Source: Thermoleophilia bacterium SCSIO 60948
GTDB taxonomy: Bacteria > Actinomycetota > Thermoleophilia > Solirubrobacterales > 70-9
Reading direction: 5' to 3'
Assembly (NCBI GenBank): GCA_021496505.1
Contig: CP053031.1
Span: forward strand, 558,001-622,000
DNA length: 64,000 nt
Shown here: positions 1 to 64,000 of the stretch, piece by piece
Position numbering within the stretch: position 1 is the first letter of the stretch
Layout: the number at the start of each line of letters is the position of its first letter
Notes under the pieces: generated by a model
What the model was told of the DNA's origin: nothing
Databases searched by the model: none
Seen by the model: only the letters and a program-made list of their open reading frames with translations
Made by a program: the position numbers and the translations under genes

Positions 1-176
1 TCGGCCTCGGGTGCACGGCCGTCGAGTCCCGCCGCGATCTGCTCCGCGCTGACCGGGCCCGGTGCGCGGAAGAGCGCCTCGATCAGCGCGCGCCGCGCCC
101 GCGTGAGCCGAAGGCCGCCGGCACGGATCGCCTCGCAGGCCCGCTCCGGATCAGCCGTCCAAACGATTGCCCTCAC
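1..176 (-). CDS. Fur-family metal-responsive regulator, N-terminal part (runs off the left edge)
   Basis: The minus strand from GTG at 176 encodes about 58 residues before the window edge. The segment AGGLRLTRARRALIEALFRA followed by SAEQIAAGL matches the N-terminal winged-helix region of Fur/Zur/PerR regulators, which have a pattern of the type LR..GLR.T..R..IL..L....H.SAE.I. Fur proteins are DNA-binding repressors that sense Fe, Zn or peroxide. The metal-binding C-terminal domain lies outside the window, so the subtype cannot be given. An AGGACGAGG stretch just upstream of the GTG is a plausible ribosome-binding site and supports this start. Confidence 0.6.
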   Translation of the reverse strand, partial: MRAIVWTADPERACEAIRAGGLRLTRARRALIEALFRAPGPVSAEQIAAGLDGRAPEA

Positions 177-219
177 CCCTCGTCCTGCGATGAGATCGCA
201 ACTGCACGACCTTAAGTTA

Positions 220-233
220 GGCCCGATCGGGCC
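220..233. terminator. 14-bp palindrome after the lipoprotein gene
   Basis: GGCCCGATCGGGCC is a perfect palindrome between the 3' end of the lipoprotein gene (239) and the start of the Fur-like gene (176). It could act as a short terminator hairpin for the minus-strand genes or as a protein-binding site in the Fur-like gene's promoter. There is no U-tract. Confidence 0.3.
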
Positions 234-238
234 GGGCG

Positions 239-709
239 TCAACCGAGGTCGGTGTCCGCCAGGGTGCCGTAGGCCTGCATCCGCACGTAGAGCTTGTAGA
301 GCCGCAGCGACTTCGTGTAGCCCGAGGTGCAGGTCTGTTCGAGGCGCCGGAAGGCGAGGACGTCGTCGAGCGGAGAGACGGGATCCGCCGAGCCCTGGGG
401 GGTCAGCTGTTCGCGGAGGGCGACCACCGTCGCGACCTTCTCGTCGCGACTCCCCGCGTTCCAGTCGTAGCAGTCGGCGTACTGCTGCATGTCGCCCGGG
501 GCGTCGGGGCCGACGGGCCGCGCCCCGTCGGGCGCGTAGAGCTGCCGAACCTCAGGCGCCGGCGCGGCCGTGTCGGAGGACCCGGCCGCCGTGGCCTCCG
601 GCTCACCCTGCTCGCCACCGCAGCCGGCGACCAGGACGGCGGCGGACAGCACCGCGGCGACGAGGCCGCCGCGGTGTTCCCTATGCATCGCGGTGAGCGA
701 CCGGCCCAT
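239..709 (-). CDS. Small secreted lipoprotein of unknown function
   Basis: The 156-residue product has an N-terminal hydrophobic segment ending in VLVAGCGG, a typical lipobox, so it is probably diacylglyceryl-modified and anchored on the outer face of the membrane. A Thr/Ser/Ala/Pro-rich linker follows, then a mostly helical domain with three Cys residues (in the YADCYDW and EQTCTSGY segments). I recognise no family. Its ATG (709-707) overlaps the TGA of the upstream beta-helix gene by one base, so the two are probably translationally coupled. A second ATG at 688 would give a shorter signal peptide and is a reasonable alternative start. Confidence 0.6.
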   Translation of the reverse strand: MGRSLTAMHREHRGGLVAAVLSAAVLVAGCGGEQGEPEATAAGSSDTAAPAPEVRQLYAPDGARPVGPDAPGDMQQYADCYDWNAGSRDEKVATVVALREQLTPQGSADPVSPLDDVLAFRRLEQTCTSGYTKSLRLYKLYVRMQAYGTLADTDLG

Positions 710-2820
710 CAGCCGGTGGGGTCACCGTAGGCGTTGATCAGGCCCTTCGCCTCGGGGAGCTTCGCGCTCCGGTTCGCCTTCGCGTCCGGTGCCGAAGCCC
801 GACCGGCCTCATCGCTGCCCGGCTTCGGGTTCGGGTCGAACCACGGGCAGCCGGGTGAACCCGGGCCATCGGCGCAGCTGATCAGCATTAGCAGCTTGGC
901 CTGGTCACCGATCCCGACGCTCGAGCTCGGGTCGGTGCCGCCGGCGCAGTCGGGCAGATCGTCGGGCGGCGTGCCCGCGCCGGAGCCGGTCACCGACTCG
1001 GCGGTCCCGTCCGGGCCCGTGTTATCCCACCAGCAGTTCTCGACGATGTTCGTGCTCCAGGCGGTCGACCCACCCTCGTCCCACCAGAAGTCGTTGCCGT
1101 TCGGCTGGCGACGCTGGGTGTTGGGGCTGAACTCGTTGCCGAACATGCCGACCGCGCTCGACTTCTTGAACCCGCTCGGCGGCCGGCCCATGGAGTTGTC
1201 GTAGAACGAGTTCGCACACGAAGTGCGGACGCCGGTCGAATCTTGGTTGAGGCACGGGATCTTCTCCGGCGAGTAGATCTCGCCCTCGGCACCGCCGCCG
1301 CTGGCGAACAGATCGGGGACGCTGAACAGCATGACCCCGTCGCGCCAGTTGTCGAAGATCGCGTTGTCGTGGACCTTGGCGTCGTTCATTCCGGCGTACA
1401 GGACACCCGTACCGATCGGCACCCCGACGAGCGCCGCGACCGGCGAGTTCTCGTCGTAGACGTCGAAGTTGTTCGAGTAGATCCGGTTGTTGTCGATCAG
1501 CGAGCTGTCGGCCGGATAGCCCGGGTGGCCGGAGGCCGACAGGGTGTCGCTGGCGATCCCTGTGGCGTTGCCGTAGATCTCGTTGTCTGTGATCCGGACG
1601 GCGTTGCCCATCGAGCCCGAGTAACCGAGGGCCGAGCCGCGCATGTCGCACTTGCGGACCGTCGTGTTGTAGCGCTCCGGACCCGGATAGTCCTCATCGT
1701 CTTTCTGGGCGCCCGTCTCTGGTGCCGCCCCGGGGTAGAGGACCGCGTCGCCGGCGCCGAGGCCGTCGCAGTTCTTGATCAGCGAGTGGTCGGAGGTGAA
1801 GCTCAGGTGGCCGTAGTCGGCGTTCCAGAAGAACTTCACCTTGTCGAGCAGCGTTCCGTCGGTCTCCTCCGTATAGAAGCCGTGCTCGAGCCCTCCGCGC
1901 ATTAGGAAGTTGCGGCCGACGAAGCCGTCGGCACGGTCGGCGCGCAGGACGACGTGCTTGGCGTAGCACTCACCCTCGTTCTCGGCGCAGAACGAACCCG
2001 GCTTGTCGCCGCCCGGCTTCGCGGCCGCCGGCTTCGGGTTGTCGTAGTTCTTGCCGGCGTCCATCACGACGTCGGTCGGCTTGACGCCCGAGCCCTCGAT
2101 CTGGAGGTTGCAGCGCACGCACTCCCCGAGCTCCTCCTCGGGGATCTTGAAGCGGTCCTCGCGCGGCGGCTGCGGATCGCCCTTGATCGCGCGGCCCTGC
2201 ACGTAGATCAGGTTCTGGTCGTTCGGGCAGGTCGCCTGGTACTCGTAGCTCGGCGTCTCGTTGCCGCTCGCGTCCTGCTGCGTGAGGTCCTCGCAGCGCG
2301 GATCGTTCGTCGGCGCCTGGCGCGACTTCGGCTCGGTGTAGCGGCCCGGCATGACGACGACGCGGTCGTTGTTGCCCGAGGCGTTGATGGCGTCCTGGAC
2401 GTTGTCGAAGCGACAGCGCTTGGCGAAGGTGCGATTCATTCGCAGTAGGCGCTGGCCCTTGGCCTTCGAGACCTTGATCGTCGGCTGGCTCGGGCGCAGC
2501 TTGTAGCCCTTCTTCACCGCCGAATTGATCGACTTGCGCGCCAGGGCCAGCGAGCGCTTGCCCTTCGTGCCCTGGCAGACGACGCGGACCTTGCCCGGTC
2601 CGGCTCCCGTCTTCGCCGAAGCGAGGCTGCGCGCGTCGGGGACCTCGCCTCCGGCCGTCGTGCCACCCGGGAGCTGCTCGGGCGCAGGGTCAGGCCAATA
2701 GGAGGGGCGCTCGATGTGGGCCGACGCGAGCGCCGGCAGTCCCAGCACCGCGGCGAGTACGACGACCATCGCAATCGGCCTCGCGAGCACCCTGCCCACG
2801 GACGCGAACCCTGACCTCAT
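709..2820 (-). CDS. Secreted right-handed parallel beta-helix protein
   Basis: This roughly 700-residue product has a Sec signal peptide (hydrophobic core ending in ALASAH) and a long body rich in short repeated strands of the type 'IKNCDGLG', 'VRITDNEIYGNATG', 'IDNNRIYSNNFDVYDEN' and 'VHDNAIFDNWRDG'. These Asn- and Asp-rich, roughly 22-residue coils are typical of pectate-lyase-like or NosD-like right-handed beta-helices. The N-terminal segment RCRFDNVQDAINA then VVVMPGRYTE is the usual opening of such helices. It is probably extracellular; no catalytic residues could be assigned, so enzyme versus structural role is open. I chose ATG at 2820, nine bases after AGGAGGG; an in-frame TTG at 2826 is also possible. 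It heads a two-gene unit with the lipoprotein and is divergent from the mce operon. Confidence 0.72.
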   Translation of the reverse strand: MRSGFASVGRVLARPIAMVVVLAAVLGLPALASAHIERPSYWPDPAPEQLPGGTTAGGEVPDARSLASAKTGAGPGKVRVVCQGTKGKRSLALARKSINSAVKKGYKLRPSQPTIKVSKAKGQRLLRMNRTFAKRCRFDNVQDAINASGNNDRVVVMPGRYTEPKSRQAPTNDPRCEDLTQQDASGNETPSYEYQATCPNDQNLIYVQGRAIKGDPQPPREDRFKIPEEELGECVRCNLQIEGSGVKPTDVVMDAGKNYDNPKPAAAKPGGDKPGSFCAENEGECYAKHVVLRADRADGFVGRNFLMRGGLEHGFYTEETDGTLLDKVKFFWNADYGHLSFTSDHSLIKNCDGLGAGDAVLYPGAAPETGAQKDDEDYPGPERYNTTVRKCDMRGSALGYSGSMGNAVRITDNEIYGNATGIASDTLSASGHPGYPADSSLIDNNRIYSNNFDVYDENSPVAALVGVPIGTGVLYAGMNDAKVHDNAIFDNWRDGVMLFSVPDLFASGGGAEGEIYSPEKIPCLNQDSTGVRTSCANSFYDNSMGRPPSGFKKSSAVGMFGNEFSPNTQRRQPNGNDFWWDEGGSTAWSTNIVENCWWDNTGPDGTAESVTGSGAGTPPDDLPDCAGGTDPSSSVGIGDQAKLLMLISCADGPGSPGCPWFDPNPKPGSDEAGRASAPDAKANRSAKLPEAKGLINAYGDPTG

Positions 2821-2975
2821 CGGCAAACACCCTCCTCGTAGAGCCGGTCGGCCTGTGTTCCGATCCGGCGTCCGCCACCCTCCCAGAGCAACGGTTTTCG
2901 CCTCCTGCGGCCCGCGATATTAAACGCCCGATCAAGTCGGTGCCGCAGACCGAACCTAGACCGCGTCGCCTGATG

Positions 2976-3003
2976 GGTTAAGGCGAATTAAGGCTCGTTA
3001 ACC
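2976..3003. promoter_or_regulatory. Three TTAA cores at exact 10-bp spacing (candidate operator)
   Basis: In the 336-bp intergenic region between the divergent beta-helix gene and the mce operon, TTAA occurs at 2978, 2988 and 2998, one helical turn apart. The first two sit in identical TTAAGGC heptamers, and the outer two form an inverted pair GGTTAA...TTAACC. In DNA this rich in GC, three phased AT cores are unusual. This is a possible operator for a regulator that contacts one face of the helix. Apart from this element and the promoter listed next, I see nothing else in this intergenic region. Confidence 0.4.
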
Positions 3004-3066
3004 GCAAGTCAACGCTCGGGTGCCCGAAACCGCTCTGCAATGCGGTTTGTGAGCGACGGTTGTCCT

Positions 3067-3095
3067 TTGCCCGCGAGGTGACACCCTGTTAGGTT
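3067..3095 (+). promoter_or_regulatory. Predicted promoter of the mce operon
   Basis: TTGCCC (3067-3072), a 17-bp spacer and TAGGTT (3090-3095) resemble a housekeeping actinobacterial promoter. It would leave an untranslated leader of about 55 bases before the TTG start at 3157, which has a good AGGAGGGA ribosome-binding site at about 3140. The -10 box is only a partial match. Confidence 0.4.
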
Positions 3096-3156
3096 CCGCG
3101 CTGCTCTCGTGCGGGATCAGCTCGTGGGGGGCTGATCAGGAGGGACTGGAAGCCAC

Positions 3157-4614
3157 TTGGCGCGCTCATCGGCAGCTGTGCGGATCGCCGCGATCGTCGT
3201 GCTCGCGGCGGTCGCGGTCACCGTCGTGCTGCTGCTCCTGGGCGGTGGGAGCTCGGCCTACCGGGTCACCGCGGAGTTCCAGAACTCGAGTCAGCTCGTC
3301 AAGGGCAACGAGGTCGTGATCGGCGGCACCGCCGCCGGCAGCGTCGACACGATCGAGCTCGGCGACCGTGGCCAGGCGCTCGTCACGATGACGATCGAGG
3401 ACGACTTCGCGCCGCTACATCGCGGCACCGTGGCGACGATCCGCTCGTACTCGCTGTCGGGCATCGCCAACCGCCAGGTCCAGCTGACGATCCCGCCGGA
3501 GGCCGAGGCCGGCGAGGAGATCAAGAGCGGCGGTGAGCTCGGGATGTCGGAGACCGTCTCCGAGGTCGACCTCGATCAGGTCTTCAACACGCTCGACGAG
3601 AAGACCGTCGGCGATCTCAAGCAGGTCATCCAGGGCTTCGAGATCTCCTACGACGGCGCCGAGAAGCAGGCCAACCGCGGGACGATGTACGCGAACCCGT
3701 TCCTGTCGACCGGCCGCCGGCTGTTCCAGGAGCTGAGCGCCGACGACGTCGCGCTGGAGCGGCTGATCGTCGACTCCTCCGACCTCAGCGACACGCTCGC
3801 CTCCCGCGCTCCCGACATCGAGCAGCTCGTCCTCAACCTCGATCAGACCATGGGCGCGATCGCGAGCGAGAAGGAGTCGCTCGCCGAGGCGGTCTCGAAG
3901 CTGCCGACGTTCCTGCGCGAGTCGAACACCACCTTCGTCAACCTGCGCTCCGCCCTCGACGACGTCGATCCGCTGGTCGACGCCGCGAAGCCGGCGGCGC
4001 GCGAGCTGCGCACCTTCCTGCCGTCGCTCCGGGTCGCCGCCGCCGACGCCGTGCCGACGATCCGCGACCTCGACACGATCATCGGCCAGAAGGGACGCGA
4101 CAACGACCTGATCGAGCTGACGCGCCTCCAGGTCCCGGTCGCGAAGGCGGCCGTCGGCAGCGGCTCGCCCGAGTGCAGCGGCGACCCGGCGACCGACTTC
4201 ATGGTTGCCGCCGACAACGACTACAGCCAGGGCGCGCTCGGCGAGTTCGCCTGCTCGACGCGAAACGCCGTGCCGCAGGTCGCGCGCGTGCGGGCCTACA
4301 CGCCCGAGCTCGTCGGCTGGTTCGACGACTTCGGCCACTCGGGCGTCTTCGACGGCGCCGGCGCCGCCGGCCGCGTCGCGCTGACGCTCAACCAGTTCGG
4401 GCTCTCGCTCACCGGGCTGCCCGAGCTGCCGATCCTCGGCGGCGGCACGCTCGACCTCTCGGACATCCTCAACCCCGGCGACGCCTTCATCGACGACGAG
4501 CAGACGAAGCGCTGCCCGGGCGTGCTCGAGCGTGACCCGGGCGACGGCAGCATCCCGTTCACCGACGGCGGCACCGTCGACTGCGACCCGAGCCAGACTG
4601 CGACGGGCCCCTGA
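3157..4614 (+). CDS. MCE-family lipid-transport protein, first of six
   Basis: The 485-residue protein has an uncleaved N-terminal membrane anchor (residues 8-30), one MCE/MlaD beta-barrel domain (about 35-112, starting YRVTAEFQNSSQLVKGNEV and containing the conserved GGTAAGSVDTI), then a long helical region (about 120-320) and a C-terminal tail. MCE proteins assemble as hexamers whose helical parts form a channel for lipids across the periplasm or cell wall; actinobacterial operons carry six different subunits. This is the promoter-proximal gene. It starts with TTG after AGGAGGGA, and its TGA overlaps the next ATG by one base. No yrbE permease gene lies upstream, unlike the standard actinobacterial arrangement. 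Confidence 0.9.
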   Translation: MARSSAAVRIAAIVVLAAVAVTVVLLLLGGGSSAYRVTAEFQNSSQLVKGNEVVIGGTAAGSVDTIELGDRGQALVTMTIEDDFAPLHRGTVATIRSYSLSGIANRQVQLTIPPEAEAGEEIKSGGELGMSETVSEVDLDQVFNTLDEKTVGDLKQVIQGFEISYDGAEKQANRGTMYANPFLSTGRRLFQELSADDVALERLIVDSSDLSDTLASRAPDIEQLVLNLDQTMGAIASEKESLAEAVSKLPTFLRESNTTFVNLRSALDDVDPLVDAAKPAARELRTFLPSLRVAAADAVPTIRDLDTIIGQKGRDNDLIELTRLQVPVAKAAVGSGSPECSGDPATDFMVAADNDYSQGALGEFACSTRNAVPQVARVRAYTPELVGWFDDFGHSGVFDGAGAAGRVALTLNQFGLSLTGLPELPILGGGTLDLSDILNPGDAFIDDEQTKRCPGVLERDPGDGSIPFTDGGTVDCDPSQTATGP

Positions 4615-6491
4615 TGCGCCGCGTGCTCGCCATCTTCGGGGTCCTGCTCGCCGCAGCCGCCGCGGTCGCGTGGCCCGCCGGCGCCGAGGAGGACACGAAC
4701 ACCTACGTGATCGAGATGTACAACGCGTTCGGCCTCGTCGAGGGCTCGGACGTCCGGATCGCCGGCGTCAACGCCGGCACCGTCTCGACGCTCGACGTCA
4801 ACTCGGAGAAGCGCGCCGTCGTCGAGGTCGAGCTCTCCGGCCCGCTCTCGCAGCTGGGCGAGGACACCACCTGCAGCTCCGAGCCGCAGTCGCTGATCGC
4901 CGAGTACTACCTCGACTGCACGCCGAAGGGCGATCCGATCCCGTCCGGTGAGGGCGATTCCGAGGATCCGGACATCCCGGCCTCGCAGGTCTCGCAGACC
5001 GTCCAGCCCGACCTGGCTCAGAGCATGTTCCGCGCCCCCTACGTCGACCGGCTGCAGATCCTGATCAACGAGTTCGGCACGGCGCTCGCCGGCAACCCGG
5101 AGAACCTCAACGAGGCGATCCGCCTCGGCGCGCCGGCGCTCGAGGAGACGCAGAAGGTCACGGCGATCCTCGCGCGCCAGAACACGACGATCCGCGACCT
5201 CAACGTCAACTCGGACCGGATCATCGGCCGGCTCGCCGACAACCGCCAGGACGTCGTCCGGCTCGTCCGCGAAGCCTCGACGATCTCCGAGAACGCCGAG
5301 TCGCGCGGCGAGGACCTGCAGCGCGACTTCGACCAGCTCGACGACTTCCTCGCCGAGCTCGACCCGACGCTCGTCGACCTCGGCGAGCTCGCCGAGGAGC
5401 AGCAGCCGCTGCTCACCGACCTCCGCGCCTCCGCTCCGGGCCTGAACGAGCTCGCCGTCAGCCTGCCGGGCTTCAACCAGGCCGCGGAGACCTCGCTCGA
5501 CAGCCTCGGTGAGGCCTCGCAGGTCGGCGAGGTCGCCGTGCGGCGCGGTCGCGACGAGATCCGCCAGCTGTCGGAGACGTCGAAGAACGCCGGCTACGAC
5601 GCCGAGCTGCTCGGCGACCTGCTGCGCGACCTCGACGATCCGAAGCGCTCGACCGAGGTCGACCGCCGGGCCTGGAAGACCTGCAACAACAAGTCGAAGC
5701 CCTGCTACTCCACCGGCCGCACGAAGAGCGGCTACACGGGCATGGAGTCGCTGCTCAACTACCTCTACTACCAGACGCTGACGACCAATCAGTTCGACTC
5801 GGTCGGCCACCTGCTGCACATCGCGATCTACTCGATCGGCACCGGCGAGTGCGGCGGCTTCCGCTCCTTCCGCTCCGACACCGGCGCCGCGCAGTACCCG
5901 ATCGAGGGCTCGGGCGGCAGCCCGATCACCCCGACCTCGTTCAAGGACGTCGGCGGCCAGTCGCCCGAGTCGGTGTTCACCGATCCGGTGCTCGCCAACT
6001 GCGTCGGCTGGCTCGGCCCGAACCAGCCGGGCATCACCGAGTCCGAGGAGAGCATGGGGATCCCGCCGTACGACCCCGCGGTGTGCCCGGAGGGCAGCTC
6101 GGCGAGCGAGTGCGATCCGACGGCGCGTCGCGCCGCGAACGTGAGCGGCGGCGACAACGGCGGCGCCGGCGGTGTCGGCGACGACCCCGAGGCCGATGAC
6201 GAAGGCGGCGGAGGTGGAGGCGAGTCGACGCCCGACCTGCCGGTCGACCCCGGGAACCCGCCCGACGGGCCGAATCTCGACGATCTGCTGCCCGGCAATC
6301 CCGGTGGCGGCGGAAACGGCGGCGGCGGGAACAACGGCGGCGGCGGCAACGGCGGTCCCCTGAACGACCTGCCCGACCGCCTTGGCGATGCGCTTCGCAA
6401 CCGCGACCTGCGAGACCTTCGCAACAACGGCGGCCGCGGAGGCGGCGGCCGTGGCGCCCAGCAACTCCTCGACTACCTGTTCCGCAACTAG
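4614..6491 (+). CDS. MCE-family protein, second of six, with cleavable-type signal and Gly-rich tail
   Basis: The 625-residue protein has an MCE domain (about 30-105, with SDVRIAGVNAGTVSTLDV), a helical stretch (about 120-330) and an unusual C-terminus: acidic Gly-rich sequence from about residue 505, then a glycine/asparagine-rich run and a basic end rich in Arg and Asn. Unlike its neighbours it starts with what looks like a cleavable signal peptide (hydrophobic core then AGA-EED at residues 22-27) instead of a permanent anchor. It is presumably one of the six non-identical subunits of the channel. Translation is coupled to the previous gene by a TGATG overlap. The disordered tail may reach into or bind the cell wall, which is inference. 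Confidence 0.88.
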   Translation: MRRVLAIFGVLLAAAAAVAWPAGAEEDTNTYVIEMYNAFGLVEGSDVRIAGVNAGTVSTLDVNSEKRAVVEVELSGPLSQLGEDTTCSSEPQSLIAEYYLDCTPKGDPIPSGEGDSEDPDIPASQVSQTVQPDLAQSMFRAPYVDRLQILINEFGTALAGNPENLNEAIRLGAPALEETQKVTAILARQNTTIRDLNVNSDRIIGRLADNRQDVVRLVREASTISENAESRGEDLQRDFDQLDDFLAELDPTLVDLGELAEEQQPLLTDLRASAPGLNELAVSLPGFNQAAETSLDSLGEASQVGEVAVRRGRDEIRQLSETSKNAGYDAELLGDLLRDLDDPKRSTEVDRRAWKTCNNKSKPCYSTGRTKSGYTGMESLLNYLYYQTLTTNQFDSVGHLLHIAIYSIGTGECGGFRSFRSDTGAAQYPIEGSGGSPITPTSFKDVGGQSPESVFTDPVLANCVGWLGPNQPGITESEESMGIPPYDPAVCPEGSSASECDPTARRAANVSGGDNGGAGGVGDDPEADDEGGGGGGESTPDLPVDPGNPPDGPNLDDLLPGNPGGGGNGGGGNNGGGGNGGPLNDLPDRLGDALRNRDLRDLRNNGGRGGGGRGAQQLLDYLFRN

Positions 6492-6494
6492 ACG

Positions 6495-8234
6495 ATGGCC
6501 GCCAAGAAGACATCCAGCCGGGGCCCGAAGCTGACCGCTTCGCCGACGATGGTCGGCGCGATCACCGTGCTGATCGCGGTCGTCGCGGTGTTCCTCGCCT
6601 ACAACGCGAACAAGGGCCTGCCGTTCGTGCCGACGTACCGCGTCTCGGTCGAGATCCCTAACGCCTCGAGGCTCACGAACGCCAACGAGGTCCGGATCGG
6701 CGGCTCGCGCGTCGGCATCGTCGACTCGATCGAGCCCGTCATGACCGAGGACGGAGAGGACGGGACCCCGATCACGGACTCGGAGACCGTGTCGAAGAGC
6801 GACACCGAGGGCGTCATCGCCCAGGTCAACCTCAAGCTCGACGAGACGGCGGCGCCGATCCCGACGGACTCGGTCTTCCGCGTCCGCTACCGCTCCGCGT
6901 TCGGCATCAAGTACCTTGAGATCGTCCGCGGCTACGGCCCGGCTGCTCCCGAGGGCTACATCTTCGACGGCACCGACGACTCTGAGGTCTGCAGCCTCCC
7001 GACCGAAGGCGAGGAGCAGTTCACCTCGCAGGTCGAGGACACGCCCGCCGCGAACGGCTGCTTCACGGAGCAGACCGAGTTCGACGACATCTACAACACG
7101 TTCAACAGCGAGACCCGCAAGGCCGGGCAGAAGAACCTCGTCGGGTTCGGCACCGGTTTCGCGGGACGCGGGATCAGCCTGAACGAAGCGATCCGCGCGC
7201 TGCCACCGGCCTTCGACAACCTCAAGCCGGTCGCCCAGACGCTCTCGGACCCGGATACGCAGCTCAGCCGCTTCGTCCGCGAGCTCGCCGACTTCGCCGA
7301 GCTCGTCGCGCCCGTGGCGCCGCAGAACGCCTCGATGTTCACCTTCGGCGCCGACACCTTCGCCGCGATCACCTCCGACCCCGAGGCGTTCCGCGACACG
7401 ATCTCGACGACCGCGCCGGCGCTCGAGACCGGGATCGAGCTGCTGCCACGCCAGCGCCCGTTCCTCAGGGACTTCACGACGCTCACCCGCGAGCTCCGCC
7501 CGGGCGTCTCCGACCTGCGACCGACGCTGCCGGTCCTCAACAGCGCGATCGACGTCGGCACGCCGGTGCTGCGCCGCTCGCCGGCGCTCAACCGCCGCCT
7601 CGAGGGCACGCTCACCCAGCTCCGCGACCTCGTCCAGCAGCCGACGACCCTGCTGTCGCTCAAGCGCCTGGAGACGACGCTCGACACCGCGAAGCCGCTG
7701 GCTCGCTACATGGCGCCGGTGCAGACGGTCTGCAACTACATCAACTACTGGGGCGCGGGGCTCTCGAACGCCCTGTCGGCCCCCGACGTCAACGGATTCA
7801 CGTTCCGCCAGACGATCGCCACGTTCCCGCTCGGCCCGATCGCCGTCAACACGCCGCTCGGCCAGGTGCAGGTGCCGGGCCAGGTCCAGGGAAGCCTCGG
7901 TGGCTACTCGGGGATCCAGGCCAACGGCCGCGCCTACGACCCGACCGTCCGCGACGGCGGCAACTTCGATCCCTACGCGGATCCGATCACCTACGCCCAG
8001 CCCTACGCGACCTCGGGCCAGGACGGCGACGACTGCCAGGTCGGCCAGAACGGCTACGCGCTCGGTCAGGTGCGGGTCCCCGGGCAGCCGGCGTGGAGCC
8101 CGGCGAACGTCGCCTCGGACCTGCCGGGATCGCGCGGCCCGACGACCGCCTACTTCGGTCGTGATGGCTCGCGCCAGATCAAGGACACCCGCGTCGGTTC
8201 GCGCCAGCCCGACAGCTGGAAGGGGCTGCGGTGA
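6495..8234 (+). CDS. MCE-family protein, third of six
   Basis: This 579-residue MCE protein has a basic N-terminus, a membrane anchor at about 19-36, and an MCE domain from about 46 to 150 that carries an acidic insertion (near residues 77-95) between the conserved NEVRIGGSRVGIVDSIE strand and the rest of the barrel. A helical region with 'tether' repeats follows (about 190-400), then a Gly/Gln-rich C-terminus ending in Arg/Asp-rich sequence. It lies three bases after the previous stop and its own TGA overlaps the next GTG, so the genes are expected to be co-translated. Predicted role: subunit of the lipid-transfer channel. Confidence 0.9.
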   Translation: MAAKKTSSRGPKLTASPTMVGAITVLIAVVAVFLAYNANKGLPFVPTYRVSVEIPNASRLTNANEVRIGGSRVGIVDSIEPVMTEDGEDGTPITDSETVSKSDTEGVIAQVNLKLDETAAPIPTDSVFRVRYRSAFGIKYLEIVRGYGPAAPEGYIFDGTDDSEVCSLPTEGEEQFTSQVEDTPAANGCFTEQTEFDDIYNTFNSETRKAGQKNLVGFGTGFAGRGISLNEAIRALPPAFDNLKPVAQTLSDPDTQLSRFVRELADFAELVAPVAPQNASMFTFGADTFAAITSDPEAFRDTISTTAPALETGIELLPRQRPFLRDFTTLTRELRPGVSDLRPTLPVLNSAIDVGTPVLRRSPALNRRLEGTLTQLRDLVQQPTTLLSLKRLETTLDTAKPLARYMAPVQTVCNYINYWGAGLSNALSAPDVNGFTFRQTIATFPLGPIAVNTPLGQVQVPGQVQGSLGGYSGIQANGRAYDPTVRDGGNFDPYADPITYAQPYATSGQDGDDCQVGQNGYALGQVRVPGQPAWSPANVASDLPGSRGPTTAYFGRDGSRQIKDTRVGSRQPDSWKGLR

Positions 8235-9979
8235 TCAAGCGCATGCCCAACTGGGTCCTCGGATTGATCGTCGCGATCCTGATCGCGGTCGGCTCGTTCT
8301 TCGCGTTCACGAAGGCGAACCCGTTCGCGAACCCGTATGAGGTCAAGGCGACGTTCCGGACCGCTCAGAACGTCCGCGTCGACTCGCCCGTCCGCGTCGC
8401 CGGCGTCGACGTCGGCACGGTCACGGCCGTCGAGGCGCTGCCGACCGCCCAGGCCGAGGAGCTCGCGGCCGACGGGACCGGCGAGGACTCGTCGAACCAG
8501 GACACGACGACGGCGACGGTCGTGACGATGGAGATCGAGGACGAGGCGCTGCCGATCAAGGAGGATGCGACGTTCTCGCTCGAGCCGCGGCTCTTCCTCG
8601 AGGGCAACCTGCTCGTCAACGTCAAGCCGGGCAGCCCGAGCGCGCCGGAGGTGCCGTCAGGCCACGTCTTCCCGATCAACCAGTCCTCGGTCTCGGTCCA
8701 GCTCGACCAGATCCTGACGACGCTGCAGTCCGACGTACGCGTCGATCTCCAGGACACGCTGAAGACCTTCGCCAACACGTTCATCAAGTACGACGGCGCC
8801 GAGGCGCTCAACGTCTTCTACCGCTCGAGCGGATCGGCGTTCAAGAACACCTCCTACGTCAACGAGGCGCTGCTCGGCACCGAGGAGGGCGACCTCGCCG
8901 GCGTGATCAAGAACTTCGACCGCGTCGTCGTAGGCCTCAACCGCGACGAGGCCGCGCTGCAGGGGACGGTCACGAATCTGCGCATCGTCACCGGATCGTT
9001 CGCGGCCGAGGACGAGGCGCTGCGCCAGTCGATCGCGACGCTGCCCGACGTGCTCGACGCCTCGCAGCCGGCCTACGCGAACCTCAACGACGCCTTCCCG
9101 CCGCTCCGCGCCTTCGCCCGCGAGGCGCTGCCCGGGGTTCGCTCGACCCCCGAGACGCTGCGCGCGACCCAGCCGCTCATCGACCAGGTCCGTGGCCTCG
9201 TCAGTCCGTCCGAGCTTCGCGGGCTCGTCGCCGACCTGCGCCCGGCCGTGCCCGAGCTCGCGCAGCTCGCGCGCTCCTCGGTTCCGCTCTTCAATCAGGG
9301 CCGCCTGTTCTCGAGCTGCCTCAACGAGACGATCACCCCGACCTCCTACAACTCGGTCGAGCCGCCCGAGGGCGGGACCTTCGGGTCCACGCAGCCGCCG
9401 ACGGGCAACGACGGCCAGCCCTACACGACGCTCGAGGAGGCGACCGCCGGCATCGAGGGTCTCTCCGGCGAGAGCCGCTCCGGCGACGCGAACGGGCAGT
9501 ACATCAAGGTCGCTCCGGCGATCGGCACGAACAGCGTCAAGCTGATCCCGAACCAGGACCTGCCGCTCGGCGAGCTCGACCCGGAGGCCGAGGACTTCTT
9601 CGGCCTCGCTCCGTCCGAGCTGCTCGGTCTCGCGCCCGGCCCGCTCGACGCCGCGAAGACTCCATTCCGGCCCGACGTGCGCTGCGAGACGAACGACCCG
9701 CCGAACCTCGAGTCCGGCCGCGTCACGGTCCCGGGGACCCAGTCGCCGATCAGCACGGCGGGCGGCGTCAACGCCAACTCCAACCCGGAGGCCGCTGAGG
9801 CGCTCGACGGGCTGCTCGGCCTCGCCGAGGATCAGAAGCAGCTCGAGAAGCTGCGCGAGGACGGCGAGGACAAGGAGGCCGATCAGCTCCAGAAGGAGCT
9901 CGACGAGCGCGTCGACGAGATCATGGAGTACCAGGCGGATTCCGATTCCGACGCCGACGAGCCGAAGGTGGGCGGCTGA
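8231..9979 (+). CDS. MCE-family protein, fourth of six, with C-terminal coiled coil
   Basis: The 582-residue product has a membrane anchor (about 8-26) and an MCE domain (about 36-145, with SPVRVAGVDVGTVTAVEA) that has an acidic Asp/Thr-rich insertion near residues 75-95. A long helical domain follows. It ends with a charged coiled coil (about 530-570, EDQKQLEKLREDGEDKEADQ) that the other five subunits lack, which could mediate contact with a partner. The start is GTG, overlapping the preceding TGA (GTGA), and the stop overlaps the next ATG by one base. Confidence 0.9.
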   Translation: MIKRMPNWVLGLIVAILIAVGSFFAFTKANPFANPYEVKATFRTAQNVRVDSPVRVAGVDVGTVTAVEALPTAQAEELAADGTGEDSSNQDTTTATVVTMEIEDEALPIKEDATFSLEPRLFLEGNLLVNVKPGSPSAPEVPSGHVFPINQSSVSVQLDQILTTLQSDVRVDLQDTLKTFANTFIKYDGAEALNVFYRSSGSAFKNTSYVNEALLGTEEGDLAGVIKNFDRVVVGLNRDEAALQGTVTNLRIVTGSFAAEDEALRQSIATLPDVLDASQPAYANLNDAFPPLRAFAREALPGVRSTPETLRATQPLIDQVRGLVSPSELRGLVADLRPAVPELAQLARSSVPLFNQGRLFSSCLNETITPTSYNSVEPPEGGTFGSTQPPTGNDGQPYTTLEEATAGIEGLSGESRSGDANGQYIKVAPAIGTNSVKLIPNQDLPLGELDPEAEDFFGLAPSELLGLAPGPLDAAKTPFRPDVRCETNDPPNLESGRVTVPGTQSPISTAGGVNANSNPEAAEALDGLLGLAEDQKQLEKLREDGEDKEADQLQKELDERVDEIMEYQADSDSDADEPKVGG

Positions 9980-11313
9980 TGAAGGAGACGATCCGCAAGC
10001 AGCTGCGCCCGTTCCTCGCGCTGACCTTCATGGTCGTGATCGCCCTCGGGATCAGCTTCTACATCCTCCAGCAGCAGCGCCTCCGGATCCCGATCCTCGA
10101 GGAGAAGCCGTTCACGCTCCAGGCCGAGATCGCCGACGCGGGCGCCGTCGTCGCCGGTCAGGGCCAGGCGGTCCGCGTCGCCGGCGTCAAGGTCGGTGAC
10201 GTCGCCGACGTCGAGCTCCAGAACGGCGTCGCCGTCGTCTCGTTCGACATGGACCGCAACTATCTGCCGGTCTACAAGGACGCGACGATGCTGCTGCGCC
10301 CGCAGACGGGCCTCGAGGACATGTTCTTCCAGCTCGACCCGGGGACCCAGGACGCCGGCGAGTACGAGGAGGGCGACACGATCCCCGTGTCGAACACCGC
10401 GCCGGACGTCGAGGTCCACGAGATCCTCGAGGCGCTCGACGCCGACACCCAGGCCTACCTGCGAATGCTTCTCGTCGGCACCGGTGAGGGCCTCAAGGGC
10501 CAGGACAAGGAGCTCGCGCGGCTGCTCGGCGGACTCGGGCCGATCAACCGCGACCTCGCGAGGCTGAACTCGAAGGTGGCCGAGCGCAAGGAGAGCCTGG
10601 CGCGGCTGATCCACAACTTCAACGTCCTCACGAAGACGGTCGGACAGGCCAACGGCGACCTGACGCGCCTCACGCAGAGCGCCGACCAGGCGCTGGGCCG
10701 GATCGCCGCCGAGGACCCGGATGTACGCGCCGCCGTCGCCCGGCTGCCGGGAACGCTCGCGACCGCCCAGTCGACGCTGAACCAGGTCTCCGACTTCGCC
10801 GCCGTCCTCGGCCCGACGACGAACGACCTGCGCCCGTTCGCGCGCAATCTCGACCCGCTGAACACCTCGCTCAGGCAGCTGTCGTCCTCGACGACGCCGG
10901 TGATCCGCGACGAGATCCGCCCGTTCGTGCGCGCCGCCCGCGAGCCCGTCGACGACCTGCGCCAGGCCTCACGCCGACTGTCGAGCGCCGCGCCGCGCCT
11001 GACGACGTTCTTCCGCTCGCTCAACCGCTTCGGCAACATGGCGTCCTACAACCCGGGCGGGGCCGAGCCGTGCCCGAACGACACCTGTCGCGAGGGCCGC
11101 GACGAGGGCTACCTCTACTGGCTCTCCTGGCTCGGCCACAACGGCAACTCGCTGTTCTCGACCCAGGATGCCTCGGGCGTCATGCGCCGGCTCTACTTCT
11201 CGACCGGCTGCGCCGAGCTCGGGACGATCGTCGACTCGACGGGTCTCCCGGCCCAGATCCCCGGCCTGAGCGACGTCTACGACCAGTTCCTCGCCGACCT
11301 GGGGTGCACGTGA
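9979..11313 (+). CDS. MCE-family protein, fifth of six
   Basis: At 444 residues this is the shortest of the six. It has an N-terminal membrane anchor (about 12-31), an MCE domain (about 40-125, with QAVRVAGVKVGDVADVEL) and a helical region to about 330. In mycobacterial operons the fifth gene (mceE) encodes a lipoprotein; here the N-terminus has no lipobox cysteine, so this protein is held by a transmembrane helix instead. ATG start coupled to the upstream TGA. Confidence 0.88.
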   Translation: MKETIRKQLRPFLALTFMVVIALGISFYILQQQRLRIPILEEKPFTLQAEIADAGAVVAGQGQAVRVAGVKVGDVADVELQNGVAVVSFDMDRNYLPVYKDATMLLRPQTGLEDMFFQLDPGTQDAGEYEEGDTIPVSNTAPDVEVHEILEALDADTQAYLRMLLVGTGEGLKGQDKELARLLGGLGPINRDLARLNSKVAERKESLARLIHNFNVLTKTVGQANGDLTRLTQSADQALGRIAAEDPDVRAAVARLPGTLATAQSTLNQVSDFAAVLGPTTNDLRPFARNLDPLNTSLRQLSSSTTPVIRDEIRPFVRAAREPVDDLRQASRRLSSAAPRLTTFFRSLNRFGNMASYNPGGAEPCPNDTCREGRDEGYLYWLSWLGHNGNSLFSTQDASGVMRRLYFSTGCAELGTIVDSTGLPAQIPGLSDVYDQFLADLGCT

Positions 11314-11329
11314 TGGGTGAGGTGAGCGC

Positions 11330-12871
11330 GTGAACAAGCAGGCCCCGTCCATCGGCCGCATCCTGATCGCGATCGGGTTCATCCTGTCGTGCTTCGGGCT
11401 GATCCTGTTCCTGTGGATCGCCTTCGGCGGACCGATCCCGCTCAAGGCGAAGAGCTACCGCGTCACCGCCTACTTCCCGGAGGCGACCCAGCTCGCGCCC
11501 GAGTCCGACGTCCGGATCGGCGGCGTCTCCGTCGGCAAGGTCAAGGAGGTCGAGCTCGCCCCGATCGATCAACGCGTCAACGGCAAGGACACGACCCAGG
11601 CCGTGATCGAGATCGACCCGGAGTTCGCGCCGATCTCGACGAACGCCGAGGCGATCCTGCGCCAGAAGACCCTGCTCGGCGAGACCTTCGTCGAGCTGAC
11701 GTCCGGCTCGAACACCGAGCTCGCCGACAACGTCTCGATGGGCGCGGCCGCGACGGCCTCGGACACCGACCCGCCGGAGGATCTCGAGCCGATCGAGGAG
11801 GGCGGGACGCTCGGAATCGGCCAGACGACCGAGGCGACGCAGATCGACGAGATCTTCAACGCGCTCGACACGGAGACGCGGACCTCGTTCCAGAACTGGA
11901 TCCAGAGCTCGGCGGTCGCGATCGACGGGCGCGAGCAGGACCTCAACGACGCGCTCGGCAACATCGGGCCGTTCGCATCCGACGCCTCGGACGTGCTCGC
12001 GATCCTGCGCCGCCAGCAGGCCTCGCTCAAGGGCCTGGTCCGCGATTCGGGCACCGTCTTCGAGGCCGCGACCGCCTACGACGATTCGCTCACGACGGCG
12101 ATCTCGGGCACTAACGACGTCTTCGACGCGCTCGCGAGCCAGGACGCCGCGCTCGCCGAGACCTTCCAGATCCTGCCGACGTTCAACCGCGAGCTGCGCC
12201 TGACGCTGATCCGCCTCGACGAGTTCCAGCGCGACACGCACCCGCTGGTCCGCGACCTGATCCCGGTCGCGCGCCAGCTCTCGCCGACGCTGGCGAGCGT
12301 CCGCCAGCTCTCGCCGAACCTGCGCTCGCTGTTCCCGGATCTCGATCGACTGATCACGGTCTCCGAGAACGGTCTGCCGGCGCTGTCGAAGGTCGTCCGC
12401 GGCTTCGGCCCGGTGTTCAAGTCGCTCGATCCGTTCCTCGCGAACCTGAATCCGATCGTCGAGTTCCTCGAGTACAACAAGCGCACGTTCGCCGACTTCT
12501 TCTCGAGCCCGGCGGCGGCGCTCTCGAACTCGCTGCCGACGCTTCCGGGACAGGACGCGAAGCGCTCCTATCTGCGCCAGATCGCCTACACCTCGCCCGA
12601 GGTGCTGGGCATCCTCCCCGAGCGCCTCGAGACGAACCGCGGCAACGCCTATCCGAAGCCGGACTCGATCAACAACCGTGACGCGGCGACCTTCGGGATC
12701 CCCGACCAGTTCGACTGCAAGCCGTCGGGCGGTGAGATCGCGATCGCGAACCCGCCGGAGGGGGACGCGACGGAGATCCCCGGGCCCGGCTACGCCCCGT
12801 GCCAGATCGGCGGCAACTTCCCCGGCGAGTTCGGCGGCCTGCGCTTCCCCGGCCTGACCGAGGACCCCTAG
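11330..12871 (+). CDS. MCE-family protein, sixth of six
   Basis: The 513-residue protein has a membrane anchor at about 10-33 and a canonical MCE domain (about 40-125, YRVTAYFPEATQLAPESDVR then IGGVSVGKVKEVEL). The helical region runs to about 400 and the C-terminal tail contains scattered Cys residues. It starts with GTG 16 bases after the previous stop, the largest gap in the operon, and ends directly before a short hairpin, so it closes the mce transcript. Probably the last subunit of the hetero-hexameric lipid channel. Confidence 0.9.
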   Translation: MNKQAPSIGRILIAIGFILSCFGLILFLWIAFGGPIPLKAKSYRVTAYFPEATQLAPESDVRIGGVSVGKVKEVELAPIDQRVNGKDTTQAVIEIDPEFAPISTNAEAILRQKTLLGETFVELTSGSNTELADNVSMGAAATASDTDPPEDLEPIEEGGTLGIGQTTEATQIDEIFNALDTETRTSFQNWIQSSAVAIDGREQDLNDALGNIGPFASDASDVLAILRRQQASLKGLVRDSGTVFEAATAYDDSLTTAISGTNDVFDALASQDAALAETFQILPTFNRELRLTLIRLDEFQRDTHPLVRDLIPVARQLSPTLASVRQLSPNLRSLFPDLDRLITVSENGLPALSKVVRGFGPVFKSLDPFLANLNPIVEFLEYNKRTFADFFSSPAAALSNSLPTLPGQDAKRSYLRQIAYTSPEVLGILPERLETNRGNAYPKPDSINNRDAATFGIPDQFDCKPSGGEIAIANPPEGDATEIPGPGYAPCQIGGNFPGEFGGLRFPGLTEDP

Positions 12872-12887
12872 GCCGCTCCCCGCGGCC
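12871..12887 (+). terminator. Short GC hairpin at the end of the mce operon
   Basis: GGCCGC-TCCCC-GCGGCC is a perfect 6-bp stem with a five-base loop that begins on the last base of the stop codon of the sixth mce gene. There is no U-tract, as is common for actinobacterial terminators. It may end or attenuate mce transcription before the SCP2 gene. Confidence 0.45.
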
Positions 12888-12898
12888 GCACGGGTGCC

Positions 12899-12927
12899 TT
12901 CTGGCACACGGCGTTTCCACATAGGAT
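12899..12927 (+). promoter_or_regulatory. Possible promoter of the SCP2 / alcohol dehydrogenase unit
   Basis: TTCTGG, 17 bases, then TAGGAT (12922-12927). The -10 box is a good actinobacterial match but the -35 is weak. It would allow the SCP2 gene to be expressed independently of the mce operon. Confidence 0.3.
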
Positions 12928-12979
12928 CCGGGGTGCAGGGCCCGCTGCGGGGCCAAACGAAGCAGGGAGGCCCAACCCG

Positions 12980-13399
12980 ATGTCGTTCTTCAACTCCGAC
13001 GAGGAGCTCTACGAGACGATCGGCAAGCTGTTCGTCGATCTCGCCGCCGACGAGGAGCTGGCGCCGAAGTTCCGTGCGGCGAACACGATCGTCCGCTACG
13101 AGTACACGAAACCCGACGCGGCGATCACGGTCCGCCTCCAGGAGGGCCAGCCGGGCGACGTCGACTTCGGAGAGTCCGAGATGGAGCCCGACGTCGTGAT
13201 GAAGATGGAGGCCGACACGGCGCACCGCTTCTGGCTCGGCAAGGTCAACCCGACCGTCGCCTTGGCCCGCGGCAAGATCAAGGCGACCGGGCCTGTGTCG
13301 AAGCTGCTCAAGCTCGTCCCGCTGACCAAGCCGGTGTACCCGCGCTACAAGGCGCAGCTCGAGGCGCAGGGTCGCGACGACCTCGCCAACGTCCGCTGA
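12980..13399 (+). CDS. SCP2 sterol-carrier domain protein
   Basis: The 139-residue protein is essentially a single SCP2 domain: a compact alpha/beta fold with a hydrophobic tunnel that binds sterols or fatty acyl-CoA. Typical segments are ITVRLQEGQPGDVDFG, PDVVMKMEADTAHRFWLGK and ALARGKIKATGPVSKLLKL. It starts at ATG after GGGAGG and sits just after the mce operon. It may receive lipids imported by the MCE channel in the cytoplasm; that link rests on gene order only. It could be co-transcribed with the dehydrogenase 22 bases downstream. Confidence 0.85.
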   Translation: MSFFNSDEELYETIGKLFVDLAADEELAPKFRAANTIVRYEYTKPDAAITVRLQEGQPGDVDFGESEMEPDVVMKMEADTAHRFWLGKVNPTVALARGKIKATGPVSKLLKLVPLTKPVYPRYKAQLEAQGRDDLANVR

Positions 13400-13421
13400 G
13401 CCGGCGGGCATCTCCGAAGCT

Positions 13422-14618
13422 TTGAGCGCGTTCAAGGAGTTCTTCCAGTTCGGCGCCCCGACGCGGGTCGTCGCCGGACACGGTCTGATCGAGGGGGCGG
13501 GGTTCGAGTTCCGCAAGGAGGGGGCGAAGCGGCCGCTGATCGTCACCGACGAGGTGCTGCGCGGGACGGGCCTGGTCGACAAGGTCGCCGAGTCGCTCGA
13601 GCCCGACGGTCTCGAGCTCGCCGGGATCTACGACCAGGTGCCGCCCGACTCGGACACCGCGGTCGTCGAGGCCTGCGCGCAGGCGGCGCGCGACTCGGGC
13701 GCCGACTCGTTCCTGATCGTCGGCGGCGGCTCCGTGCTCGACACGGGCAAGGCCGCCAACGTCCTCTTCGTCCACGGCGGCGAGCTGGCCGGCTGGGAGG
13801 GCATCTTCGCCCTGCCGCGCCAGGAAGGCGACGAGGGGCGACAGATCGACCTCGCGCCGATGTGCGCGATCCCGACGACGGCCGGGACCGGCGCCGAGTC
13901 GAGCCCGGTCGCGATCATCAAGGACGCCGAGCGCCAGATCAAGTTCCTGATCCTCGACTGGCCGCTCGCCCCCGACGTCGCGATCCTCGACCCCGAGTCG
14001 ACCGCGACGCTGCCCGCCTCGATCGCCGCGGCGACCGGGATGGACGCGCTCACGCACGCGATCGAGGCCGTGATCTCGACCGAGTGGAGCCCTCACGGCG
14101 ACGCCTACGCGCTGCACGCGATCCGGCTGATCCGCGAGAACCTCGAGCGCGCGGTCGCCGACACCTCGGATGAGGACGCGCGCGGCAACATGCTCGTCGC
14201 CGCCAATCTCGCGATCGCCCCGACCGGGCTCGGCGCGAGCGGGATCGTCCACTCGATGTCGCACCCGGCCGGCGCTCGCTACGGCGTCGCCCACGGGGTC
14301 GCCAACGCGATCTGCCTGCCCTGGGTGATCGAGTTCAACTCGCACTCCGAGGAGTACGGCGGCAGGCTCGTCGACTGCGCCGAGCTGATGGGCGTCGAGA
14401 CGGCCGGTGGTCCGGTCGAGGTCGGCAAGGCACTCGCCGAGCGCGTCCGCGAGCTGACCGCGACCCTCGGCCTGCCGACGCGGCTCTCGCAGGTCGGGGT
14501 TCCGGAGGCCGGCATCGCCCAGCTCGCCGAGGACGCGATGGGGGAGGGCCCGACGCTCGCCAACCCGCGCGAGGTCAGCGAGGAGGAGTTCGTCGAGCTC
14601 TACGAGAAGGCGCTCTGA
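13422..14618 (+). CDS. Iron-containing (type III) alcohol dehydrogenase
   Basis: The 398-residue length is typical of the family. It shows the NAD-binding GGGSVLDTGKA motif (about residue 104), the GAESSPVA region, and metal ligands in MDALTHAIEAV (Asp and His) and SGIVHSMSHPAGARYGVAHG (two His), matching the Asp/His/His/His iron site of type III dehydrogenases. It probably oxidises an alcohol or reduces an aldehyde with NAD(H) in the cytoplasm; the substrate is unknown. The start is TTG at 13422. The next reading frame overlaps its stop. Confidence 0.88.
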   Translation: MSAFKEFFQFGAPTRVVAGHGLIEGAGFEFRKEGAKRPLIVTDEVLRGTGLVDKVAESLEPDGLELAGIYDQVPPDSDTAVVEACAQAARDSGADSFLIVGGGSVLDTGKAANVLFVHGGELAGWEGIFALPRQEGDEGRQIDLAPMCAIPTTAGTGAESSPVAIIKDAERQIKFLILDWPLAPDVAILDPESTATLPASIAAATGMDALTHAIEAVISTEWSPHGDAYALHAIRLIRENLERAVADTSDEDARGNMLVAANLAIAPTGLGASGIVHSMSHPAGARYGVAHGVANAICLPWVIEFNSHSEEYGGRLVDCAELMGVETAGGPVEVGKALAERVRELTATLGLPTRLSQVGVPEAGIAQLAEDAMGEGPTLANPREVSEEEFVELYEKAL

Positions 14619-15307
14619 GCGCGCGCTCGGAAGCCGAGGACTGGGCGGGAGCCGCTCGGGCGATCGCGGCGGACCGAGCCGCCCGATATGAGCCTGTCGG
14701 CGGGCTCAACCCGCGGGGCGCGCCGGCGGCGCTCTGCCCCGGCGGTACGAACCGGATCACGGGCCATCTCTCCGAGCATTTCTGGGGCGCGAGCTGCGAT
14801 GCGCTCGAGGCCGAGCGCGGCGGCTTTCTGTCCAAGGCCGTCCTTCCCGACGGGGTCCTGATGAAGGCGCACGTGCCCGACGTCGCACGCGCGGTGCCGC
14901 CGTTCAACGTCGAGTCGGTCGAGGCGGGCGCCGAGGACGCGTTCGACCGGGTTGCCGCGCACGGCCGCCGCGTCGAATTCGAGTCGATCGCCTTCAACGA
15001 GCGATTCCTGGCGACCGTCGCGCCCGGCCACGACCCGATCGCCGTCCGCGAGATGTTCAGCCCCTCGTTCCTCGACTGGGCCGCGAGGATCGACGACGAG
15101 GTCGACTTCGGCGTCTCCGAGCAGCAGCTCTACTTCCTCTGGCGACTGCGCGAGCGAACCCGTGGCGAGTACGAGGACGCGCTCCGCAACGCCGGCGAGC
15201 TGCTGCGCCGCGTCGTCGCCGAGGTCGCCGAGAACGGACTCCACACCTACGAGCTCGGGCCCTGGCACGCCGGCCTCGAGCCGTTCCCGGACGTCGCCGG
15301 CGGCTGA
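14615..15307 (+). CDS. Hypothetical protein following the alcohol dehydrogenase (unusual start)
   Basis: The frame is open from within the dehydrogenase gene and reads 230 residues from a CTG that overlaps the dehydrogenase stop (CTGA, 14615-14618). The first ATG, at 14861, would discard the first 82 residues, yet those look like real protein (for example LNPRGAPAALCPGG and ITGHLSEHFWGASCDALEAE). No ATG, GTG or TTG occurs in frame between the two. So either CTG is used, or the frame starts inside the dehydrogenase, or only the shorter 148-residue form is made. The protein is acidic and mostly helical; I recognise no family. The neighbour suggests an accessory role, without further evidence. 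Confidence 0.5.
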   Translation: MSARSEAEDWAGAARAIAADRAARYEPVGGLNPRGAPAALCPGGTNRITGHLSEHFWGASCDALEAERGGFLSKAVLPDGVLMKAHVPDVARAVPPFNVESVEAGAEDAFDRVAAHGRRVEFESIAFNERFLATVAPGHDPIAVREMFSPSFLDWAARIDDEVDFGVSEQQLYFLWRLRERTRGEYEDALRNAGELLRRVVAEVAENGLHTYELGPWHAGLEPFPDVAGG

Positions 15308-15343
15308 AGCCCTCGCCTGGCGCCGAGCGCCCGACGAGGTGTG

Positions 15344-15377
15344 CCGAGAACCTGACGCTGGGACATCGGGTTCTCGG
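15344..15377. terminator. Hairpin between convergent genes
   Basis: CCGAGAACC (15344-15352) and GGTTCTCGG (15369-15377) form a perfect 9-bp stem around a 16-base loop. It lies between the end of the plus-strand hypothetical gene and the end of the minus-strand Nudix gene, so it can serve both directions. Confidence 0.6.
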
Positions 15378-15400
15378 ACCGCCTCCCGTCGTCGATCCGC

Positions 15401-16042
15401 CTAGCGCTCGACCTCGCGCTCGTCGATCCGCAGCTCGCCCTCGCCGGGAATGACGATGCGCGCTTCGTCGCCGTCGCCGGTGACGACCGGGAGGATCGGG
15501 TCGATGCGGCGTCCGCGGGCGGCGGCGAACGCCTCGTCGGCGGTCTCGAAGCCGGCCAGCGTCTCGAGGTTCTTGATCGTCGGAAAGACGAGCTCGAGCT
15601 CGCCGGCCTGCTGGGCGGCCAGCGCGTCGGCGGGGTGCATCCAGGCCGAATCGACGATCTCCGAGCCGTCGACCTCGGCCTTCGTGTGGGGCGGCGCGAG
15701 CGCGAGGTAGAAGCGCGTGTCGAAGCGGACGGGCACCGGCTCGGGTGTGATCCAGCGCGACCACGGGAGGAGCTCGGCGTCGTCGGCGAGCGCGATAGCG
15801 GTCTCCTCGCGGAGCTCGCGGATCCCGCACGCGCGATGGGCCGCCTCGGTGTCGAGCTCCCCGTCGAGCGCATCGCCCGGCTCGACGGCGCCGCCGGGAA
15901 AGACCCAGACGCCGGGCATGAAGCGCGCCTCGTGGGTGCGCTGACAGAGCAGCACCTCGAGCCGCCGGGTCCCGTGGCGCTTGCCCGGCGAGCAGAGGAT
16001 CACGGTGGCGGCTGGCCGCGCGTTGACCGGTTCGACTCCCAT
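15401..16042 (-). CDS. Nudix hydrolase
   Basis: The 213-residue protein contains a Nudix box: [14 protein letters not shown], an insertion of about ten acidic residues, then [16 protein letters not shown], giving the REx2EE metal-binding helix. Nudix enzymes hydrolyse nucleoside diphosphates linked to another group; the long insertion and the C-terminal extension resemble the CoA-pyrophosphatase/NUDT19-like group more than MutT, which is inference. Start chosen at ATG 16042. A -10-like TAGATT (16057-16052 on the minus strand) lies nine bases before it, so the mRNA may be nearly leaderless; GTG at 16051 is the alternative. Confidence 0.8.
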
Positions 16043-16144
16043 CGGACCCACAATCTATGCGGCCGCGGTCCGCTAGCCTCGCCGGTCACGCCCGGGACGC
16101 CTCCCGGAGCCGACGGACCCGAGACGCGGACGAAGGACGGAAAC

Positions 16145-16327
16145 TTGACGGACACGCAGACGAAGCAGCTTTGGATGTGCACGGCCTGTGGGTTCATCTA
16201 CGACCCCGACGAGGGCGACCCCGACGGAGGCATCCCCGCCGGCACCGCCTTCGAGGACATTCCCGACTCCTGGTTCTGCCCGGTCTGCGGCGCGCGCAAG
16301 GCCGACTTCGAGCCCTACGACGGCTGA
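16145..16327 (+). CDS. Rubredoxin
   Basis: The 60-residue protein has the two knuckles of a rubredoxin, [10 protein letters not shown] and [11 protein letters not shown], in the usual spacing, with the conserved aromatic and acidic residues ([21 protein letters not shown]). It binds one iron by four cysteines and carries single electrons in the cytoplasm, for example to hydroxylases or peroxide-reducing enzymes. The start is TTG at 16145 after GGACGG. No alkane hydroxylase or rubredoxin reductase is adjacent, so its partner is unknown. Confidence 0.92.
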
Positions 16328-16363
16328 GCACCCCCGCCGCCCGGCGATCGGCCGGGCCCGGGC

Positions 16364-17203
16364 CTACTTCTTCGCGCAGTAGGCGAAGACCGTGAACTCG
16401 TCGTCGCCGCCGGAGGCCCCGCCGGCCGCGGCCGTCCAACCGCCGCTGCCCTCGCGGCGACTCTCGTTGACGACCCAGGTGAAGTCCTCGCCCGGCGTCC
16501 GGTAGCCGCCCGAGAGGGCGTAGCGTCCGCGCGGGCACGTGGCGGCGACGTCGGTCGGGCTGCCGTCGTCGTTGAACGGCTCGGTCTGGCGGACGGTCCT
16601 CAGCGCGGGGACCTTGCCCTCGGGACGGCAGTGGGCGAACACGAGGAAGGTCGTCGGCCGGTTCTCGACGAAGTTGAACGCCTCGGCCGACCAGGCTCTC
16701 GCGCCGGCGCGGAACGACTGCGTCACGACCGAGAACGGGGTGCCCGAATTGACGAACGCGTAGCCGCCGGACATGACCCGCTCACCTCGTCTGCAGGTCG
16801 CGGTCACGGTCGCCGACTCGCCGTAGTCGAGGGTCGTGCGATCGCTTCTGAAGGCCATGTTCTTCGCGAACCGCGCGCAGTAGGCGAACACCGTCGAGCG
16901 CCCGGAGCCGCCGAACGTGGCGGTGTTGGCGGTCCAGCTCTTCTTGCCATCACCCACGCCCTCGAGCGAGTTGTTCATCAACGCGCCGTCGTCGGGATCG
17001 AGGCGGAAGCCCCCGCTGACCGGCGCCTTGCCCTTAGGGCATTCGGCGTTCACGAGTGCCGTCGAGTTGGTTTCGACGATCTTCGAGCGCGATACCGCCG
17101 AGGGGGACGCCGCGAGCGCCCCCGAAGCGACGAGCGCCAGTGTGCTGAGCAGTGCGATGGCGACGGCCAGCGAGGCGCCGCGCTTCTTCGAGATCCCCCT
17201 CAT
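16364..17203 (-). CDS. Secreted protein with three Cys/SGGY repeats
   Basis: After a signal peptide (residues about 10-31, ending SGALAA), the 279-residue protein holds three repeats of about 80 residues. Each opens with a Cys-x-x-Gly...SGG(Y/F) motif (CPKGKAPVSGGF, CRRGERVMSGGY, CPRGRYALSGGY) and closes with FAYC or FAHC. The regular Cys spacing suggests one disulphide per repeat. I know of no function for this repeat. It is probably extracellular, and convergent with the rubredoxin gene. Confidence 0.65.
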   Translation of the reverse strand: MRGISKKRGASLAVAIALLSTLALVASGALAASPSAVSRSKIVETNSTALVNAECPKGKAPVSGGFRLDPDDGALMNNSLEGVGDGKKSWTANTATFGGSGRSTVFAYCARFAKNMAFRSDRTTLDYGESATVTATCRRGERVMSGGYAFVNSGTPFSVVTQSFRAGARAWSAEAFNFVENRPTTFLVFAHCRPEGKVPALRTVRQTEPFNDDGSPTDVAATCPRGRYALSGGYRTPGEDFTWVVNESRREGSGGWTAAAGGASGGDDEFTVFAYCAKK

Positions 17204-17249
17204 GGCGCGAAGCTAGCGCCTGGGTCGGTCGGGCGGCGCCGGTCCGGCG

Positions 17250-17795
17250 CTACCCGTTGATGATCTCTTCGCAGTCGTTGGGCACCTGGTCCCTGCTCGT
17301 CGCGAAGACCGTGTCGAAGCCCCCACCGCAGGCCAGCCGGTCGCGTGCGTTGTTGTCGCCGAAGCCGGTGGCGTCGAGCTGGTCGTCCCCGGGGCCGCCG
17401 AGCAGGACGTCCTTGCCGGCGCCGCCGTAGATGTCGTCGGAGCCGGGGCCGCCGGAGATCGTGTCGTCGCCGCCGTCGCCGAACAGGCCGCCGATGATGA
17501 ACTGGTCGTCGCCCTCGCCACCCGAGATCTTGTCGTCGCCCGGGCCGCCCTCGACGTAGTCGTTGCCGTCGCCCTGCTCGATCACGTCCTTGCCGCCCTT
17601 GCCGTAGGTCGAGTCGTTGCCGGCCTTGGCGTTGACGCCGTCGCCCTTCGACGTCCCGGTGATCTGGTCGTCGTTCATCGTGCCGTTGCACTGCTTGTTC
17701 GCCCGGCACTGGACGTCGGCGGCGATCGCGAACGCAGTCCACACCATCGCGGCGGCGGCGATGGTCCCCGCCGCAACCAGAAATCTGCGCTTCAC
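17250..17795 (-). CDS. Secreted RTX-type calcium-binding repeat protein
   Basis: The 181-residue protein has a signal peptide (about 1-26) and a run of glycine/aspartate nonapeptides: GGKDVIEQGDGNDYVEGG, GPGDDKISGGEGDD, DDTISGGPGSDDIYGG and AGKDVLLGGPGDDQ. These GGxGxDxux repeats fold as a calcium-stabilised beta-roll outside the cell. No enzymatic domain is attached. A C-terminal Cys-containing segment (RLACGGGFD...PNDCEEI), together with two Cys near the N-terminus, may form disulphides. Function unknown; a surface or matrix role is plausible. Confidence 0.75.
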   Translation of the reverse strand: MKRRFLVAAGTIAAAAMVWTAFAIAADVQCRANKQCNGTMNDDQITGTSKGDGVNAKAGNDSTYGKGGKDVIEQGDGNDYVEGGPGDDKISGGEGDDQFIIGGLFGDGGDDTISGGPGSDDIYGGAGKDVLLGGPGDDQLDATGFGDNNARDRLACGGGFDTVFATSRDQVPNDCEEIING

Positions 17796-17951
17796 CAGAA
17801 GACCTCCCCATCCGACGCCCGCCCCTACGGCGGGCCTCGCTTGAGAGCAAGCTAGCGCCGAGGGTCGCCCCTGGCTACCAACCCGGTGAACGCGAACGGC
17901 CCGCCCTCGCCGAGCGAGAGCGGGCCGTGTCGCGAGCCGTTCGGGGGCGGC

Positions 17952-19139
17952 TCAGCTGTCGAGCGCGATCTCGTGCGCCCGCCGCGCGTACATCGAGCGA
18001 CCCCAGAGGATCAGCACGAGGACCAGCGCGAGCGGCAACGCGGCGGCGGCGACGATCACGAGCACGCCGGCGGCGACCGTCAGCGCCTTGCCGGCGTCCT
18101 CGAGCGCGTCGCCCGGGCCCCAGCCCGCGCCGCCCTCGTCGTCGTTCGCACCCGGCGTGTCGGCCGACTCGTCGGAGACGATCGAGACGCTGACGTCCGA
18201 GAGCCGTGAGCGCTGGACGAAGCGCTGGAACTCCGCCTTCGAGTCGGCGACGGTCGCCGCGGCGGCCGCGACCTGGGCGCGCAGCGCCTCGGTCTCCTCG
18301 ATCGTGTCGGCCTGTTCGAGCTGCGCTCGCAGAGAGCGCAGCGCCGAGCGGTCGTCCTTCAACTCGTCCTGGGCCGAGACGAAGCCCTTCGTGATGTCGA
18401 CCGAGCCCTCGTTCAGCTCGGCGACGTTCGCGAGCGCGGAGAGGTCGTCGAGCGTCGCGTCGAGCTCGTTCGTCGGGATCGCGAGGTCGAACCGCGCCGA
18501 GGCCTCGTCGCCGCGTCCGCCGACCTGAGAGCTCTCGATGATCCCGTCGTGGGCGTTGACGACGCCGATCACATCGTCGGCGAGCCCTTGGACGTCGTCG
18601 GCGGGGGAGGACAGCGTGATGTCCGCGTCGCGCTCGACCTTGCGGGCGTCCGGCGAGCGGGCGACATCCTGTGCGACCCCGTAATTGAACTCCGACTGCA
18701 GTCGTTCGAGGTTCTGCCCGTCTGCGAGCTCGGGGATCGCGGCTGAACTCGCGGCTGAACTCGACTCGCCCGCGACGGCGCCACCCTCGTCGTCCGGCGC
18801 CGGAGCCTCGGTCGTCATCGCCGACTCCCCGCTCGAAGCAGCGCTGTCGCCACCCGACTCCAGCCCGCCCTCGTTCGGCGCCTGCGAGACCACCACCGTC
18901 ACGATCGCGATCGTCGCCGCGAGCGCGCCGACCGATCCGATCGCGTGGCGCGGCTTCACCGAGCCGGCGAGCCCGCGCAGCGAAGCGCGAACGCGCTCGC
19001 TCCACGGTGCCCGTGCGAAGCCGGGCCGCCCCTCGCGGGGGAACCCGGCCGCCGCCCACTCGTCGAGCTCGCGCGAGAACCTCTCGCTCGTCTCGGGCCG
19101 TTCGGCCCGCAGCTCGGTCTCGAGATCTTCGAGCCTCAT
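17952..19139 (-). CDS. DUF4349 membrane protein, probable anti-sigma partner of the upstream ECF sigma
   Basis: The roughly 395-residue protein has a cytoplasmic N-terminus (about 1-62, with LETELRAERPETSERFSREL resembling anti-sigma N-termini), a membrane helix (about 66-86), a Ser/Ala/Pro/Asp-rich linker, then the DUF4349 domain (about 160-320, ending in a long coiled coil) outside the membrane, and a C-terminal membrane helix followed by a short basic end. Its ATG at 19139 overlaps the sigma stop as ATGA and is preceded by AAAGGAG within the sigma gene, so the two are translationally coupled. An anti-sigma function is inferred from coupling and topology; no zinc-binding HxxxCxxC motif is present. 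Confidence 0.75.
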   Translation of the reverse strand: MRLEDLETELRAERPETSERFSRELDEWAAAGFPREGRPGFARAPWSERVRASLRGLAGSVKPRHAIGSVGALAATIAIVTVVVSQAPNEGGLESGGDSAASSGESAMTTEAPAPDDEGGAVAGESSSAASSAAIPELADGQNLERLQSEFNYGVAQDVARSPDARKVERDADITLSSPADDVQGLADDVIGVVNAHDGIIESSQVGGRGDEASARFDLAIPTNELDATLDDLSALANVAELNEGSVDITKGFVSAQDELKDDRSALRSLRAQLEQADTIEETEALRAQVAAAAATVADSKAEFQRFVQRSRLSDVSVSIVSDESADTPGANDDEGGAGWGPGDALEDAGKALTVAAGVLVIVAAAALPLALVLVLILWGRSMYARRAHEIALDS

Positions 19140-19663
19140 GCGCACTCCTTTCGAAGCTTCTCGACGACCCGGTGGACCCGGGTGCCGGCGTTGGATTCCG
19201 AGATCCCGACCACGGAGGCGATCTCCGCGTTGCCGAGCCCGGCGAAGTACTTGAGCGCGATCAGCTCGCGTTCGCGGGCGCTGAGCTTCTCCATCGCCTC
19301 GCGGACCGTCGCGCGGCGCATCGCCGCCTCGACGTGCTCGTCGGGGTCGGGTGCCGTTTCGTCAGCCGGCTCGAACCCGAGCTCGGCGTGGCGACCGCGG
19401 CGTCGCAGCTCGTCGAGCGCCGCGTTGCGGGCGATCCCGAAGAGCCAGGCGCGGTGCGTGCCGCGATCCGGGTTGAACCGATGGCGCTTGCGAAACGCGC
19501 GCTCGAAGGCGAGCGCGGTCACGTCCTCGGCCGCCGACCGGTCCCGGAGCAGACCCGCCACGTAGGCGTACAGGTCGTCTCTCGTCTCGCGGTAGAGCTC
19601 TTCGAAGAGCCGGTCCGTCGCCTCGGGCGCGGCCGCCGCGGGAGCCAGGAGGGTTCCATCCAT
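19136..19663 (-). CDS. ECF-type RNA polymerase sigma factor
   Basis: The 175-residue product has sigma region 2 (FEELYRETRDDLYAYVAGLL, AAEDVTALAFERAF, then the DNA-melting part ending GIARNAALDELRRR) and region 4 (LSARERELIALKYFAGLGNA and the helix-turn-helix IASVVGISESNAGTRVHR). It would direct RNA polymerase to a dedicated set of promoters when released from an anti-sigma factor. The downstream DUF4349 protein is the obvious candidate partner. An in-frame ATG at 19696 would add 11 mostly Arg residues; the ATG at 19663 fits the family length better. Confidence 0.88.
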   Translation of the reverse strand: MDGTLLAPAAAAPEATDRLFEELYRETRDDLYAYVAGLLRDRSAAEDVTALAFERAFRKRHRFNPDRGTHRAWLFGIARNAALDELRRRGRHAELGFEPADETAPDPDEHVEAAMRRATVREAMEKLSARERELIALKYFAGLGNAEIASVVGISESNAGTRVHRVVEKLRKECA

Positions 19664-19706
19664 GCACTCTCTACGGCGTGCGCGCCGGCCCATCACAATC
19701 CGACCG

Positions 19707-19712
19707 TAGATA
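19707..19712 (+). promoter_or_regulatory. -10 element upstream of the cupin gene
   Basis: TAGATA in the short divergent region between the ECF sigma gene and the cupin gene is a good actinobacterial -10 box. The -35 is not clear. A GAGGAGGGG ribosome-binding site follows before the ATG at 19735. Confidence 0.35.
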
Positions 19713-19734
19713 AACCCGTGAGGAGGGGACCCAC

Positions 19735-20118
19735 ATGTCCGCCTGGACGAAGATCAACTTCGCCGAGATCACCGACTGGGACGGTGCGGCGCCCGCCGGG
19801 ATCAGCGCGCGCTTCGCCCGTCGCGAGCTCGACTCGCCCGAGCTCGGCGTCAGCCGTTTCTCCTACCGCCCGGGCGCGCGCTTCCCGTTCGCGCACCGCC
19901 ACCGTGAGCAGCAGGAGGTCTACGTCGTGATCGGCGGGACGGGACACGTCAAGCTCGACGACGAGGTGGTCGAGCTGTTCGAGAACGACGTCGTCCGGGT
20001 CGCGCCTGAGGTGGCGCGCCAGTTCGAGGCGGGGCCGGACGGGCTCGATCTGATCTGCATCGGCGGTCGCCGGCCCGAGGGCGGTGACGGCGAGCGGGTC
20101 GACGGCTTCTGGGACTGA
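19735..20118 (+). CDS. Cupin-domain protein
   Basis: This 127-residue single-domain protein carries a small beta-barrel cupin core: RFSYRPGARFPFAHRHREQQ supplies cupin motif 1 (His, His, Glu ligands) and the GTGHVKLDDEVVELFENDVV segment the middle strands, with VAPEVARQFEAGPDGL at the position of motif 2. Such proteins bind a metal ion and act as small-molecule binders, isomerases or dioxygenases; the role here is unknown. It has a strong ribosome-binding site. Confidence 0.8.
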   Translation: MSAWTKINFAEITDWDGAAPAGISARFARRELDSPELGVSRFSYRPGARFPFAHRHREQQEVYVVIGGTGHVKLDDEVVELFENDVVRVAPEVARQFEAGPDGLDLICIGGRRPEGGDGERVDGFWD

Positions 20119-20143
20119 GATCGCCTCGGCGACCGTCGCGGAG

Positions 20144-21313
20144 CTAGGCGGCCCGCGCGGAGGGCTGCGACGCGAGCCGGCCTGCGACCGGCCCGATGAT
20201 CCCGACCTCGCGCGCGGCCTGACCGAGGATGCGAGCCGCCGAGCAGAGCTCATCGGTGCGATGCGACGCGCGAGCGCGCAGGCGCACCCGCGAGCTCCGT
20301 GCGGCGGCGAACGGTGCCCACAGGGCCTCGATCGCGACGCCCGCCGACAGCGCGCGCTCGGCGAGCGCCGCGGCGCGGCGCGAGTCGCCGGCGCCGACCG
20401 AGACCACGTGCCCGCCGTCGTCGTCGACCTCGAATCCCTGATCGGCGAGCGCATCGCGCAGCGCGCCCGCGTTGCGCTCGAGCGCGGAGAGCAGGCCGGG
20501 TGAGTCGGCGAGCAGTCCGAGAGCGGCGAGGGCGGCGCCGCAGGCGGGCGGAGCGGGCCGCTCCGTGCTCCACGCGGTGCGCTCGGCGATCGCCGCGAGC
20601 ATCGACCCCGACGCGCACGCGAACCCGCCCTGGCTACCGAGCGCGCCGCCGAGCGAGCCCGTCAGCGCGACCTTCGGTCCGGCCGCTATCCCCGCTTCGG
20701 CGGCGAGCCCGCGGCCGCCGCTCGACCGGACTCCGATCGCTTCGGACTCGTCGATGACGAGCCGCGCGCCGGTTCGTTCCGCGACCGCCGAGAGTGCGCT
20801 CAGCGGCGCGCTCGCACCCGTCGAGGCGAAGACGGAGTCCGTCGCGATCACGACGTTGCGGCGGCGCGCCGAGCGCAGAGCGGTGGCGAGCTGACCCACG
20901 TCGAGGTGGCGATAGCCGAGGATCTCCGCGCCCGAGGCACGGGCACCGTCGGCGAGTCCGCTCGATGCGCGCTCGTCGATCGCGACGAGGGTGCTGCGAG
21001 TCGCCGATCCGATCACAGCGGCTCGCGCGGCTTCGGAGCCCGAGCCGAAGAGGAAAGTGCGCTCGCCCCCGAGCAGCTCCGCCAGGGTCCGCTCGAGGCG
21101 CACGCCGAGAGCGCCCGGCGGCTCGTCGCCGGCGCGGGCGCTCGTTCCATAGCGCTCGGCGGCCTCGCCGGCGGCCCTGCGCACCCTCGGGTGGTCGCCG
21201 AGACCGAGCGGGTCGTCACCGCGCAGGTCGATCACGCGGCGGATGTCCGCTGCCCCTGGTCCCCCCAGGACCGCCGTCCCTCGCCCGGCGAACCGCGTCC
21301 CTTCGGATCGCAT
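20144..21313 (-). CDS. AONS/KBL-like (BioF-type) protein lacking the PLP lysine: probable pseudoenzyme
   Basis: The 389-residue protein follows the alpha-oxoamine synthase fold (8-amino-7-oxononanoate synthase, glycine C-acetyltransferase) throughout, for example DDPLGLGDHPRVRRAAGEAA near the start, GSGSEAARAAVIGS and RLVIDESEAIGVRSSGGRG. The residues that hold PLP are changed. The lysine of the usual T(F/L)(S/G)KALG motif is Gly223 in SLGGALGSQGG; the aspartate Asp188 is kept but the following histidine (DEAH type) is Glu191; and the ring-stacking His of the NHAS motif is replaced (IDERASSG). The frame is intact with normal composition, so it is maintained as a protein but is unlikely to be a PLP enzyme. 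No other biotin gene is nearby. Confidence 0.72.
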   Translation of the reverse strand: MRSEGTRFAGRGTAVLGGPGAADIRRVIDLRGDDPLGLGDHPRVRRAAGEAAERYGTSARAGDEPPGALGVRLERTLAELLGGERTFLFGSGSEAARAAVIGSATRSTLVAIDERASSGLADGARASGAEILGYRHLDVGQLATALRSARRRNVVIATDSVFASTGASAPLSALSAVAERTGARLVIDESEAIGVRSSGGRGLAAEAGIAAGPKVALTGSLGGALGSQGGFACASGSMLAAIAERTAWSTERPAPPACGAALAALGLLADSPGLLSALERNAGALRDALADQGFEVDDDGGHVVSVGAGDSRRAAALAERALSAGVAIEALWAPFAAARSSRVRLRARASHRTDELCSAARILGQAAREVGIIGPVAGRLASQPSARAA

Positions 21314-21364
21314 GGCCGAATCATCGTGGGGCCGTCGGACGGCGTTCCTGCGCCCGTCGCGATC

Positions 21365-21991
21365 TCAGGCGGGCGCGTTGCCCAGCGATTCCCACAGATA
21401 CAGGCAGGCGAGGCTTCGGTGCGGCCGCCACGGCTCGGCGATCCGCTCCGCCTCGGCGCGGTCGGGGAGCTCGTCGAGCTCGTAGAGGTTCTTCATCGCC
21501 TGTCGGATCCCGAGGTCGCCGGCCGGCAGGACGTCCGGCCGGCGCAGGTGCAGCATCAGGAACACCTCGGCCGTCCAGACCCCGAACCCCTTGACCGCGG
21601 TGATCTCGGCGATCACCTCAGCGTCGGAGAGCTCGTCGAGGCGGTCGAGCTCGAGCTCGCCGGACTCGACGCGTCGGGCGAGGTCGCGCAGGTACTCGAC
21701 CTTGCGCCACGACAGGCCGGCGTCGCGGAGCGTCTGGCCCTCCGTCGCGAGCAACTCGGCCGGTGTCGGGGTGTCCCCGCCGTAGAGGTCGGCGACGCGG
21801 CCATAGATGGTCGCGGCGGCCTTCGTCGAGAGCTGCTGACCGACGACGGCGCGGACGAGCGCGCCGTAGGGGTCCCGTGGCCGGCCACGTGTCCGTTTGG
21901 TCTCGGGAAGCCGCCCGAAGCGCCCGACGAGCTCGGCCATCCGCGGGTCGGCGATGGCGAGCGCCACCTCCGCAGAAGTCTCACCGCCCAC
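21365..21991 (-). CDS. DNA-3-methyladenine glycosylase II (AlkA-like, HhH-GPD)
   Basis: The 208-residue protein has the HhH-GPD fold: GALVRAVVGQQLSTKAAATI in the first helices, the helix-hairpin-helix ITAVKGFGVWTAEVFLM, and the catalytic aspartate in VLPAGDLGIRQAM. These enzymes excise alkylated purines to start base-excision repair. It lacks the N-terminal beta domain of E. coli AlkA, like many shorter bacterial homologues. Only three bases separate it from the enoyl-CoA hydratase stop upstream, so both are probably on one transcript. Confidence 0.86.
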   Translation of the reverse strand: MGGETSAEVALAIADPRMAELVGRFGRLPETKRTRGRPRDPYGALVRAVVGQQLSTKAAATIYGRVADLYGGDTPTPAELLATEGQTLRDAGLSWRKVEYLRDLARRVESGELELDRLDELSDAEVIAEITAVKGFGVWTAEVFLMLHLRRPDVLPAGDLGIRQAMKNLYELDELPDRAEAERIAEPWRPHRSLACLYLWESLGNAPA

Positions 21992-21994
21992 GGG

Positions 21995-22798
21995 TCAGCG
22001 GCCTTCCCAGCGCGGCTCGCGCTTCTCCGCGAACGCGCGTATCCCCTCGCGCAGGTCGTGGGAGCGAAAGCACGCCTGGCGCAGCTCGATCAGCTCACGC
22101 TCGGCGTCCTCGTCGAGCGGCTGCGTGCGCAGGACCTCGATCGCGCGCTTGTTGCCGCGCATCGAGAGAGGCGCGTTCGAGGCGATGTCGGCGGCGAGCT
22201 CGACCGTTGCGGCCTCGAGTTCGTGCGGCTCGCAGATTCGGTTGACGAGCCCGATCCGAAGCGCCTCGGAGGGGGCGAGGTTGCGGCCGGTCAGAAACAG
22301 CTCGCGCGTCGCGGCGACGCCGACCACGTCGATGAAGCGTTCGAGGCCGGTGTGGCCGTAGACGAGGCCGAGCTTCGCCGGCGGCATCCCGAGCCGGGCG
22401 CCGCCGGCGACGAGCCGCAGGTCGCAGCGGACTGCGAGCTCGAGCCCACCCCCGAGGCACGCTCCCTCGATCGACGCGATGACGGGGTAGGGGAAGTCCG
22501 AGATCGCCTCCATCGCCTCCGCGAAGGGGTGGGCGACGAGCGCCTCGGCCTCGGTGGCGAAGCTGTCGTCGGGGATCGAGCCGATGTCGTAGCCGGCCGA
22601 GAAGACGCCGCCCGAGCCGCGGATCACGAGGCAACGGGTGTCGATGCCCTCGCCGAGCCACGGAAGCAACTCGGAGATCGCGTCGAGGACGTCGTGGCCG
22701 AGCGGATTCGGGCGCTCGGGATCCGACAGCGTCAGTCGTGCGACGCAGTCGGCGGGCCGATCGAGCAGCAGCTTGCCGCCGGCGAGCGAGTCACTCAT
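21995..22798 (-). CDS. Enoyl-CoA hydratase/isomerase family protein
   Basis: The 267-residue crotonase-fold protein has the oxyanion-hole segments GSGGVFSAGYDIGSI and ASIEGACLGGGLELAVRCDL, and ends in the typical EGIRAFAEKREPRWEGR. The usual catalytic Glu of true hydratases (segment GHTGLERFIDVVG) is not clearly present on both positions, so it may be an isomerase or hydrolase. It acts on acyl-CoA thioesters in the cytoplasm. It is upstream of the glycosylase and 33 bases downstream of the biotin-carrier gene, and all three run in the same direction. Confidence 0.82.
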   Translation of the reverse strand: MSDSLAGGKLLLDRPADCVARLTLSDPERPNPLGHDVLDAISELLPWLGEGIDTRCLVIRGSGGVFSAGYDIGSIPDDSFATEAEALVAHPFAEAMEAISDFPYPVIASIEGACLGGGLELAVRCDLRLVAGGARLGMPPAKLGLVYGHTGLERFIDVVGVAATRELFLTGRNLAPSEALRIGLVNRICEPHELEAATVELAADIASNAPLSMRGNKRAIEVLRTQPLDEDAERELIELRQACFRSHDLREGIRAFAEKREPRWEGR

Positions 22799-22831
22799 GC
22801 GTGGTCCGTGGCGCTGGGAGGGGCGGGCAGC

Positions 22832-23044
22832 TCAGTCGAGGACGACGAGGACGTCGCCCTCCTGCACGGCCTGGCCTTCCTCGCACCGGATCTCGGAGAC
22901 GGTTCCGTCGTCCTCGGCCTCGACGGGCATCTCCATCTTCATCGATTCGAGGATCGCGACCGTGTCGCCCTCGGAGACGGTGTCCCCGACCGCGACCTCG
23001 ATCTTCCAGACGGTTCCGGTGATGTGCGCCTCGACGTCGGCCAT
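22832..23044 (-). CDS. Stand-alone biotin carrier domain protein
   Basis: The 70-residue protein is a single biotinyl/lipoyl-attachment domain. The modified lysine lies in ILESMKMEMPVEA, whose MKM triad marks biotin rather than lipoate. C-terminal EGQAVQEGDVLVVLD closes the barrelled sandwich. Such mini-carriers (about 70 residues) serve acyl-CoA carboxylases in actinobacteria; the carboxyltransferase at 34365-36158 is a candidate partner, but no biotin carboxylase gene is in the window. ATG 23044 is chosen over the upstream in-frame start at 23056. Confidence 0.87.
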   Translation of the reverse strand: MADVEAHITGTVWKIEVAVGDTVSEGDTVAILESMKMEMPVEAEDDGTVSEIRCEEGQAVQEGDVLVVLD

Positions 23045-23148
23045 GGCGGCGGACAATACCCCGAGCGCCGGGCCTGCGGTGCGCGGGTAACGGGGCCGCC
23101 CCGGCGGGGTTCTCTCCTGTGGGAGAAGAGGCAGCAGGGAGGCAGCCG

Positions 23149-23934
23149 ATGGCGCGAAGCGCGGAGCCGAGGATCAAGCCGTCCGTCTATAAGGACCCTC
23201 GTCCGGCGGCGGAAATGGAGCGATTCCACGCCTGGATCCGGGAGCATCCACCGGGCTGGATCTACGGGCTGGTGCGCCTGATCCTGACCCCGATCGCGCT
23301 GCTGATCTATAGGACGCGCGCGATCGACACGGCGAACGTCCCGGGGGAGGAGGGCTTCATCCTCGCCCCGAACCACTTCTCGAACATGGACCACTTCTTC
23401 GCCGGGGTCTGCATCCGGCGGAAGATCCAGTTCATGGCCAAGTCGCAGCTCTACGGCAAGAGCCGCGTCCTCGACTACGTCTTTCGCGTCGGTGGCGTCT
23501 TCCCGGTCCGCCGTGGACACCGCGACGAGGAGAGCTTCGCGACCGCCTACGCGATCCTCGAGCGCGGCGGCTGCGTCGGGATGTACGCCGAGGGCGGGCG
23601 TTCGCGCACGGGTGGGCTCGGCTCGCCGAAGCCCGGTCTCGGCCGGATGGCGCTCGAGTCCGGCGCTCCGGTCGTCCCGTGCGCGATCCATGGCTCCTCC
23701 GGTGTTCGCGGCTGGAAGCGGATGCGGTTCCCCAAGGTGACGGTGCGCTTCGGTGAGCCGATCGTCTTCGACCGTGTCGAACGCGCGGATCGGGAAGCCT
23801 CGATGGCCGCATCGAGGCAGATCTTCGACAGCGTCAAGGCGATGTACGCGGAGCTCGACGAGCACGGGCGGCGCGAGGTCGCCCGCTCGGCGCGCGAGGC
23901 TCACGGGCTGACCGGCGCGAGGCCGGCGTCGTGA
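23149..23934 (+). CDS. 1-acyl-sn-glycerol-3-phosphate acyltransferase (PlsC family)
   Basis: The 261-residue membrane-associated enzyme shows the acyltransferase motifs NHFSNMDHFF (NHx4D catalytic dyad), the GVFPVRRGHRDEES region, YAEGGRSRTG (EGxRS, phosphate binding) and the VVPCAIHGSS segment. It transfers an acyl chain to lysophosphatidic acid or a similar lipid. A hydrophobic segment (WIYGLVRLILTPIALLIY) anchors it. ATG 23149 is chosen because GGGAGG lies just upstream; the GTG at 23119 is less likely. Confidence 0.87.
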   Translation: MARSAEPRIKPSVYKDPRPAAEMERFHAWIREHPPGWIYGLVRLILTPIALLIYRTRAIDTANVPGEEGFILAPNHFSNMDHFFAGVCIRRKIQFMAKSQLYGKSRVLDYVFRVGGVFPVRRGHRDEESFATAYAILERGGCVGMYAEGGRSRTGGLGSPKPGLGRMALESGAPVVPCAIHGSSGVRGWKRMRFPKVTVRFGEPIVFDRVERADREASMAASRQIFDSVKAMYAELDEHGRREVARSAREAHGLTGARPAS

Positions 23935-23971
23935 GCGTTTCGGATGTTCGCGCCGGGGGCAAGGCGCACCC

Positions 23972-24484
23972 ATGTCGACCGGATTGATCGTCGCGATAGC
24001 CGTCGTCGTCCTGCTGGTCATCGTCGCCGCGATGGCGATGCCGGCGATGCGAAAGCGCGCGGAGCGCAAACGGATCGAGACCGAGCGCCGCAGAGACCAG
24101 GCAGCCGATCACCGTCGCGAGGCCGAGGGCCATGTCGCCAAGGCGAAGGAGATCGGCCCCCGCGCCGAGGAGCACCGGCGCGAGTCCGAGCGCCAGCGCG
24201 GGCTCGCCGAGCATCACACGAAGCTCGCCGAGCAGGAGGCCGCCAAGGCGACCGAGCTCGAGGACCGGATGCGCCGCGAGGGGCGTGGGGCGGAGTTCCA
24301 CGATCGTCGCGCCGCCGAGGTCGATCCGGACGTCGAGGCCGAGCAGACCGGGTCGAGCCGCAGGGACGTGCCCGGATCACAGGCTGAGGGCGGCGCACCC
24401 GGCACCAGCGGCAGCACCGGCGGCACCGGCACCACCGGCTCGGGCGAGCCACCGCCCTCGGCCGAGCGCGCCCCGCGCGGTTGA
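23972..24484 (+). CDS. Single-pass membrane protein with charged coiled coil
   Basis: The 170-residue protein has an N-terminal membrane helix (about 4-24), then a strongly charged helix of about 90 residues rich in Arg, Glu and Ala (ERRRDQAADHRREAEGHVAK and onward), and a Gly/Ser/Thr-rich flexible tail. The order suggests a tail-out scaffold or cell-wall-spanning protein. I recognise no family; similar short coiled-coil membrane proteins are common in actinobacteria. It follows the acyltransferase by 37 bases on the same strand. Confidence 0.6.
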   Translation: MSTGLIVAIAVVVLLVIVAAMAMPAMRKRAERKRIETERRRDQAADHRREAEGHVAKAKEIGPRAEEHRRESERQRGLAEHHTKLAEQEAAKATELEDRMRREGRGAEFHDRRAAEVDPDVEAEQTGSSRRDVPGSQAEGGAPGTSGSTGGTGTTGSGEPPPSAERAPRG

Positions 24485-24499
24485 GCTGAGCGCCGTCGA

Positions 24500-25405
24500 C
24501 TACTCGTAGCGCGGCGCGAGCCGCTCGAAGGCGTCCATGTCCTTGCCGGGAATGATCTCGGCCTGCGGATACTGGCGCGCGAACAGACGCAGCTCCTGGA
24601 GCGAGCGGCGGTAGGTGTGAGCGTCGGCGGCGGGCGGCAGCGCCCCCCCCTCGAGCTGGGATCGCGAGTAGATCGCGTCGCCCGCGATCACGAGGTCACG
24701 ATCGGCGAGCCGGCAGATGACGGCCTGGTGGCCCAGCGAGTGCCCGGGCGTCGCGGCGAGCCGCACGCTGCCGTCGCCGAACAGGTCGAAGCTGCGCCCG
24801 AAGCTCGAGTACGAGCTGATGCCCTCACCCGCGTAGGAGACCGTGCGGTAGTCGAAGGCGTAGTCGTATGTCGGCGGGTGGTACTCGGTGCGCTTCGAGC
24901 CCGAGTCCGAGGTCGCCGCGGACCATTCCGCCTCCGACATCACGAACGTCGCGTTCGGCAGTTCGGCGAGCGCCGAGACGCGGTCGAAGTGCATGTGGGT
25001 GAGGACGACGAGGCGCAGGTCTCGGATGTCGATCTCGCGCTCGCGGAGCTGCGCCGGAAGCGTCTCCGACGGCTCGAGCTGCGGGCGGGCGAAGCGCGCT
25101 AGACGGCGGCCGAGGTTCTCCTCGGGGCGAGCGACCACCGAGGAGTGGAGACCGGTGTCGACGAGCATCGGGCCGGCGCTCGGGTGGCGGATCAGGAACG
25201 AGATGACCGGGACCTCGCGCCAGCTCGCGCGCGGACTGCCGAATCCGCGGGCACGCGCTCCCTCGAGCCGGCCGCCCGGGTTCTCGAAGACACCCGGCGG
25301 CAGGGTGATGCGGCCGATCCGCATCGGCTCGACGCTGACGGTGGCGCCGGTGCGACCACCGGGGCGCGGCTCCGTAAGCGGTCTCGACTGTGCCTCGAAC
25401 CTCAT
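24500..25405 (-). CDS. Metallo-beta-lactamase-fold hydrolase (lactonase-like), altered HxHxDH motif
   Basis: The 301-residue protein resembles the N-acyl-homoserine-lactonase group of the metallo-beta-lactamase fold: MLVDTGLHSS, VVLTHMHFDRVSAL, ATPGHSLGHQAVICR and IAGDAIYS are in the right order. The signature HxHxDH reads HMHFDR, so the second histidine of the zinc-2 site is an arginine. It may be a one-metal enzyme, bind a different metal or be less active. A run of eight C occurs at about 24653-24660 within the gene. It is cytoplasmic, as no signal peptide is seen. Confidence 0.78.
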   Translation of the reverse strand: MRFEAQSRPLTEPRPGGRTGATVSVEPMRIGRITLPPGVFENPGGRLEGARARGFGSPRASWREVPVISFLIRHPSAGPMLVDTGLHSSVVARPEENLGRRLARFARPQLEPSETLPAQLREREIDIRDLRLVVLTHMHFDRVSALAELPNATFVMSEAEWSAATSDSGSKRTEYHPPTYDYAFDYRTVSYAGEGISSYSSFGRSFDLFGDGSVRLAATPGHSLGHQAVICRLADRDLVIAGDAIYSRSQLEGGALPPAADAHTYRRSLQELRLFARQYPQAEIIPGKDMDAFERLAPRYE

Positions 25406-25524
25406 TCCGCAGGCAATCTAGCGGCGCTCCTGGCCCCGAAAACGACGATGGCGAAGCGCGGGCGAGAGCTTGCCGCGACCCGCGCGAAGCTCCGGACGGG
25501 GTCGCGGGGTAGGGTGCGCCGCCG

Positions 25525-26379
25525 ATGGAGGCCAGTGGCTCGAGCGTCTTCGCCCCCGACCTGCTCGAGGGCCGCGTCTGCGTCATCTCGGGCGCCGGGA
25601 CCGGGCTCGGGCGGGCGACCGCGGTCGAGCTCGCGTCGCTCGGCGCGATCGTCGTCGGTTGCGGGCGACGGCCGGAGCCGCTCCAGGAGATGGTCGCCGA
25701 GGTCTCCGAGGCGGGCGGCTCAGCCGAGGCACGCCCGCTCGACATCCGCGACGAGGAGGGTGTCGAGGCGTTCTTCGACGACCTCGTCGAGCGCCACGGC
25801 CACGTCGACGCGCTCGTCAACAACGCCGGCGGCCAGTTTCTGAGCCCGGCCGAGATGATCACCCCGAAGGGCTTTCGGACCGTGATCGAGCTGAACGTCC
25901 TCGGCACGTGGTTGATGAGCCACGCGGCCGCGACGAAGGCGTTCATCCCGAGGCGAAGCGGCGCGATCCTCAACGTGACGCTCTCGCCCCACAACGGGAT
26001 GCCGGGCATGGTCCACTCGGGCGCCGCGCGGGCGGCGGTCGAGAACATGACGCGGACGCTGGCGATCGAGTGGGCGCGGTTCGGGATCCGGACGGCCGCG
26101 ATCGCCGCGGGTCAGTTCGAGACCGAGGTCTTCAAGACGAAGTACCCGAAGGAGATCACCGAGGCCGCGGCGCAGACGATCCCCGCCGGCCGGCTCGGCC
26201 GGCCCGAGGAGATGGCATGGCTCCTCGCCTACCTCTGCTCGCCGGCGGCCGACTTCATCTCCGGCACCGTCCTGACGATCGATGGAGCCCGCGACGACCA
26301 CTTCGGCCCCTGGCCACCCACCATGTTCGGCTCCCGCGACGGCGAACCCGTAGCCGAGGAGCGAAGGCCGAAGAGCTAG
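25525..26379 (+). CDS. SDR oxidoreductase, 2,4-dienoyl-CoA-reductase-like
   Basis: The 284-residue short-chain dehydrogenase has the NAD(P) motif SGAGTGLGRATAVELA and VNNAGGQFLSPAEM. In place of the classical YxxxK site it has HSGAARAAVENMTRTLAIEW, which is close to the H-A-G-A-A-K type seen in peroxisomal 2,4-dienoyl-CoA reductases, with Arg for Lys. It probably reduces an unsaturated acyl-CoA in beta-oxidation; the substrate is an inference. The C-terminus adds an Arg/Glu-rich tail. Confidence 0.8.
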   Translation: MEASGSSVFAPDLLEGRVCVISGAGTGLGRATAVELASLGAIVVGCGRRPEPLQEMVAEVSEAGGSAEARPLDIRDEEGVEAFFDDLVERHGHVDALVNNAGGQFLSPAEMITPKGFRTVIELNVLGTWLMSHAAATKAFIPRRSGAILNVTLSPHNGMPGMVHSGAARAAVENMTRTLAIEWARFGIRTAAIAAGQFETEVFKTKYPKEITEAAAQTIPAGRLGRPEEMAWLLAYLCSPAADFISGTVLTIDGARDDHFGPWPPTMFGSRDGEPVAEERRPKS

Positions 26380-26462
26380 CCCACCAACCGCGTGGATCCG
26401 TCCCTAGGCCGCCAATCGAACGGAGCCGAAAAGCAAGCCAATCGGGGGAAGCAGGGAGGAAA

Positions 26463-26477
26463 GTGTGCTCCGCACAC
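26463..26477. terminator. Short hairpin between convergent SDR genes
   Basis: GTGTGC-TCC-GCACAC is a perfect 6-bp hairpin in the 161-bp gap between the two convergent SDR genes. It is probably a terminator for the plus-strand SDR. Confidence 0.4.
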
Positions 26478-26527
26478 GACCGACCGATGACCCCGAGTGG
26501 CGCCGCTTTGCAGGTTCCGCCCCCAGA

Positions 26528-26556
26528 GGGAATGACCCAGCTAGCTGGTCATTCCC
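26528..26556. terminator. Strong hairpin overlapping the end of the minus-strand SDR gene
   Basis: GGGAATGACC (26528-26537) pairs perfectly with GGTCATTCCC (26547-26556). The nine-base loop contains AGCTAGCT, which can add two more pairs after one bulged C. The hairpin includes the last codons and stop of the SDR gene ending at 26541 and is a likely bidirectional terminator between convergent genes. Confidence 0.65.
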
Positions 26557-27371
26557 GAGAATTGGCCGCCGGTCACGTTGATGATCTGGCCGTGGATGTA
26601 GTTGGCCATCTCCGAGCACAGGAAGCAGACCGGGCCGGCGGCTTCCTCGGGCTGGGCGGCGCGACCGAGCGGGATCAGCATCTGACCCATCTGGCGGGTC
26701 TGCTCGGGGATGCCGAGCTCGATCTCACGCCCGTCGGGCGCGGTCATCTTCTCGCCGCCCTCCTTGGCCGCGGTCAGGCGGGTCTCGACGAACCCGAAGG
26801 CGACGGCGTTGCAGTTGATCCGGAACTGGCCCCACTCCTTGGCGAGCGTGCGCGTCAGGCCGGTGACGCCGGCCTTGGCGGCTGAGTAGTTGGCCTGGCC
26901 GGCGTTGCCCATCGTGCCCGAGATCGAGCTGACGTTGACGATCTTGCGGAAGACCTCGCGGCCCTCGCCGCGCTCGGCCTTCGCCGCGTCGCGCCAGAAC
27001 GGGGCGACGGCGCGGACGACGCGGAACGGGACGATGGTGTGGATGTCGAGCATCGCCTGGAACTGCTCGTCGGACATCTTGTGGACGACGCCGTCCCACG
27101 TGTAGCCGGCGTTGTTGACGATCGCGTCGAGCGAGCCAAACGCGTCCATACCGGCCTTGACGAGCTCGTCGGCTGCGCCCGGCTTGGTCAGGTCGCCGGC
27201 CCAGACGGCGGTCTCACCGTCGATCTCCTGCGAGGCCTGCTCGGCGACGTCGCCGTCGAGGTCGTTGATCAGGACGCGCGCGCCCTCGCGGACGAACAGC
27301 TCGGCGGTCGCCCGGCCGATCCCGCGTGCCGATCCGGTCACGATCGCGTTCTTGCCGTCGAGCAGTCCCAT
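26541..27371 (-). CDS. SDR oxidoreductase, FabG-like 3-oxoacyl reductase
   Basis: The 276-residue protein has the classical SDR motifs: TGSARGIGRATAELF (cofactor), NNAGYTWDG, SSISGT (catalytic Ser) and YSAAKAG (catalytic Tyr/Lys). The C-terminal INVTGGQFSGMTS is typical. The C-terminal half carries an insertion (EGGEKMTAPDGREIELGIPE) seen in long FabG-type reductases of actinobacterial fatty-acid metabolism. It probably reduces a 3-oxoacyl-CoA or -ACP with NAD(P)H. The cofactor preference is not decided from sequence. Confidence 0.85.
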   Translation of the reverse strand: MGLLDGKNAIVTGSARGIGRATAELFVREGARVLINDLDGDVAEQASQEIDGETAVWAGDLTKPGAADELVKAGMDAFGSLDAIVNNAGYTWDGVVHKMSDEQFQAMLDIHTIVPFRVVRAVAPFWRDAAKAERGEGREVFRKIVNVSSISGTMGNAGQANYSAAKAGVTGLTRTLAKEWGQFRINCNAVAFGFVETRLTAAKEGGEKMTAPDGREIELGIPEQTRQMGQMLIPLGRAAQPEEAAGPVCFLCSEMANYIHGQIINVTGGQFSGMTS

Positions 27372-27521
27372 GCCTAAGTCCTTCGTTCTCCGGTGTGAGC
27401 TTCGCCAGCCGGGGCGCCCCGGCGGGCGCGCACTCTAGACCGTGACGAACCTGCGCACGCTGTCACGAGGAGTGTTAGCGTTCGCTCACGCTTCTGGGGG
27501 GAAGTGAACGCAAGTGCCAAC

Positions 27522-27541
27522 CGCCGGCGTCGACGCCGGCG
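27522..27541. promoter_or_regulatory. 20-bp perfect palindrome in the 5' leader of the protease gene
   Basis: CGCCGGCGTCGACGCCGGCG is a perfect 20-bp palindrome. It ends about 22 bases before the ATG at 27564. It may form a hairpin in the mRNA leader or be a binding site for a dimeric regulator. Confidence 0.4.
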
Positions 27542-27563
27542 CGAGCTTCCTCCAGAGGAGATC

Positions 27564-28400
27564 ATGGAAACCAGAGTTCCCCGCGGCGCTCTCGCGTCGC
27601 TGATCGCGGCAGTCGTCGCCATCGCGGCCTTCGTCCTCCCGGCCTCGGCGTCGGCCGATCATGCCGAGGACCCCATCCACCCGGGCGTCATGACCTTCAC
27701 CGAGGGTGGTCAGTGCACCTCGAACTTCGTCTTCACCGCCGGCGGGCGCACGCTGATCGGACAGGCCGCCCACTGCTCGGGCACCGGCGCGGCGACCGAC
27801 ACGAACGGTTGCGACGCCGGTTCGCTGCCGCTCGGCACCGAGGTCGAGATCGACGGTGCGACGCGTCCCGGCAAGCTCGTCTACTCGAGCTGGATCGCGA
27901 TGCGCCAGAACGGTGAGACCGACCCCGACGCCTGCGCCTACAACGACTTCGCGCTCGTCGAGGTCGACCCGGCCGACGCCGCGAACGTCTCGCCGACCGT
28001 CCCCGGCTTCGGCGGCCCGACCGGTCTCGGCGGCTCCGAGGCGGCGCTCGGCGACACGGTCTACTCCTACGGCAACTCCTCGCTCCGCCAGGGCATCGCG
28101 CAGCTGCGCCCGAAGCAGGGCACGGTCGTGAGCTCGGAGGGCCAGGGGTGGAGCCGGACCGTCTACACGGTCACCCCGGGTGTCCCGGGTGACTCGGGCA
28201 GCGGCTTCCTGAGCGCCGACGGCGCGGCGATCGGGACGCTCTCGACGCTCGCGCTCGCCCCGACGCCGGCCTCCAACGGCGTCGCCGACCTGCGCAAGGA
28301 GCTCGCCTACGCCAATCAGCACGGTGGGCTCGGGCAGGTCTCCCTGGTCAACGGCACCGAGCCGTTCGACCCGGACATCGTCGGCGCGATCCTCGACTAG
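27564..28400 (+). CDS. Secreted chymotrypsin-fold serine protease (copy 1)
   Basis: The 278-residue protein has a signal peptide (about 8-31, ending SASADH) and a chymotrypsin-type triad: His in IGQAAHCSG, Asp in YNDFALVEVD and Ser in GVPGDSGSGF. Conserved Cys residues (QCTSNF, AHCSG, NGC, DAC) suggest disulphides. The N-terminal HPGVMTFTEGGQCTSNF motif is shared with a second copy at 30167-31027. It probably cleaves extracellular proteins or is a non-specific secreted peptidase. ATG 27564 follows GAGGAG; an in-frame upstream start at 27504 would run through a palindrome and is unlikely. Confidence 0.82.
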   Translation: METRVPRGALASLIAAVVAIAAFVLPASASADHAEDPIHPGVMTFTEGGQCTSNFVFTAGGRTLIGQAAHCSGTGAATDTNGCDAGSLPLGTEVEIDGATRPGKLVYSSWIAMRQNGETDPDACAYNDFALVEVDPADAANVSPTVPGFGGPTGLGGSEAALGDTVYSYGNSSLRQGIAQLRPKQGTVVSSEGQGWSRTVYTVTPGVPGDSGSGFLSADGAAIGTLSTLALAPTPASNGVADLRKELAYANQHGGLGQVSLVNGTEPFDPDIVGAILD

Positions 28401-28421
28401 GACGAGGTCGCGCCCAAAGGT

Positions 28422-28449
28422 CCCGGTGGGTCAAAGCCGACCCACCGGG
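28422..28449. terminator. 11-bp hairpin after the first protease gene
   Basis: CCCGGTGGGTC, loop AAAGCC, GACCCACCGGG: a perfect 11-bp stem 21 bases after the protease stop. No U-tract follows. It is the likely terminator separating the protease from the acyl-CoA ligase. Confidence 0.6.
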
Positions 28450-28511
28450 TAACCCCGCGGAAGGCCCGCGTCGCCGGCGCGGGGAGGAGAGCCAGGATCA
28501 GGAGGCCGTCC

Positions 28512-30137
28512 ATGTTGGGGCTGATGTCCGACCGTCCGTTGACGCTCAATCACGCCTTCGGGCGCGCGGAGAACCTGTTCGCGAACAAGCGGATCGCCAC
28601 GGTCACGCATCGCGGCGTCGAGCACCGCACGTACGGGGAGTGGGCCGACCGGACGCGCCGGCTCGCGGGCGCGTTCGACTCGCTCGGACTGTCCGACGAT
28701 GCGCGGGTCGGCACGTTCGCCTGGAACTCCGCGAACCACCTCGAGCTCTACTTCGCCGCTCCCTGCTCGGGCCGGGTGCTGCACACACTGAACATCCGCC
28801 TTTTCCCCGAGCAGCTCACCTACATCGTCGAGCACGCCGCCGACGAGGCGATCTTCGTCGACCGCTCGCTGATCCGGTTGCTCTATCCGCTGATCGAGGA
28901 CATGGACGTCGTCCGCCACATCGTGGTCATGGACGACGGTGGCGACGAGTCGATCCCCGAGGACTCGCGGATCCTCGATTACGAGGAGCTGCTCTCGGGC
29001 TCCGAGCCGAGCGAGCTTCGCGAGCCCGACGACGAGAACCGAGCCGCGGCGATGTGTTACACGAGCGGCACGACCGGCAACCCCAAGGGCGTCCTCTACA
29101 GCCATCGCTCGAGCGTCCTGCACGCGATCTCGGTGATGCTCGCCGACACCGTCGGCCTGTCGGAGTCCGACATCGTCATGCCCGTCGTGCCGATGTTCCA
29201 CGCCAACGCATGGGGGCTCGCGCACGCCGCCGTGATGGCCGGTTCGGGCCTTGCGATGCCGGGCCCGGCGATGGCGCCCGACAAGATCGCCGACCTGATC
29301 GAGTCCGAGTCGGTCACCCTGGCCGCCGGCGTGCCGACGATCTGGCAGGGCGCTCTCGACGAGCTCGACGGCCGCGAGCTGCCGGCGCTGCGCGGGATCC
29401 TCTGCGGCGGCTCGGCGGTCCCGCGGGCGCTGTCTGAGGCCTACCGCGAGCGGATCGGCATGCCGATCAAGCAGGCGTGGGGAATGACGGAGACGAGCCC
29501 GGTCGCCAGCGTCGTCCACGTGAAGTCCGACCTCGCCGACTCCGATGAGGACGCGCTGGCCGACCTGCGCGCGTCCGCCGGCCTGATCTCGCCGCTGATC
29601 GACGCCCGGATCATCGGCGAGGGCGGCGAGGGGGAGGAGCAGCCGTGGGACGGCGAGGCTCGTGGCGAGCTCCAGGTATCGGGGCCGTGGATCGCCAGCG
29701 CCTACTACAACGACGACCGCGAGGACGCCTTCACCGACGACGGCTGGCTGCGTACCGGCGACGTCGCGACGATCGACGAGCACGGCTACATCCGGCTCGT
29801 CGATCGCACGAAGGACCTCGTCAAGTCGGGCGGCGAGTGGATCAGCTCGGTTGAGCTCGAGAACGAGATCATGGCCCACCCGAAGGTCGCCGAGGCCGCG
29901 GTGATCGGCATCCCCGATGAGAAGTGGAGCGAGCGCCCCCTCGCCTGCATCGTCGCGGCCGAGGGGGAGGAGCTCGACGCCGAGGAGATCAAGTCGTTCC
30001 TCGCCGACCGGGTCGCCAAGTGGTGGATCCCGGAGTCCTACGAGTTCATCGACGAGGTCCCGAAGACCTCCGTCGGCAAGTTCTCGAAGAAGACCCTGCG
30101 CGAGCGCTTCGCCGAACAGCCGGCCGAAGCGGCGTGA
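28512..30137 (+). CDS. Acyl-CoA ligase (AMP-forming, long-chain fatty acid type)
   Basis: The 541-residue enzyme has the AMP-binding motif YTSGTTGNPKGV (about residue 184), the GMTETSPV region, GWLRTGDVATIDEHGYI and DLVKSGGEWISSVELE. The catalytic lysine lies in the C-terminal KTSVGKFSKKTL. It activates a carboxylic acid to acyl-CoA with ATP. The NHAFGRAENLFANKRI opening and DRTKDLVKSGGE match medium/long-chain fatty-acid ligases of actinobacteria. It is flanked by two protease paralogues of the same orientation, which is unusual context. ATG 28512 has AGGAGG about 7 bases upstream. Confidence 0.9.
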   Translation: MLGLMSDRPLTLNHAFGRAENLFANKRIATVTHRGVEHRTYGEWADRTRRLAGAFDSLGLSDDARVGTFAWNSANHLELYFAAPCSGRVLHTLNIRLFPEQLTYIVEHAADEAIFVDRSLIRLLYPLIEDMDVVRHIVVMDDGGDESIPEDSRILDYEELLSGSEPSELREPDDENRAAAMCYTSGTTGNPKGVLYSHRSSVLHAISVMLADTVGLSESDIVMPVVPMFHANAWGLAHAAVMAGSGLAMPGPAMAPDKIADLIESESVTLAAGVPTIWQGALDELDGRELPALRGILCGGSAVPRALSEAYRERIGMPIKQAWGMTETSPVASVVHVKSDLADSDEDALADLRASAGLISPLIDARIIGEGGEGEEQPWDGEARGELQVSGPWIASAYYNDDREDAFTDDGWLRTGDVATIDEHGYIRLVDRTKDLVKSGGEWISSVELENEIMAHPKVAEAAVIGIPDEKWSERPLACIVAAEGEELDAEEIKSFLADRVAKWWIPESYEFIDEVPKTSVGKFSKKTLRERFAEQPAEAA

Positions 30138-30166
30138 GCCGACACAGGAAGGCGTACCGTCACACC

Positions 30167-31027
30167 ATGACCCCCCAGCGTTCAGTCTCGGCCGCCGTCG
30201 TCGCGGCACTCATCGCCCTGCTCGCCGTCGCGCTCCCGGGCGCGGCGACCGGAGCCAAGAACCGCGGCGTTCACCCCGGCGTCCAGACGTACACGAAGGG
30301 CGGCCAGTGCACGGCCAACTTTCTGTTCAAGCGTGGCAGGACGCGCTACATCGGGCAGTCCGCGCACTGCTCGGGCAAGGGCGAGGCGACCGACACGAAC
30401 GGCTGCAAGAACAAGTCGCTACCGCTCGGGACGAAGGTCAAGGTCGGGCAGGCCAAGCGCCGCGGCGAGATCGCGTACTCGAGCTGGATCGCGATGCGGC
30501 GCGCCGACGAGAAGGTCGACTCGCCGACCTGCCGCTTCAACGACTTCGCGCTGATCGAGCTCCCTCGCGGCGTGGCGAGGAAGGCACGGCCGACCGTCCC
30601 CTACTTCGGCGGACCGACCGGCCTCGCCCCGGCCAACTCGTCGAAGGAGGCCGGAGACCCCGTCTACTCCTACGGCCACTCGAGCCTGCGTCCCGACGGC
30701 GAGCGCACCCTGCGGCGCAAGTCGGGGATCGTGACGAGCACGAGCGGTCAGGGCTGGAGCCGGACGGTGCGCACGGACTCGCCCGGAGTCCCCGGCGACT
30801 CGGGCAGCCCGTTCCTCGACGGGAAGGGCCGCGCGCTCGGGACGCTGAGCACCGTCGCGCTGTTCCCCGACACGGCTTCCAACGGCGTCGCCGATCTGCG
30901 CAAGGAGGTCGCCTACGCGCGCGAGCACGGCATGGACGGCCTCAAGCTCATCGAGGGGCGCAAGCCGTTCGACGACCGCGGTATGGAACTGCCGGGTCTG
31001 CCAGGCGGTCTCCCCGACCTGCCGTAG
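30167..31027 (+). CDS. Secreted chymotrypsin-fold serine protease (copy 2)
   Basis: The 286-residue paralogue of the 27564 protease has a signal peptide (about 8-28), then HPGVQTYTKGGQCTANF, His in IGQSAHCSGKG, Asp in FNDFALIEL and Ser in GVPGDSGSPF. It is more basic (many Lys and Arg) than copy 1, and ends in a Pro/Gly/Leu-rich tail (GLPGGLPDLP) that copy 1 lacks. It probably also acts outside the cell. It starts at ATG 30167, 29 bases after the ligase stop, so it may be co-transcribed with it. Confidence 0.82.
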   Translation: MTPQRSVSAAVVAALIALLAVALPGAATGAKNRGVHPGVQTYTKGGQCTANFLFKRGRTRYIGQSAHCSGKGEATDTNGCKNKSLPLGTKVKVGQAKRRGEIAYSSWIAMRRADEKVDSPTCRFNDFALIELPRGVARKARPTVPYFGGPTGLAPANSSKEAGDPVYSYGHSSLRPDGERTLRRKSGIVTSTSGQGWSRTVRTDSPGVPGDSGSPFLDGKGRALGTLSTVALFPDTASNGVADLRKEVAYAREHGMDGLKLIEGRKPFDDRGMELPGLPGGLPDLP

Positions 31028-31039
31028 CCGGGCCCGGGC

Positions 31040-32218
31040 CTAGAAGCCCATCCGGCGGCTGAGGATCTCCTTCATGATCTCGTCGGTGCCGCCGCCGATC
31101 GGGCCGAGGCGAGCGTCGCGCAGTGCGCGCTCGATCCCGTACTCGGTCATGTAGCCGTAGCCGCCGAGGATCTGCAGGCACTCGTCGGCGACCTCGACCG
31201 CCGCGCGCTGGGTCTGCAGCTTCGCGATCGTCACCTCGCGCACGCACTCCTCGCCGGCGGCGTGGCGGCGTAGCGCCGCGTAGGTGACCGAGCGTCCGGC
31301 TTCGAGCTTCAACGCCATCTCGGCGATCTTGTGGCGGATGACCTGGTGGCGGCCGATCGGGCGCCCGAACGCCTCGCGCTCGCCGGCGTAGTCGATCGCG
31401 CGGCCGAGCAGCCAGCGCATCGTGCCGACGGCGCCGAGCGCCATCGCGAGCCGCTCCCAGGCGAAGTTCTCCATGATCAGCGCGAAGCCGCCGTTCTCGG
31501 CGCCGAGCAGGTTCTCGCGCGGCACGAAGACCTGGTCGAAGCTGAGCTCGGCCGTGTCGGAGGAGTGCCACCCGAGCTTCTCGAGCTTGCGCGCGACCGC
31601 GTAGCCGGGCATCTCGCGCTCGAGGATCAGGAACGACATCCCGCCGTGGCCGCCCTCCGGCGTCGTCCGGACCGCGCAGACGAGGAAGTCGGCGACGCAA
31701 CCGCCGGTGATGAACGTCTTCGAGCCCGAGACCTCCCAGCCGCCCTCGACCGCGACGGCGCGGGTCTTCACCGCGGCCACGTCCGATCCGCCGCCGGGCT
31801 CGGTGATCCCGAGCGCCGCGATCCTCTCGCCGCGGATCGCCGGGCGCAGGAACCGCTCGTGCTGCTCAGGGGTCCCGAATGCAAGCACCGGCGGCATCGC
31901 GATCCCCGCGTGCGCACCCAGCCCCGCGGCGACACCGCCGGGCGCGCCCGCCGCGGCGATCTCCTCGGCGAAGACCGCGGCGTGGACGACGTCGCCACCC
32001 TGGCCGCCGAGCTCGGTCGGGGCCGTGATCCCGAAGAATCCGAGCTCGCCGGCGCGCTCGTACAGCGAGCGCGGGAACCCGCGCTCGCGCTCCCATTCGT
32101 CGGCGTGAGGGACGATCTCCTCGCGCGTCCAGCGCGCGACAGTCTCGCGCAGGTGCTCGTGCTCGGCGGTGAACGGCGGCAGCGAGGCGCGGACGCCGGA
32201 GTCGGTTACGACGCTCAT
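31040..32218 (-). CDS. Acyl-CoA dehydrogenase (IVD/LCAD type)
   Basis: The 392-residue flavoprotein has LGGQGGDVVHAAVFAEEIAA, LGITEPGGGSDVAAV, GGYGYMTEYGIERALRDARL and the C-terminal GGGTDEIMKEIL. In isovaleryl- and long-chain-type enzymes the catalytic Glu is in a (x)ERL motif and not in the late YEGT motif; here WERLAMA carries that Glu and the C-terminal position is Gly, consistent with that subgroup. It oxidises an acyl-CoA to enoyl-CoA, passing electrons to ETF. It runs in the same direction as a paralogue 33 bases away. Confidence 0.88.
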   Translation of the reverse strand: MSVVTDSGVRASLPPFTAEHEHLRETVARWTREEIVPHADEWERERGFPRSLYERAGELGFFGITAPTELGGQGGDVVHAAVFAEEIAAAGAPGGVAAGLGAHAGIAMPPVLAFGTPEQHERFLRPAIRGERIAALGITEPGGGSDVAAVKTRAVAVEGGWEVSGSKTFITGGCVADFLVCAVRTTPEGGHGGMSFLILEREMPGYAVARKLEKLGWHSSDTAELSFDQVFVPRENLLGAENGGFALIMENFAWERLAMALGAVGTMRWLLGRAIDYAGEREAFGRPIGRHQVIRHKIAEMALKLEAGRSVTYAALRRHAAGEECVREVTIAKLQTQRAAVEVADECLQILGGYGYMTEYGIERALRDARLGPIGGGTDEIMKEILSRRMGF

Positions 32219-32251
32219 CGCGCGCTCAGCAGTCGGCTGGGCGGGCCGCTC

Positions 32252-33457
32252 CTACAGCCCGTAGGAGCGGCCGATCACGTCGAGCATGATCTCGTCGGTG
32301 CCGGCGCCGATCCGGTTCAGACGGCAGTCGCGATAGGCGCGCTCGATCTCGTACTCCTTCATGTAGCCGTAGCCGCCCATGATCTGGATGCACTCGTCGG
32401 CCACCTCGGCGCAGATCCGCGAGGAGTGGAGCTTGGCCATCGTGATCTCGCGCACCGGATACTCGCCGTTGGCGAAGCGCCAGGCGGTCGAGTACGTGAG
32501 CTGCTTCGAGGTCTCGATCTTCGTCGCCATCTCGGCGAACTTGTGCCGGATCACCTGGAACTTCGAGATCGGGCGCCCGAACGCGTCACGCTCGCGCGCG
32601 TACTCGGCGGTCTTCTCGAACATCCGCTCGGCGCCCGCGACGGCCCCCGCCGCGGCGACGAGCCGCTCGCCCTGGAGCTCCCAGGAGATGTGGTAGAAGC
32701 CCTTGCCCTCCTGGCCGAGCATGTTCTCGGCCGGCACCCGCACCCCCTCGAAGGAGAGCTCGGCGGTGTCTGAGGAGTGCATTCCCATTTTCTCGAGCTT
32801 GCGAGAGACGGTGAAGCCGGGCGTCGGGTTGCCGTCCTCGTCCTTCAGGTCGACGACGAACAGCGTGATCCCGTCATGGCGCGCCTCGGGGTCGGTCTTC
32901 GTCACGAGGACGATGAAGTCGGCGCGGGCGCCGTTGGTGATGAAGATCTTCGATCCGTCGATCACGTATTCGTCGCCGTCGCGGATCGCCTTCGTCCGGA
33001 TCCCCGCGACGTCGGATCCGGCGCCGGGCTCGGTGATCCCCAGGCAGCCGATCTTGTCTCCCTTGATCCCGGGGACGAGGTAGCGCTGCTTGAGGTCCTC
33101 GGTGCCGAGCATCTCGATCGGCGGCAGGACCATGTCCGTATGGACCGCCATACCCATGTTGAGACCGCCGTTGGCTGAGTAGGAGAGCGCCTCGGCGCGG
33201 ACGAGTGAGTAGTAGTAGTCGCCGCCCTGGCCGCCGTACTCCTCGGGGAAGCAGAGGCCGACGAAGCCGAGCTCGCCGGCGCGCTTGAAGACCCAGTCGG
33301 GGAAGAACGTCTCCTCCCACTCGTTGCGGTGCGGGTGGAGCTCGTCGAGCACCCACTTCTTCATCGACTCACGCAGGTCCTCGTGCTCGTCGGTGAACAG
33401 CATGTGCTTGCGCGAAGCCGCGTGATCGGGCTTCAGCGGGGTCTCGGTTGCGGCCAC
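32252..33457 (-). CDS. Acyl-CoA dehydrogenase (IVD/LCAD type), second copy
   Basis: The roughly 401-residue protein is the upstream paralogue. Motifs include YGGQGGDYYYSLVRAEAL, LGITEPGAGSDVAGI, GGYGYMKEYEIERAYRDCRL and AGTDEIMLDVIG, with the catalytic Glu expected in the GERLVAA segment, again the IVD/LCAD type. Start set at GTG 33457 because GAGGAGAG lies just upstream. It is the first gene of a minus-strand pair with its own promoter region and is divergent from the hydratase/carboxyltransferase genes, suggesting joint control of branched-chain or medium-chain acyl-CoA breakdown. Confidence 0.87.
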   Translation of the reverse strand: MAATETPLKPDHAASRKHMLFTDEHEDLRESMKKWVLDELHPHRNEWEETFFPDWVFKRAGELGFVGLCFPEEYGGQGGDYYYSLVRAEALSYSANGGLNMGMAVHTDMVLPPIEMLGTEDLKQRYLVPGIKGDKIGCLGITEPGAGSDVAGIRTKAIRDGDEYVIDGSKIFITNGARADFIVLVTKTDPEARHDGITLFVVDLKDEDGNPTPGFTVSRKLEKMGMHSSDTAELSFEGVRVPAENMLGQEGKGFYHISWELQGERLVAAAGAVAGAERMFEKTAEYARERDAFGRPISKFQVIRHKFAEMATKIETSKQLTYSTAWRFANGEYPVREITMAKLHSSRICAEVADECIQIMGGYGYMKEYEIERAYRDCRLNRIGAGTDEIMLDVIGRSYGL

Positions 33458-33500
33458 TCGGTCTCTCCTCGGGTCCGTGGATACGGTGACGTGAGCATAT

Positions 33501-33520
33501 GAAGTATAAAGTCGCACTTC
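33501..33520 (-). promoter_or_regulatory. Promoter/operator region of the acyl-CoA dehydrogenase pair
   Basis: On the minus strand TATACT (33508-33503) is a near-consensus -10 box, about 45 bases upstream of the GTG start at 33457. It lies inside the 20-bp element GAAGTATAAAGTCGCACTTC, whose ends GAAGT and ACTTC are inverted repeats. A repressor bound here would cover the -10. The gap to the divergent hydratase is about 125 bp. Confidence 0.4.
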
Positions 33521-33582
33521 CTACTCTGTGATCACCCCGCCGACCCAACCCGAAGCCCTCGCCGTTCGCAGGCGCCGTCGCC

Positions 33583-34362
33583 ATGGCTGAGTCGCTGATC
33601 GCCTACGAGGTCGCCGACGGGGTCGCGACGATCACGCTCGACAACCCAGAGAAGCGCAACATGCTCTCGCACGCGATGCTCGGCGAGCTGGTCGACGCGT
33701 TCACGCGGGCCCGCGATTCCGACGAGGTCCGGGCCGTCGTTCTGACCGGCCGCGGGAAGGTCTTCTGCGCGGGCGCCGACCTCGGCGGGTTCTCCGGCGA
33801 CGCGACGCTGATCGAGAAGCACCGCGCCTCCGATCTCTTCCTCGAGCTCTTCCGGCTGATCCCTCGGCTCGGCAAGCCGAGCCTCTGCGCGGTCAACGGG
33901 CACGTCCTCGCCGGCGGGCTCGGCCTCGCGATCTCGTGCGACCTCGTGATCGCCAGGCAGGGGGCGGGCTTCGGGACGCCGGAGATCAACGTCGGCGCGT
34001 TCCCCTACATGATCATGGCGCTGATCTATCGCAACGTTCCGCGCAAGAAGGTCAACGAGATGGTCCTGCTCGGCGAGCGGATGAGCGCCGAGGAGGCGGT
34101 CGAGTTCGGGCTCGCGAACAAGGTCGTCGCCGAGGACGAGTTCGACGCCGCGGTCGCCGACTGGGCCGGGCGCCTCGCCTCGAAGAGTCCGCTGCTGATG
34201 CGGATCGGCCACGACGCGATGCACCGTCAGGCCGACATGGCGACAGACGACGCGCTCGAGCACCTGCGCTCGCAGCTCACGCTCACCTTCTCGACTGAGG
34301 ACCTGACCGAGGGGGTCAGGGCGTTCTTCGAGAAGCGCGAGCCGCAGTGGAAGGGCCGCTGA
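33583..34362 (+). CDS. Enoyl-CoA hydratase/isomerase family protein
   Basis: The 259-residue crotonase-fold enzyme has GRGKVFCAGADLGGF and AVNGHVLAGGLGLAISCDL for the oxyanion hole, and GTPEINVGAFP at the position of the catalytic residues. It ends LTEGVRAFFEKREPQWKGR, the usual C-terminus of this family in actinobacteria. With the carboxyltransferase downstream (two bases between stop and ATG) and the acyl-CoA dehydrogenases across the promoter, it resembles the hydratase step of branched-chain acyl-CoA catabolism. Confidence 0.88.
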   Translation: MAESLIAYEVADGVATITLDNPEKRNMLSHAMLGELVDAFTRARDSDEVRAVVLTGRGKVFCAGADLGGFSGDATLIEKHRASDLFLELFRLIPRLGKPSLCAVNGHVLAGGLGLAISCDLVIARQGAGFGTPEINVGAFPYMIMALIYRNVPRKKVNEMVLLGERMSAEEAVEFGLANKVVAEDEFDAAVADWAGRLASKSPLLMRIGHDAMHRQADMATDDALEHLRSQLTLTFSTEDLTEGVRAFFEKREPQWKGR

Positions 34363-34364
34363 GG

Positions 34365-36158
34365 ATGGGTGCGGGAGAGGACACGACTTCGAAGCTCGGG
34401 TCGGAGGACCCGGGGGTCGGTGAGGAGAGAGAGGCACCGGACCGCTCGGGAGGCGGGACCGGCGAGACGCACCCTCTGGACGGAGGAGAGACAGGGCGGG
34501 AGCCCGGCGGTGGCGCGCAGAGCGCCGCCGCCGGTTCCTCTCGCGCCGAGTCGCCCGACGCCGCTCTGACCCCCGACGCCGATCCCTCCACCGACGCCGG
34601 TGAGCAGACCGGCATGGCGCGCCACGTCGCCGAGCTCGCCAAACGCCGTGAGACCGCGCGGCTCGGCGGCGGCGAGGAGAAGATCGACAGGCAGCACGCG
34701 CGCGGCAAGCTGACCGCCCGCGAGCGGATCGAGCTGCTCGTCGACCCCGGCAGCTTCGTCGAGCTCGGCCTCCACGGTCGCCCGCACTTCTCGCAGGCCG
34801 CGATGCAGGGCAAGGACGCGCCGGCAGACGGTGTGGTCACCGGTTGGGGCGATGTCGACGGGCGCCCGGCGGCGATCGCCGCCTACGACTTCACCGTTAT
34901 GGCCGGTTCGATGGGCACGACCGGCGAGATCAAGGTCTCGCGGCTGCGCGAGATGGCGCTCTCGAAGCGGATGCCGATGATCTGGTTGCTCGACTCGGCC
35001 GGAGCGCGGATCCAGGAGGCGGCGGGCTCGCTGTTCGCCGGCTCGGGCCACCTCTTCCAGGAGGAGGTCGTGATGTCGGGCGTCGTGCCGATGGTCGCGG
35101 CGATGATGGGGCCCTGCGCCGCGGGCACGGCCTACATCCCGGCGCTCTCGGACTTCGTGCCGATGGTCTCCGGGCAGGGCGCGATGGCGCTCGCCGGGCC
35201 ACACCTGACGAAGGCGGTCACCGGCGAGGACATCTCGATGGAGGACCTGGGCGGCGCCAAGGTCCACTGCCGCAAATCAGGCGTCGGCGACCTCGAGGTC
35301 AAAGACGACGAGGAGTGCATCAGCAAGGTCCGCGACTACCTGTCCTTCTTCCCGTCGAACTGCGACGCGGCGCCGCCGCGCCGCGAGACGCGCGACCCGG
35401 CCGACCGGATGTCCGATCGGCTACTCGACATCGTCCCCGACTCGGCGCGCAAGCCCTACGACATGTACGACGTGATCGCCGAGATCGTCGATGACGGCGA
35501 GTGGTTCGACATCAAGCCGAAGTTCGCGCGCACGATCATCACGGCGCTGGCGCGGATCGACGGCCGGCCGGTCGGCCTCGTCGCCAATCAGCCGAAGCAC
35601 CTCGGCGGCATCCTCGAGAACGACTCGGCCGACAAGGCCGCGCGGTTCGTCAACCTCTGCGACGCCTTCAACATCCCGCTCGTCTTCCTCCAGGACGTGC
35701 CGGGGTTCATGGTCGGCTCGAAGGTCGAGCACGCCGGGATCATCCGCCACGGCGCAAAGATGCTCTACGCGGTCTCGCGCGCGACGGTGCCCAAGCTGAC
35801 GGTGGTCGTGCGGAAGGCCTACGGCGCCGGCTACTACGTGATGAACGGCCGCGCCTACGAGCCCGACCTGATCGTCGCCTGGCCCGGCGCCGAGATCTCC
35901 GTGATGGGCGCCGAGGGCGCGGTCAACATCATCGGCCGCTCGGCGATCGAGGCCTCCGAGGACCCCGACGCGACGCGCGAGGCGATGCTCGCCGAGGTCC
36001 GCAAGATCATCGATCCCTACATCGCCGCGGGCAACGCGATGATCGACGACATCATCGATCCGCGCGAGACGCGGCCGGTGCTCGCGCGAGCGCTCCGGAT
36101 GGCTGAGAACAAGGAGGTCGCGAGGCCGCGCAAGAAGCATGGGGTGATGCCGGTATGA
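34365..36158 (+). CDS. Acyl-CoA carboxylase carboxyltransferase (beta) subunit
   Basis: From ATG 34365 the protein is about 597 residues. The first roughly 83 residues are low-complexity and acidic, probably disordered; the catalytic carboxyltransferase domain starts near ARHVAELAKRRETARLGGGE. Key segments are WLLDSAGARIQEAAGS, PMVAAMMGPCAAGTAY and IPLVFLQDVPGFMVGS, which bind acyl-CoA and carboxybiotin. It transfers carboxyl from biotin to an acyl-CoA (methylcrotonyl-, propionyl- or geranyl-CoA type). A biotin carrier is encoded at 22832-23044; a biotin carboxylase is not in the window. ATG 34614 would give a form without the extension. Confidence 0.88.
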   Translation: MGAGEDTTSKLGSEDPGVGEEREAPDRSGGGTGETHPLDGGETGREPGGGAQSAAAGSSRAESPDAALTPDADPSTDAGEQTGMARHVAELAKRRETARLGGGEEKIDRQHARGKLTARERIELLVDPGSFVELGLHGRPHFSQAAMQGKDAPADGVVTGWGDVDGRPAAIAAYDFTVMAGSMGTTGEIKVSRLREMALSKRMPMIWLLDSAGARIQEAAGSLFAGSGHLFQEEVVMSGVVPMVAAMMGPCAAGTAYIPALSDFVPMVSGQGAMALAGPHLTKAVTGEDISMEDLGGAKVHCRKSGVGDLEVKDDEECISKVRDYLSFFPSNCDAAPPRRETRDPADRMSDRLLDIVPDSARKPYDMYDVIAEIVDDGEWFDIKPKFARTIITALARIDGRPVGLVANQPKHLGGILENDSADKAARFVNLCDAFNIPLVFLQDVPGFMVGSKVEHAGIIRHGAKMLYAVSRATVPKLTVVVRKAYGAGYYVMNGRAYEPDLIVAWPGAEISVMGAEGAVNIIGRSAIEASEDPDATREAMLAEVRKIIDPYIAAGNAMIDDIIDPRETRPVLARALRMAENKEVARPRKKHGVMPV

Positions 36159-36220
36159 GGAGTGGCGGGACTCCGGGTCACCGAGGGAGGGCCGTCCGCA
36201 AACCGGTCGGGCAGGTCGCG

Positions 36221-36257
36221 GTCGGGGTTTGCAGGCCATACGACGGCGAACCCCGAC
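36221..36257. repeat. 37-bp hairpin repeat, copy 1
   Basis: GTCGGGGTT (36221-36229) and AACCCCGAC (36249-36257) form a perfect 9-bp stem around a 19-base loop containing TGCAGGCCATACGACGGCG. The same 37-bp unit recurs 62 bp downstream with only two differences. It resembles a REP-type intergenic repeat between the carboxyltransferase and BKACE genes. Confidence 0.75.
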
Positions 36258-36282
36258 GACTCGCGTCGGTCGGCTTGCCGCC

Positions 36283-36319
36283 GTCGGGGTTTGCAGGCCG
36301 TACGACGGCGAGCCCCGAC
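36283..36319. repeat. 37-bp hairpin repeat, copy 2
   Basis: Second copy of the 37-bp unit. The stem GTCGGGGTT / AGCCCCGAC differs from copy 1 by one base that turns an A-T pair into a G-T wobble, so pairing is preserved; the loop differs at one base. It lies about 24 bases upstream of the GTG start of the BKACE gene and could affect its translation or mRNA stability. Confidence 0.75.
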
Positions 36320-36342
36320 CGCGCCATGTCGGAGGTCTCTCG

Positions 36343-37239
36343 GTGAGCCGATTCGAGGACCCGGTCGTGATCTCGTGCTCGATCTCGGGCGCGATCGCGA
36401 ACCGCGAGCAGTGCCCGGCGATCCCGTACACGCCCGAGGAGTACGGAGCGGAGGCGCGGCGCGCGGTCGACGAGGGCGCGTCGCAGATCCACATCCACGC
36501 TCGGACGCCCGACGGCACGCCGTCGTATGAGATCGAGGACTTCGCGGCGATCACCGAGGCGATCCGCTCGGAGGCCGGCGAAGACGTGATCATCAACTAC
36601 TCGACCGGCGCGCTGGGCATCCCGATCGAGAAGCGGCTCGAATATCTGCGGGCGCTCAAGCCCGACGTCGCCGCGCTCAACATGAGCTCGATGAACTACG
36701 CGAAGTACTCGCGACGGCGCAAGGACTTCGTCTTCCAGGCCGTGTTCGAGAACTCGTTCGAGACGATCACGACGTTCATCGGCGAGATGAACGCGCTCGG
36801 GATCCAGCCCGAGCACGAGTGCTTCGACGCCGGCCACGTCGCGAACCTCGATCCGCTGATCGACATGGGGCTGCTCAGCGCCCCGCATCAGGTCTCGCTC
36901 GTCATGGGCGTCACCGGCGGGATCCGGCCGACGCCCCGCAACGTCTCGCTGATGGCCGACCAGGTACCGGGCGGCGCGCAGGGCACCGAGTCGAACTGGC
37001 AGGTGATCGGCGTCTCGCGCGACCAGTGGAAGCTGCTGTCGGCAGCTTTGACTCTCGGCGGCAACGTCCGCGCCGGCCTCGAGGACAATCTCTACCTGCC
37101 CGACGGGACGATGGCGAGCTCGAACGGCGACCTGATCGGCGAGGCGCGACGGATGGCCGAGGCGATCGGACGGCGCGCGGCGAGTGTCTCCGAGGCCCGC
37201 GAGCTGCTCGGCGTGCCCCGGCGCGCCGAGGCGGCGTGA
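36343..37239 (+). CDS. BKACE-family beta-keto acid cleavage enzyme (DUF849)
   Basis: The 298-residue protein matches the 3-keto-5-aminohexanoate cleavage enzyme family: VISCSISGAIANREQ, GASQIHIHARTPDG (zinc-binding His-x-His), INYSTGALGIP, and HQVSLVMGVTGGIRPTP. The reaction swaps a beta-keto acid with acetyl-CoA to give acetoacetate and a new CoA ester. Start set at GTG 36343 after GGAGG. GTG of the next gene overlaps its stop. Combined with a CoA-transferase and MerR regulator downstream, it fits a beta-keto acid pathway; the true substrate is not known. Confidence 0.87.
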   Translation: MSRFEDPVVISCSISGAIANREQCPAIPYTPEEYGAEARRAVDEGASQIHIHARTPDGTPSYEIEDFAAITEAIRSEAGEDVIINYSTGALGIPIEKRLEYLRALKPDVAALNMSSMNYAKYSRRRKDFVFQAVFENSFETITTFIGEMNALGIQPEHECFDAGHVANLDPLIDMGLLSAPHQVSLVMGVTGGIRPTPRNVSLMADQVPGGAQGTESNWQVIGVSRDQWKLLSAALTLGGNVRAGLEDNLYLPDGTMASSNGDLIGEARRMAEAIGRRAASVSEARELLGVPRRAEAA

Positions 37240-38498
37240 GCGAGACGCACGCCGGCTCCCGCCCGCAGGGTGCCGGCGCGCTGTCGGACATCACCGTCCT
37301 CGACCTGACTCGGCTGCTCCCCGGTGGCTTCGCGTCGCTGATGCTCGCCGACCTCGGCGCCGACGTGATCAAGGTCGAGGACACGGGTGCGGGCGACTAC
37401 GTGCGCTGGTCGCCGCCGTTCCACGGCGACGAGGACTCACCGAGCGGGACCCGCTCGGCGCTCTACCTCGGGCTCAACCGCGGCAAGCGCTCGATCCGCC
37501 TCGACCTCAAGTCCGACGCGGGCCGCGCGGCGATGCTCGAGCTCGTCGCGGAGGCGGACGTCGTGCTCGACGGCTTCCGCCCGGGGGTCATGGACCGGCT
37601 CGGGCTCGGCTACCAGACGCTCCGCGAGCGCAACCGGGGCATCGTCGTCTGCTCGATCACCGGCTACGGATCGGACGGCCCGAACGTTGCCCGCGCCGGT
37701 CACGACATCAACTACCTGTCGCTCAACGGGATGCTCGGACTCGCCGGCTCGCGCGACGGTGCCCCGACGCTCGCCGGCGGGCAGATCGCCGACGTCGGCG
37801 GCGGTGCCCTGTTCGCCGCGTTCGCCGTGATGGCGGCGCTGTGGGAGCGCCGTCGCTCCGGCGAGGGCCAGTTCATCGACGTCTCGATGACCGACGGCTC
37901 GCTGTCGTGGCTCGCGATGCAGGCGGCTGCGGTGCTCTGCGACGGGACGGATCTCGAGCGCGGCGCCGGTCCGCTCAACGGCGGCATCGCCTGTTACCTG
38001 ACCTACGAGTGCGCCGACGGCTGGGTCGCGTGCGGTGCGCTCGAGCCGAAGTTCTGGGCGCGCTTCTGCGAGGGCACGGGGCACCCGGAGCTCGTCGCCG
38101 ACCAGTTCGCGCCGACCGGGTCCGACGGCTGGCGCCGCGTCGCCGACGTCTTCGCCGGGCGCGCGCGCGAGGACTGGCGGCAGTTCAACGACGAGCACGA
38201 CTGCTGCATCGAGCCCGTGCTCGGCCTCGCCGAGGCGCTCGACTCCGAGCTCGTCGCGGCGAGGGGGATGCGCGTGTCGATCGACCAGCCGGGCGTCGGC
38301 GAGGTCGAGATGCTCGGCAGCCCGCTGCGCCTGTCGCGGACGCCCGCGGACCCGACCCGTCCGGCGCCCGCGCTCGGAGCCGACACCCGCGCCGTCCTGA
38401 TCGGCGCCGGCCTCTCCGAGGCGGACGTAGAGCGCCTGATCGCCGACGGCGCCGCGGCGACCGACGCCGAGGAGGCGGGCGGGAGCTTCCTCGGATGA
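37236..38498 (+). CDS. Family III CoA-transferase (CaiB/BaiF)
   Basis: From GTG 37236 the protein is 420 residues. It shows the family features LSDITVLDLTRLLPGGFASL, LGADVIKVEDTGAGDYVRW, the GLNRGKRSIRLDLKS motif and GQFIDVSMTDGSLSW, which holds the catalytic Asp. These enzymes move CoA between carboxylic acids without ATP. The gene overlaps the BKACE stop (GTGA) and the MerR start (ATGA), so the three are expected to be made together. It probably activates an acid entering the local acyl-CoA pathway. Confidence 0.88.
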   Translation: MSETHAGSRPQGAGALSDITVLDLTRLLPGGFASLMLADLGADVIKVEDTGAGDYVRWSPPFHGDEDSPSGTRSALYLGLNRGKRSIRLDLKSDAGRAAMLELVAEADVVLDGFRPGVMDRLGLGYQTLRERNRGIVVCSITGYGSDGPNVARAGHDINYLSLNGMLGLAGSRDGAPTLAGGQIADVGGGALFAAFAVMAALWERRRSGEGQFIDVSMTDGSLSWLAMQAAAVLCDGTDLERGAGPLNGGIACYLTYECADGWVACGALEPKFWARFCEGTGHPELVADQFAPTGSDGWRRVADVFAGRAREDWRQFNDEHDCCIEPVLGLAEALDSELVAARGMRVSIDQPGVGEVEMLGSPLRLSRTPADPTRPAPALGADTRAVLIGAGLSEADVERLIADGAAATDAEEAGGSFLG

Positions 38499-39241
38499 CC
38501 GACGCGCGCACCGAGGCATCCGAGCAGTCCGGCGTCGCCCCCGAGGAGCTGCTCAAGATCAGCCAGGTCGCCGAGCTCTCGGGCGTCCCCGTCGCGACGA
38601 TCCGCCACTACCTGCGCGAGGGGCTGCTCCCCGAACCGGTCAAGACGTCGCGCAACATGGCGTATTACACGCCCGAGTTCGTCGAGCGGATCCGGGCGAT
38701 CAAGCGCCTGCAGGAGGAGCGGTTCATGCCGCTGCGCGTGATCCGCGACATCCTCGGCGAAGACGCCGACCCGGACCGTCTGGCCGAGGCGCTCGAGCTC
38801 GGCGACCGCATTCTCGAGCGCTCACGCGCGGCAGAAGGTGACCGGATGGCGGTCGAGCGCGTGTCCGAGCTCTACGAGGTGCCGGTCGAGGCGCTCGGGC
38901 GGATGACCGAGCTCGGCGTCCTCACGCCCGACGAGCGCGGGCTCTCGCCGACGGACGTGCGGATCGTCGAGGCGATCGCTCGCTTTCGGGTCGGCGGCTA
39001 CGACGAGAGCCTCGGCTTCACGGTCTACGACACGTTGCGCTACCGAGCAGCGCTCGAAGCGCTCGTCGCCGAGGAGGTCCGGGTGCTGATGGAGCGGCTT
39101 CCCGGCCGCGTCGGCACCGAGCGTGCCGTGGAGCTGATCGAGTCCGGCGTCGAGCCGCTCAACGACCTCATCGCCGCGCTCCATTCGAAACTGCTGGTCA
39201 GCGCCGTGGAGGGTCTCCGCGACTCGGAGGCGGGCGGGTGA
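38495..39241 (+). CDS. MerR-family transcriptional regulator
   Basis: The 248-residue protein has a MerR-type winged helix near residues 18-90 (LLKISQVAELSGVPVATIRHY recognises DNA; LREGLLPEP follows), then a long helix and an unusual C-terminal domain of about 110 residues that has no metal-binding Cys pattern. Together with the acyl-CoA genes just upstream, it may sense an acyl-CoA or keto acid. MerR proteins often control divergent or adjacent promoters with long spacers; the TGACA inverted repeat at 39276-39292 is a candidate target. Start by ATGA overlap with the CoA-transferase. Confidence 0.83.
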   Translation: MTDARTEASEQSGVAPEELLKISQVAELSGVPVATIRHYLREGLLPEPVKTSRNMAYYTPEFVERIRAIKRLQEERFMPLRVIRDILGEDADPDRLAEALELGDRILERSRAAEGDRMAVERVSELYEVPVEALGRMTELGVLTPDERGLSPTDVRIVEAIARFRVGGYDESLGFTVYDTLRYRAALEALVAEEVRVLMERLPGRVGTERAVELIESGVEPLNDLIAALHSKLLVSAVEGLRDSEAGG

Positions 39242-39275
39242 GCCGGCCGGCCGGCGTCCGGGTCTGGCCGCAACC

Positions 39276-39292
39276 TTGACACTTACCTGTCA
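39276..39292 (+). promoter_or_regulatory. -35-like box inside a TGACA-N6-TGTCA inverted repeat
   Basis: TTGACA (39276-39281) is a consensus -35; it overlaps TGACA (39277-39281) and TGTCA (39288-39292), a perfect inverted repeat with a six-base spacer. A TACGTT follows 22 bases later, so the spacing is longer than usual, as in promoters controlled by MerR regulators. The MerR gene ends 35 bases upstream. It also holds an AGG/AAG imperfect repeat (CTTACCT...AGGCAAG). Confidence 0.45.
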
Positions 39293-39338
39293 GTAGGCAA
39301 GCCTACGTTTGAGCGTCGACGCCGAGGAGGTGGGCGCG

Positions 39339-39449
39339 ATGAACCCTCACCGCGAGGGCGATGTGAGGCGCCGGTCGTCTATGAGCGGCACGCCGCCGTT
39401 CCGCGCACGACCGGCGGCCCCGCCGATCAGGGCTGGGTCGCTGCGATGA
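39339..39449 (+). CDS. Possible 36-residue leader ORF before the cupin gene
   Basis: ATG at 39339 has GGAGGTGGG close upstream and opens 36 codons (starting MNPHREGDVRRRSSMSG). Its TGA (39447-39449) overlaps the cupin ATG (39446) as ATGA. The product is small, basic and of no known family. It could be a translational leader that sets cupin expression, or a non-functional frame. The good ribosome-binding site and overlap are the only evidence. Confidence 0.35.
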   Translation: MNPHREGDVRRRSSMSGTPPFRARPAAPPIRAGSLR

Positions 39450-39817
39450 CGAAGCTGGCCGGCGCCGGTTTCACGCTCGTTTCGGGCGAGGCGATCGAGC
39501 GCCTCGGCGGCTGGTCGCTGGTGCGGCGGTCACTGGGAGTGGCTTCGTTCGGGATCAACCGGGTCGAGATCGAGCCGGGCGAGGAGATTCCCGAGCACGA
39601 CGAGATCGAGCGCGATCAGGAGGAAGTGTTCTTCGTCCTCTCAGGCTCGCCGACGATCGTGATCGATGGCGAGGCGCACCCCGCGCCCGCCGGCACCTTC
39701 GCTCGCCTCGATCCCGAACTGCGCCGCACGGTGCGCAACCCGACCGACGAGCCGACTGAGGTCCTGATCGTCTCGGCGCCTCGCCGCAGCGGCTACGAGC
39801 CGATGGAGTGGGCATGA
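39446..39817 (+). CDS. Cupin-domain protein
   Basis: The 123-residue cupin has FGINRVEIEPGEEIPEHDEI, EEVFFVLSGSPTIVIDGEAH and an AGTFARLDPELRRTVRNP segment in the position of motif 2. The usual three His ligands are reduced: one His is in IPEHDE and another in GEAHP, with acidic residues elsewhere, so metal binding is uncertain. The reading frame is coupled to the SnoaL-like gene (ATGA). It may be a sensor or ligand-binding protein, inferred from size only. Confidence 0.75.
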   Translation: MTKLAGAGFTLVSGEAIERLGGWSLVRRSLGVASFGINRVEIEPGEEIPEHDEIERDQEEVFFVLSGSPTIVIDGEAHPAPAGTFARLDPELRRTVRNPTDEPTEVLIVSAPRRSGYEPMEWA

Positions 39818-40200
39818 GCGCATCGGCATTGGCCGTCATCGAGCCCTACAACGCGGCCTGGAATCGCCACGACATCGACGCCATCTGCTCGCGCCACGCC
39901 GAGACGATCGTCTTCGAGAACCACACGGCCGCCGAGCGAGCCGAGGGCGCCGAGGAGGTGCGCGCGCACATCGCCGCGATCCTCGCCCGCTGGCCCGACC
40001 TGAGCTTTCGGCCGCGAAGCACCTACGCGGGTGACGACTTCGCCGTCTGCGAATGGACTGCGACGGCGACCGCGCCTGACGGCCGCCTTCTCGAGTGGGA
40101 CGGCGTCGACCTGTTTCCGCTCACCGGCGGCCTGATCGCGCGTAAGGACGTCTACTCGACCTCGTCGACGCCCCGGGTGCTCAAACCGGGCGGAGGGTGA
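39814..40200 (+). CDS. SnoaL-like / NTF2-fold protein
   Basis: The 128-residue protein has the cone-shaped alpha+beta barrel pattern of the NTF2/SnoaL superfamily: YNAAWNRHDIDAICSRHAET, EEVRAHIAAILARWPDLSF and YAGDDFAVCEWTATATAPDG, then GVDLFPLTGGLIARKDVY with the typical final strand. Members bind small molecules and may be isomerases or hydratases. ATG 39814 overlaps the cupin stop. The C-terminus is short and basic. Confidence 0.78.
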   Translation: MSASALAVIEPYNAAWNRHDIDAICSRHAETIVFENHTAAERAEGAEEVRAHIAAILARWPDLSFRPRSTYAGDDFAVCEWTATATAPDGRLLEWDGVDLFPLTGGLIARKDVYSTSSTPRVLKPGGG

Positions 40201-40225
40201 AGAGGCACCAACGCGCCTCGGTCGG

Positions 40226-40612
40226 TCAGTCCGAGTCCTCTGGGTTGACCGCTTCGTTCTCGTCCTCGACCTCGTCCTGACTGACGACGTGATCGGACTC
40301 GCCGTAGGTCGCCTCGGCGCTGAGCGGCTCCTCGGCGCGGCCCTCGTGGCCAAGCGGGTTGACGCCGGAGTCGCCGTGCTCGGCCTCGTCGATCAGCGCC
40401 TCCTCGGCGAGCTCGAAGCCCTCGGCCTCGCCGCCGCCGCCCTCCTCGACCGGAATCTGCGCCGGGTCCTGGTCGGGGTAGGCATTGCCGGGGTCGCCGC
40501 CGATCCGGGCGGCCTCCTCGGCCGCGAGCTCGGTCTCCTCGTCGACGATCGGGTCGCCGCTCGGCTGGTCGATGTCGGGCTCGCGGGGTGAGTCGGTCTC
40601 TGCGAAGTTCAT
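40226..40612 (-). CDS. Small acidic protein of unknown function
   Basis: The 128-residue product is strongly acidic: Glu and Asp make up a large fraction of it and there are only a few basic residues. It has no signal peptide or hydrophobic stretch, so it is probably a cytoplasmic, largely disordered protein. The LAEEALIDEAEHGDSGVNPL and EEPLSAEATYGESDHVVSQD segments are the only features. Such proteins are common in actinobacteria without known function. Convergent with the SnoaL gene. Confidence 0.45.
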   Translation of the reverse strand: MNFAETDSPREPDIDQPSGDPIVDEETELAAEEAARIGGDPGNAYPDQDPAQIPVEEGGGGEAEGFELAEEALIDEAEHGDSGVNPLGHEGRAEEPLSAEATYGESDHVVSQDEVEDENEAVNPEDSD

Positions 40613-40666
40613 CGCCGCTTCGCCTACCCCCCGCGGCCCCGGGTAACACGAAGGGCGAGCGGCCGA

Positions 40667-41140
40667 CTAGCTCGCGTCCGGGTCCGGACCGACCTTTTCG
40701 AGCGCGGAGATCAGCGGCCCCGCCGGGTCCCCCGGCTCGCCGCGCTCAAGCGAGGCGGAGTCGACGCGCAGGCGCTCGTCGCCGTAGGTGATCTCGTAGA
40801 CGAAGCAGTCGGCGCAGGCGGGGGTCGTCGCATCGCCGATCTCCTCGAAGGGCGTCTCCGCCGCCAGCTCGGCGAGTCGGTCGAGCTCGGCGTCGCCGAC
40901 CGTGAAGCTCTTCGGCTCGACCTTCGGGCCGAACGCCTCGCGCTCGTCGAAGACACCGGAACCATCGGGGTCGACGGTGGTCTCGTACAAGGTCCCGGCG
41001 ATGCCGCCTCCGCGGCTGATCGTGATCGGTGCGGCGAGGCCGGAGGGCTCCGACTCGGGCTCCGCGCCCGAACCGCATCCCACGCCGAAGCCGAGCAACC
41101 CGACCAGCCCGACCGCGATCACCCGGCGCGCGCCGCTCAC
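40667..41140 (-). CDS. Secreted lipoprotein-like protein with a C-x2-C motif (paralogue A)
   Basis: The 157-residue protein starts with a hydrophobic segment (VIAVGLVGLLGFGVGCGSG) ending in a Cys that resembles a lipobox, so it is probably membrane-anchored outside. Residues ACADCFVYEITYGDERLRVDSA contain a Cys-x-x-Cys followed by a short beta region that the adjacent paralogue B shares (CLDCPIYDVRLGPERLGFD). GTG 41140 overlaps the TGA of paralogue B (GTGA), so the two are co-translated. Function unknown. Confidence 0.6.
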   Translation of the reverse strand: MSGARRVIAVGLVGLLGFGVGCGSGAEPESEPSGLAAPITISRGGGIAGTLYETTVDPDGSGVFDEREAFGPKVEPKSFTVGDAELDRLAELAAETPFEEIGDATTPACADCFVYEITYGDERLRVDSASLERGEPGDPAGPLISALEKVGPDPDAS

Positions 41141-41613
41141 CGGGTCAGCTCCTCCGGCACCGTCGCCTCGATCTTCTCGACCAGACGGTTCAGGACCACC
41201 GAGCGGTCGCGCGCGGCGTGATCGAAGCCGAGCCGCTCGGGCCCGAGGCGCACGTCGTAGATCGGGCAGTCGAGACATCGCAGGGGCAGCCGCGCGGAGC
41301 CTTGCGCGAAGGCGATCTCGGCGGCACCGGCGACCGCGTCGTACTCACGCGGGCCGACGCCGAAGCTCAGCCTCGCTGCGTTCCCGTTCTCGACCCAGGC
41401 CTCGCCGTTCGGGGCGATCGCGATCCGCTCGTCGACCCCGCCGACCTCGCCGGCCGAGACCGTCAACGTGACCGGGTCGTCGATGAGGGGGTCGACGGTG
41501 GTGGTCGTCGTGGTCATGTCCCCGCCGGTGCCGAACGCGGCCAGGGCCAGGGCGGTGACGAGCAGCGTCGCGGGATCCATGTCGGTGCTACGGCCCGCGG
41601 CGGGGCCCGTCAC
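41137..41613 (-). CDS. Secreted protein with a C-x2-C motif (paralogue B)
   Basis: The up to 158-residue protein has a signal-like hydrophobic segment (LLVTALALAAFGTGG) and the same core as paralogue A: a Cys-x-x-Cys at CLDCPIYDVRLGPERLGFD. It is a tandem duplicate with about the same length. Both starts (GTG at 41613 and ATG at 41580) give a leader; the shorter one fits a normal signal peptide. The pair may form disulphide-bonded secreted proteins. I do not recognise the family. Confidence 0.55.
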   Translation of the reverse strand: MTGPAAGRSTDMDPATLLVTALALAAFGTGGDMTTTTTTVDPLIDDPVTLTVSAGEVGGVDERIAIAPNGEAWVENGNAARLSFGVGPREYDAVAGAAEIAFAQGSARLPLRCLDCPIYDVRLGPERLGFDHAARDRSVVLNRLVEKIEATVPEELTR

Positions 41614-41631
41614 ACGAGCGGGCCGATCGGT

Positions 41632-42600
41632 TCAGGGAACGAGCACGCTCAGCTCGCCCGGATGGGCGCCGAACTCGATCCGCTCGAACGCTCCGATGTA
41701 GTCGCCGTCGACCTCGGCGTGCAGCGGCTCGCCGAGCGCCTCGACATCGAGCGCGGTGACCGAGCTGAGGTTCTCGATGTGCGGATGCAGGGTCGCGCGG
41801 TGGCCGGGGGCGATGATCATCGCGGGCAGTGTCGCGAGCGTCTCGAGGCCGACCTTGCGCAGGATCGACACCGAGAGCGAGCCCGTGTCGAGGCCCGCGC
41901 CGCGGGCGAGGTTGACCTCGCGGTTGCCCATGAACGTCAACGCGCGGGCGTTCTGGGCGACCATCCCGACCCCCTGGAAGCTCGCGCCGCCGGCCGACAG
42001 GCGCATCGTCGGCGGCCGGCCGCGGTAGCTGTGGGCGGCCGAGACGGCCTGGGCGAGGAACCAGGACTGGCGGATCCGCGGCCGGCTCGTCGTCTGGTCG
42101 TGCATCCGCTTGACGACCTCGGCCGTGAAGCCGACGGCGGAGGTGAAAAGGAAGCGGCGGCCGTTGATCGATCCGAGGTCGACGGCGCGCAGCCGCGGTC
42201 GCGCCAGCGCACCGGCGAGCCTCGAGGTCGCCTCGATCGGGTCGTTCGGCAGGCCGAGCGAACGGGCGAAGACGTTCGTGCAGCCGGCCGGGATCGGCGC
42301 CAGCGCGGTCTGCCCGCCGGCGAGCCCGTTGGCGGCCTCGTTCAGAGTGCCGTCGCCACCGGCGACGATGACCAGGCTCTCGCCGCGCTCGGACGCCTCG
42401 CGACAGAGCTTGGTGGCGTGGCCACGGGACGCCGTGGAGACGAACTCGATCGAGGCCGCCCCGCGCAGCAGCCGCTGCATCGCGTCGAGGCGCTCGGGCG
42501 TGCAACCCATCGCGTTCGGGTTGCCGATCATCGTGATCGGCAACCCCGTTGCGACCGCCGAGGGCGCCCGTTCCCGCTCGCTTGCCGGTCCCCTCGCCAT
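41632..42600 (-). CDS. Diacylglycerol kinase-family lipid kinase
   Basis: The 322-residue protein has the DAGK catalytic motif VIVAGGDGTLNEAANGL (GGDGT at the ATP site) and the PIPAGCTNVFARSLGLP segment, with the C-terminal beta sandwich (ALGEPLHAEVDGDYIG). It phosphorylates a lipid, probably diacylglycerol or a related sphingoid or glycolipid, at the membrane. Start at ATG 42600. It is divergent from a PAP2-type phosphatase at 42677, an arrangement that pairs a lipid kinase with a possible lipid phosphatase. Confidence 0.85.
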   Translation of the reverse strand: MARGPASERERAPSAVATGLPITMIGNPNAMGCTPERLDAMQRLLRGAASIEFVSTASRGHATKLCREASERGESLVIVAGGDGTLNEAANGLAGGQTALAPIPAGCTNVFARSLGLPNDPIEATSRLAGALARPRLRAVDLGSINGRRFLFTSAVGFTAEVVKRMHDQTTSRPRIRQSWFLAQAVSAAHSYRGRPPTMRLSAGGASFQGVGMVAQNARALTFMGNREVNLARGAGLDTGSLSVSILRKVGLETLATLPAMIIAPGHRATLHPHIENLSSVTALDVEALGEPLHAEVDGDYIGAFERIEFGAHPGELSVLVP

Positions 42601-42676
42601 TAGAGTTGGCTGACCGTACCTTCCTCCGCCGTCGCTCGCCGCCGCGTTCCGGCCGATCGACGCGGGACCCCGAGCG

Positions 42677-43819
42677 ATGGCCGAACCCAAACCCTCGACA
42701 GCCGAACCCATCGCCGTCGGACCGGCGCCGGTCACCGAGTCGCGCGGCTTCTTCTCGAACCCCGAGTACCGCGCCGTCATGGCGCCGCTCTCGGTCGCGG
42801 CGGTGTCGCTGATCCTGTTGCTCGTCTCATCGTTCGTGCTCGGCCTTCCGATCCGCGATCCGGACGCGAAGTACGTCGGTTCGCCGCTCGGTCTGATCGG
42901 CCTGATCTGCCTCGTGTTCATCGCGGTCGACGTCATCCCCCGAGGGGTGTCCGCGGCGCGCCGGTCGCGCACGGCACTGGGCTCGCGCCTCAAGGCGGTG
43001 CCGGGTGAGTCGTGGCGGATCCTCCGCGAGCGCTGGGCGACCAAGCGCGGGATCTACGCGGCGCTCGGCCTCATCGCCTTCTACGTCACCTACGTCTCCT
43101 ACCGCAACCTCAAGAGCTTCCTGCCCTTCGTCCGCGGCGACGAGGTCGACGCCTCGCTGCTCCAACTCGATCGCGCGATGTTTTTCGGCCAGGACCCCGG
43201 CCCGTTCCTGCACAGCATCCTCGGCACCGGCATAACGCCGCAGATCCTGTCGTTCGTCTACATCGGCTTCCTGAGCTTCGTGCCGCTGTCGCTCGGGGCC
43301 GCGCTGATCTGGTCGACGAAGATCCGCACCGGTCTCTGGTACGTCACCGCGCTCTGCCTGGCGTGGCTGCTCGGGGCGGCCTCCTACTACATGATCCCGT
43401 CGCTCGGTCCCGCCTACGCGGCGCCGTCGATGTTCGCCGACCTGCCGGTCACCGAGGTCACGAAGCTCCAGTACGTGCTGCTCGAGAACCGGCTCGAGGT
43501 GATCTACGACCCGCAGACGAGCGGTGCCGTCCAGAGCGTCGCGGCGTTCGCGTCGCTCCACGTCGCCGTCATCCTGCTCGCGGCGCTGATCGCGCAGGCG
43601 GCCCTCAAGTCGCGAGTCGTGAAGATCGTGATGTGGGTCTTCTTCGCACTGACCTGTCTCGCGACCATCTACTTCGGATGGCACTACCTGATCGACGACA
43701 TCGCGGGTCTAATCATCGGCTTCCTCGCCGTCTACATAGGCGGCCGCATGACGGGGCAGGACTGGCGGCCTTATCGCTCCTGGAAGCGCCGGCGCGAGGC
43801 TCGAGCGGCCGCGGCCTGA
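42677..43819 (+). CDS. PAP2-superfamily membrane phosphatase (inositol-phosphotransferase-like)
   Basis: The 380-residue protein has about six membrane helices and PAP2-like motifs: SYYMIPSLGPAY, FASLHVAVILL (SxH-type) and FGWHYLIDDIAG (WHYxxDD-type), which are characteristic of the Aur1/inositol-phosphotransferase branch. It probably transfers or hydrolyses a phosphate on a lipid head group. Compared with the plain PAP2 at 57345 it is longer and has an N-terminal region with two extra helices. ATG 42677 is the start. Confidence 0.82.
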   Translation: MAEPKPSTAEPIAVGPAPVTESRGFFSNPEYRAVMAPLSVAAVSLILLLVSSFVLGLPIRDPDAKYVGSPLGLIGLICLVFIAVDVIPRGVSAARRSRTALGSRLKAVPGESWRILRERWATKRGIYAALGLIAFYVTYVSYRNLKSFLPFVRGDEVDASLLQLDRAMFFGQDPGPFLHSILGTGITPQILSFVYIGFLSFVPLSLGAALIWSTKIRTGLWYVTALCLAWLLGAASYYMIPSLGPAYAAPSMFADLPVTEVTKLQYVLLENRLEVIYDPQTSGAVQSVAAFASLHVAVILLAALIAQAALKSRVVKIVMWVFFALTCLATIYFGWHYLIDDIAGLIIGFLAVYIGGRMTGQDWRPYRSWKRRREARAAAA

Positions 43820-43832
43820 CCGTGCCGGCGGC

Positions 43833-44666
43833 TCAGACGATCAGCCAGAGCGCGAGCCAGTAACCGGCGACGGCGGCGAACAGCGCCGCGTCGATCCGGT
43901 CGAGCATCCCGCCGTGGGGCCCGAGCAGCCCGCCCGAGTCCTTGACCGCCGCCTCGCGTTTGAGCATCGACTCGAAGAGGTCGCCCGCGGGTGCCGCGAT
44001 CGCCGCGACGAGTCCGAGCAGCGCGGCCTGCCAGACCTCGAGGAAGTCCTGGAAGCCGACCGCCGCGATCACGACGACGAGCGGTCCCGTGACGAGACCG
44101 AAGGCGAGTCCCTCGACGGACTTCTTCGGCGACACGCTCGGCGCGAGCTTTCGCCGTCCGAAGGCGCTGCCCCCGAGCTGCGCGGCCGTGTCGCCGAGGA
44201 ACACCGCGAGCAGGACGTCGAGGACGAGGGCGCCGCCGTGCGGGAGCTCGCGGAGCATCGCGCCGTGCGCGAGCCCGATGCCGATCCACGCCGCCGCGAG
44301 CGTGGCCGCGCCGGCGCCCGCGGCGACACGCTCGCGCCCCGGTGCGAGCGCGACGCAGAAACTGAGCGCCACGACGAGGAACGGAATCGCCGCTATCGCG
44401 TCGCGGCCGAGCTCGGCGGCGAGCGGCGGGAGCACGAAGACCGCGGCCAGTCCGACCGCGGCGAAGCGCGGCGGGGTGTGGAGCAGCCGGAAGAGCTCGC
44501 CCGCGGCCAGCGCTCCGACGATCGCCAGGCCGAAGGCCCATGCCAGTCCACCGAGCAACAGCAGGCCGATCGCGACCGCCGCCGCCGGGATCGCGACGAT
44601 GATCCGCGGGCCGAGGTCGGCCGGCAGACGCCCCCCACGCCCCTGCCGCTGAGCGTGCGCCTCCAC
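43833..44666 (-). CDS. cdsA: Phosphatidate cytidylyltransferase (CDP-diglyceride synthase)
   Basis: The 277-residue integral membrane enzyme contains the CdsA signature near the C-terminus, LKREAAVKDSGGLLGPHGG followed by MLDRID, with the KxxxxKD...H-G-G...DR pattern. It makes CDP-diacylglycerol from phosphatidate and CTP, the precursor of phospholipids. About seven membrane segments are visible. The GTG start at 44666 lies six bases after TAGCTT (44678-44673 on the minus strand), so the mRNA may be leaderless. Its C-terminal end converges with the PAP2 gene. Confidence 0.9.
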   Translation of the reverse strand: MEAHAQRQGRGGRLPADLGPRIIVAIPAAAVAIGLLLLGGLAWAFGLAIVGALAAGELFRLLHTPPRFAAVGLAAVFVLPPLAAELGRDAIAAIPFLVVALSFCVALAPGRERVAAGAGAATLAAAWIGIGLAHGAMLRELPHGGALVLDVLLAVFLGDTAAQLGGSAFGRRKLAPSVSPKKSVEGLAFGLVTGPLVVVIAAVGFQDFLEVWQAALLGLVAAIAAPAGDLFESMLKREAAVKDSGGLLGPHGGMLDRIDAALFAAVAGYWLALWLIV

Positions 44667-44672
44667 CCGGCG

Positions 44673-44678
44673 AAGCTA
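44673..44678 (-). promoter_or_regulatory. -10 box directly before the cdsA start
   Basis: TAGCTT on the minus strand ends six bases before the GTG at 44666. This spacing would put the transcription start at or next to the GTG, giving a leaderless cdsA mRNA. The -35 is weak. Confidence 0.35.
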
Positions 44679-44777
44679 TCGCCTCACCAGGTCGACCGGC
44701 TTTCCGAGCAAGCGGGAGCGCTCGTGCCGAGCGGGTAGCGTGGGGAGCGGTAGGACGGAACTTTCCCGAGGAGGGAC

Positions 44778-45056
44778 ATGGGTAGGGCGCTTTTCATTCC
44801 GGTCTCGATCGCGGGCGGCTTTGCCGGCGGCATCGTCGGCAAGAAGGTCTTCGAGGCGGTTTGGGGGGTCATCGACGAGGAGGAGCCACCGGCTCCCGAG
44901 CACCGCGACATCGACCTCGCGAAGATGACCGCCGCGCTGGCGATCCAAGGCGTGGTGTTCACTGTCACCCGCGGTCTGGTCGAGCACGGGATGCGCGTCG
45001 GCTTCTACCGCGCGACGGGCCGCTGGCCGGGCGACGAGGCGCCGGAGCCGAAGTAG
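44778..45056 (+). CDS. DUF4235 family membrane protein
   Basis: The 92-residue protein has two likely membrane-facing helices, IAGGFAGGIVGKKVFEAVW and ALAIQGVVFTVTRGLVEHGM, separated by an acidic loop (EEEPPAPEHRDIDLAKM). DUF4235 proteins are small, actinobacterial and of unknown function. It has a strong GAGGAGG ribosome-binding site and is next to two other small conserved genes (DUF2294, sigma factor). Confidence 0.78.
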   Translation: MGRALFIPVSIAGGFAGGIVGKKVFEAVWGVIDEEEPPAPEHRDIDLAKMTAALAIQGVVFTVTRGLVEHGMRVGFYRATGRWPGDEAPEPK

Positions 45057-45067
45057 AACCGGCGTTT

Positions 45068-45097
45068 TTGTCCGGGGGTTCCGGAGCGCGGTAGATT
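45068..45097 (+). promoter_or_regulatory. Promoter giving a leaderless mRNA for the DUF2294 gene
   Basis: TTGTCC (45068-45073), 18 bases, TAGATT (45092-45097), then seven bases to the GTG at 45105. The distances are exactly those expected if transcription starts on the first base of the start codon, and no ribosome-binding site is present upstream of the GTG. Confidence 0.55.
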
Positions 45098-45104
45098 TTC
45101 CGCG

Positions 45105-45506
45105 GTGACGGACTTGGAGGAGAAGGTCGAGCGCGCCGGCGAGGCCGAGCCTCGGACGAGCGTTGAGGAGCCGGAGATCGACGGCGACGTCTCGCGCACG
45201 ATCGCGCGCGAGATGGTGCGGCTCTACAAGGAGTACGTCGGCCGCGGTCCGACCTACGCCCGCGCCTATGTGCACGACGACGTCGTGATGGTCGTCCTGC
45301 GCGACACGATGATCCAGGCCGAGCGCACGCTCGCCGAAGAGGGCGAGCCGGAGTTGGTCCGGGCTCTGCGCCGCGTCTTCCAGGGCAAGTTCCGCGACGA
45401 GGCGATGCAGCTCGTCGCCGACAGGACGGGGCGCCGCGTGAAGACGTTCCTGTCGGACCACGAGATCGAGTCCGACACCGCGGTCGAAGTCTTCATGTTG
45501 GATTAA
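45105..45506 (+). CDS. DUF2294 family protein
   Basis: The 133-residue protein has a DUF2294 domain (about 30-133) that starts GDVSRTIAREMVRLYKEYVG and continues GPTYARAYVHDDVVMVVLRD and MQLVADRTGRRVKTFLSDHE. The family is widespread, small and of unknown function. It follows DUF4235 and precedes the stress sigma factor in the same direction. GTG start, no Shine-Dalgarno motif, TAGATT -10 at 45092: probably a leaderless mRNA. Confidence 0.78.
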   Translation: MTDLEEKVERAGEAEPRTSVEEPEIDGDVSRTIAREMVRLYKEYVGRGPTYARAYVHDDVVMVVLRDTMIQAERTLAEEGEPELVRALRRVFQGKFRDEAMQLVADRTGRRVKTFLSDHEIESDTAVEVFMLD

Positions 45507-45677
45507 CACGGGCCGGGCCGAGGGGCCTGCTAGCTTCATCGGCAGGACTGGCAGGGAGACCCTCCGCCGTTCTACGCAAACCCAGCGCGCCCCGGCCCGC
45601 ACAGTTTCCCCCCAGCCGCTCGGGACCGGACGCGAGTCAGTAGCAGGTGACCGCCATTCCTGGGAGGCGTGGAACGT

Positions 45678-46505
45678 ATGAAGCCGTCCGCGGTTCAAGT
45701 AGACAGAGCGACCGAGTCCGCATCGAGTCTCGGCGCCGCAAGATCCGACCGTGGCCGCGAGATGGTCGCGCTGCGGACCTACGCCCGTACGCATGATCCC
45801 CTCGTCCGCGACGAGTTGATTCGCAGCTACATGCCGCTGGTGCGCTCGCTTGCGATGCGCTACCGCGGTGGCTCCGAGCCGGTCGAGGATCTCGTCCAGG
45901 TCGCGAGCCTCGGGCTGGTCAAGGCCGTCGAGGGCTTCGACCCCGACCGCGGGCGCTCCTTCAACGCCTACGCGGTACCGACGATCCTCGGCGAGCTGCG
46001 GCGGCACTTCCGCGACCACGTCTGGCGCCTGCACCTGCCGCGCGGGTTGCAGGAGCTGACGATCCGCGTCACGAAGGCGTCCGACGATCTGCGCGAGGAG
46101 ACGGGGGAGTCTCCAACGGTGACGCAGCTCGCCGAGCGTCTGGGCGCGAGCGAGGAGGACGTCCTCGAGGCGCTCCAGGCCGAGGAGGCACGCCGCACGC
46201 TCTCGCTCGACGTCCCGAAGGTCGTGGGCGACGAGGAGTCGGCCCCCGCGATCGAGTCGATCGGCTCGGACGACAGTGGCTTCGACGCCGTCGAGGCCGG
46301 CCTCGCCGCCGGTTCCGCGCCGCTCGACGAGCGCGAGTGGCGCGTCCTGCGGATGCGCTTCGAGGACGAGATGACCCAGTACGAGATCGGCCAGGTCCTC
46401 GGCGTCTCGCAGATGCAGATCTCACGGATCATGCGGAAGGCCCTGCGAAAGCTCCTGCTCGCCGTGCGGGGCGAAGAGGGCGACCCGGCGGCCGTCGCGG
46501 CGTAG
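45678..46505 (+). CDS. General-stress sigma factor (SigB/SigF type)
   Basis: The 275-residue protein has regions 2 to 4 of the SigB/SigF/SigG group: YMPLVRSLAMRYRGGSEPVE, DLVQVASLGLVKAVEGFDPD, FNAYAVPTILGELRRHFRDH, TIRVTKASDDLREETGESPT and a C-terminal helix-turn-helix YEIGQVLGVSQMQISRIMRK. It probably redirects RNA polymerase under stress. No anti-sigma (RsbW-like) or anti-anti-sigma gene is adjacent, so its control lies elsewhere. ATG 45678 is chosen; GGGAGG lies ten bases upstream. Confidence 0.88.
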   Translation: MKPSAVQVDRATESASSLGAARSDRGREMVALRTYARTHDPLVRDELIRSYMPLVRSLAMRYRGGSEPVEDLVQVASLGLVKAVEGFDPDRGRSFNAYAVPTILGELRRHFRDHVWRLHLPRGLQELTIRVTKASDDLREETGESPTVTQLAERLGASEEDVLEALQAEEARRTLSLDVPKVVGDEESAPAIESIGSDDSGFDAVEAGLAAGSAPLDEREWRVLRMRFEDEMTQYEIGQVLGVSQMQISRIMRKALRKLLLAVRGEEGDPAAVAA

Positions 46506-46521
46506 CGCGCTTCCCCCCTGG

Positions 46522-46620
46522 CGCTCGCGGTGACGGGGGCGCCCGGTTCCGCCGAACGCTCGCGTTGGCGAGCGCCCGGTCCCCCGAACGCGCGCGGTGG
46601 CGGGCGCTCGGGCAGTCCCC
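46522..46620. repeat. Three degenerate tandem repeats of 32-35 bp
   Basis: Units at 46522-46556, 46557-46588 and 46589-46620 share a pattern starting CGCTCGCGG and ending CCCCCGAA or CAGTCCCC. The second unit carries a GCTCGC-GTTG-GCGAGC hairpin (46558-46573). They lie 17 bases after the stop of the stress-sigma gene and could act as its terminator. Confidence 0.55.
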
Positions 46621-46694
46621 CCGGATGAGGGGGCCGACCCCATCCATGGGGCCCCGGCAGGTGAGGGCATCCATGCCCTCACAGCTCATCCGGG
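46620..46694. ncRNA. Candidate structured RNA: outer stem with two ATCCAT-loop hairpins
   Basis: CCCGGATGAG (46620-46629) pairs perfectly with CTCATCCGGG (46685-46694), closing a multiloop. Inside are CCCC-ATCCAT-GGGG (46638-46651) and GTGAGGGC-ATCCAT-GCCCTCAC (46661-46682). Both have the same six-base loop ATCCAT, and the outer stem also contains CATCC. The element lies between convergent genes, in a 478-bp region with no coding sequence on either strand. The strand of any transcript is not known, since the palindromic stems work on both. Confidence 0.45.
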
Positions 46695-46983
46695 CGGACA
46701 ACCCGAGCACCCGCCCTCGGGCGGCTCGGTGGACGCACCGAGGCTGGCGGCGTGCGGCCGACGAAGCACCGAGGGCGGTAGGACCGCGAGGAGTCGGCGC
46801 TTGTCCTTCGAGTCGCCGACGGCGAGCCCAGGTGACTCGGCACCGCCTCGCTGGCCGCGCCGAGTCGTATGCACTCGGTTTCCGAGCCGTGATGGCTCAG
46901 CGGCACGCCGCGCCCGGGTTCGAGTCGTTCGGGCTCGCTGATCGTGTGCCGGGCGGCACCGTTCGGACCCGACCGGCCGCCGC
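46695..46983. other. Gene-free, hairpin-rich stretch
   Basis: No coding sequence is supported here. Perfect short stems include CCGAG-CAC-CCGCC...GGCGG-CTCGG (46703-46729), an alternative CTCGGTG-GACG-CACCGAG (46725-46742) that shares its first bases and so excludes the former, GACTCGG/CCGAGTC (46834-46866), a CTCGG-TTT-CCGAG hairpin near 46874-46886 and a GTGCC-GGGC-GGCAC stem near 46946-46959. I could not match the region to tRNA, tmRNA, RNase P RNA or 6S RNA. Confidence 0.4.
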
Positions 46984-48066
46984 CTACCGCAGGTAGATCG
47001 GGTTCGAGAGGATCCAGGCGCGTTCGCGGCCGCGCGCCTCGCGGCGTGCCTCGACGCGGTAGACGCCCGGGCCGTCGACGCGGTGGTGGAGCTGGCGGCC
47101 CTGCGTGCCCGCGATCTCCTGCCCGCCGCGCAGCAGGCGGATCCGCCCGTCGTGGGGGAGCTCGACCCGCAGCTCGATCTCGCCGGCTTCGACCTCGCTG
47201 CCCATCGGAACCGTGTCGCCGCCGCGCTCGCCCTCGAAGCGGAACCCGCGCGCCGGCGCCGTGGCGTCGATTCCCAGGTAGCAGCGCCCTGATCCCATCG
47301 CCGCGAGAATCGCGTCGCGCTCGGTCTCGAAGCTCGCGTCGGCGAGCTCGGCGGGGATCTGGACATAGGTCGCGAGCATGCGGAAGTAGCGCTCGTTGGG
47401 CTGCGGGGACAGCACCCGCCCGGTCGGCAGCTTGATCCCGCGCTGGTGCGCATCGAGACCGCCGATCGCGACGACGGTGCGCTGTTCGCAGAGCGCATCC
47501 CAGAGTTGCAGGTGGTGGGGAGGAGGTCCGTCGAGCTTTGCCTCGGGGTCACGGAGCCAGGCGATCGCCTCGAACGGGGAGCGCCAGGCCTCGGCCTCGT
47601 CGGTCGTCAGGCTCCAGAGCTCGAGGCCGTCGGTCCCGCCCTCGGTCAACCCCGGCCACAGATGCGGTCTGCCCAGGCCCTTTCGATAGCGGTCGGCCAT
47701 CTCCGAGCCGGCTGAGAACGGGTGGGCAGCGAATGAGATGCCACCGGCCTCTCGCACCGCCGCGGCGATCTGGGCCTCCGTGCGGCCCTTCTTTCGGATC
47801 TCCTTCTCGAGCCCGAACGCGAGCAGGTGTCCGCCGCGCGGCGTCACCTCGTGGCCGACGATCAGCGACACGTCGCCGTGGCGTCCCTCCCAGCCGGCGC
47901 GGGCGGCGTCGAGGGTGTCGTGGTCGGTCAGCAGAAGGGCGTCGCGACCGCTCGCGCGGGTCGCCTCGATCAGCTCCTCGACCGATGCGCTGCCGTCGGA
48001 GTAGGTCGAGTGCACGTGGACCACGCAGGCCACGTCGCGAATCGTCTCGGGGGCGCTGTGGCTCAC
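46984..48066 (-). CDS. PHP-domain metallohydrolase (CehA/McbA-like)
   Basis: The 360-residue protein has a PHP metal site: CVVHVHSTYSDGSASVEEL, LLLTDHDTLDAARAG, SFAAHPFSAGSEM and AIGGLDAHQRG, giving the His, Asp and His residues that bind two or three metals. The C-terminal part (RFEGERGGDTVPMGSEVEAG and after) forms an Ig-like beta domain found in CehA proteins. It probably hydrolyses a phosphodiester or carbamate; the substrate is not known. GTG start at 48066 with GGAGGGG just before it. Confidence 0.85.
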   Translation of the reverse strand: MSHSAPETIRDVACVVHVHSTYSDGSASVEELIEATRASGRDALLLTDHDTLDAARAGWEGRHGDVSLIVGHEVTPRGGHLLAFGLEKEIRKKGRTEAQIAAAVREAGGISFAAHPFSAGSEMADRYRKGLGRPHLWPGLTEGGTDGLELWSLTTDEAEAWRSPFEAIAWLRDPEAKLDGPPPHHLQLWDALCEQRTVVAIGGLDAHQRGIKLPTGRVLSPQPNERYFRMLATYVQIPAELADASFETERDAILAAMGSGRCYLGIDATAPARGFRFEGERGGDTVPMGSEVEAGEIELRVELPHDGRIRLLRGGQEIAGTQGRQLHHRVDGPGVYRVEARREARGRERAWILSNPIYLR

Positions 48067-48223
48067 CCCTCCATGATGACGTCGCCGGGCGCCGAGACCC
48101 CTGAACGGCGAGGGCCCGCCCCGCCGCCTCGCCCTGGGGGACGAGAGACGGCGAGACGGGCCCGCTCCGCCGGCCGCGGGCGCCGCGGACGACGCGCTCG
48201 GCCGGTATTACCTAGCGGCTGCC

Positions 48224-48919
48224 CTAACGACCCTCGGTGTAGTCGTCGTTGGTCTCGGTAACCGTCACGTACACGCGCTTGGTGGCGGTGCCGGGACCCG
48301 AGCCGGGGCTGGTGGTCGCGGCGGGCGTGCCGTCGCTGTTCCGCGGGCTGACGACGAGCGAGGTGTCGACGTTCGTGCCGGGCGGAGCGCAGGCGACCGC
48401 GCCGGGGATGTTGCACTTCGCGACGCTGACCTCGCCGGCGAAGTTCGGATCGGCGGCGCCGTCGGTGTTGCCATCGGCGGTCGTGTCGACCTGGTTCTGG
48501 ATCGCGATCGTGGCGCTGAAGCCCTTGCCGCTGAGGTCCTCACCGGCGTCGATGTAGGCGTTCGCGTTCGTGTCGTAGGCGTCCTGGACGGTGAAGCCGC
48601 CGGACTGGTCGAGGATCGTGCCGTTCTCGCCGAGCAGGAACCAGCGAACCTGGTCGTTGTCCTCGTTCGGGTCGGGAATGCCGCCCCTGACGCGATCGGC
48701 GACACGGGCCGCGGGCACCTTGCCGAGCGTGCCCTCGGCTACGTCCTTGCCCTTGACGCCGTTGGTCTTGATGTCCGCTGAGCGGATCGTGTTGTCCTTG
48801 ATGTCCTTTGAGGTGATCATCGCGGCGGCGTAAGCCGAGCCACCGAGCGCCGCTACGAGCGCGACGATCGCGACGAGCATCGCCGGGCTCGGGAGCCGGC
48901 GTCGCTTCTTCGTTTCCAT
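48224..48919 (-). CDS. Secreted Ala-rich protein with 'IKDNTIRSADIK' motif
   Basis: The 231-residue protein begins METKKRRRLPSPAMLVAIV, has one hydrophobic segment ending GGSAYAAA, then SKDIKDNTIRSADIKTNGVK, an N-terminal pattern common in secreted proteins of Thermoleophilia. The rest is Asp/Asn/Thr-rich and probably beta-structured, with two Cys (KCNIPGAVACAPPG). It is probably surface-exposed. No function is known. It is divergent from the peptidase T gene. Confidence 0.65.
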   Translation of the reverse strand: METKKRRRLPSPAMLVAIVALVAALGGSAYAAAMITSKDIKDNTIRSADIKTNGVKGKDVAEGTLGKVPAARVADRVRGGIPDPNEDNDQVRWFLLGENGTILDQSGGFTVQDAYDTNANAYIDAGEDLSGKGFSATIAIQNQVDTTADGNTDGAADPNFAGEVSVAKCNIPGAVACAPPGTNVDTSLVVSPRNSDGTPAATTSPGSGPGTATKRVYVTVTETNDDYTEGR

Positions 48920-49100
48920 CTGGGGGATCTCTCTTCTGGCGTGCCGGCACGTGACCGGCGGGTTGGCGGCGCCCCCCGCGGTCTGCCGCGCGAGCGCCCT
49001 CTACCGTTCAGTTCGCGTCACGGACCCGGAATGGTTCACTCCGGTTGAGGGTGCGGTCGCGCATCCGGTGCCCGGGGCCGGTGTTGACAGGATTCGGCCG

Positions 49101-50363
49101 ATGCCAGCCACCGCCACCTCGCCGCTCGCCGCCGAGCTCGCCGAGCCGGCACTCGAGCGCCTCGATCGCTACGCGCGGATCGACACGACCGCCGACCGCC
49201 ACTCCGGGACCCGCCCCTCGAGTCGTGGACAGTTCGAGCTGCTCGATCTGCTGCGCGGCGAGCTCGAGGGCCTCGGGCTCGCCGACGTCTCACGCGACGA
49301 CCGCGGCTTCCTGTTCGCGACCCTGGCGGGCAACACCGACGGCGCGCCGGTCGTCGGCCTGCTCGCCCACGTCGACACGAGCCCTGACGCGCCCGGCGCC
49401 GGCGTCGAGCCGCTGGTCCACCGCGACTACGACGGGGGCGTGATCGCGCTGCCCCGCGGCGGGACCGTCCTCGATCCGGAGACGATGCCCGAGCTCCGCG
49501 ACAAGCTCGGCCACGACATCGTCACCTCCTCCGGCGACACCCTGCTCGGCGCCGACGACAAGGCCGGGGTCGCCGAGATCATGGCCGCGGTCGCCCATCT
49601 CGTCGCCCATCCCGAGCTGCCGCGGCCGACGCTCCGTATCGGGTTCACTCCCGATGAGGAGATCGGGGCCGAGGGCGCGCTCGAACTCGACATCGAACGC
49701 TTCGGCGCCCACTGCGCCTACACCCTCGACGGCTCGGAGCTGGGCGAGTTTCAGACCGAGACCTTCAACGCCTCGGAGGCGCGCGTCACCTTCACCGGCG
49801 TCGACGTCCACCCGGGTCACGCAAACGGCAAGCTCGTCAACTCGACGCGACTCGCTGGCCGGTTCCTCGACCGCCTGCCCGCTGAGCTCACGCCCGAGCG
49901 CACGAGCGGCCACGAGGGCTTCGTCCATGCCATCCGCGTCGAGGGCTCTCCGGGCCGGACGACGATCGAGCTGATCCTGCGCGACTTCGATCCCGAGCGG
50001 CTCGCCGCGCACGAGGCGCTCGTCCGCGAGCTCGCCGCGAGCGTCGTGGCCAGCGAGCCGCGTGCGGGCGCCGACATCGACATCCGGCCTCAGTATCCGA
50101 ACATGCGCACCTATCTCGATCGCGATCCGCGGATCGCGGCGGCGGCCGAAGAGGCGATCCGGCGCGCCGGCATCGAGCCGCGGCTCGTCCCCGTGCGCGG
50201 CGGTACCGACGGCTCGATCCTGAGCTCGCGCGGCCTGCCGACGCCGAACATCTTCACCGGCGGGCACGAGTTCCACTCCGTCCGCGAGTGGGCATCCGTC
50301 GACGACATGGGCGCCGCGGCGGCGGTCGTCGTGCGTCTCGCGGAGGTCTGGGCCGAGGCGTAG
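49101..50363 (+). CDS. pepT: Peptidase T (tripeptide aminopeptidase)
   Basis: The 420-residue M20 metallopeptidase has the zinc site VGLLAHVDTSPDAPG, SGDTLLGADDKAGVAEIMAA, RIGFTPDEEIGAEGALEL and the C-terminal NIFTGGHEFHSVREWAS, all characteristic of PepT. It removes the N-terminal residue of tripeptides in the cytoplasm. The frame is open 150 bases upstream of ATG 49101, but the first 50 residues do not look like PepT, so 49101 is chosen; a consensus-like TTGACA just before it is not matched by a -10. Confidence 0.92.
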   Translation: MPATATSPLAAELAEPALERLDRYARIDTTADRHSGTRPSSRGQFELLDLLRGELEGLGLADVSRDDRGFLFATLAGNTDGAPVVGLLAHVDTSPDAPGAGVEPLVHRDYDGGVIALPRGGTVLDPETMPELRDKLGHDIVTSSGDTLLGADDKAGVAEIMAAVAHLVAHPELPRPTLRIGFTPDEEIGAEGALELDIERFGAHCAYTLDGSELGEFQTETFNASEARVTFTGVDVHPGHANGKLVNSTRLAGRFLDRLPAELTPERTSGHEGFVHAIRVEGSPGRTTIELILRDFDPERLAAHEALVRELAASVVASEPRAGADIDIRPQYPNMRTYLDRDPRIAAAAEEAIRRAGIEPRLVPVRGGTDGSILSSRGLPTPNIFTGGHEFHSVREWASVDDMGAAAAVVVRLAEVWAEA

Positions 50364-50398
50364 GGTCGAGCCTCGCGGCGGCGAGCCCGGGAGGCGAG

Positions 50399-51436
50399 GT
50401 GGCGATCGAAGTCGAGGCGGTACACGAGGCGCTGAGCAGCGCCGAGCGGCGCGCGCGAGACCTCGCGGTCGACCCCGACCGCGACCGAGTGATCATCCTC
50501 TCCGACCAGCACAAAGGAACGCGCGACGGCGCCGACGACTTCCAGCGCGCCGAGCGTGCCTACAACTCCGCGCTGACCTACTACCGCCGGCTCGGGCACC
50601 ACCTGGTCCTGCTCGGCGACGTCGAGGAGCTGTGGGAGAACCGGGCCGAGGACGTCGTCGCCGCCTACCCGGAGACGCTCGGCCTCGAGGCCGCCTTCAA
50701 CGAGGACGGCCACTACCACCGCGTGTTCGGAAACCACGACCACGACTGGAGCGACGCGAGCCGGTTCCGCGCCGCGATGTCCGGCCACGGCCTCGATGAC
50801 GTCGCGCCGGCCGAGGCGATCCGGCTCGTCCTGCCGCCGTCGCCGAGCGGCCGGCCGCGCCAGATCCTGCTCGCCCACGGCCACCAGGGAACGTCGGACG
50901 GCGACCGGTTCGCCTGGCTCAGCCGCCTCGCGGTGCGCTTCGGATGGCGAACGCTTCAGCGCTGGATCAACAAGCCGTGGAGCACGCCCGCGGTCGACTG
51001 GAGCCTGCGCGGCGCGCACGCGGCGGCGATGGCCTCATGGGCGACCTCACCGGAGGGGTGCGTGTTGATCACCGGTCACACCCACCTGCCGGTGTTCGGA
51101 TCGCAGGCGAAGGCCCCGCAGGGGGCCGAGCCGGTCGGATCCGACCCGCGCGACGCGACCCTGGACCCCGCGCGCCTCGCGGCGCTCGAGGCGGCGCGGG
51201 CGAGTTGGAGCGAGGCCGACGGCCGGCGGCTCGAACGCCAGCGACCACGCAGGCTCGCCGTCCCGAGTTACTTCAACACCGGCTGCTGCTCGTTCGGCGA
51301 CGGCGACTGCACCGGGATCGAGATCGGCGACGGCCGGATCAGGCTCGTGCGCTGGTCGTCGGGACCCGACACGCGTGAGCAGGTGCTCGGCGCGCCGCTC
51401 ACGATCGACGAGGTCTTCGCCCACCGCGAGGGCTGA
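50399..51436 (+). CDS. Calcineurin-like metallophosphoesterase
   Basis: The 345-residue protein shows the metallophosphoesterase motifs VIILSDQHKGTRD (DxH), VLLGDVEELWENR (GD), RVFGNHDHDWSD (GNHD), LLAHGHQGTSDGDR and CVLITGHTHLPVF (GHxH). It hydrolyses phosphomonoesters or diesters with two metal ions. It has no signal peptide, so it is probably cytoplasmic. GTG at 50399 follows GGGAGG. It is 35 bases after pepT and may share its transcript. Confidence 0.85.
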   Translation: MAIEVEAVHEALSSAERRARDLAVDPDRDRVIILSDQHKGTRDGADDFQRAERAYNSALTYYRRLGHHLVLLGDVEELWENRAEDVVAAYPETLGLEAAFNEDGHYHRVFGNHDHDWSDASRFRAAMSGHGLDDVAPAEAIRLVLPPSPSGRPRQILLAHGHQGTSDGDRFAWLSRLAVRFGWRTLQRWINKPWSTPAVDWSLRGAHAAAMASWATSPEGCVLITGHTHLPVFGSQAKAPQGAEPVGSDPRDATLDPARLAALEAARASWSEADGRRLERQRPRRLAVPSYFNTGCCSFGDGDCTGIEIGDGRIRLVRWSSGPDTREQVLGAPLTIDEVFAHREG

Positions 51437-51493
51437 TCGCGGTGCCCGGCGGGCGCGTTTGCCAGACTGCGTCGCGGTGAGAGGGTCGAGCAG

Positions 51494-54400
51494 ATGACTG
51501 CCGGTCGCTTCAGCGAGCGTTTTCCGCTGCTCAAACAGCTCAAGGGGGATCCGACCGGCCGCGGGCCCGCCGCCCGTTCGGTCCGGACTTCGAGGACGCA
51601 GCCGCGCACGAAGTCCGCGGACCGCGTCGCCAAGTCGGTCTGCCCCTATTGCGCAGTCGGCTGCGGCCAGCGGATCTTCGTCCGCGACGAGAAGATCATC
51701 CAGATCGAGGGCGACCCCGACTCGCCGATCTCGCGCGGCCGCCTCTGCCCGAAGGGCTCGGCCTCGAACTCCCTCGTCAACGGGCCGAACCGCGAGACGA
51801 AGGTCAAGTACCGCCGCCCGCACGGCACCGAGTGGGAGGAGCTCTCGCTCGATCGGGCGATGGAGATGATCGCCGACCGCGTCGTCGCCACCCGCGCCGC
51901 GAGCTGGCAGGAGTCAGACGATCAGGGCCGCCGCCTCAATCGCACCGAGGGCTTCGCCCACCTCGGGGGGGCGACGCTCGACAACGAGGAGAACTACCTG
52001 ATCAAGAAGCTGTTCACGGCGCTCGGCGCCGTGCAGATCGAGAACCAGGCGCGCATATGACACAGCTCCACCGTCCCCAGTCTGGGGACGTCGTTCGGTA
52101 GGGGTGGCGCCACCACCTTTCAGCAGGACCTGCAGAATTCCGACTGCATCCTGATCCAGGGCTCGAACATGGCCGAGTGCCACCCGGTCGGCTTCCAGTG
52201 GGTGATGGAGGCCAAAGAGCGCGGCGCGAAGATCATCCACGTCGACCCGCGCTTCACCCGCACGAGCGCGGTCTCCGACCTCCACGTGCCGATCCGGGCG
52301 GGCACCGACATCGCGTTCCTCGGCGGGATCGTCAACTACGTGCTCGAGGGCGGCCACGAGTTCACCGAGTACGTCAGGGCCTACACGAACGCCGACGTGA
52401 TCATCGACGAGGGCTTCGCCGACACCGAGGACCTCGATGGCCTGTTCTCCGGCTGGGATCCCGAGACCGGGGAGTACGACCAGACGAGCTGGCGCTACGA
52501 GGGCGAGTCGCCGGCGGCCGCCGCCGGGCAGCGCCAGCGCGAGGGTGGCGCCGGGCACTCGGCCGGCGGCCCGCTCGAGACCGGCAAGGGGGTCAGCCGC
52601 GATCCGTCGCTCGAGGACCCCCGCTGCGTGTGGCAGATCCTCAAGCGCCACTTCTCGCGCTACACGCCGGAGATGGTCGAGCGCGTCACCGGCGTTCCCG
52701 CCGCGAGCATGATCGAGGTCGCCGAGGCGCTCGTCGCCAACTCCGGCCGCGAGCGGACGAGCGCGTTCTGCTACGCCGTCGGCTGGACGCAGCACTCCGT
52801 CGGGGTCCAGTACATCCGAACCGCCTCGATCCTGCAGTTGCTGCTCGGCAACATCGGTCGCCCGGGCGGTGGGATCCTGGCGCTGCGCGGCCACGCGTCG
52901 ATCCAGGGCTCGACCGACGTCCCGACCCTGTTCGACATCCTGCCCGGTTACATCCCGATGCCGGGAGTCGAATCCCGGCATGGCCTCGACGAGTTCGTCG
53001 AGGCGAACTCCGCCGACACCGGTTTCTGGGGCGAGATGAAGAGCTACCTCGTCTCGCTGCAGAAGGCGTGGTGGGGGGACGCCGCGACGGCCGAGAACGA
53101 CTGGGCCTTCGACTACCTGCCGCGGATCTCCGGCGACCACTCGCACTACCAGTCGCTCGTCAGGATGCGCGAGGGGACGACGAAGGGCTACTTCGTCGTC
53201 GGCCAGAACCCCGCCGTCGGCTCGGCGAACGCGCGGCTGAACCGGCTCGCGATGGCCGAGCTCGACTGGATGGTCGTCCGTGAGCTCGTCGACACGGAGA
53301 CGTCGAGCTTCTGGCGCGACTCGCCCGAGATCGAGTCGGGCGAGTTGACCCCCGAGACGATCGGCACCGAGGTCTTCCTGATGCCCGCCGCCTCGCACGC
53401 CGAGAAGGAGGGCACGTTCACCAACACGCAGCGCCTGCTGCAATGGCGCGAGAAGGCGGTCGACCCGCCGGGCGACGCGCGCTCGGACCTCTGGTTCTTC
53501 TTCCACCTGGGCCGGCTCGTCCGCGAGCGGCTCGCTCGGGCGGGACTCGATCGCGACCGTCCGGCGCTCGATCTGACCTGGGACTATCCGACGCACGGTG
53601 AGCACGCCGAGCCGTCGGCCGAGGCGGTGCTGGCCGAGATGAACGGCTACGACGCAGGCGGCGAGCACCTCGCGAGCTACACCGGGCTCGCCGATGACGG
53701 CTCGACCTCGTGCGGGGTCTGGATCTACTGCGGCGTATACGCCGACGGGGTCAACCAGGCGAACCGTCGCAAGCCCGGCTCCGAGCAGAGCTGGGTCGCG
53801 CCCGAATGGGGCTGGGCGTGGCCGTCGAACCGCCGCATCCTCTACAACCGCGCCTCCGCCGACCCCGAGGGCAGGCCGTGGTCGGAGCGCAAGGCGCTCG
53901 TCTGGTGGGACGCGGAGGAAGGTCGCTGGGCGGGTCCTGACATCGCCGACTTCGAGCCCACCAAGCCGCCCGACTACGTGGCGCCGGAAGGCGCGAAGGG
54001 CCTCGCCGCGATCGCCGGCACCGAGCCCTTCATCCTCCAGGCCGACGGGCGCGGCTGGCTGTTCGTGCCGGCGGGGCTCGCCGACGGTCCGCTGCCGACG
54101 CACTACGAGCCACACGAGTCGCCGTTCGAGAACCCGCTCTATGCCCAGCAGGCGAACCCGGCGCGCGAGGTCATCGGCCTGCCCGAGAATCCCTACGCGC
54201 GCACGGGCGAGGAGACCGGCGCCGACGCCTATCCGTTCGTGATGTCGACCTATCGCCTGACCGAGCACCACACCGCGGGCGGCATGAGCCGGTTCCTCGG
54301 GCGGCTCGCCGAGCTCCAGCCGGAGATGTTCTGCGAGGTCTCTCCCGAGCTCGCCGAGCTCCGCGGCCTCGAGTCCGGCGGCTGGGCGACGATCGTCACG

Positions 54401-54724
54401 CCGCGCTCGGCCATCGAGGCGCGCGTCATCGTCACGGAGCGAATACGGACGCTCACCGTCGAGGGCCGGGAGACCCATCAGGTCGGTTTGCCCTATCACT
54501 GGGGTAACCGCGGCGAGGTGACCGGCGACGGCGCCAACGAGCTGCTCTCTGTCGTCATGGACCCGAACACCCACATCGGCGAGTACAAGGCGGCGACCTG
54601 CGACCTGATCGCCGGCCGGCGCCCGCGCGGCCCGGCGCTGCGCGAGTTCGTCGACGCGCACGCGCGCAAGGGCCACGTCGCGCGGCCCGGCTTCGAGGGC
54701 GAGCACCCGGCGGCCCAGAGCTGA
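51494..54724 (+). CDS. Selenocysteine-containing formate dehydrogenase alpha subunit (UGA at 52058-52060 read as Sec189)
   Basis: One continuous frame of 1076 residues when the in-frame TGA at 52058-52060 is read as Sec. Before it the sequence ends GAVQIENQARI; after it comes HSSTVPSLGTSFGRGGATT, matching the NQAR-U-H active-site segment of formate dehydrogenases, where Sec coordinates molybdenum or tungsten. A 4Fe-4S site is at Cys50, Cys53, Cys57 and Cys85. Molybdopterin-binding segments (QGSNMAECHPVGFQW, GNIGRPGGGI) are present. A normal stop at 54722 overlaps the FeS subunit start. No twin-arginine signal is seen, so the catalytic side may face the cytoplasm. selD, selA and selB lie downstream. 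Confidence 0.93.
52072..52090 (+). promoter_or_regulatory. SECIS hairpin that recodes the UGA
   Basis: CGTCCCC (52072-52078), loop AGTCT, GGGGACG (52084-52090): a perfect 7-bp stem with a five-base loop. The apical G-U (52080-52081) lies 19 bases after the UGA. Bacterial SECIS hairpins sit at this distance and show a GU in the loop, as in the E. coli fdhF element (loop AGGUCU). SelB is expected to bind it. Confidence 0.82.
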
Positions 54725-55644
54725 TGCCCGGAAAGCTGCTCGACACCCCCGTGTGGCCTAACGCCTACGAGTCCTCGGGTGAGGAGCCCGGGCCTCGGAT
54801 GGGGTTCTTCACGGACACTTCGCTGTGCATCGGCTGTAAGGCATGCGAGGTCGCGTGCAAGGAGTGGAACGACGTGCCGGTCGACGACGTCGGCTTCCGC
54901 GCGACCTCCTACGACCACACGGGTGACCTCGGCGCGTCGACCTGGCGCCACGTCGCGTTCATCGAGCAGACCGTCCCGGTCGGCCAGGCGGCCGACACCG
55001 CCCCCGACTCGCTGGTCGCCGAGGCGATGCGACAGCAGGCCGAGGTTGCGGGCGTCGAGCCACACGCCGACGCCGAGGGCCTGCGCTGGTTGATGAGCTC
55101 GGACGTCTGCAAGCACTGCACGGAGGCGGGATGCCTCGACGTCTGCCCGACCGGCGCGATCTTCCGCACCGAGTTCGGGACCGTCGTCGTCCAGGACGAC
55201 GTCTGCAACGGCTGCGGCTATTGCGTCGTCGCCTGCCCGTTCGGCGTCATCGACCGGCGTGAGGGCGAGGGCGGAGCCTTCAAGTGCACCCTCTGCTACG
55301 ACCGCCTCCAGGACGACATGCAGCCCGCCTGCGCCCAGGCCTGCCCGACGGACTCGATCCAGTTCGGAGAGCTCGACGAGCTGCGCGAGCGCGCAGCCGG
55401 CCGCGTCGAGGCGCTGCACGAGCGCGGCGAGCGGACGGCACAGCTCTACGGCGAGGACCCGGGTGACGGGGTCGGGGGCTTCGGAGCCTTCTTCCTGCTG
55501 CTCGACGATCCCGAGGTCTACGGCCTGCCGCCCGACCCGGTCGATCCGACGCGACACGTGAAGGCCAACTGGCTGGCCGCCGGTGCCGCCGCCGTCGGTC
55601 TCAGCGCGGGCGTCGCGATCTCGATCCTCGCCGGCCGCGAGTGA
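54724..55644 (+). CDS. Formate dehydrogenase FeS subunit (four 4Fe-4S clusters, C-terminal anchor)
   Basis: The 306-residue protein has four ferredoxin-type clusters: Cys35/38/41/45 (CIGCKACEVAC), Cys129/132/137/141, Cys161/164/167/171 (CNGCGYCVVAC) and Cys188/191/203/207. A hydrophobic C-terminal segment (about 283-303) probably anchors it, as in FdnH. It carries electrons from the Sec-FdhA active site to the NrfD-type membrane subunit. ATG 54724 overlaps the FdhA stop by one base and its own stop overlaps the next GTG. Confidence 0.9.
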   Translation: MPGKLLDTPVWPNAYESSGEEPGPRMGFFTDTSLCIGCKACEVACKEWNDVPVDDVGFRATSYDHTGDLGASTWRHVAFIEQTVPVGQAADTAPDSLVAEAMRQQAEVAGVEPHADAEGLRWLMSSDVCKHCTEAGCLDVCPTGAIFRTEFGTVVVQDDVCNGCGYCVVACPFGVIDRREGEGGAFKCTLCYDRLQDDMQPACAQACPTDSIQFGELDELRERAAGRVEALHERGERTAQLYGEDPGDGVGGFGAFFLLLDDPEVYGLPPDPVDPTRHVKANWLAAGAAAVGLSAGVAISILAGRE

Positions 55645-56780
55645 CGGACGCCCCTGAGAGTCCCGACGATGGGAAGCCCGGCCGGGAGGGACGCAGCGCC
55701 GGCCGCGGTGATTCGGGGCCGGCGGCGGACGAGCCGACCGAGTTCACGCGCGGCGCCGGGCGAACCGGCGACGTTCGCGACGTGATCACGGGCAAGGAGA
55801 CCTACCTCCACGGGCGAGCGGGCGCGCGCACCACGCAGGGCACGCGCAGCACCGGGAGCGGGAAGCGCCGAAGGCGCGGCGGCGGCGAGCGGCGGATGGT
55901 CCCCGACGCCGAGCCGCGCTCCTACTACGACCAGCCGGTGATCAAGCCGCCGGTCTGGACCTGGGAGGTCCCGACCTACCTGTTCTTCGGCGGCATGGGC
56001 GGCGCCGCATCGGCGCTCGCGGCGGCGGCCGGGCTCACCGGCCGCGACGAGCTGGCGCGCCGCGCCTGGATGGTCTCGCTGACCGGGATCACCATCTCGC
56101 CGCTGCTCTTGGTCATGGACCTCGGGCGACCGCTGCGGTTCCTCAACATGCTGCGCGTCTTCAAGCTGACCTCGCCGATGAGCGTCGGCTCGTGGATCCT
56201 GATCGCCAACGGCGCCGCGGCGACCCCGGCGGCCGTCGCCGACATCACCGGCCTACCGATCCCGGGTGCCCGCGCCGCCAAGCTCGCCGCCGGCGTTCTC
56301 GGCATCCCGCTCGCGACGTACACGGCGGTGTTGCTCACGAACACCGCGGTCCCGGTCTGGTCGGAGGCGCGCTGGACGCTCCCGTTCGTCTTCGCGGCCG
56401 GAGCGGCCGCGTCGAGCGGCGGCGCGGTCGTCGCGATCTGCCCGCCCGAGCACGCCGCTCCCGCGCGGCGGCTCGCGATCGGCGGCGCGGTCGTCGAGAG
56501 CGTCGTCGTCGAGCTGATGCAGCAGCGACTCGGCGAGCTCGCCGAGCCCTACCACGAGGGGCCCACGCAGAAGTGGAGCATCGCGGCGAAGACGCTGACG
56601 ATGCTGGGCGGGCTCGGGGTCGCAGCCTTCGGCCGCCGCTCCAAGCGCGCGACGATGACCTCGGCGGCGATGCTGGCCGGCGGCGCGTTCTGCGAGCGTT
56701 GGGCGGTCTACAAGGCCGGCTTCGACTCGGCCAGGGACCCGCGCTACACGGTCGGCCCCCAGCGCGCCCGGATCTCCTAG
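55641..56780 (+). CDS. NrfD/PsrC-type membrane subunit of the formate dehydrogenase
   Basis: The 379-residue protein starts with a disordered, charged N-terminus (about 1-90, rich in Gly, Arg and Asp) and then eight or so membrane helices of the NrfD family, starting VWTWEVPTYLFFGGMGGAAS. NrfD proteins bind the quinone pool; they replace the cytochrome b gamma subunit in many actinobacterial formate dehydrogenases. It is expected to pass electrons from FdhB to menaquinone, or the reverse. GTG 55641 overlaps the previous stop. The polar extension is longer than usual. Confidence 0.85.
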   Translation: MTDAPESPDDGKPGREGRSAGRGDSGPAADEPTEFTRGAGRTGDVRDVITGKETYLHGRAGARTTQGTRSTGSGKRRRRGGGERRMVPDAEPRSYYDQPVIKPPVWTWEVPTYLFFGGMGGAASALAAAAGLTGRDELARRAWMVSLTGITISPLLLVMDLGRPLRFLNMLRVFKLTSPMSVGSWILIANGAAATPAAVADITGLPIPGARAAKLAAGVLGIPLATYTAVLLTNTAVPVWSEARWTLPFVFAAGAAASSGGAVVAICPPEHAAPARRLAIGGAVVESVVVELMQQRLGELAEPYHEGPTQKWSIAAKTLTMLGGLGVAAFGRRSKRATMTSAAMLAGGAFCERWAVYKAGFDSARDPRYTVGPQRARIS

Positions 56781-56860
56781 GGCTCAGGTCGCGGGCGCGG
56801 GCGCGAGCAACTCGCCCTCGACGACACGTGGAGGCCTACGTCCCGCGGGGAGCCGGCGCG

Positions 56861-57340
56861 ATGCGTGCCACGATTGCGGCCATGGCGAAGCCATCCGAGT
56901 GGACCCGCACGACATCGGGCGCCGACCCCGCGCGGCTCGACGCCGACGTCCTCGCCGCGATCGCGGCGACGGCCGAGCGCGAGCGCTTCGAGGCCGATCC
57001 GCTCGCGCGCGCCCGGGCCGTCACGACCGTCTCCGAGCGCGAGAAGCGCCGCCTGCTCGGCTCGCGCACCGAGCGGTCGGAGACCGTGCTCCTGCTCAGC
57101 GAGGAATGGCTGACGGTCGCGGTCCGGCTCGATGACGGCGCGGTCGTCGTCAGCTTCCTGCCGCTCGACTCGATCGACGTGCGGCCGTTTCGGTCCGAGC
57201 TGATCGAGGACACCGGCCTCGAGGTGATCGGGGTCGCCTACGGCGCCACCGAGCGCGCCAACCGGTTCGTTCCGCTGGATGAGGGTCCCGCGGGCCGGGA
57301 ATTTCGCTCCGAGCTCGAGCGCGCGGTCGCGGCGGCCTGA
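56861..57340 (+). CDS. Hypothetical cytoplasmic protein of the formate dehydrogenase region
   Basis: The 159-residue protein (from ATG 56861, GGGGAG eight bases upstream; a second ATG is at 56882) has an N-terminal helical part with basic and acidic residues (DVLAAIAATAERERFEADPL) and a C-terminal PH-like or beta-rich part (TVLLLSEEWLTVAVRLDDGA, LIEDTGLEVIGVAYGATERA). I do not recognise a family. It sits between the NrfD-type subunit and a PAP2 gene, all on the same strand. Confidence 0.55.
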   Translation: MRATIAAMAKPSEWTRTTSGADPARLDADVLAAIAATAERERFEADPLARARAVTTVSEREKRRLLGSRTERSETVLLLSEEWLTVAVRLDDGAVVVSFLPLDSIDVRPFRSELIEDTGLEVIGVAYGATERANRFVPLDEGPAGREFRSELERAVAAA

Positions 57341-57344
57341 CGGC

Positions 57345-57953
57345 TTGAGCGCGGGAGCGGCGAGCACTCAGTCGCGCGCCTCGGCGCGCCCCGAGCCCTG
57401 GCTGCTCTGGTCCGGCGCGTTCGTCGTCTTCAGCATCCTCGCGCTGAGCGGCATCGTCCCGGCCGGTCCGATCGGGGACTGGCGGACGCCGCTGTGGGCC
57501 GACGTGATCCTGGCCCCGTTCTCGGGCGCGGCGATGCTCGCGATCGCCGCCGTGGTCGTCGCGGCGGGACTTCGCGACCATCTCGACCCGCGGATCGCCC
57601 GCCCCGCGCTGCGGCTCGTGGCGGCTCTGGTCGTCGCGACCGCGATCGAGGTCGTGATCAAGGCGGCGTTCCCCGGGACCGCGGGGCCGCTCGGACCCGT
57701 GACGGTCGGGCCGATCGACTTCGGCTTCTACCCGTCGGGGCACACGCTGCGGGCGACGGTGGTCGCCATCGCCCTCGCCTCGGCCGGCCCGATCCGTGGC
57801 CCGCTGCGGTGGTCGTTCCTCGTGCTGCCGGCGGCGGTCGGGACGATGCTCGTGTCGGCCGGGGGTCATTTCCCGGTCGACGTCGCCGGCGGAGCGCTGC
57901 TCGGGGCGGCCGCCGCGAGCTGGGCGCTCGCCCCGCGCGAACGCCTCGACTGA
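57345..57953 (+). CDS. PAP2-family phosphatase
   Basis: The 202-residue membrane protein has about five helices and PAP2 motifs: the FYPSGHTLRATVV segment (PSGH) and VSAGGHFPVDVAGGALLG (final His and Asp). It dephosphorylates a lipid phosphate such as phosphatidic acid or undecaprenyl diphosphate. A TTG at 57345 is chosen, four bases after the previous stop; the upstream in-frame ATG would overlap the preceding gene by 62 bases. It has no evident link to formate metabolism. Confidence 0.78.
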   Translation: MSAGAASTQSRASARPEPWLLWSGAFVVFSILALSGIVPAGPIGDWRTPLWADVILAPFSGAAMLAIAAVVVAAGLRDHLDPRIARPALRLVAALVVATAIEVVIKAAFPGTAGPLGPVTVGPIDFGFYPSGHTLRATVVAIALASAGPIRGPLRWSFLVLPAAVGTMLVSAGGHFPVDVAGGALLGAAAASWALAPRERLD

Positions 57954-57986
57954 TTCCGATCGACGCCGGCGGGTACCCGCCGCCTC

Positions 57987-58229
57987 GTGTTCCCGGCGAG
58001 CTACACGATCACGGGCGGACCGGGCAGCGCTCCGGACCCCGCGCTCGAGACCCTTCCCGACCCGGGGCCGCCAGCGCCTCCGACGCCCGATCCGTCACCT
58101 CCGCCCGGTCCGGGTCCTGACCCGATGCCGGGCCCCCCGGCGCCGCCCGAGCCCGATCCCGCGCCGCCGGTCGAGCCGCCGATGACACCGCCGGCGCCCG
58201 CGCCGGACCCCTCGCCACCCGCGATCTAG
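57987..58229 (+). CDS. Small proline-rich ORF
   Basis: The 80-residue frame (GTG start) is about half proline, with Asp, Pro and Gly repeats such as PDPGPPAPPTPDPSPPPGPG, and an N-terminal MFPASYTITGG segment. Its stop TAG (58227-58229) overlaps the selD stop codon on the other strand (CTAG). It could be a cell-wall-associated peptide or merely an open frame in GC-rich DNA. Low confidence in function. Confidence 0.35.
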   Translation: MFPASYTITGGPGSAPDPALETLPDPGPPAPPTPDPSPPPGPGPDPMPGPPAPPEPDPAPPVEPPMTPPAPAPDPSPPAI

Positions 58230-59260
58230 CCGACGCTGATCGCGCCCGGCTCTCCGTCGCGGAGCTCGCCGATCCTCGTGCCCGGGATCCTGCTCGCGTG
58301 CTCGGGCGCAACCGCGACCAGTAGGCCGCCCGACGTCATCGCGTCGCTGACCAGCACCCGCCGCCGCGCGTCGATTCCGTCGGCGTAGGTCGTGAAGCCG
58401 GCCGCGTACTTGGCGTTTCGGCGCGAGCCGCCGGCGAGCGCCTCGGGCCGGGCCGCCAGCTCGAGCGCGCCGTCGATCGCCGGCACCGCCTCGGAGTCGA
58501 TCCGGGCCGCCAGCCCGCTCGCCTCGGCGAGCTCGTGGACGTGCCCGAGCAGGCCGAACCCGGTGACGTCGGTCGCCGCGCGGGCGCCCGCCTCCATGGC
58601 GGCGCGGGAGGCATCCGCGTTGAGTGTCGTCATCACCTCGACGGCGGCGGCGAGCGCGCTCTCCGGAGCGATCCCGCGCTTCGTCGCGGTGGTGATCAAC
58701 CCGCCACCGAGCGGCTTGGTCAGGACGAGCGCGTCGCCGCCGCGGCCGCCGGAGTTCCGAAGCAGCCGGTCTGGGTGCGCGGTCGCGGTCACCGCGAGCC
58801 CGTACTTCGGCTCGGGGTCGTCAATCGAGTGCCCGCCGCCGATCGCGATCCCGGCTCGCGCAGCGGTTTCGGCACCGCCGCGCAGGATCGCGAGCATGAC
58901 CTCCTCGCCGAGCGTCTCGAGCGAGAACGCGAGCAGGTTGATCGCGACGACCGGCTCGGCGCCCATCGCGTAGGCGTCCGACAGGGCGTTCGTCGCGGCG
59001 ATCCGCCCGAACTCGAACGGATCGTCGACGATCGGGGTGAAGAAGTCGGCGGTCGAGACGATCGCCAGCTCGCCGGAGACCCGAACCGCCGCGGCGTCCT
59101 CGGCACCCTCGTAGCCGGCGATCAGGCGCGGGTCGTCGAATCGCGGCAGCCGGGCGAGGACGGGGGAGAGCTCGGCCGCGCCGATCTTGCAGGCGCAGCC
59201 GGCGCCGTGGGAGAGGCTGGTGAGCGTCGGCGTGGCGGCTGACGCCGGGTCCGATGACAT
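58226..59260 (-). CDS. selD: Selenophosphate synthase SelD
   Basis: The 344-residue protein has the SelD active site SHGAGCACKI (Cys and Lys of the GxGCxCK motif) near the N-terminus, STADFFTPIVDDPFEFGRIA, SLETLGEEVM, GLLGHVHELAEASGLAA and the C-terminal MTSGGLLVAVAPEHA. It makes selenophosphate from selenide and ATP. The catalytic residue is Cys, not Sec. ATG 59260 lies 24 bases from the divergent selA start; the upstream part of the frame (to 59545) is non-coding. Confidence 0.93.
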   Translation of the reverse strand: MSSDPASAATPTLTSLSHGAGCACKIGAAELSPVLARLPRFDDPRLIAGYEGAEDAAAVRVSGELAIVSTADFFTPIVDDPFEFGRIAATNALSDAYAMGAEPVVAINLLAFSLETLGEEVMLAILRGGAETAARAGIAIGGGHSIDDPEPKYGLAVTATAHPDRLLRNSGGRGGDALVLTKPLGGGLITTATKRGIAPESALAAAVEVMTTLNADASRAAMEAGARAATDVTGFGLLGHVHELAEASGLAARIDSEAVPAIDGALELAARPEALAGGSRRNAKYAAGFTTYADGIDARRRVLVSDAMTSGGLLVAVAPEHASRIPGTRIGELRDGEPGAISVG

Positions 59261-59267
59261 CGGCGGC

Positions 59268-59277
59268 GGGATACCCT
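59268..59277. promoter_or_regulatory. Overlapping divergent -10 boxes between selD and selA
   Basis: The 24 bp between selD and selA hold one GGGATACCCT core. On the plus strand TACCCT (59272-59277) ends seven bases before the selA GTG (59285). On the minus strand TATCCC (59273-59268) ends seven bases before the selD ATG (59260). The symmetry suggests two leaderless transcripts from one promoter. The -35 boxes are weak. Confidence 0.5.
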
Positions 59278-59284
59278 CGCGGTC

Positions 59285-60643
59285 GTGGCCCCAACCGGAG
59301 AGGCGGCGGCGCTCCGGCGCCTGCCGTCGGTCGAATCGCTTCTCGTCCGTCTCGGCGACCTGCCGCGCCCGCTCGCGCTGGCGAGCGCCCGCGAGGAGCT
59401 CGACGCGCGCCGCGTGGAGATCCGATCCGGCGGCCTCGCCGCCCCGGGCGACGACGAGATTCTCGCCGCGATCCGGCGCCGAGCCGAGCGAGCCGCGGCG
59501 CCGAACCTGCGCCGCGTCATCAACGCGACCGGGGTCATCCTGCACACCAACCTCGGACGCGCGCCACTCGCCGAGCCGGCGCTCGATGAGCTCACCGCCG
59601 CGGCGAGCGGCTACTCGAACCTCGAATTCGACCTCGCCTCCGGCGAGCGCGGCTCACGCCACGACCACATAGAAGCGCTGGTGCGTGAGCTCTCGGGGGC
59701 CGAGGCCGCGATCGCGGTGAACAACAACGCCGCCGCCGTGCTGCTCGCGCTGACCGCGACCGCGGCGGGTCGCGAGGTCGTCATCGGACGTGGTCAGCTG
59801 ATCGAGATCGGGGGGTCGTTTCGAATCCCGGACATCCTGGCGTGCTCTGGCGCGCGCCTGGTCGAGGTCGGGACGACGAACCGGACCCGCGTCGGTGATT
59901 ACGCCGAAGCCATCGGGCCGGACACGGCGGCGATCATGCGCGTCCATCAGTCGAACTTCCGCAGCGTCGGCTTCGTCGCCGAGCCCGCGCTCGACGAGCT
60001 CGCCGCCCTCGCCCGCGAACGAGGGGTCGCGCTGATCGACGACCTCGGCTCGGGCGCGATCGGCGCGGTCGAGGCCGGTGGCGAGCGAGAGCCGACGCTC
60101 GGCGCATCGATCGTCGCCGGCGCCGACCTCGTCTGCGCATCGGCCGACAAGCTGCTGGGCGGCCCGCAGGCCGGACTGATCGCCGGAAGCGCGGACGCCG
60201 TCGCGCGTTGCAGGCAGCATCCGATGGCGCGAGCGATGCGGCTCGACAAGCTCCAGATTGCGGCGCTCGAGGCGACGCTGCGCCTGCACCGCGACGGCCG
60301 CGAGGCCGAGATCCCGGCGCTTGCGATGCTGCGCGCACCGCAGGACGGACTGCGCTCCCGCGCCGAGCTGCTCGCCTCGGCGGCCGGTCCGCGGGCCAGG
60401 GTGGAGGAGTCCGTCGCGCGGCCCGGCGGCGGGACGATGCCGCTCGCCGAGTTGCCGGGGCAGGTCTGCGTGGTCGCGCCGGGTGAGACCGGCGTGGAGG
60501 CGCTTGCTCGGAACCTGCGCGAGGGCCCGACGCCGGTGATCGCGCGGATCGAGGCCGGTGAGCTCGTCCTCGACCCGCGCACGATGAGCGACTCGGACGT
60601 CGCCGAGGCCGGTCGCGTCCTCGCGGCGCTCGCCGACGCGTGA
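59285..60643 (+). CDS. selA: L-seryl-tRNA(Sec) selenium transferase SelA
   Basis: The 452-residue PLP enzyme has the N-terminal tRNA-binding part, then NATGVILHTNLGRAPLAEPA, a SGYSNLEFDLASGERGSRHD segment, VNNNAAAVLLALTATAAGRE, and the PLP lysine Lys289 in CASADKLLGGPQAGLIAGS. It converts Ser-tRNA(Sec) to selenocysteinyl-tRNA(Sec) using selenophosphate. GTG start 25 bases from selD, no leader expected. The stop overlaps the selB GTG (GTGA), so the two are co-translated. Confidence 0.93.
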   Translation: MAPTGEAAALRRLPSVESLLVRLGDLPRPLALASAREELDARRVEIRSGGLAAPGDDEILAAIRRRAERAAAPNLRRVINATGVILHTNLGRAPLAEPALDELTAAASGYSNLEFDLASGERGSRHDHIEALVRELSGAEAAIAVNNNAAAVLLALTATAAGREVVIGRGQLIEIGGSFRIPDILACSGARLVEVGTTNRTRVGDYAEAIGPDTAAIMRVHQSNFRSVGFVAEPALDELAALARERGVALIDDLGSGAIGAVEAGGEREPTLGASIVAGADLVCASADKLLGGPQAGLIAGSADAVARCRQHPMARAMRLDKLQIAALEATLRLHRDGREAEIPALAMLRAPQDGLRSRAELLASAAGPRARVEESVARPGGGTMPLAELPGQVCVVAPGETGVEALARNLREGPTPVIARIEAGELVLDPRTMSDSDVAEAGRVLAALADA

Positions 60644-62361
60644 GCGCGGAGTCGCCCGCGTCCGGCGAGCGCGAGCTGACGCTCTGCACCGCCGGTCACA
60701 TCGACCACGGCAAGTCGGCGCTCGTCGAGGCGCTGACGGGGAAAGGCACCGACAGGCTCGCCGAGGAGCGCCGCCGCGGGATCTCGATCGAGCTCGGGTT
60801 CGCCGAGCTGGGACTGCGCAGCGGGCGCAGGCTGAGCGTCGTTGATGTTCCGGGCCACGAGGCGCTCGTCCGCACGATGGTCGCCGGCGCCGGCGGGGTC
60901 GACCTGACGCTGCTCGTCGTCGCCGCCGACGACGGCCCGATGCCCCAGACCTACGAGCACCTCGACGTCCTGCGCGCGCTCGAGGTCGAGGTCGGCGTGG
61001 TCGCCCTGACGAAGGTCGATGTCGTCGACCGCGCGCGCCGCGACTCGGTCGCGGCCGCGATCTCCGCGCGCGTCCCGGGGGCCCCCGTCGTCGGCGTCAG
61101 CGCCGTCACGGGCGAGGGGCTCGAGGAGCTCGACGCCGCGCTCGAGACCGCGGCCGCCGAGCTCGCCACACGTCCCGACGGCCAGGCTCCGCCGGCCACC
61201 GCGCTCCACGTCGACCGTGTCTTCACGCTGCCCGGCCCCGGGACCGTGGCGACCGGGACCCTGGGCGGCGGGCCGCTCGCACGCGGCGCCGACCTGCGGG
61301 CGCTGCCACGCGGGCTCGAGCTGCGGATCCGCTCGCTGCAGATCCACGATCGCGACGTCGACCCGGCACCGCCCGGGCGCCGCGTCGCCGTCGCCCTGAC
61401 GGGTGCCCACCGCGAGGAGCTCGAGCGCGGCGACGTCCTCGTTCCGGCCGGCAGCCCGCTGCGGAGCTCCTACCGGCTCGACGTCGAACTCGCTCCCGGC
61501 CTGGACCTCGCGACACTCGGAGGCGAACGCCTCCAGGTCCACCACGGCACGCGTGAGTCACCGGCTCGGCTCGTCGCGATCGGCTCGCGGTTCGCGCAGC
61601 TGAGGCTCGAGTCCGAGCTCGTCGCGCGCCCGCGCGACCGCGTCGTCCTGCGGCGGATCGCTCCGGCCGGCACGCTCGGCGGCGCCACCGTCCTCGATCC
61701 GGCGCCGCCCCGCCACGGGACCACCGCGCTCGACCGCCTCGAGGCGGTCGCGACGGGTGAGCCCGAGCGACTCGTTCGCGAAGAGCTCGCGGCGCACGGC
61801 CGGCTCGCTCTCGACCCCGGCGACTGGTCGTCGGACTCGGTCCCGGGGCTCGCGCGGCCTCGCTTCGCCGACGAGCGCTGGCGCCGCGCGGTCGAAGTCG
61901 TCGCGGCCGAGGAGGGAGTGACCCGGAACGGCGATGCCATCTCGCGCACCAGCGCCACGGCTCCGGCTCCGCCGCCCCCGGCTGAGCTCGGTCAGCTCGA
62001 GCGGATCCTCCTCACCCTGATCGAGCGCGGGGGCGATTCACCGCCGTCGACCGCGCGGATCGCCGCGGCGCTCGGCCGGCCGGAGGCCGAGGTCAACCGA
62101 GCGCTCGATCAGCTCGTCGGCGCGGGAGAGCTCGTCCGCCTGGCGCGGGACCTCCACGTCCGGCCGGACGTTCTTGCCGGACTCGAGCGGACGGCGCTCG
62201 AGGTGGGTCGTGAGAACGGCGGCGAGATCACCATCGCCGCGCTCCGCGACCGGATCGGCAGCTCACGCAAGTACACGCAGGCGCTGCTCGAGCATCTCGA
62301 CTCCGAGCAGGTGACGATCCGCCGCGGCGATCGGCATCTGATCCGCTCCGGCCGTCGCTAG
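60640..62361 (+). CDS. selB: Selenocysteine-specific elongation factor SelB
   Basis: The 573-residue GTPase has G1 (CTAGHIDHGKSALVEALTG), G2 (RRRGISIELGFAEL), G3 (VDVPGHEALVRTMVAG) and G4 (LTKVDVVD), domains II and III, and a C-terminal set of winged helices (about 380-573, ending RDRIGSSRKYTQALLEHLDS) that binds the SECIS hairpin. It delivers Sec-tRNA(Sec) to UGA in the FdhA mRNA. It starts with GTG overlapping the selA stop. Together with selD and the fdh genes it forms a complete Sec module apart from selC. Confidence 0.93.
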   Translation: MSAESPASGERELTLCTAGHIDHGKSALVEALTGKGTDRLAEERRRGISIELGFAELGLRSGRRLSVVDVPGHEALVRTMVAGAGGVDLTLLVVAADDGPMPQTYEHLDVLRALEVEVGVVALTKVDVVDRARRDSVAAAISARVPGAPVVGVSAVTGEGLEELDAALETAAAELATRPDGQAPPATALHVDRVFTLPGPGTVATGTLGGGPLARGADLRALPRGLELRIRSLQIHDRDVDPAPPGRRVAVALTGAHREELERGDVLVPAGSPLRSSYRLDVELAPGLDLATLGGERLQVHHGTRESPARLVAIGSRFAQLRLESELVARPRDRVVLRRIAPAGTLGGATVLDPAPPRHGTTALDRLEAVATGEPERLVREELAAHGRLALDPGDWSSDSVPGLARPRFADERWRRAVEVVAAEEGVTRNGDAISRTSATAPAPPPPAELGQLERILLTLIERGGDSPPSTARIAAALGRPEAEVNRALDQLVGAGELVRLARDLHVRPDVLAGLERTALEVGRENGGEITIAALRDRIGSSRKYTQALLEHLDSEQVTIRRGDRHLIRSGRR

Positions 62362-62414
62362 GCGCGCGGGGTCGCACGGCGCCCGTCGCCCGGACCCAGC
62401 TCAGGTGCCGGCGA

Positions 62415-62426
62415 GCAATGTATTGC
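62415..62426. promoter_or_regulatory. GCAAT-GT-ATTGC palindrome upstream of the hydrolase gene
   Basis: A perfect 12-bp palindrome (two-base centre) lies about 50 bases upstream of the hydrolase ATG and could be an operator in its promoter region. Confidence 0.3.
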
Positions 62427-62474
62427 GCGTAACAGAGTCGGGTATCAGCAGCACCACCCCTACGAAAGGAACGG

Positions 62475-63311
62475 ATGCCTGAGGTAACCGCCAGCTCCGG
62501 TCTTCTGAGCAAGACGAAGGTCCACGTCGACGACACCGGCGGCGACGGGCGCCCGGTTGTCCTGATCCATGGCTGGCCGCTCTCCGGCGAGGCCTGGGAG
62601 CATCAGATCGGCCCGCTCCGCGACGCCGGCCACCGCGTCGTCGCCTATGACCGCCGCGGCTTCGGGCGCAGCGACAAGCCGAGCGACGGCTACGGCTACG
62701 ACACGCTCGCCGAGGATCTCGAGGGCGTCCTGTCGGAGCTCGACCTCAACGACGTGACGCTCGTCGGCTTCTCGATGGGCGGCGGCGAGGTCGCTCGCTA
62801 CGTCTCGAAGTTCGGCGAGGGCCGGCTCCACAGCGTCGTCTTCGCCGCCGCGGTCCCGCCCTACATGGCGAAGACCGACGACAACCCCGACGGCCCGCTG
62901 GACGAGGCGACCGCGAACGGCATGGTGGAAGGCGCGAAGGCCGATCGCGACGGTTTCTTCGAGGAGTTCACCACGAACTTCTTCTCAGCCGACGGCGAGC
63001 TGAGGGTGAGCGAGGCCGAGCGCCAGAAGGCCGTCGCGCTGTGCAAGCAGTCCGACCAGACGGCCGTCCTCGGTTGCATGGAGGCGTTCGGGACGACCGA
63101 CTTCCGCGGCGACCTCGAGAACGTCAGCGTGCCGACGCTCGTGATCCACGGCGATTCCGACGCGATCGTCCCTTTCGAGGGGTCGGGCAAGCGCACGCAC
63201 GAGACGATCTCCGGCAGCGAGCTCGTTCTGGTCGCCGGCGGCACGCACGGACTCAACGTCAGTCATGCCGACGAGTTCAACCAGGTGCTGCTGAGCTTCC
63301 TGGCGAAGTAG
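62475..63311 (+). CDS. Alpha/beta hydrolase (cofactor-free haloperoxidase-like)
   Basis: The 278-residue protein has the alpha/beta hydrolase pattern VVLIHGWPLSGEAWEHQI, YDRRGFGRSDKP, the nucleophile elbow LVGFSMGGGEVARYV (catalytic Ser), HGDSDAIVPFEGSGKRTH (acid Asp) and GGTHGLNVSHADEF (His). It is close to non-haem chloroperoxidases, which have perhydrolase or esterase activity in the cytoplasm. ATG 62475 has an AAAGGAA ribosome-binding site. It is followed by a strong hairpin. Confidence 0.87.
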   Translation: MPEVTASSGLLSKTKVHVDDTGGDGRPVVLIHGWPLSGEAWEHQIGPLRDAGHRVVAYDRRGFGRSDKPSDGYGYDTLAEDLEGVLSELDLNDVTLVGFSMGGGEVARYVSKFGEGRLHSVVFAAAVPPYMAKTDDNPDGPLDEATANGMVEGAKADRDGFFEEFTTNFFSADGELRVSEAERQKAVALCKQSDQTAVLGCMEAFGTTDFRGDLENVSVPTLVIHGDSDAIVPFEGSGKRTHETISGSELVLVAGGTHGLNVSHADEFNQVLLSFLAK

Positions 63312-63323
63312 CCCCCACCGATC

Positions 63324-63371
63324 GCCTGGATCGAGCGGCCCTTCCTGCCGAGCGGTCGCCTCGATCCAGGC
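63324..63371. terminator. 12-bp hairpin after the hydrolase gene
   Basis: GCCTGGATCGAG (63324-63335) and CTCGATCCAGGC (63360-63371) form a perfect 12-bp stem around a loop that itself contains CGGC-CCTTCCT-GCCG. It lies 12 bases after the stop and is a likely terminator. Confidence 0.65.
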
Positions 63372-63547
63372 TGAATCGGGACGCCCGTCGCGCTCGCCGG
63401 ATGCGTCCAGCGACGCGCGCCGGCGCGTCTGTGACGAGCGCCCGCGAGCGGTTCTCGGGGTGCGTGACGGGTATTCAGAAACGGCGACCGCCGAACGCGG
63501 TCCGAAACCGTCAAACAGCTCTCCCCAAGAAGGAGTTGGATCTTCAA

Positions 63548-64000
63548 ATGGGTCTCACCGACCAGCTCAAGAAGGGCGCCGGAGGCGTCCTGCGCGGCGG
63601 CGCCGGAGCCGCCGACATCGCCACGGGCACCGTCAAGAGCGTCGCCGGCGGGGTGCTCGGCAAGTCCGGGCTCAAGCGCCAGGGCGCCGAGGAGCAGCGC
63701 AAGGGCGAAGCCAAGGACGAGCTCGCCGCCCAGCAGGCGAAGGTCGCCGAGGAGGAGGAGCGCGCCGAGCAGCTCGCCGCCGAGGAGCGCGACCGCGCCG
63801 CGAAGAAGGCGCAGGAGGAGTTCGCCCGCGCCGAGCGCGCGATCGAGCGCAAGCAGGAGACTGTCAAGGCCGAGAAGGAGAAGGTCGCTTCGAAGACGCA
63901 GGCCGTCTCCGCGCTCGAGGATGCGACCGACCCCGACAAGCTCGTCGCCGCGAACACCCGCGCACAGCTCGACGAGAAGGCCAAGCAGCTCGGCGTGACC
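63548..64000 (+). CDS. CsbD-like / coiled-coil protein, 5' part (runs off the right edge)
   Basis: The visible 151 residues start MGLTDQLKKGAGGVLRGGAG and continue with a Gly/Lys-rich segment like the CsbD stress-protein repeat (TVKSVAGGVLGKSGLKRQGA), then a long charged coiled coil (residues about 55-140, with EQLAAEERDRAAKKAQEEFA). AAGGAG lies 12 bases before the ATG. It is probably a stress-related or scaffold protein; its C-terminus is outside the window. Confidence 0.6.
   Translation, partial: MGLTDQLKKGAGGVLRGGAGAADIATGTVKSVAGGVLGKSGLKRQGAEEQRKGEAKDELAAQQAKVAEEEERAEQLAAEERDRAAKKAQEEFARAERAIERKQETVKAEKEKVASKTQAVSALEDATDPDKLVAANTRAQLDEKAKQLGVT

What the first reader, a model, noticed from the sequence alone, without database searches (positions are those of the whole stretch)
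51494..54724. Formate dehydrogenase with an in-frame UGA, a 7-bp SECIS hairpin and the complete Sec-insertion machinery within 10 kb
The alpha subunit is split into two frames by TGA at 52058-52060, but the residues on both sides (QARI then HSSTVPSLG) join into the known formate dehydrogenase active site. A perfect hairpin with a GU-containing loop starts 12 bases downstream. selD, selA and selB follow. Standard gene callers would report two fragments here. Actinobacterial Sec-FDHs are known, so the novelty is in the compact gene order, not the mechanism.
Basis: partly seen in the sequence, partly recalled or inferred. Interest (0 to 1): 0.8.

Follow-up and report, generated by a model that had tools for sequence, protein, structure and literature searches.

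The report
Ordinary selenocysteine formate dehydrogenase gene cluster
This is a normal bacterial formate-oxidising enzyme that uses the rare amino acid selenocysteine, sitting next to most of the genes needed to insert it; the arrangement is already known, though the codon just before the selenocysteine codon shows an unusual conserved preference that may be an unrecognised part of the signal.

Summary
An in-frame TGA (52058-52060) sits at the selenocysteine (Sec) site of a full-length formate dehydrogenase alpha subunit: curated family NF041513 at 1862 bits (cut-off 1400), with the residue aligned to Sec of E. coli FdnG. A 7-bp hairpin with a GUC loop follows. Over 40 distinct orthologues the hairpin shows compensatory changes, and it is lost in Cys homologues. 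The TGA is conserved in about 100 relatives, so it is not a read error. selA and selB lie downstream; selD lies there too, but on the minus strand. selC exists (anticodon UCA, 62.8 bits), but about 25.6 kb beyond selB, so the machinery is not complete within 10 kb. A whole-genome scan with a SECIS model built here finds only this site.

The gene order is not new: fdhABC next to selD/selA/selB recurs across Actinomycetota and is described in print (PMC7176365, PMC5029168). Verdict: new member of a known kind.

One thing noticed may be new. The codon immediately before the Sec codon is almost always the AU-rich synonym (ATA, ATT, GTT, TTA, TTG), though rare in such genes. It is C/G-ending in Cys homologues and in proteobacterial fdnG. 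It holds only partly in an unrelated selenoprotein.

The parts
51494..54724 (+). fdhA: formate dehydrogenase alpha subunit, 1076 aa with Sec189 encoded by in-frame TGA
   Evidence: NF041513 1861.8 bits (cut-off 1400), TIGR01553 972.6 bits; Pfam molybdopterin oxidoreductase and Fe4S4 domains; aligned to FdnG 1kqf
52058..52060 (+). Sec codon (TGA)
   Evidence: aligned to Sec of 1kqf; TGA in 101, TAG in 9 and Cys codon in 9 homologues
52073..52089 (+). bacterial SECIS upper hairpin: 7-bp stem, loop GUC
   Evidence: covariation over 40 orthologues; apex identical to the Rfam SECIS_3 consensus AGUCU though the whole match (22.5 bits) is below the gathering score 63; stem lost in Cys homologues; own CM R1 64.6 bits, only significant hit in the genome
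52055..52057 (+). ATA codon immediately before the Sec codon (rare: 3 of 142 Ile codons in the window genes counted, this one included); AU-rich synonym conserved across actinobacterial Sec-fdhA
54724..55644 (+). fdhB: iron-sulphur beta subunit with a C-terminal hydrophobic segment
   Evidence: TIGR01582 FDH-beta 177.5 bits (below its cut-off 334.7); Fer4 domains; sequence
55641..56780 (+). fdhC: NrfD-like membrane subunit
   Evidence: PF03916 46.9 bits
58226..59260 (-). selD: selenide, water dikinase, Cys form (GAGCACKIG)
   Evidence: TIGR00476 362.3 bits; sequence read directly
59285..60643 (+). selA: L-seryl-tRNA(Sec) selenium transferase
   Evidence: TIGR00474 500.7 bits; PF03841
60640..62361 (+). 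selB: Sec-specific elongation factor with C-terminal SECIS-binding winged helix
   Evidence: TIGR00475 285.1 bits; PF09107 SelB-wing_3 58.4 bits; aligned to E. coli SelB 5lzb

Best explanation
This is a canonical bacterial selenocysteine system serving one enzyme. fdhA encodes a membrane-bound, FDH-N-like formate dehydrogenase alpha subunit with selenocysteine at residue 189. SelD makes selenophosphate. SelA converts Ser-tRNA(Sec) to Sec-tRNA(Sec) on the selC tRNA encoded elsewhere in the genome. SelB-GTP carries it and docks on the SECIS hairpin 12 nt after the UGA, so UGA is read as Sec instead of terminating. FdhB (Fe-S) and FdhC (NrfD-like) pass electrons from formate to the membrane quinone pool; FdhD, encoded elsewhere, matures the cofactor. 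Shown here: family identities, conserved UGA, covarying SECIS, selC with anticodon UCA, fdhD present, co-occurrence. Inferred from established biochemistry: that Sec is actually inserted, the electron path, and the enzyme's activity.
For: Full-length NF041513 match at 1861.8 bits. Sec aligned with FdnG Sec in 1kqf. SECIS: 97.1% of cells paired, 17 double-changed cells vs 3.7 shuffled, 0/500 shuffles reach the covariation score; loop GUC/GUU in 100/101 UGA genes; pair 4 (52076:52086) is unpaired in all 9 Cys homologues. selC at 62.8 bits (gathering score 47), ARAGORN tRNA-SeC with anticodon TCA. SelA, SelB and SelD above curated cut-offs. SelB has the winged-helix SECIS-binding domain. fdhD in the genome. 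selC co-occurs with UGA-fdhA: 43/52, vs 1/6 Cys-only and 0/20 without fdhA (selC counted at 56 bits or more). Selenium-dependent formate oxidation was shown in Actinomycetospora with homologous Sec-FDH clusters (PMC7176365).
Against: No expression, ribosome profiling or mass-spectrometry data for this organism. The hit to Rfam SECIS_3 is far below its gathering score (22.5 vs 63), and the hairpin is not unusually stable for its composition. Nine UGA-fdhA genomes gave no clear selC; all nine are drafts in about 100 or more contigs, so assembly gaps are likely but unproven.
Confidence: 0.97

Rival explanations
1. Pseudogene or sequencing error: the TGA is a disabling mutation or a base-call error in what is a Cys-type fdhA.
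For: The ORF is formally split into 188 aa and 851 aa frames.
Against: The TGA is conserved at the same codon in about 100 relatives, with a covarying SECIS. The rest of the frame is intact over about 1050 aligned positions. selA/B/C/D are all present and intact. The genome is one contig.
Confidence: 0.01
2. UGA is read through by another mechanism (near-cognate suppression or a split two-subunit enzyme), not Sec insertion.
For: An ATG at 52169 could start the second fragment.
Against: The second fragment would lack the active-site residue. SelA, SelB, SelD and a UCA tRNA(Sec) are present. The hairpin is SECIS-like and is kept only in UGA/UAG genes. Cys homologues are continuous.
Confidence: 0.02

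Closest known systems
Actinobacterial Sec-formate dehydrogenase (NCBIfam NF041513); FDH1 cluster of Actinomycetospora chiangmaiensis DSM 45062 (PMC7176365)
   Same: fdhA (Sec, 1078 aa) - fdhB - fdhC listed with selA and selB in one cluster; Sec codon plus SECIS; selenium-dependent formate removal and proteomic detection shown there
   Different: There a permease gene is listed between fdhC and selA, and selD is not listed in the FDH1 cluster; here a PAP2-like gene and divergent selD lie between, and selC is about 26 kb away
E. coli FdnGHI (formate dehydrogenase N, 1kqf)
   Same: Sec active site, FDH-N alpha architecture, Fe-S beta subunit, UGA decoding
   Different: Third subunit here is NrfD-like by Pfam match, whereas FdnI is a cytochrome b (general knowledge); -1 codon GTC instead of ATA
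fdhABC-selD-selA-selB clusters in Actinomycetota (for example L122 same GTDB family; L047; L052; L081; L056)
   Same: Same genes within 10-20 kb; L122 and L047 have the same order and strands as here
   Different: Many others keep selC between selD and selA; here selC lies about 26 kb away

Membership tests
Sec-containing formate dehydrogenase alpha (NF041513 / FDH-N type) | Full-length match above the curated cut-off | tested here: met
   1861.8 bits vs cut-off 1400, residues 8-1057
Sec-containing formate dehydrogenase alpha (NF041513 / FDH-N type) | In-frame UGA aligned with the Mo/W-ligating Sec/Cys, followed by His | tested here: met
   U189-H190 aligned to X-H of 1kqf
Sec-containing formate dehydrogenase alpha (NF041513 / FDH-N type) | Selenium-dependent formate oxidation | not testable with these tools
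   needs assay; shown for relatives in PMC7176365
Bacterial SECIS element | Hairpin immediately downstream of UGA with GU in the apical loop | tested here: met
   stem 52073-52089, loop GUC; covariation; loop GU in 100/101 UGA genes
Bacterial SECIS element (Rfam SECIS_3) | Match above the gathering score | tested here: not met
   22.5 bits vs 63; not filed as a member of that Rfam family
[quoted passage not shown]
   all above TIGRFAM cut-offs
Bacterial Sec-decoding trait | selC with anticodon UCA | tested here: met
   G000:C1:645980-646071, 62.8 bits, anticodon TCA
   selC is about 25.6 kb past selB

The most novel reading that the evidence does not exclude
In actinobacterial Sec formate dehydrogenases the recoding signal extends 5' of the Sec codon. 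The codon at position -1 must be an AU-rich (usually rare) synonym, which helps Sec insertion win over termination, through P-site decoding speed or by keeping the stop codon unpaired. This would be an unrecognised, lineage-specific 5' element of bacterial Sec recoding.
Probability: 0.4. Interest if true: 0.5.

Novelty: new member of a known kind. Interest (0 to 1): 0.25.

Why it matters
It confirms a selenoprotein that a standard gene caller would report as two fragments, and it corrects the claim about gene order. If the -1 codon constraint is real, it would improve bacterial selenoprotein prediction (one recent predictor, PMC12013277, scores the 300 nt downstream of the TGA) and give an easily tested handle on how UGA recoding competes with release factor 2.

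Tried and rejected
1) Rfam scan of the window at gathering scores: nothing; the low-score list gave only a weak SECIS_3 match. 2) ARAGORN calls in the window (402-479 and 59464-59557) are not credible tRNAs: the first has no anticodon assignment, the second lies inside selA, and Rfam reports neither. 3) Genomes with '2 TGA' or 'TGA + TAG/TAA' inside fdhA suggested a second recoded stop. Reading the frames showed that the extra stop lies within the last few codons of the profile match, that is, it is the natural C-terminal stop. 4) Base pairing of the -1 nucleotide with downstream bases: mutual information showed no convincing Watson-Crick partner, only what looks like lineage signal. 5) Search for other SECIS sites in the genome with the home-made model: only fdhA (next 16.9 bits, E 1.9). 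6) SelU, the other SelD client: absent. 7) Viral contigs: no relative. 9) The UGSC selenoprotein family as an independent test of the -1 rule gave a mixed answer. 10) A selC remnant between selD and selA in the close relative L122: nothing found.

Full report
WHAT IS THERE. The frame from ATG 51494 to stop 54724 is interrupted once, by TGA at 52058-52060. Read through, it is a 1076-residue formate dehydrogenase alpha subunit with the read-through residue at position 189. It matches the curated actinobacterial family NF041513 over its whole length (1861.8 bits, cut-off 1400) and TIGR01553, FDH-N alpha (972.6 bits). In the alignment to E. coli FdnG (1kqf) the TGA residue falls on the selenocysteine and is followed by the conserved His. 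fdhB (54724-55644) and an NrfD-like fdhC (55641-56780) follow in tight overlap. selD is on the minus strand (58226-59260, Cys form), divergent from selA (59285-60643) and selB (60640-62361).

SECIS. The stem 52073-52079/52083-52089 with loop GUC starts 12 nt after the TGA. Folding energy alone is unremarkable, so I tested it by comparison. Over 40 distinct orthologous sequences 97.1% of cells pair, three pairs show changes on both sides, 17 cells are double-changed (shuffled mean 3.7), and 0 of 500 shuffles reach the covariation score. Sliding the 3' arm by 1-3 columns drops pairing to 29-63%. In nine Cys homologues pair 4 (52076:52086) is never formed, pair 2 (52078:52084) is formed in a third, and the GU of the loop is mostly gone. 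A covariance model of this SECIS finds only fdhA in the whole genome (64.6 bits; next 16.9), so fdhA is probably the only selenoprotein with this type of signal. Other SECIS types were not excluded.

MACHINERY. selC was not in the window. A genome search finds one clear tRNA(Sec), G000:C1:645980-646071, 62.8 bits against a gathering score of 47; ARAGORN independently calls it SeC with anticodon TCA. SelB carries the C-terminal winged helix that binds SECIS. fdhD is present and SelU is absent, so SelD most likely serves Sec only. Across sampled genomes of the same class, and counting selC at 56 bits or more (my threshold, chosen because hits at about 49-53 bits also appear in genomes without fdhA), selC is found in 43 of 52 genomes with UGA-fdhA, 1 of 6 with only Cys-fdhA and 0 of 20 without fdhA (Fisher p = 7e-12 for UGA versus the rest). 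All nine UGA genomes without selC are drafts in about 100 or more contigs.

NOT AN ERROR, NOT A NEW ARRANGEMENT. In the class search 94 of 399 genomes have the family, most with exactly one in-frame TGA; the phylum search gives the same picture. Two contigs of the class match public records in length and match statistics, one of them labelled Solirubrobacterales, so the window probably comes from Thermoleophilia; the genome itself is unnamed and this is an inference. Neighbourhoods of 120 loci show fdhABC beside selD/selA/selB in many Actinomycetota. L122 (same GTDB family) and L047 have the same order and strands; others are permuted, and many keep selC between selD and selA. Published work describes Sec-FDH clusters with selA/selB and selenium-dependent formate use in Actinomycetospora (PMC7176365), and fdhA close to or in operons with sel genes in bacteria more broadly (PMC5029168; PMC1794560). 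UAG-Sec in Geodermatophilaceae FDHs, seen here in 9 loci, is also published (PMC5330540).

SOMETHING NOTICED. The codon just before the Sec codon is ATA here, one of only 3 ATA among 142 Ile codons in the window genes counted. In 110 actinobacterial UGA/UAG fdhA genes the -1 codon ends in A or T in 108 (ATA 48, ATT 46, GTT 13, TTA 1; ATC 2), while Ile elsewhere in the same genes is ATC in 96-98%. Among 1042 codon columns only this one and the SECIS loop codon (+7) exceed 0.5 A/T at the third position, apart from the stop codon itself. The nine Cys homologues all have C or G there. A second phylum sample gives 58 of 64 AU-rich synonyms (expected 10.0), and a different FDH subfamily (TIGR01591, mostly Leu at -1: TTA/TTG) gives 32 of 36 (expected 12.0). 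On a tree the third base switches between A and T eight times, and changes to C appear eight times. Eight proteobacterial fdnG-like sequences with UGA, including E. coli, all have GTC, whereas Thermomicrobium has ATA. In the unrelated UGSC selenoprotein the preference is partial: GAT 13, GAC 8 before UGA, and GAC 4 of 4 before Cys (my count). Predicted pairing of UGA is lower with the native codon than with the common synonym (mean unpaired 0.59 vs 0.44 in the first set), a modest effect that a GC-rich context alone could give. No pairing partner was found. Targeted literature searches found no description, but the held library is incomplete. I regard a 5' contribution to recoding as plausible, not shown.

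VERDICT. Observation confirmed; interpretation right about Sec, wrong about selC and about novelty of the gene order. New member of a known kind.

Noticed in passing
window 52055-52057; orthologues L009-L040, L041-L120, L147-L160, L207-L325: The codon immediately 5' of the Sec codon is almost always the AU-rich, normally rare synonym (ATA/ATT/GTT/TTA/TTG) in actinobacterial Sec-fdhA, but C/G-ending in Cys homologues and GTC in proteobacterial fdnG.
   Followed up: yes
L327-L356: UGSC-motif selenoprotein with in-frame TGA; before UGA the Asp codon is GAT 13, GAC 8, before Cys GAC 4/4, so the -1 preference is only partial here.
   Followed up: partly
L055, L062, L069, L083, L085, L087, L097, L098, L102: Geodermatophilaceae fdhA use TAG instead of TGA at the Sec site, keeping the SECIS and an ATA codon before it; TAG-Sec is already published (PMC5330540).
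   Followed up: partly
G298 and G316 (L014/L143, L015): Some genomes of the class carry both a Cys-type and a UGA-type fdhA; G318 has a clear selC but only a Cys-type fdhA was found.
   Followed up: no
window 59260-59285: The predicted starts of divergent selD and selA are only 24 bp apart; in many relatives selC lies there, so selC seems to have left the cluster (or never joined it) in this lineage.
   Followed up: partly
fdhA codon +41 after Sec (His of HPVG): This His codon is CAT in nearly half of the GC-rich genes, the next-highest A/T-ending column after -1 and +7; no explanation.
   Followed up: no
GTDB family of G000: Only 3 genomes of this family in the sample (G000, G354, G398) have the fdhA family while at least 20 lack it, so the trait is patchy.
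   Followed up: no
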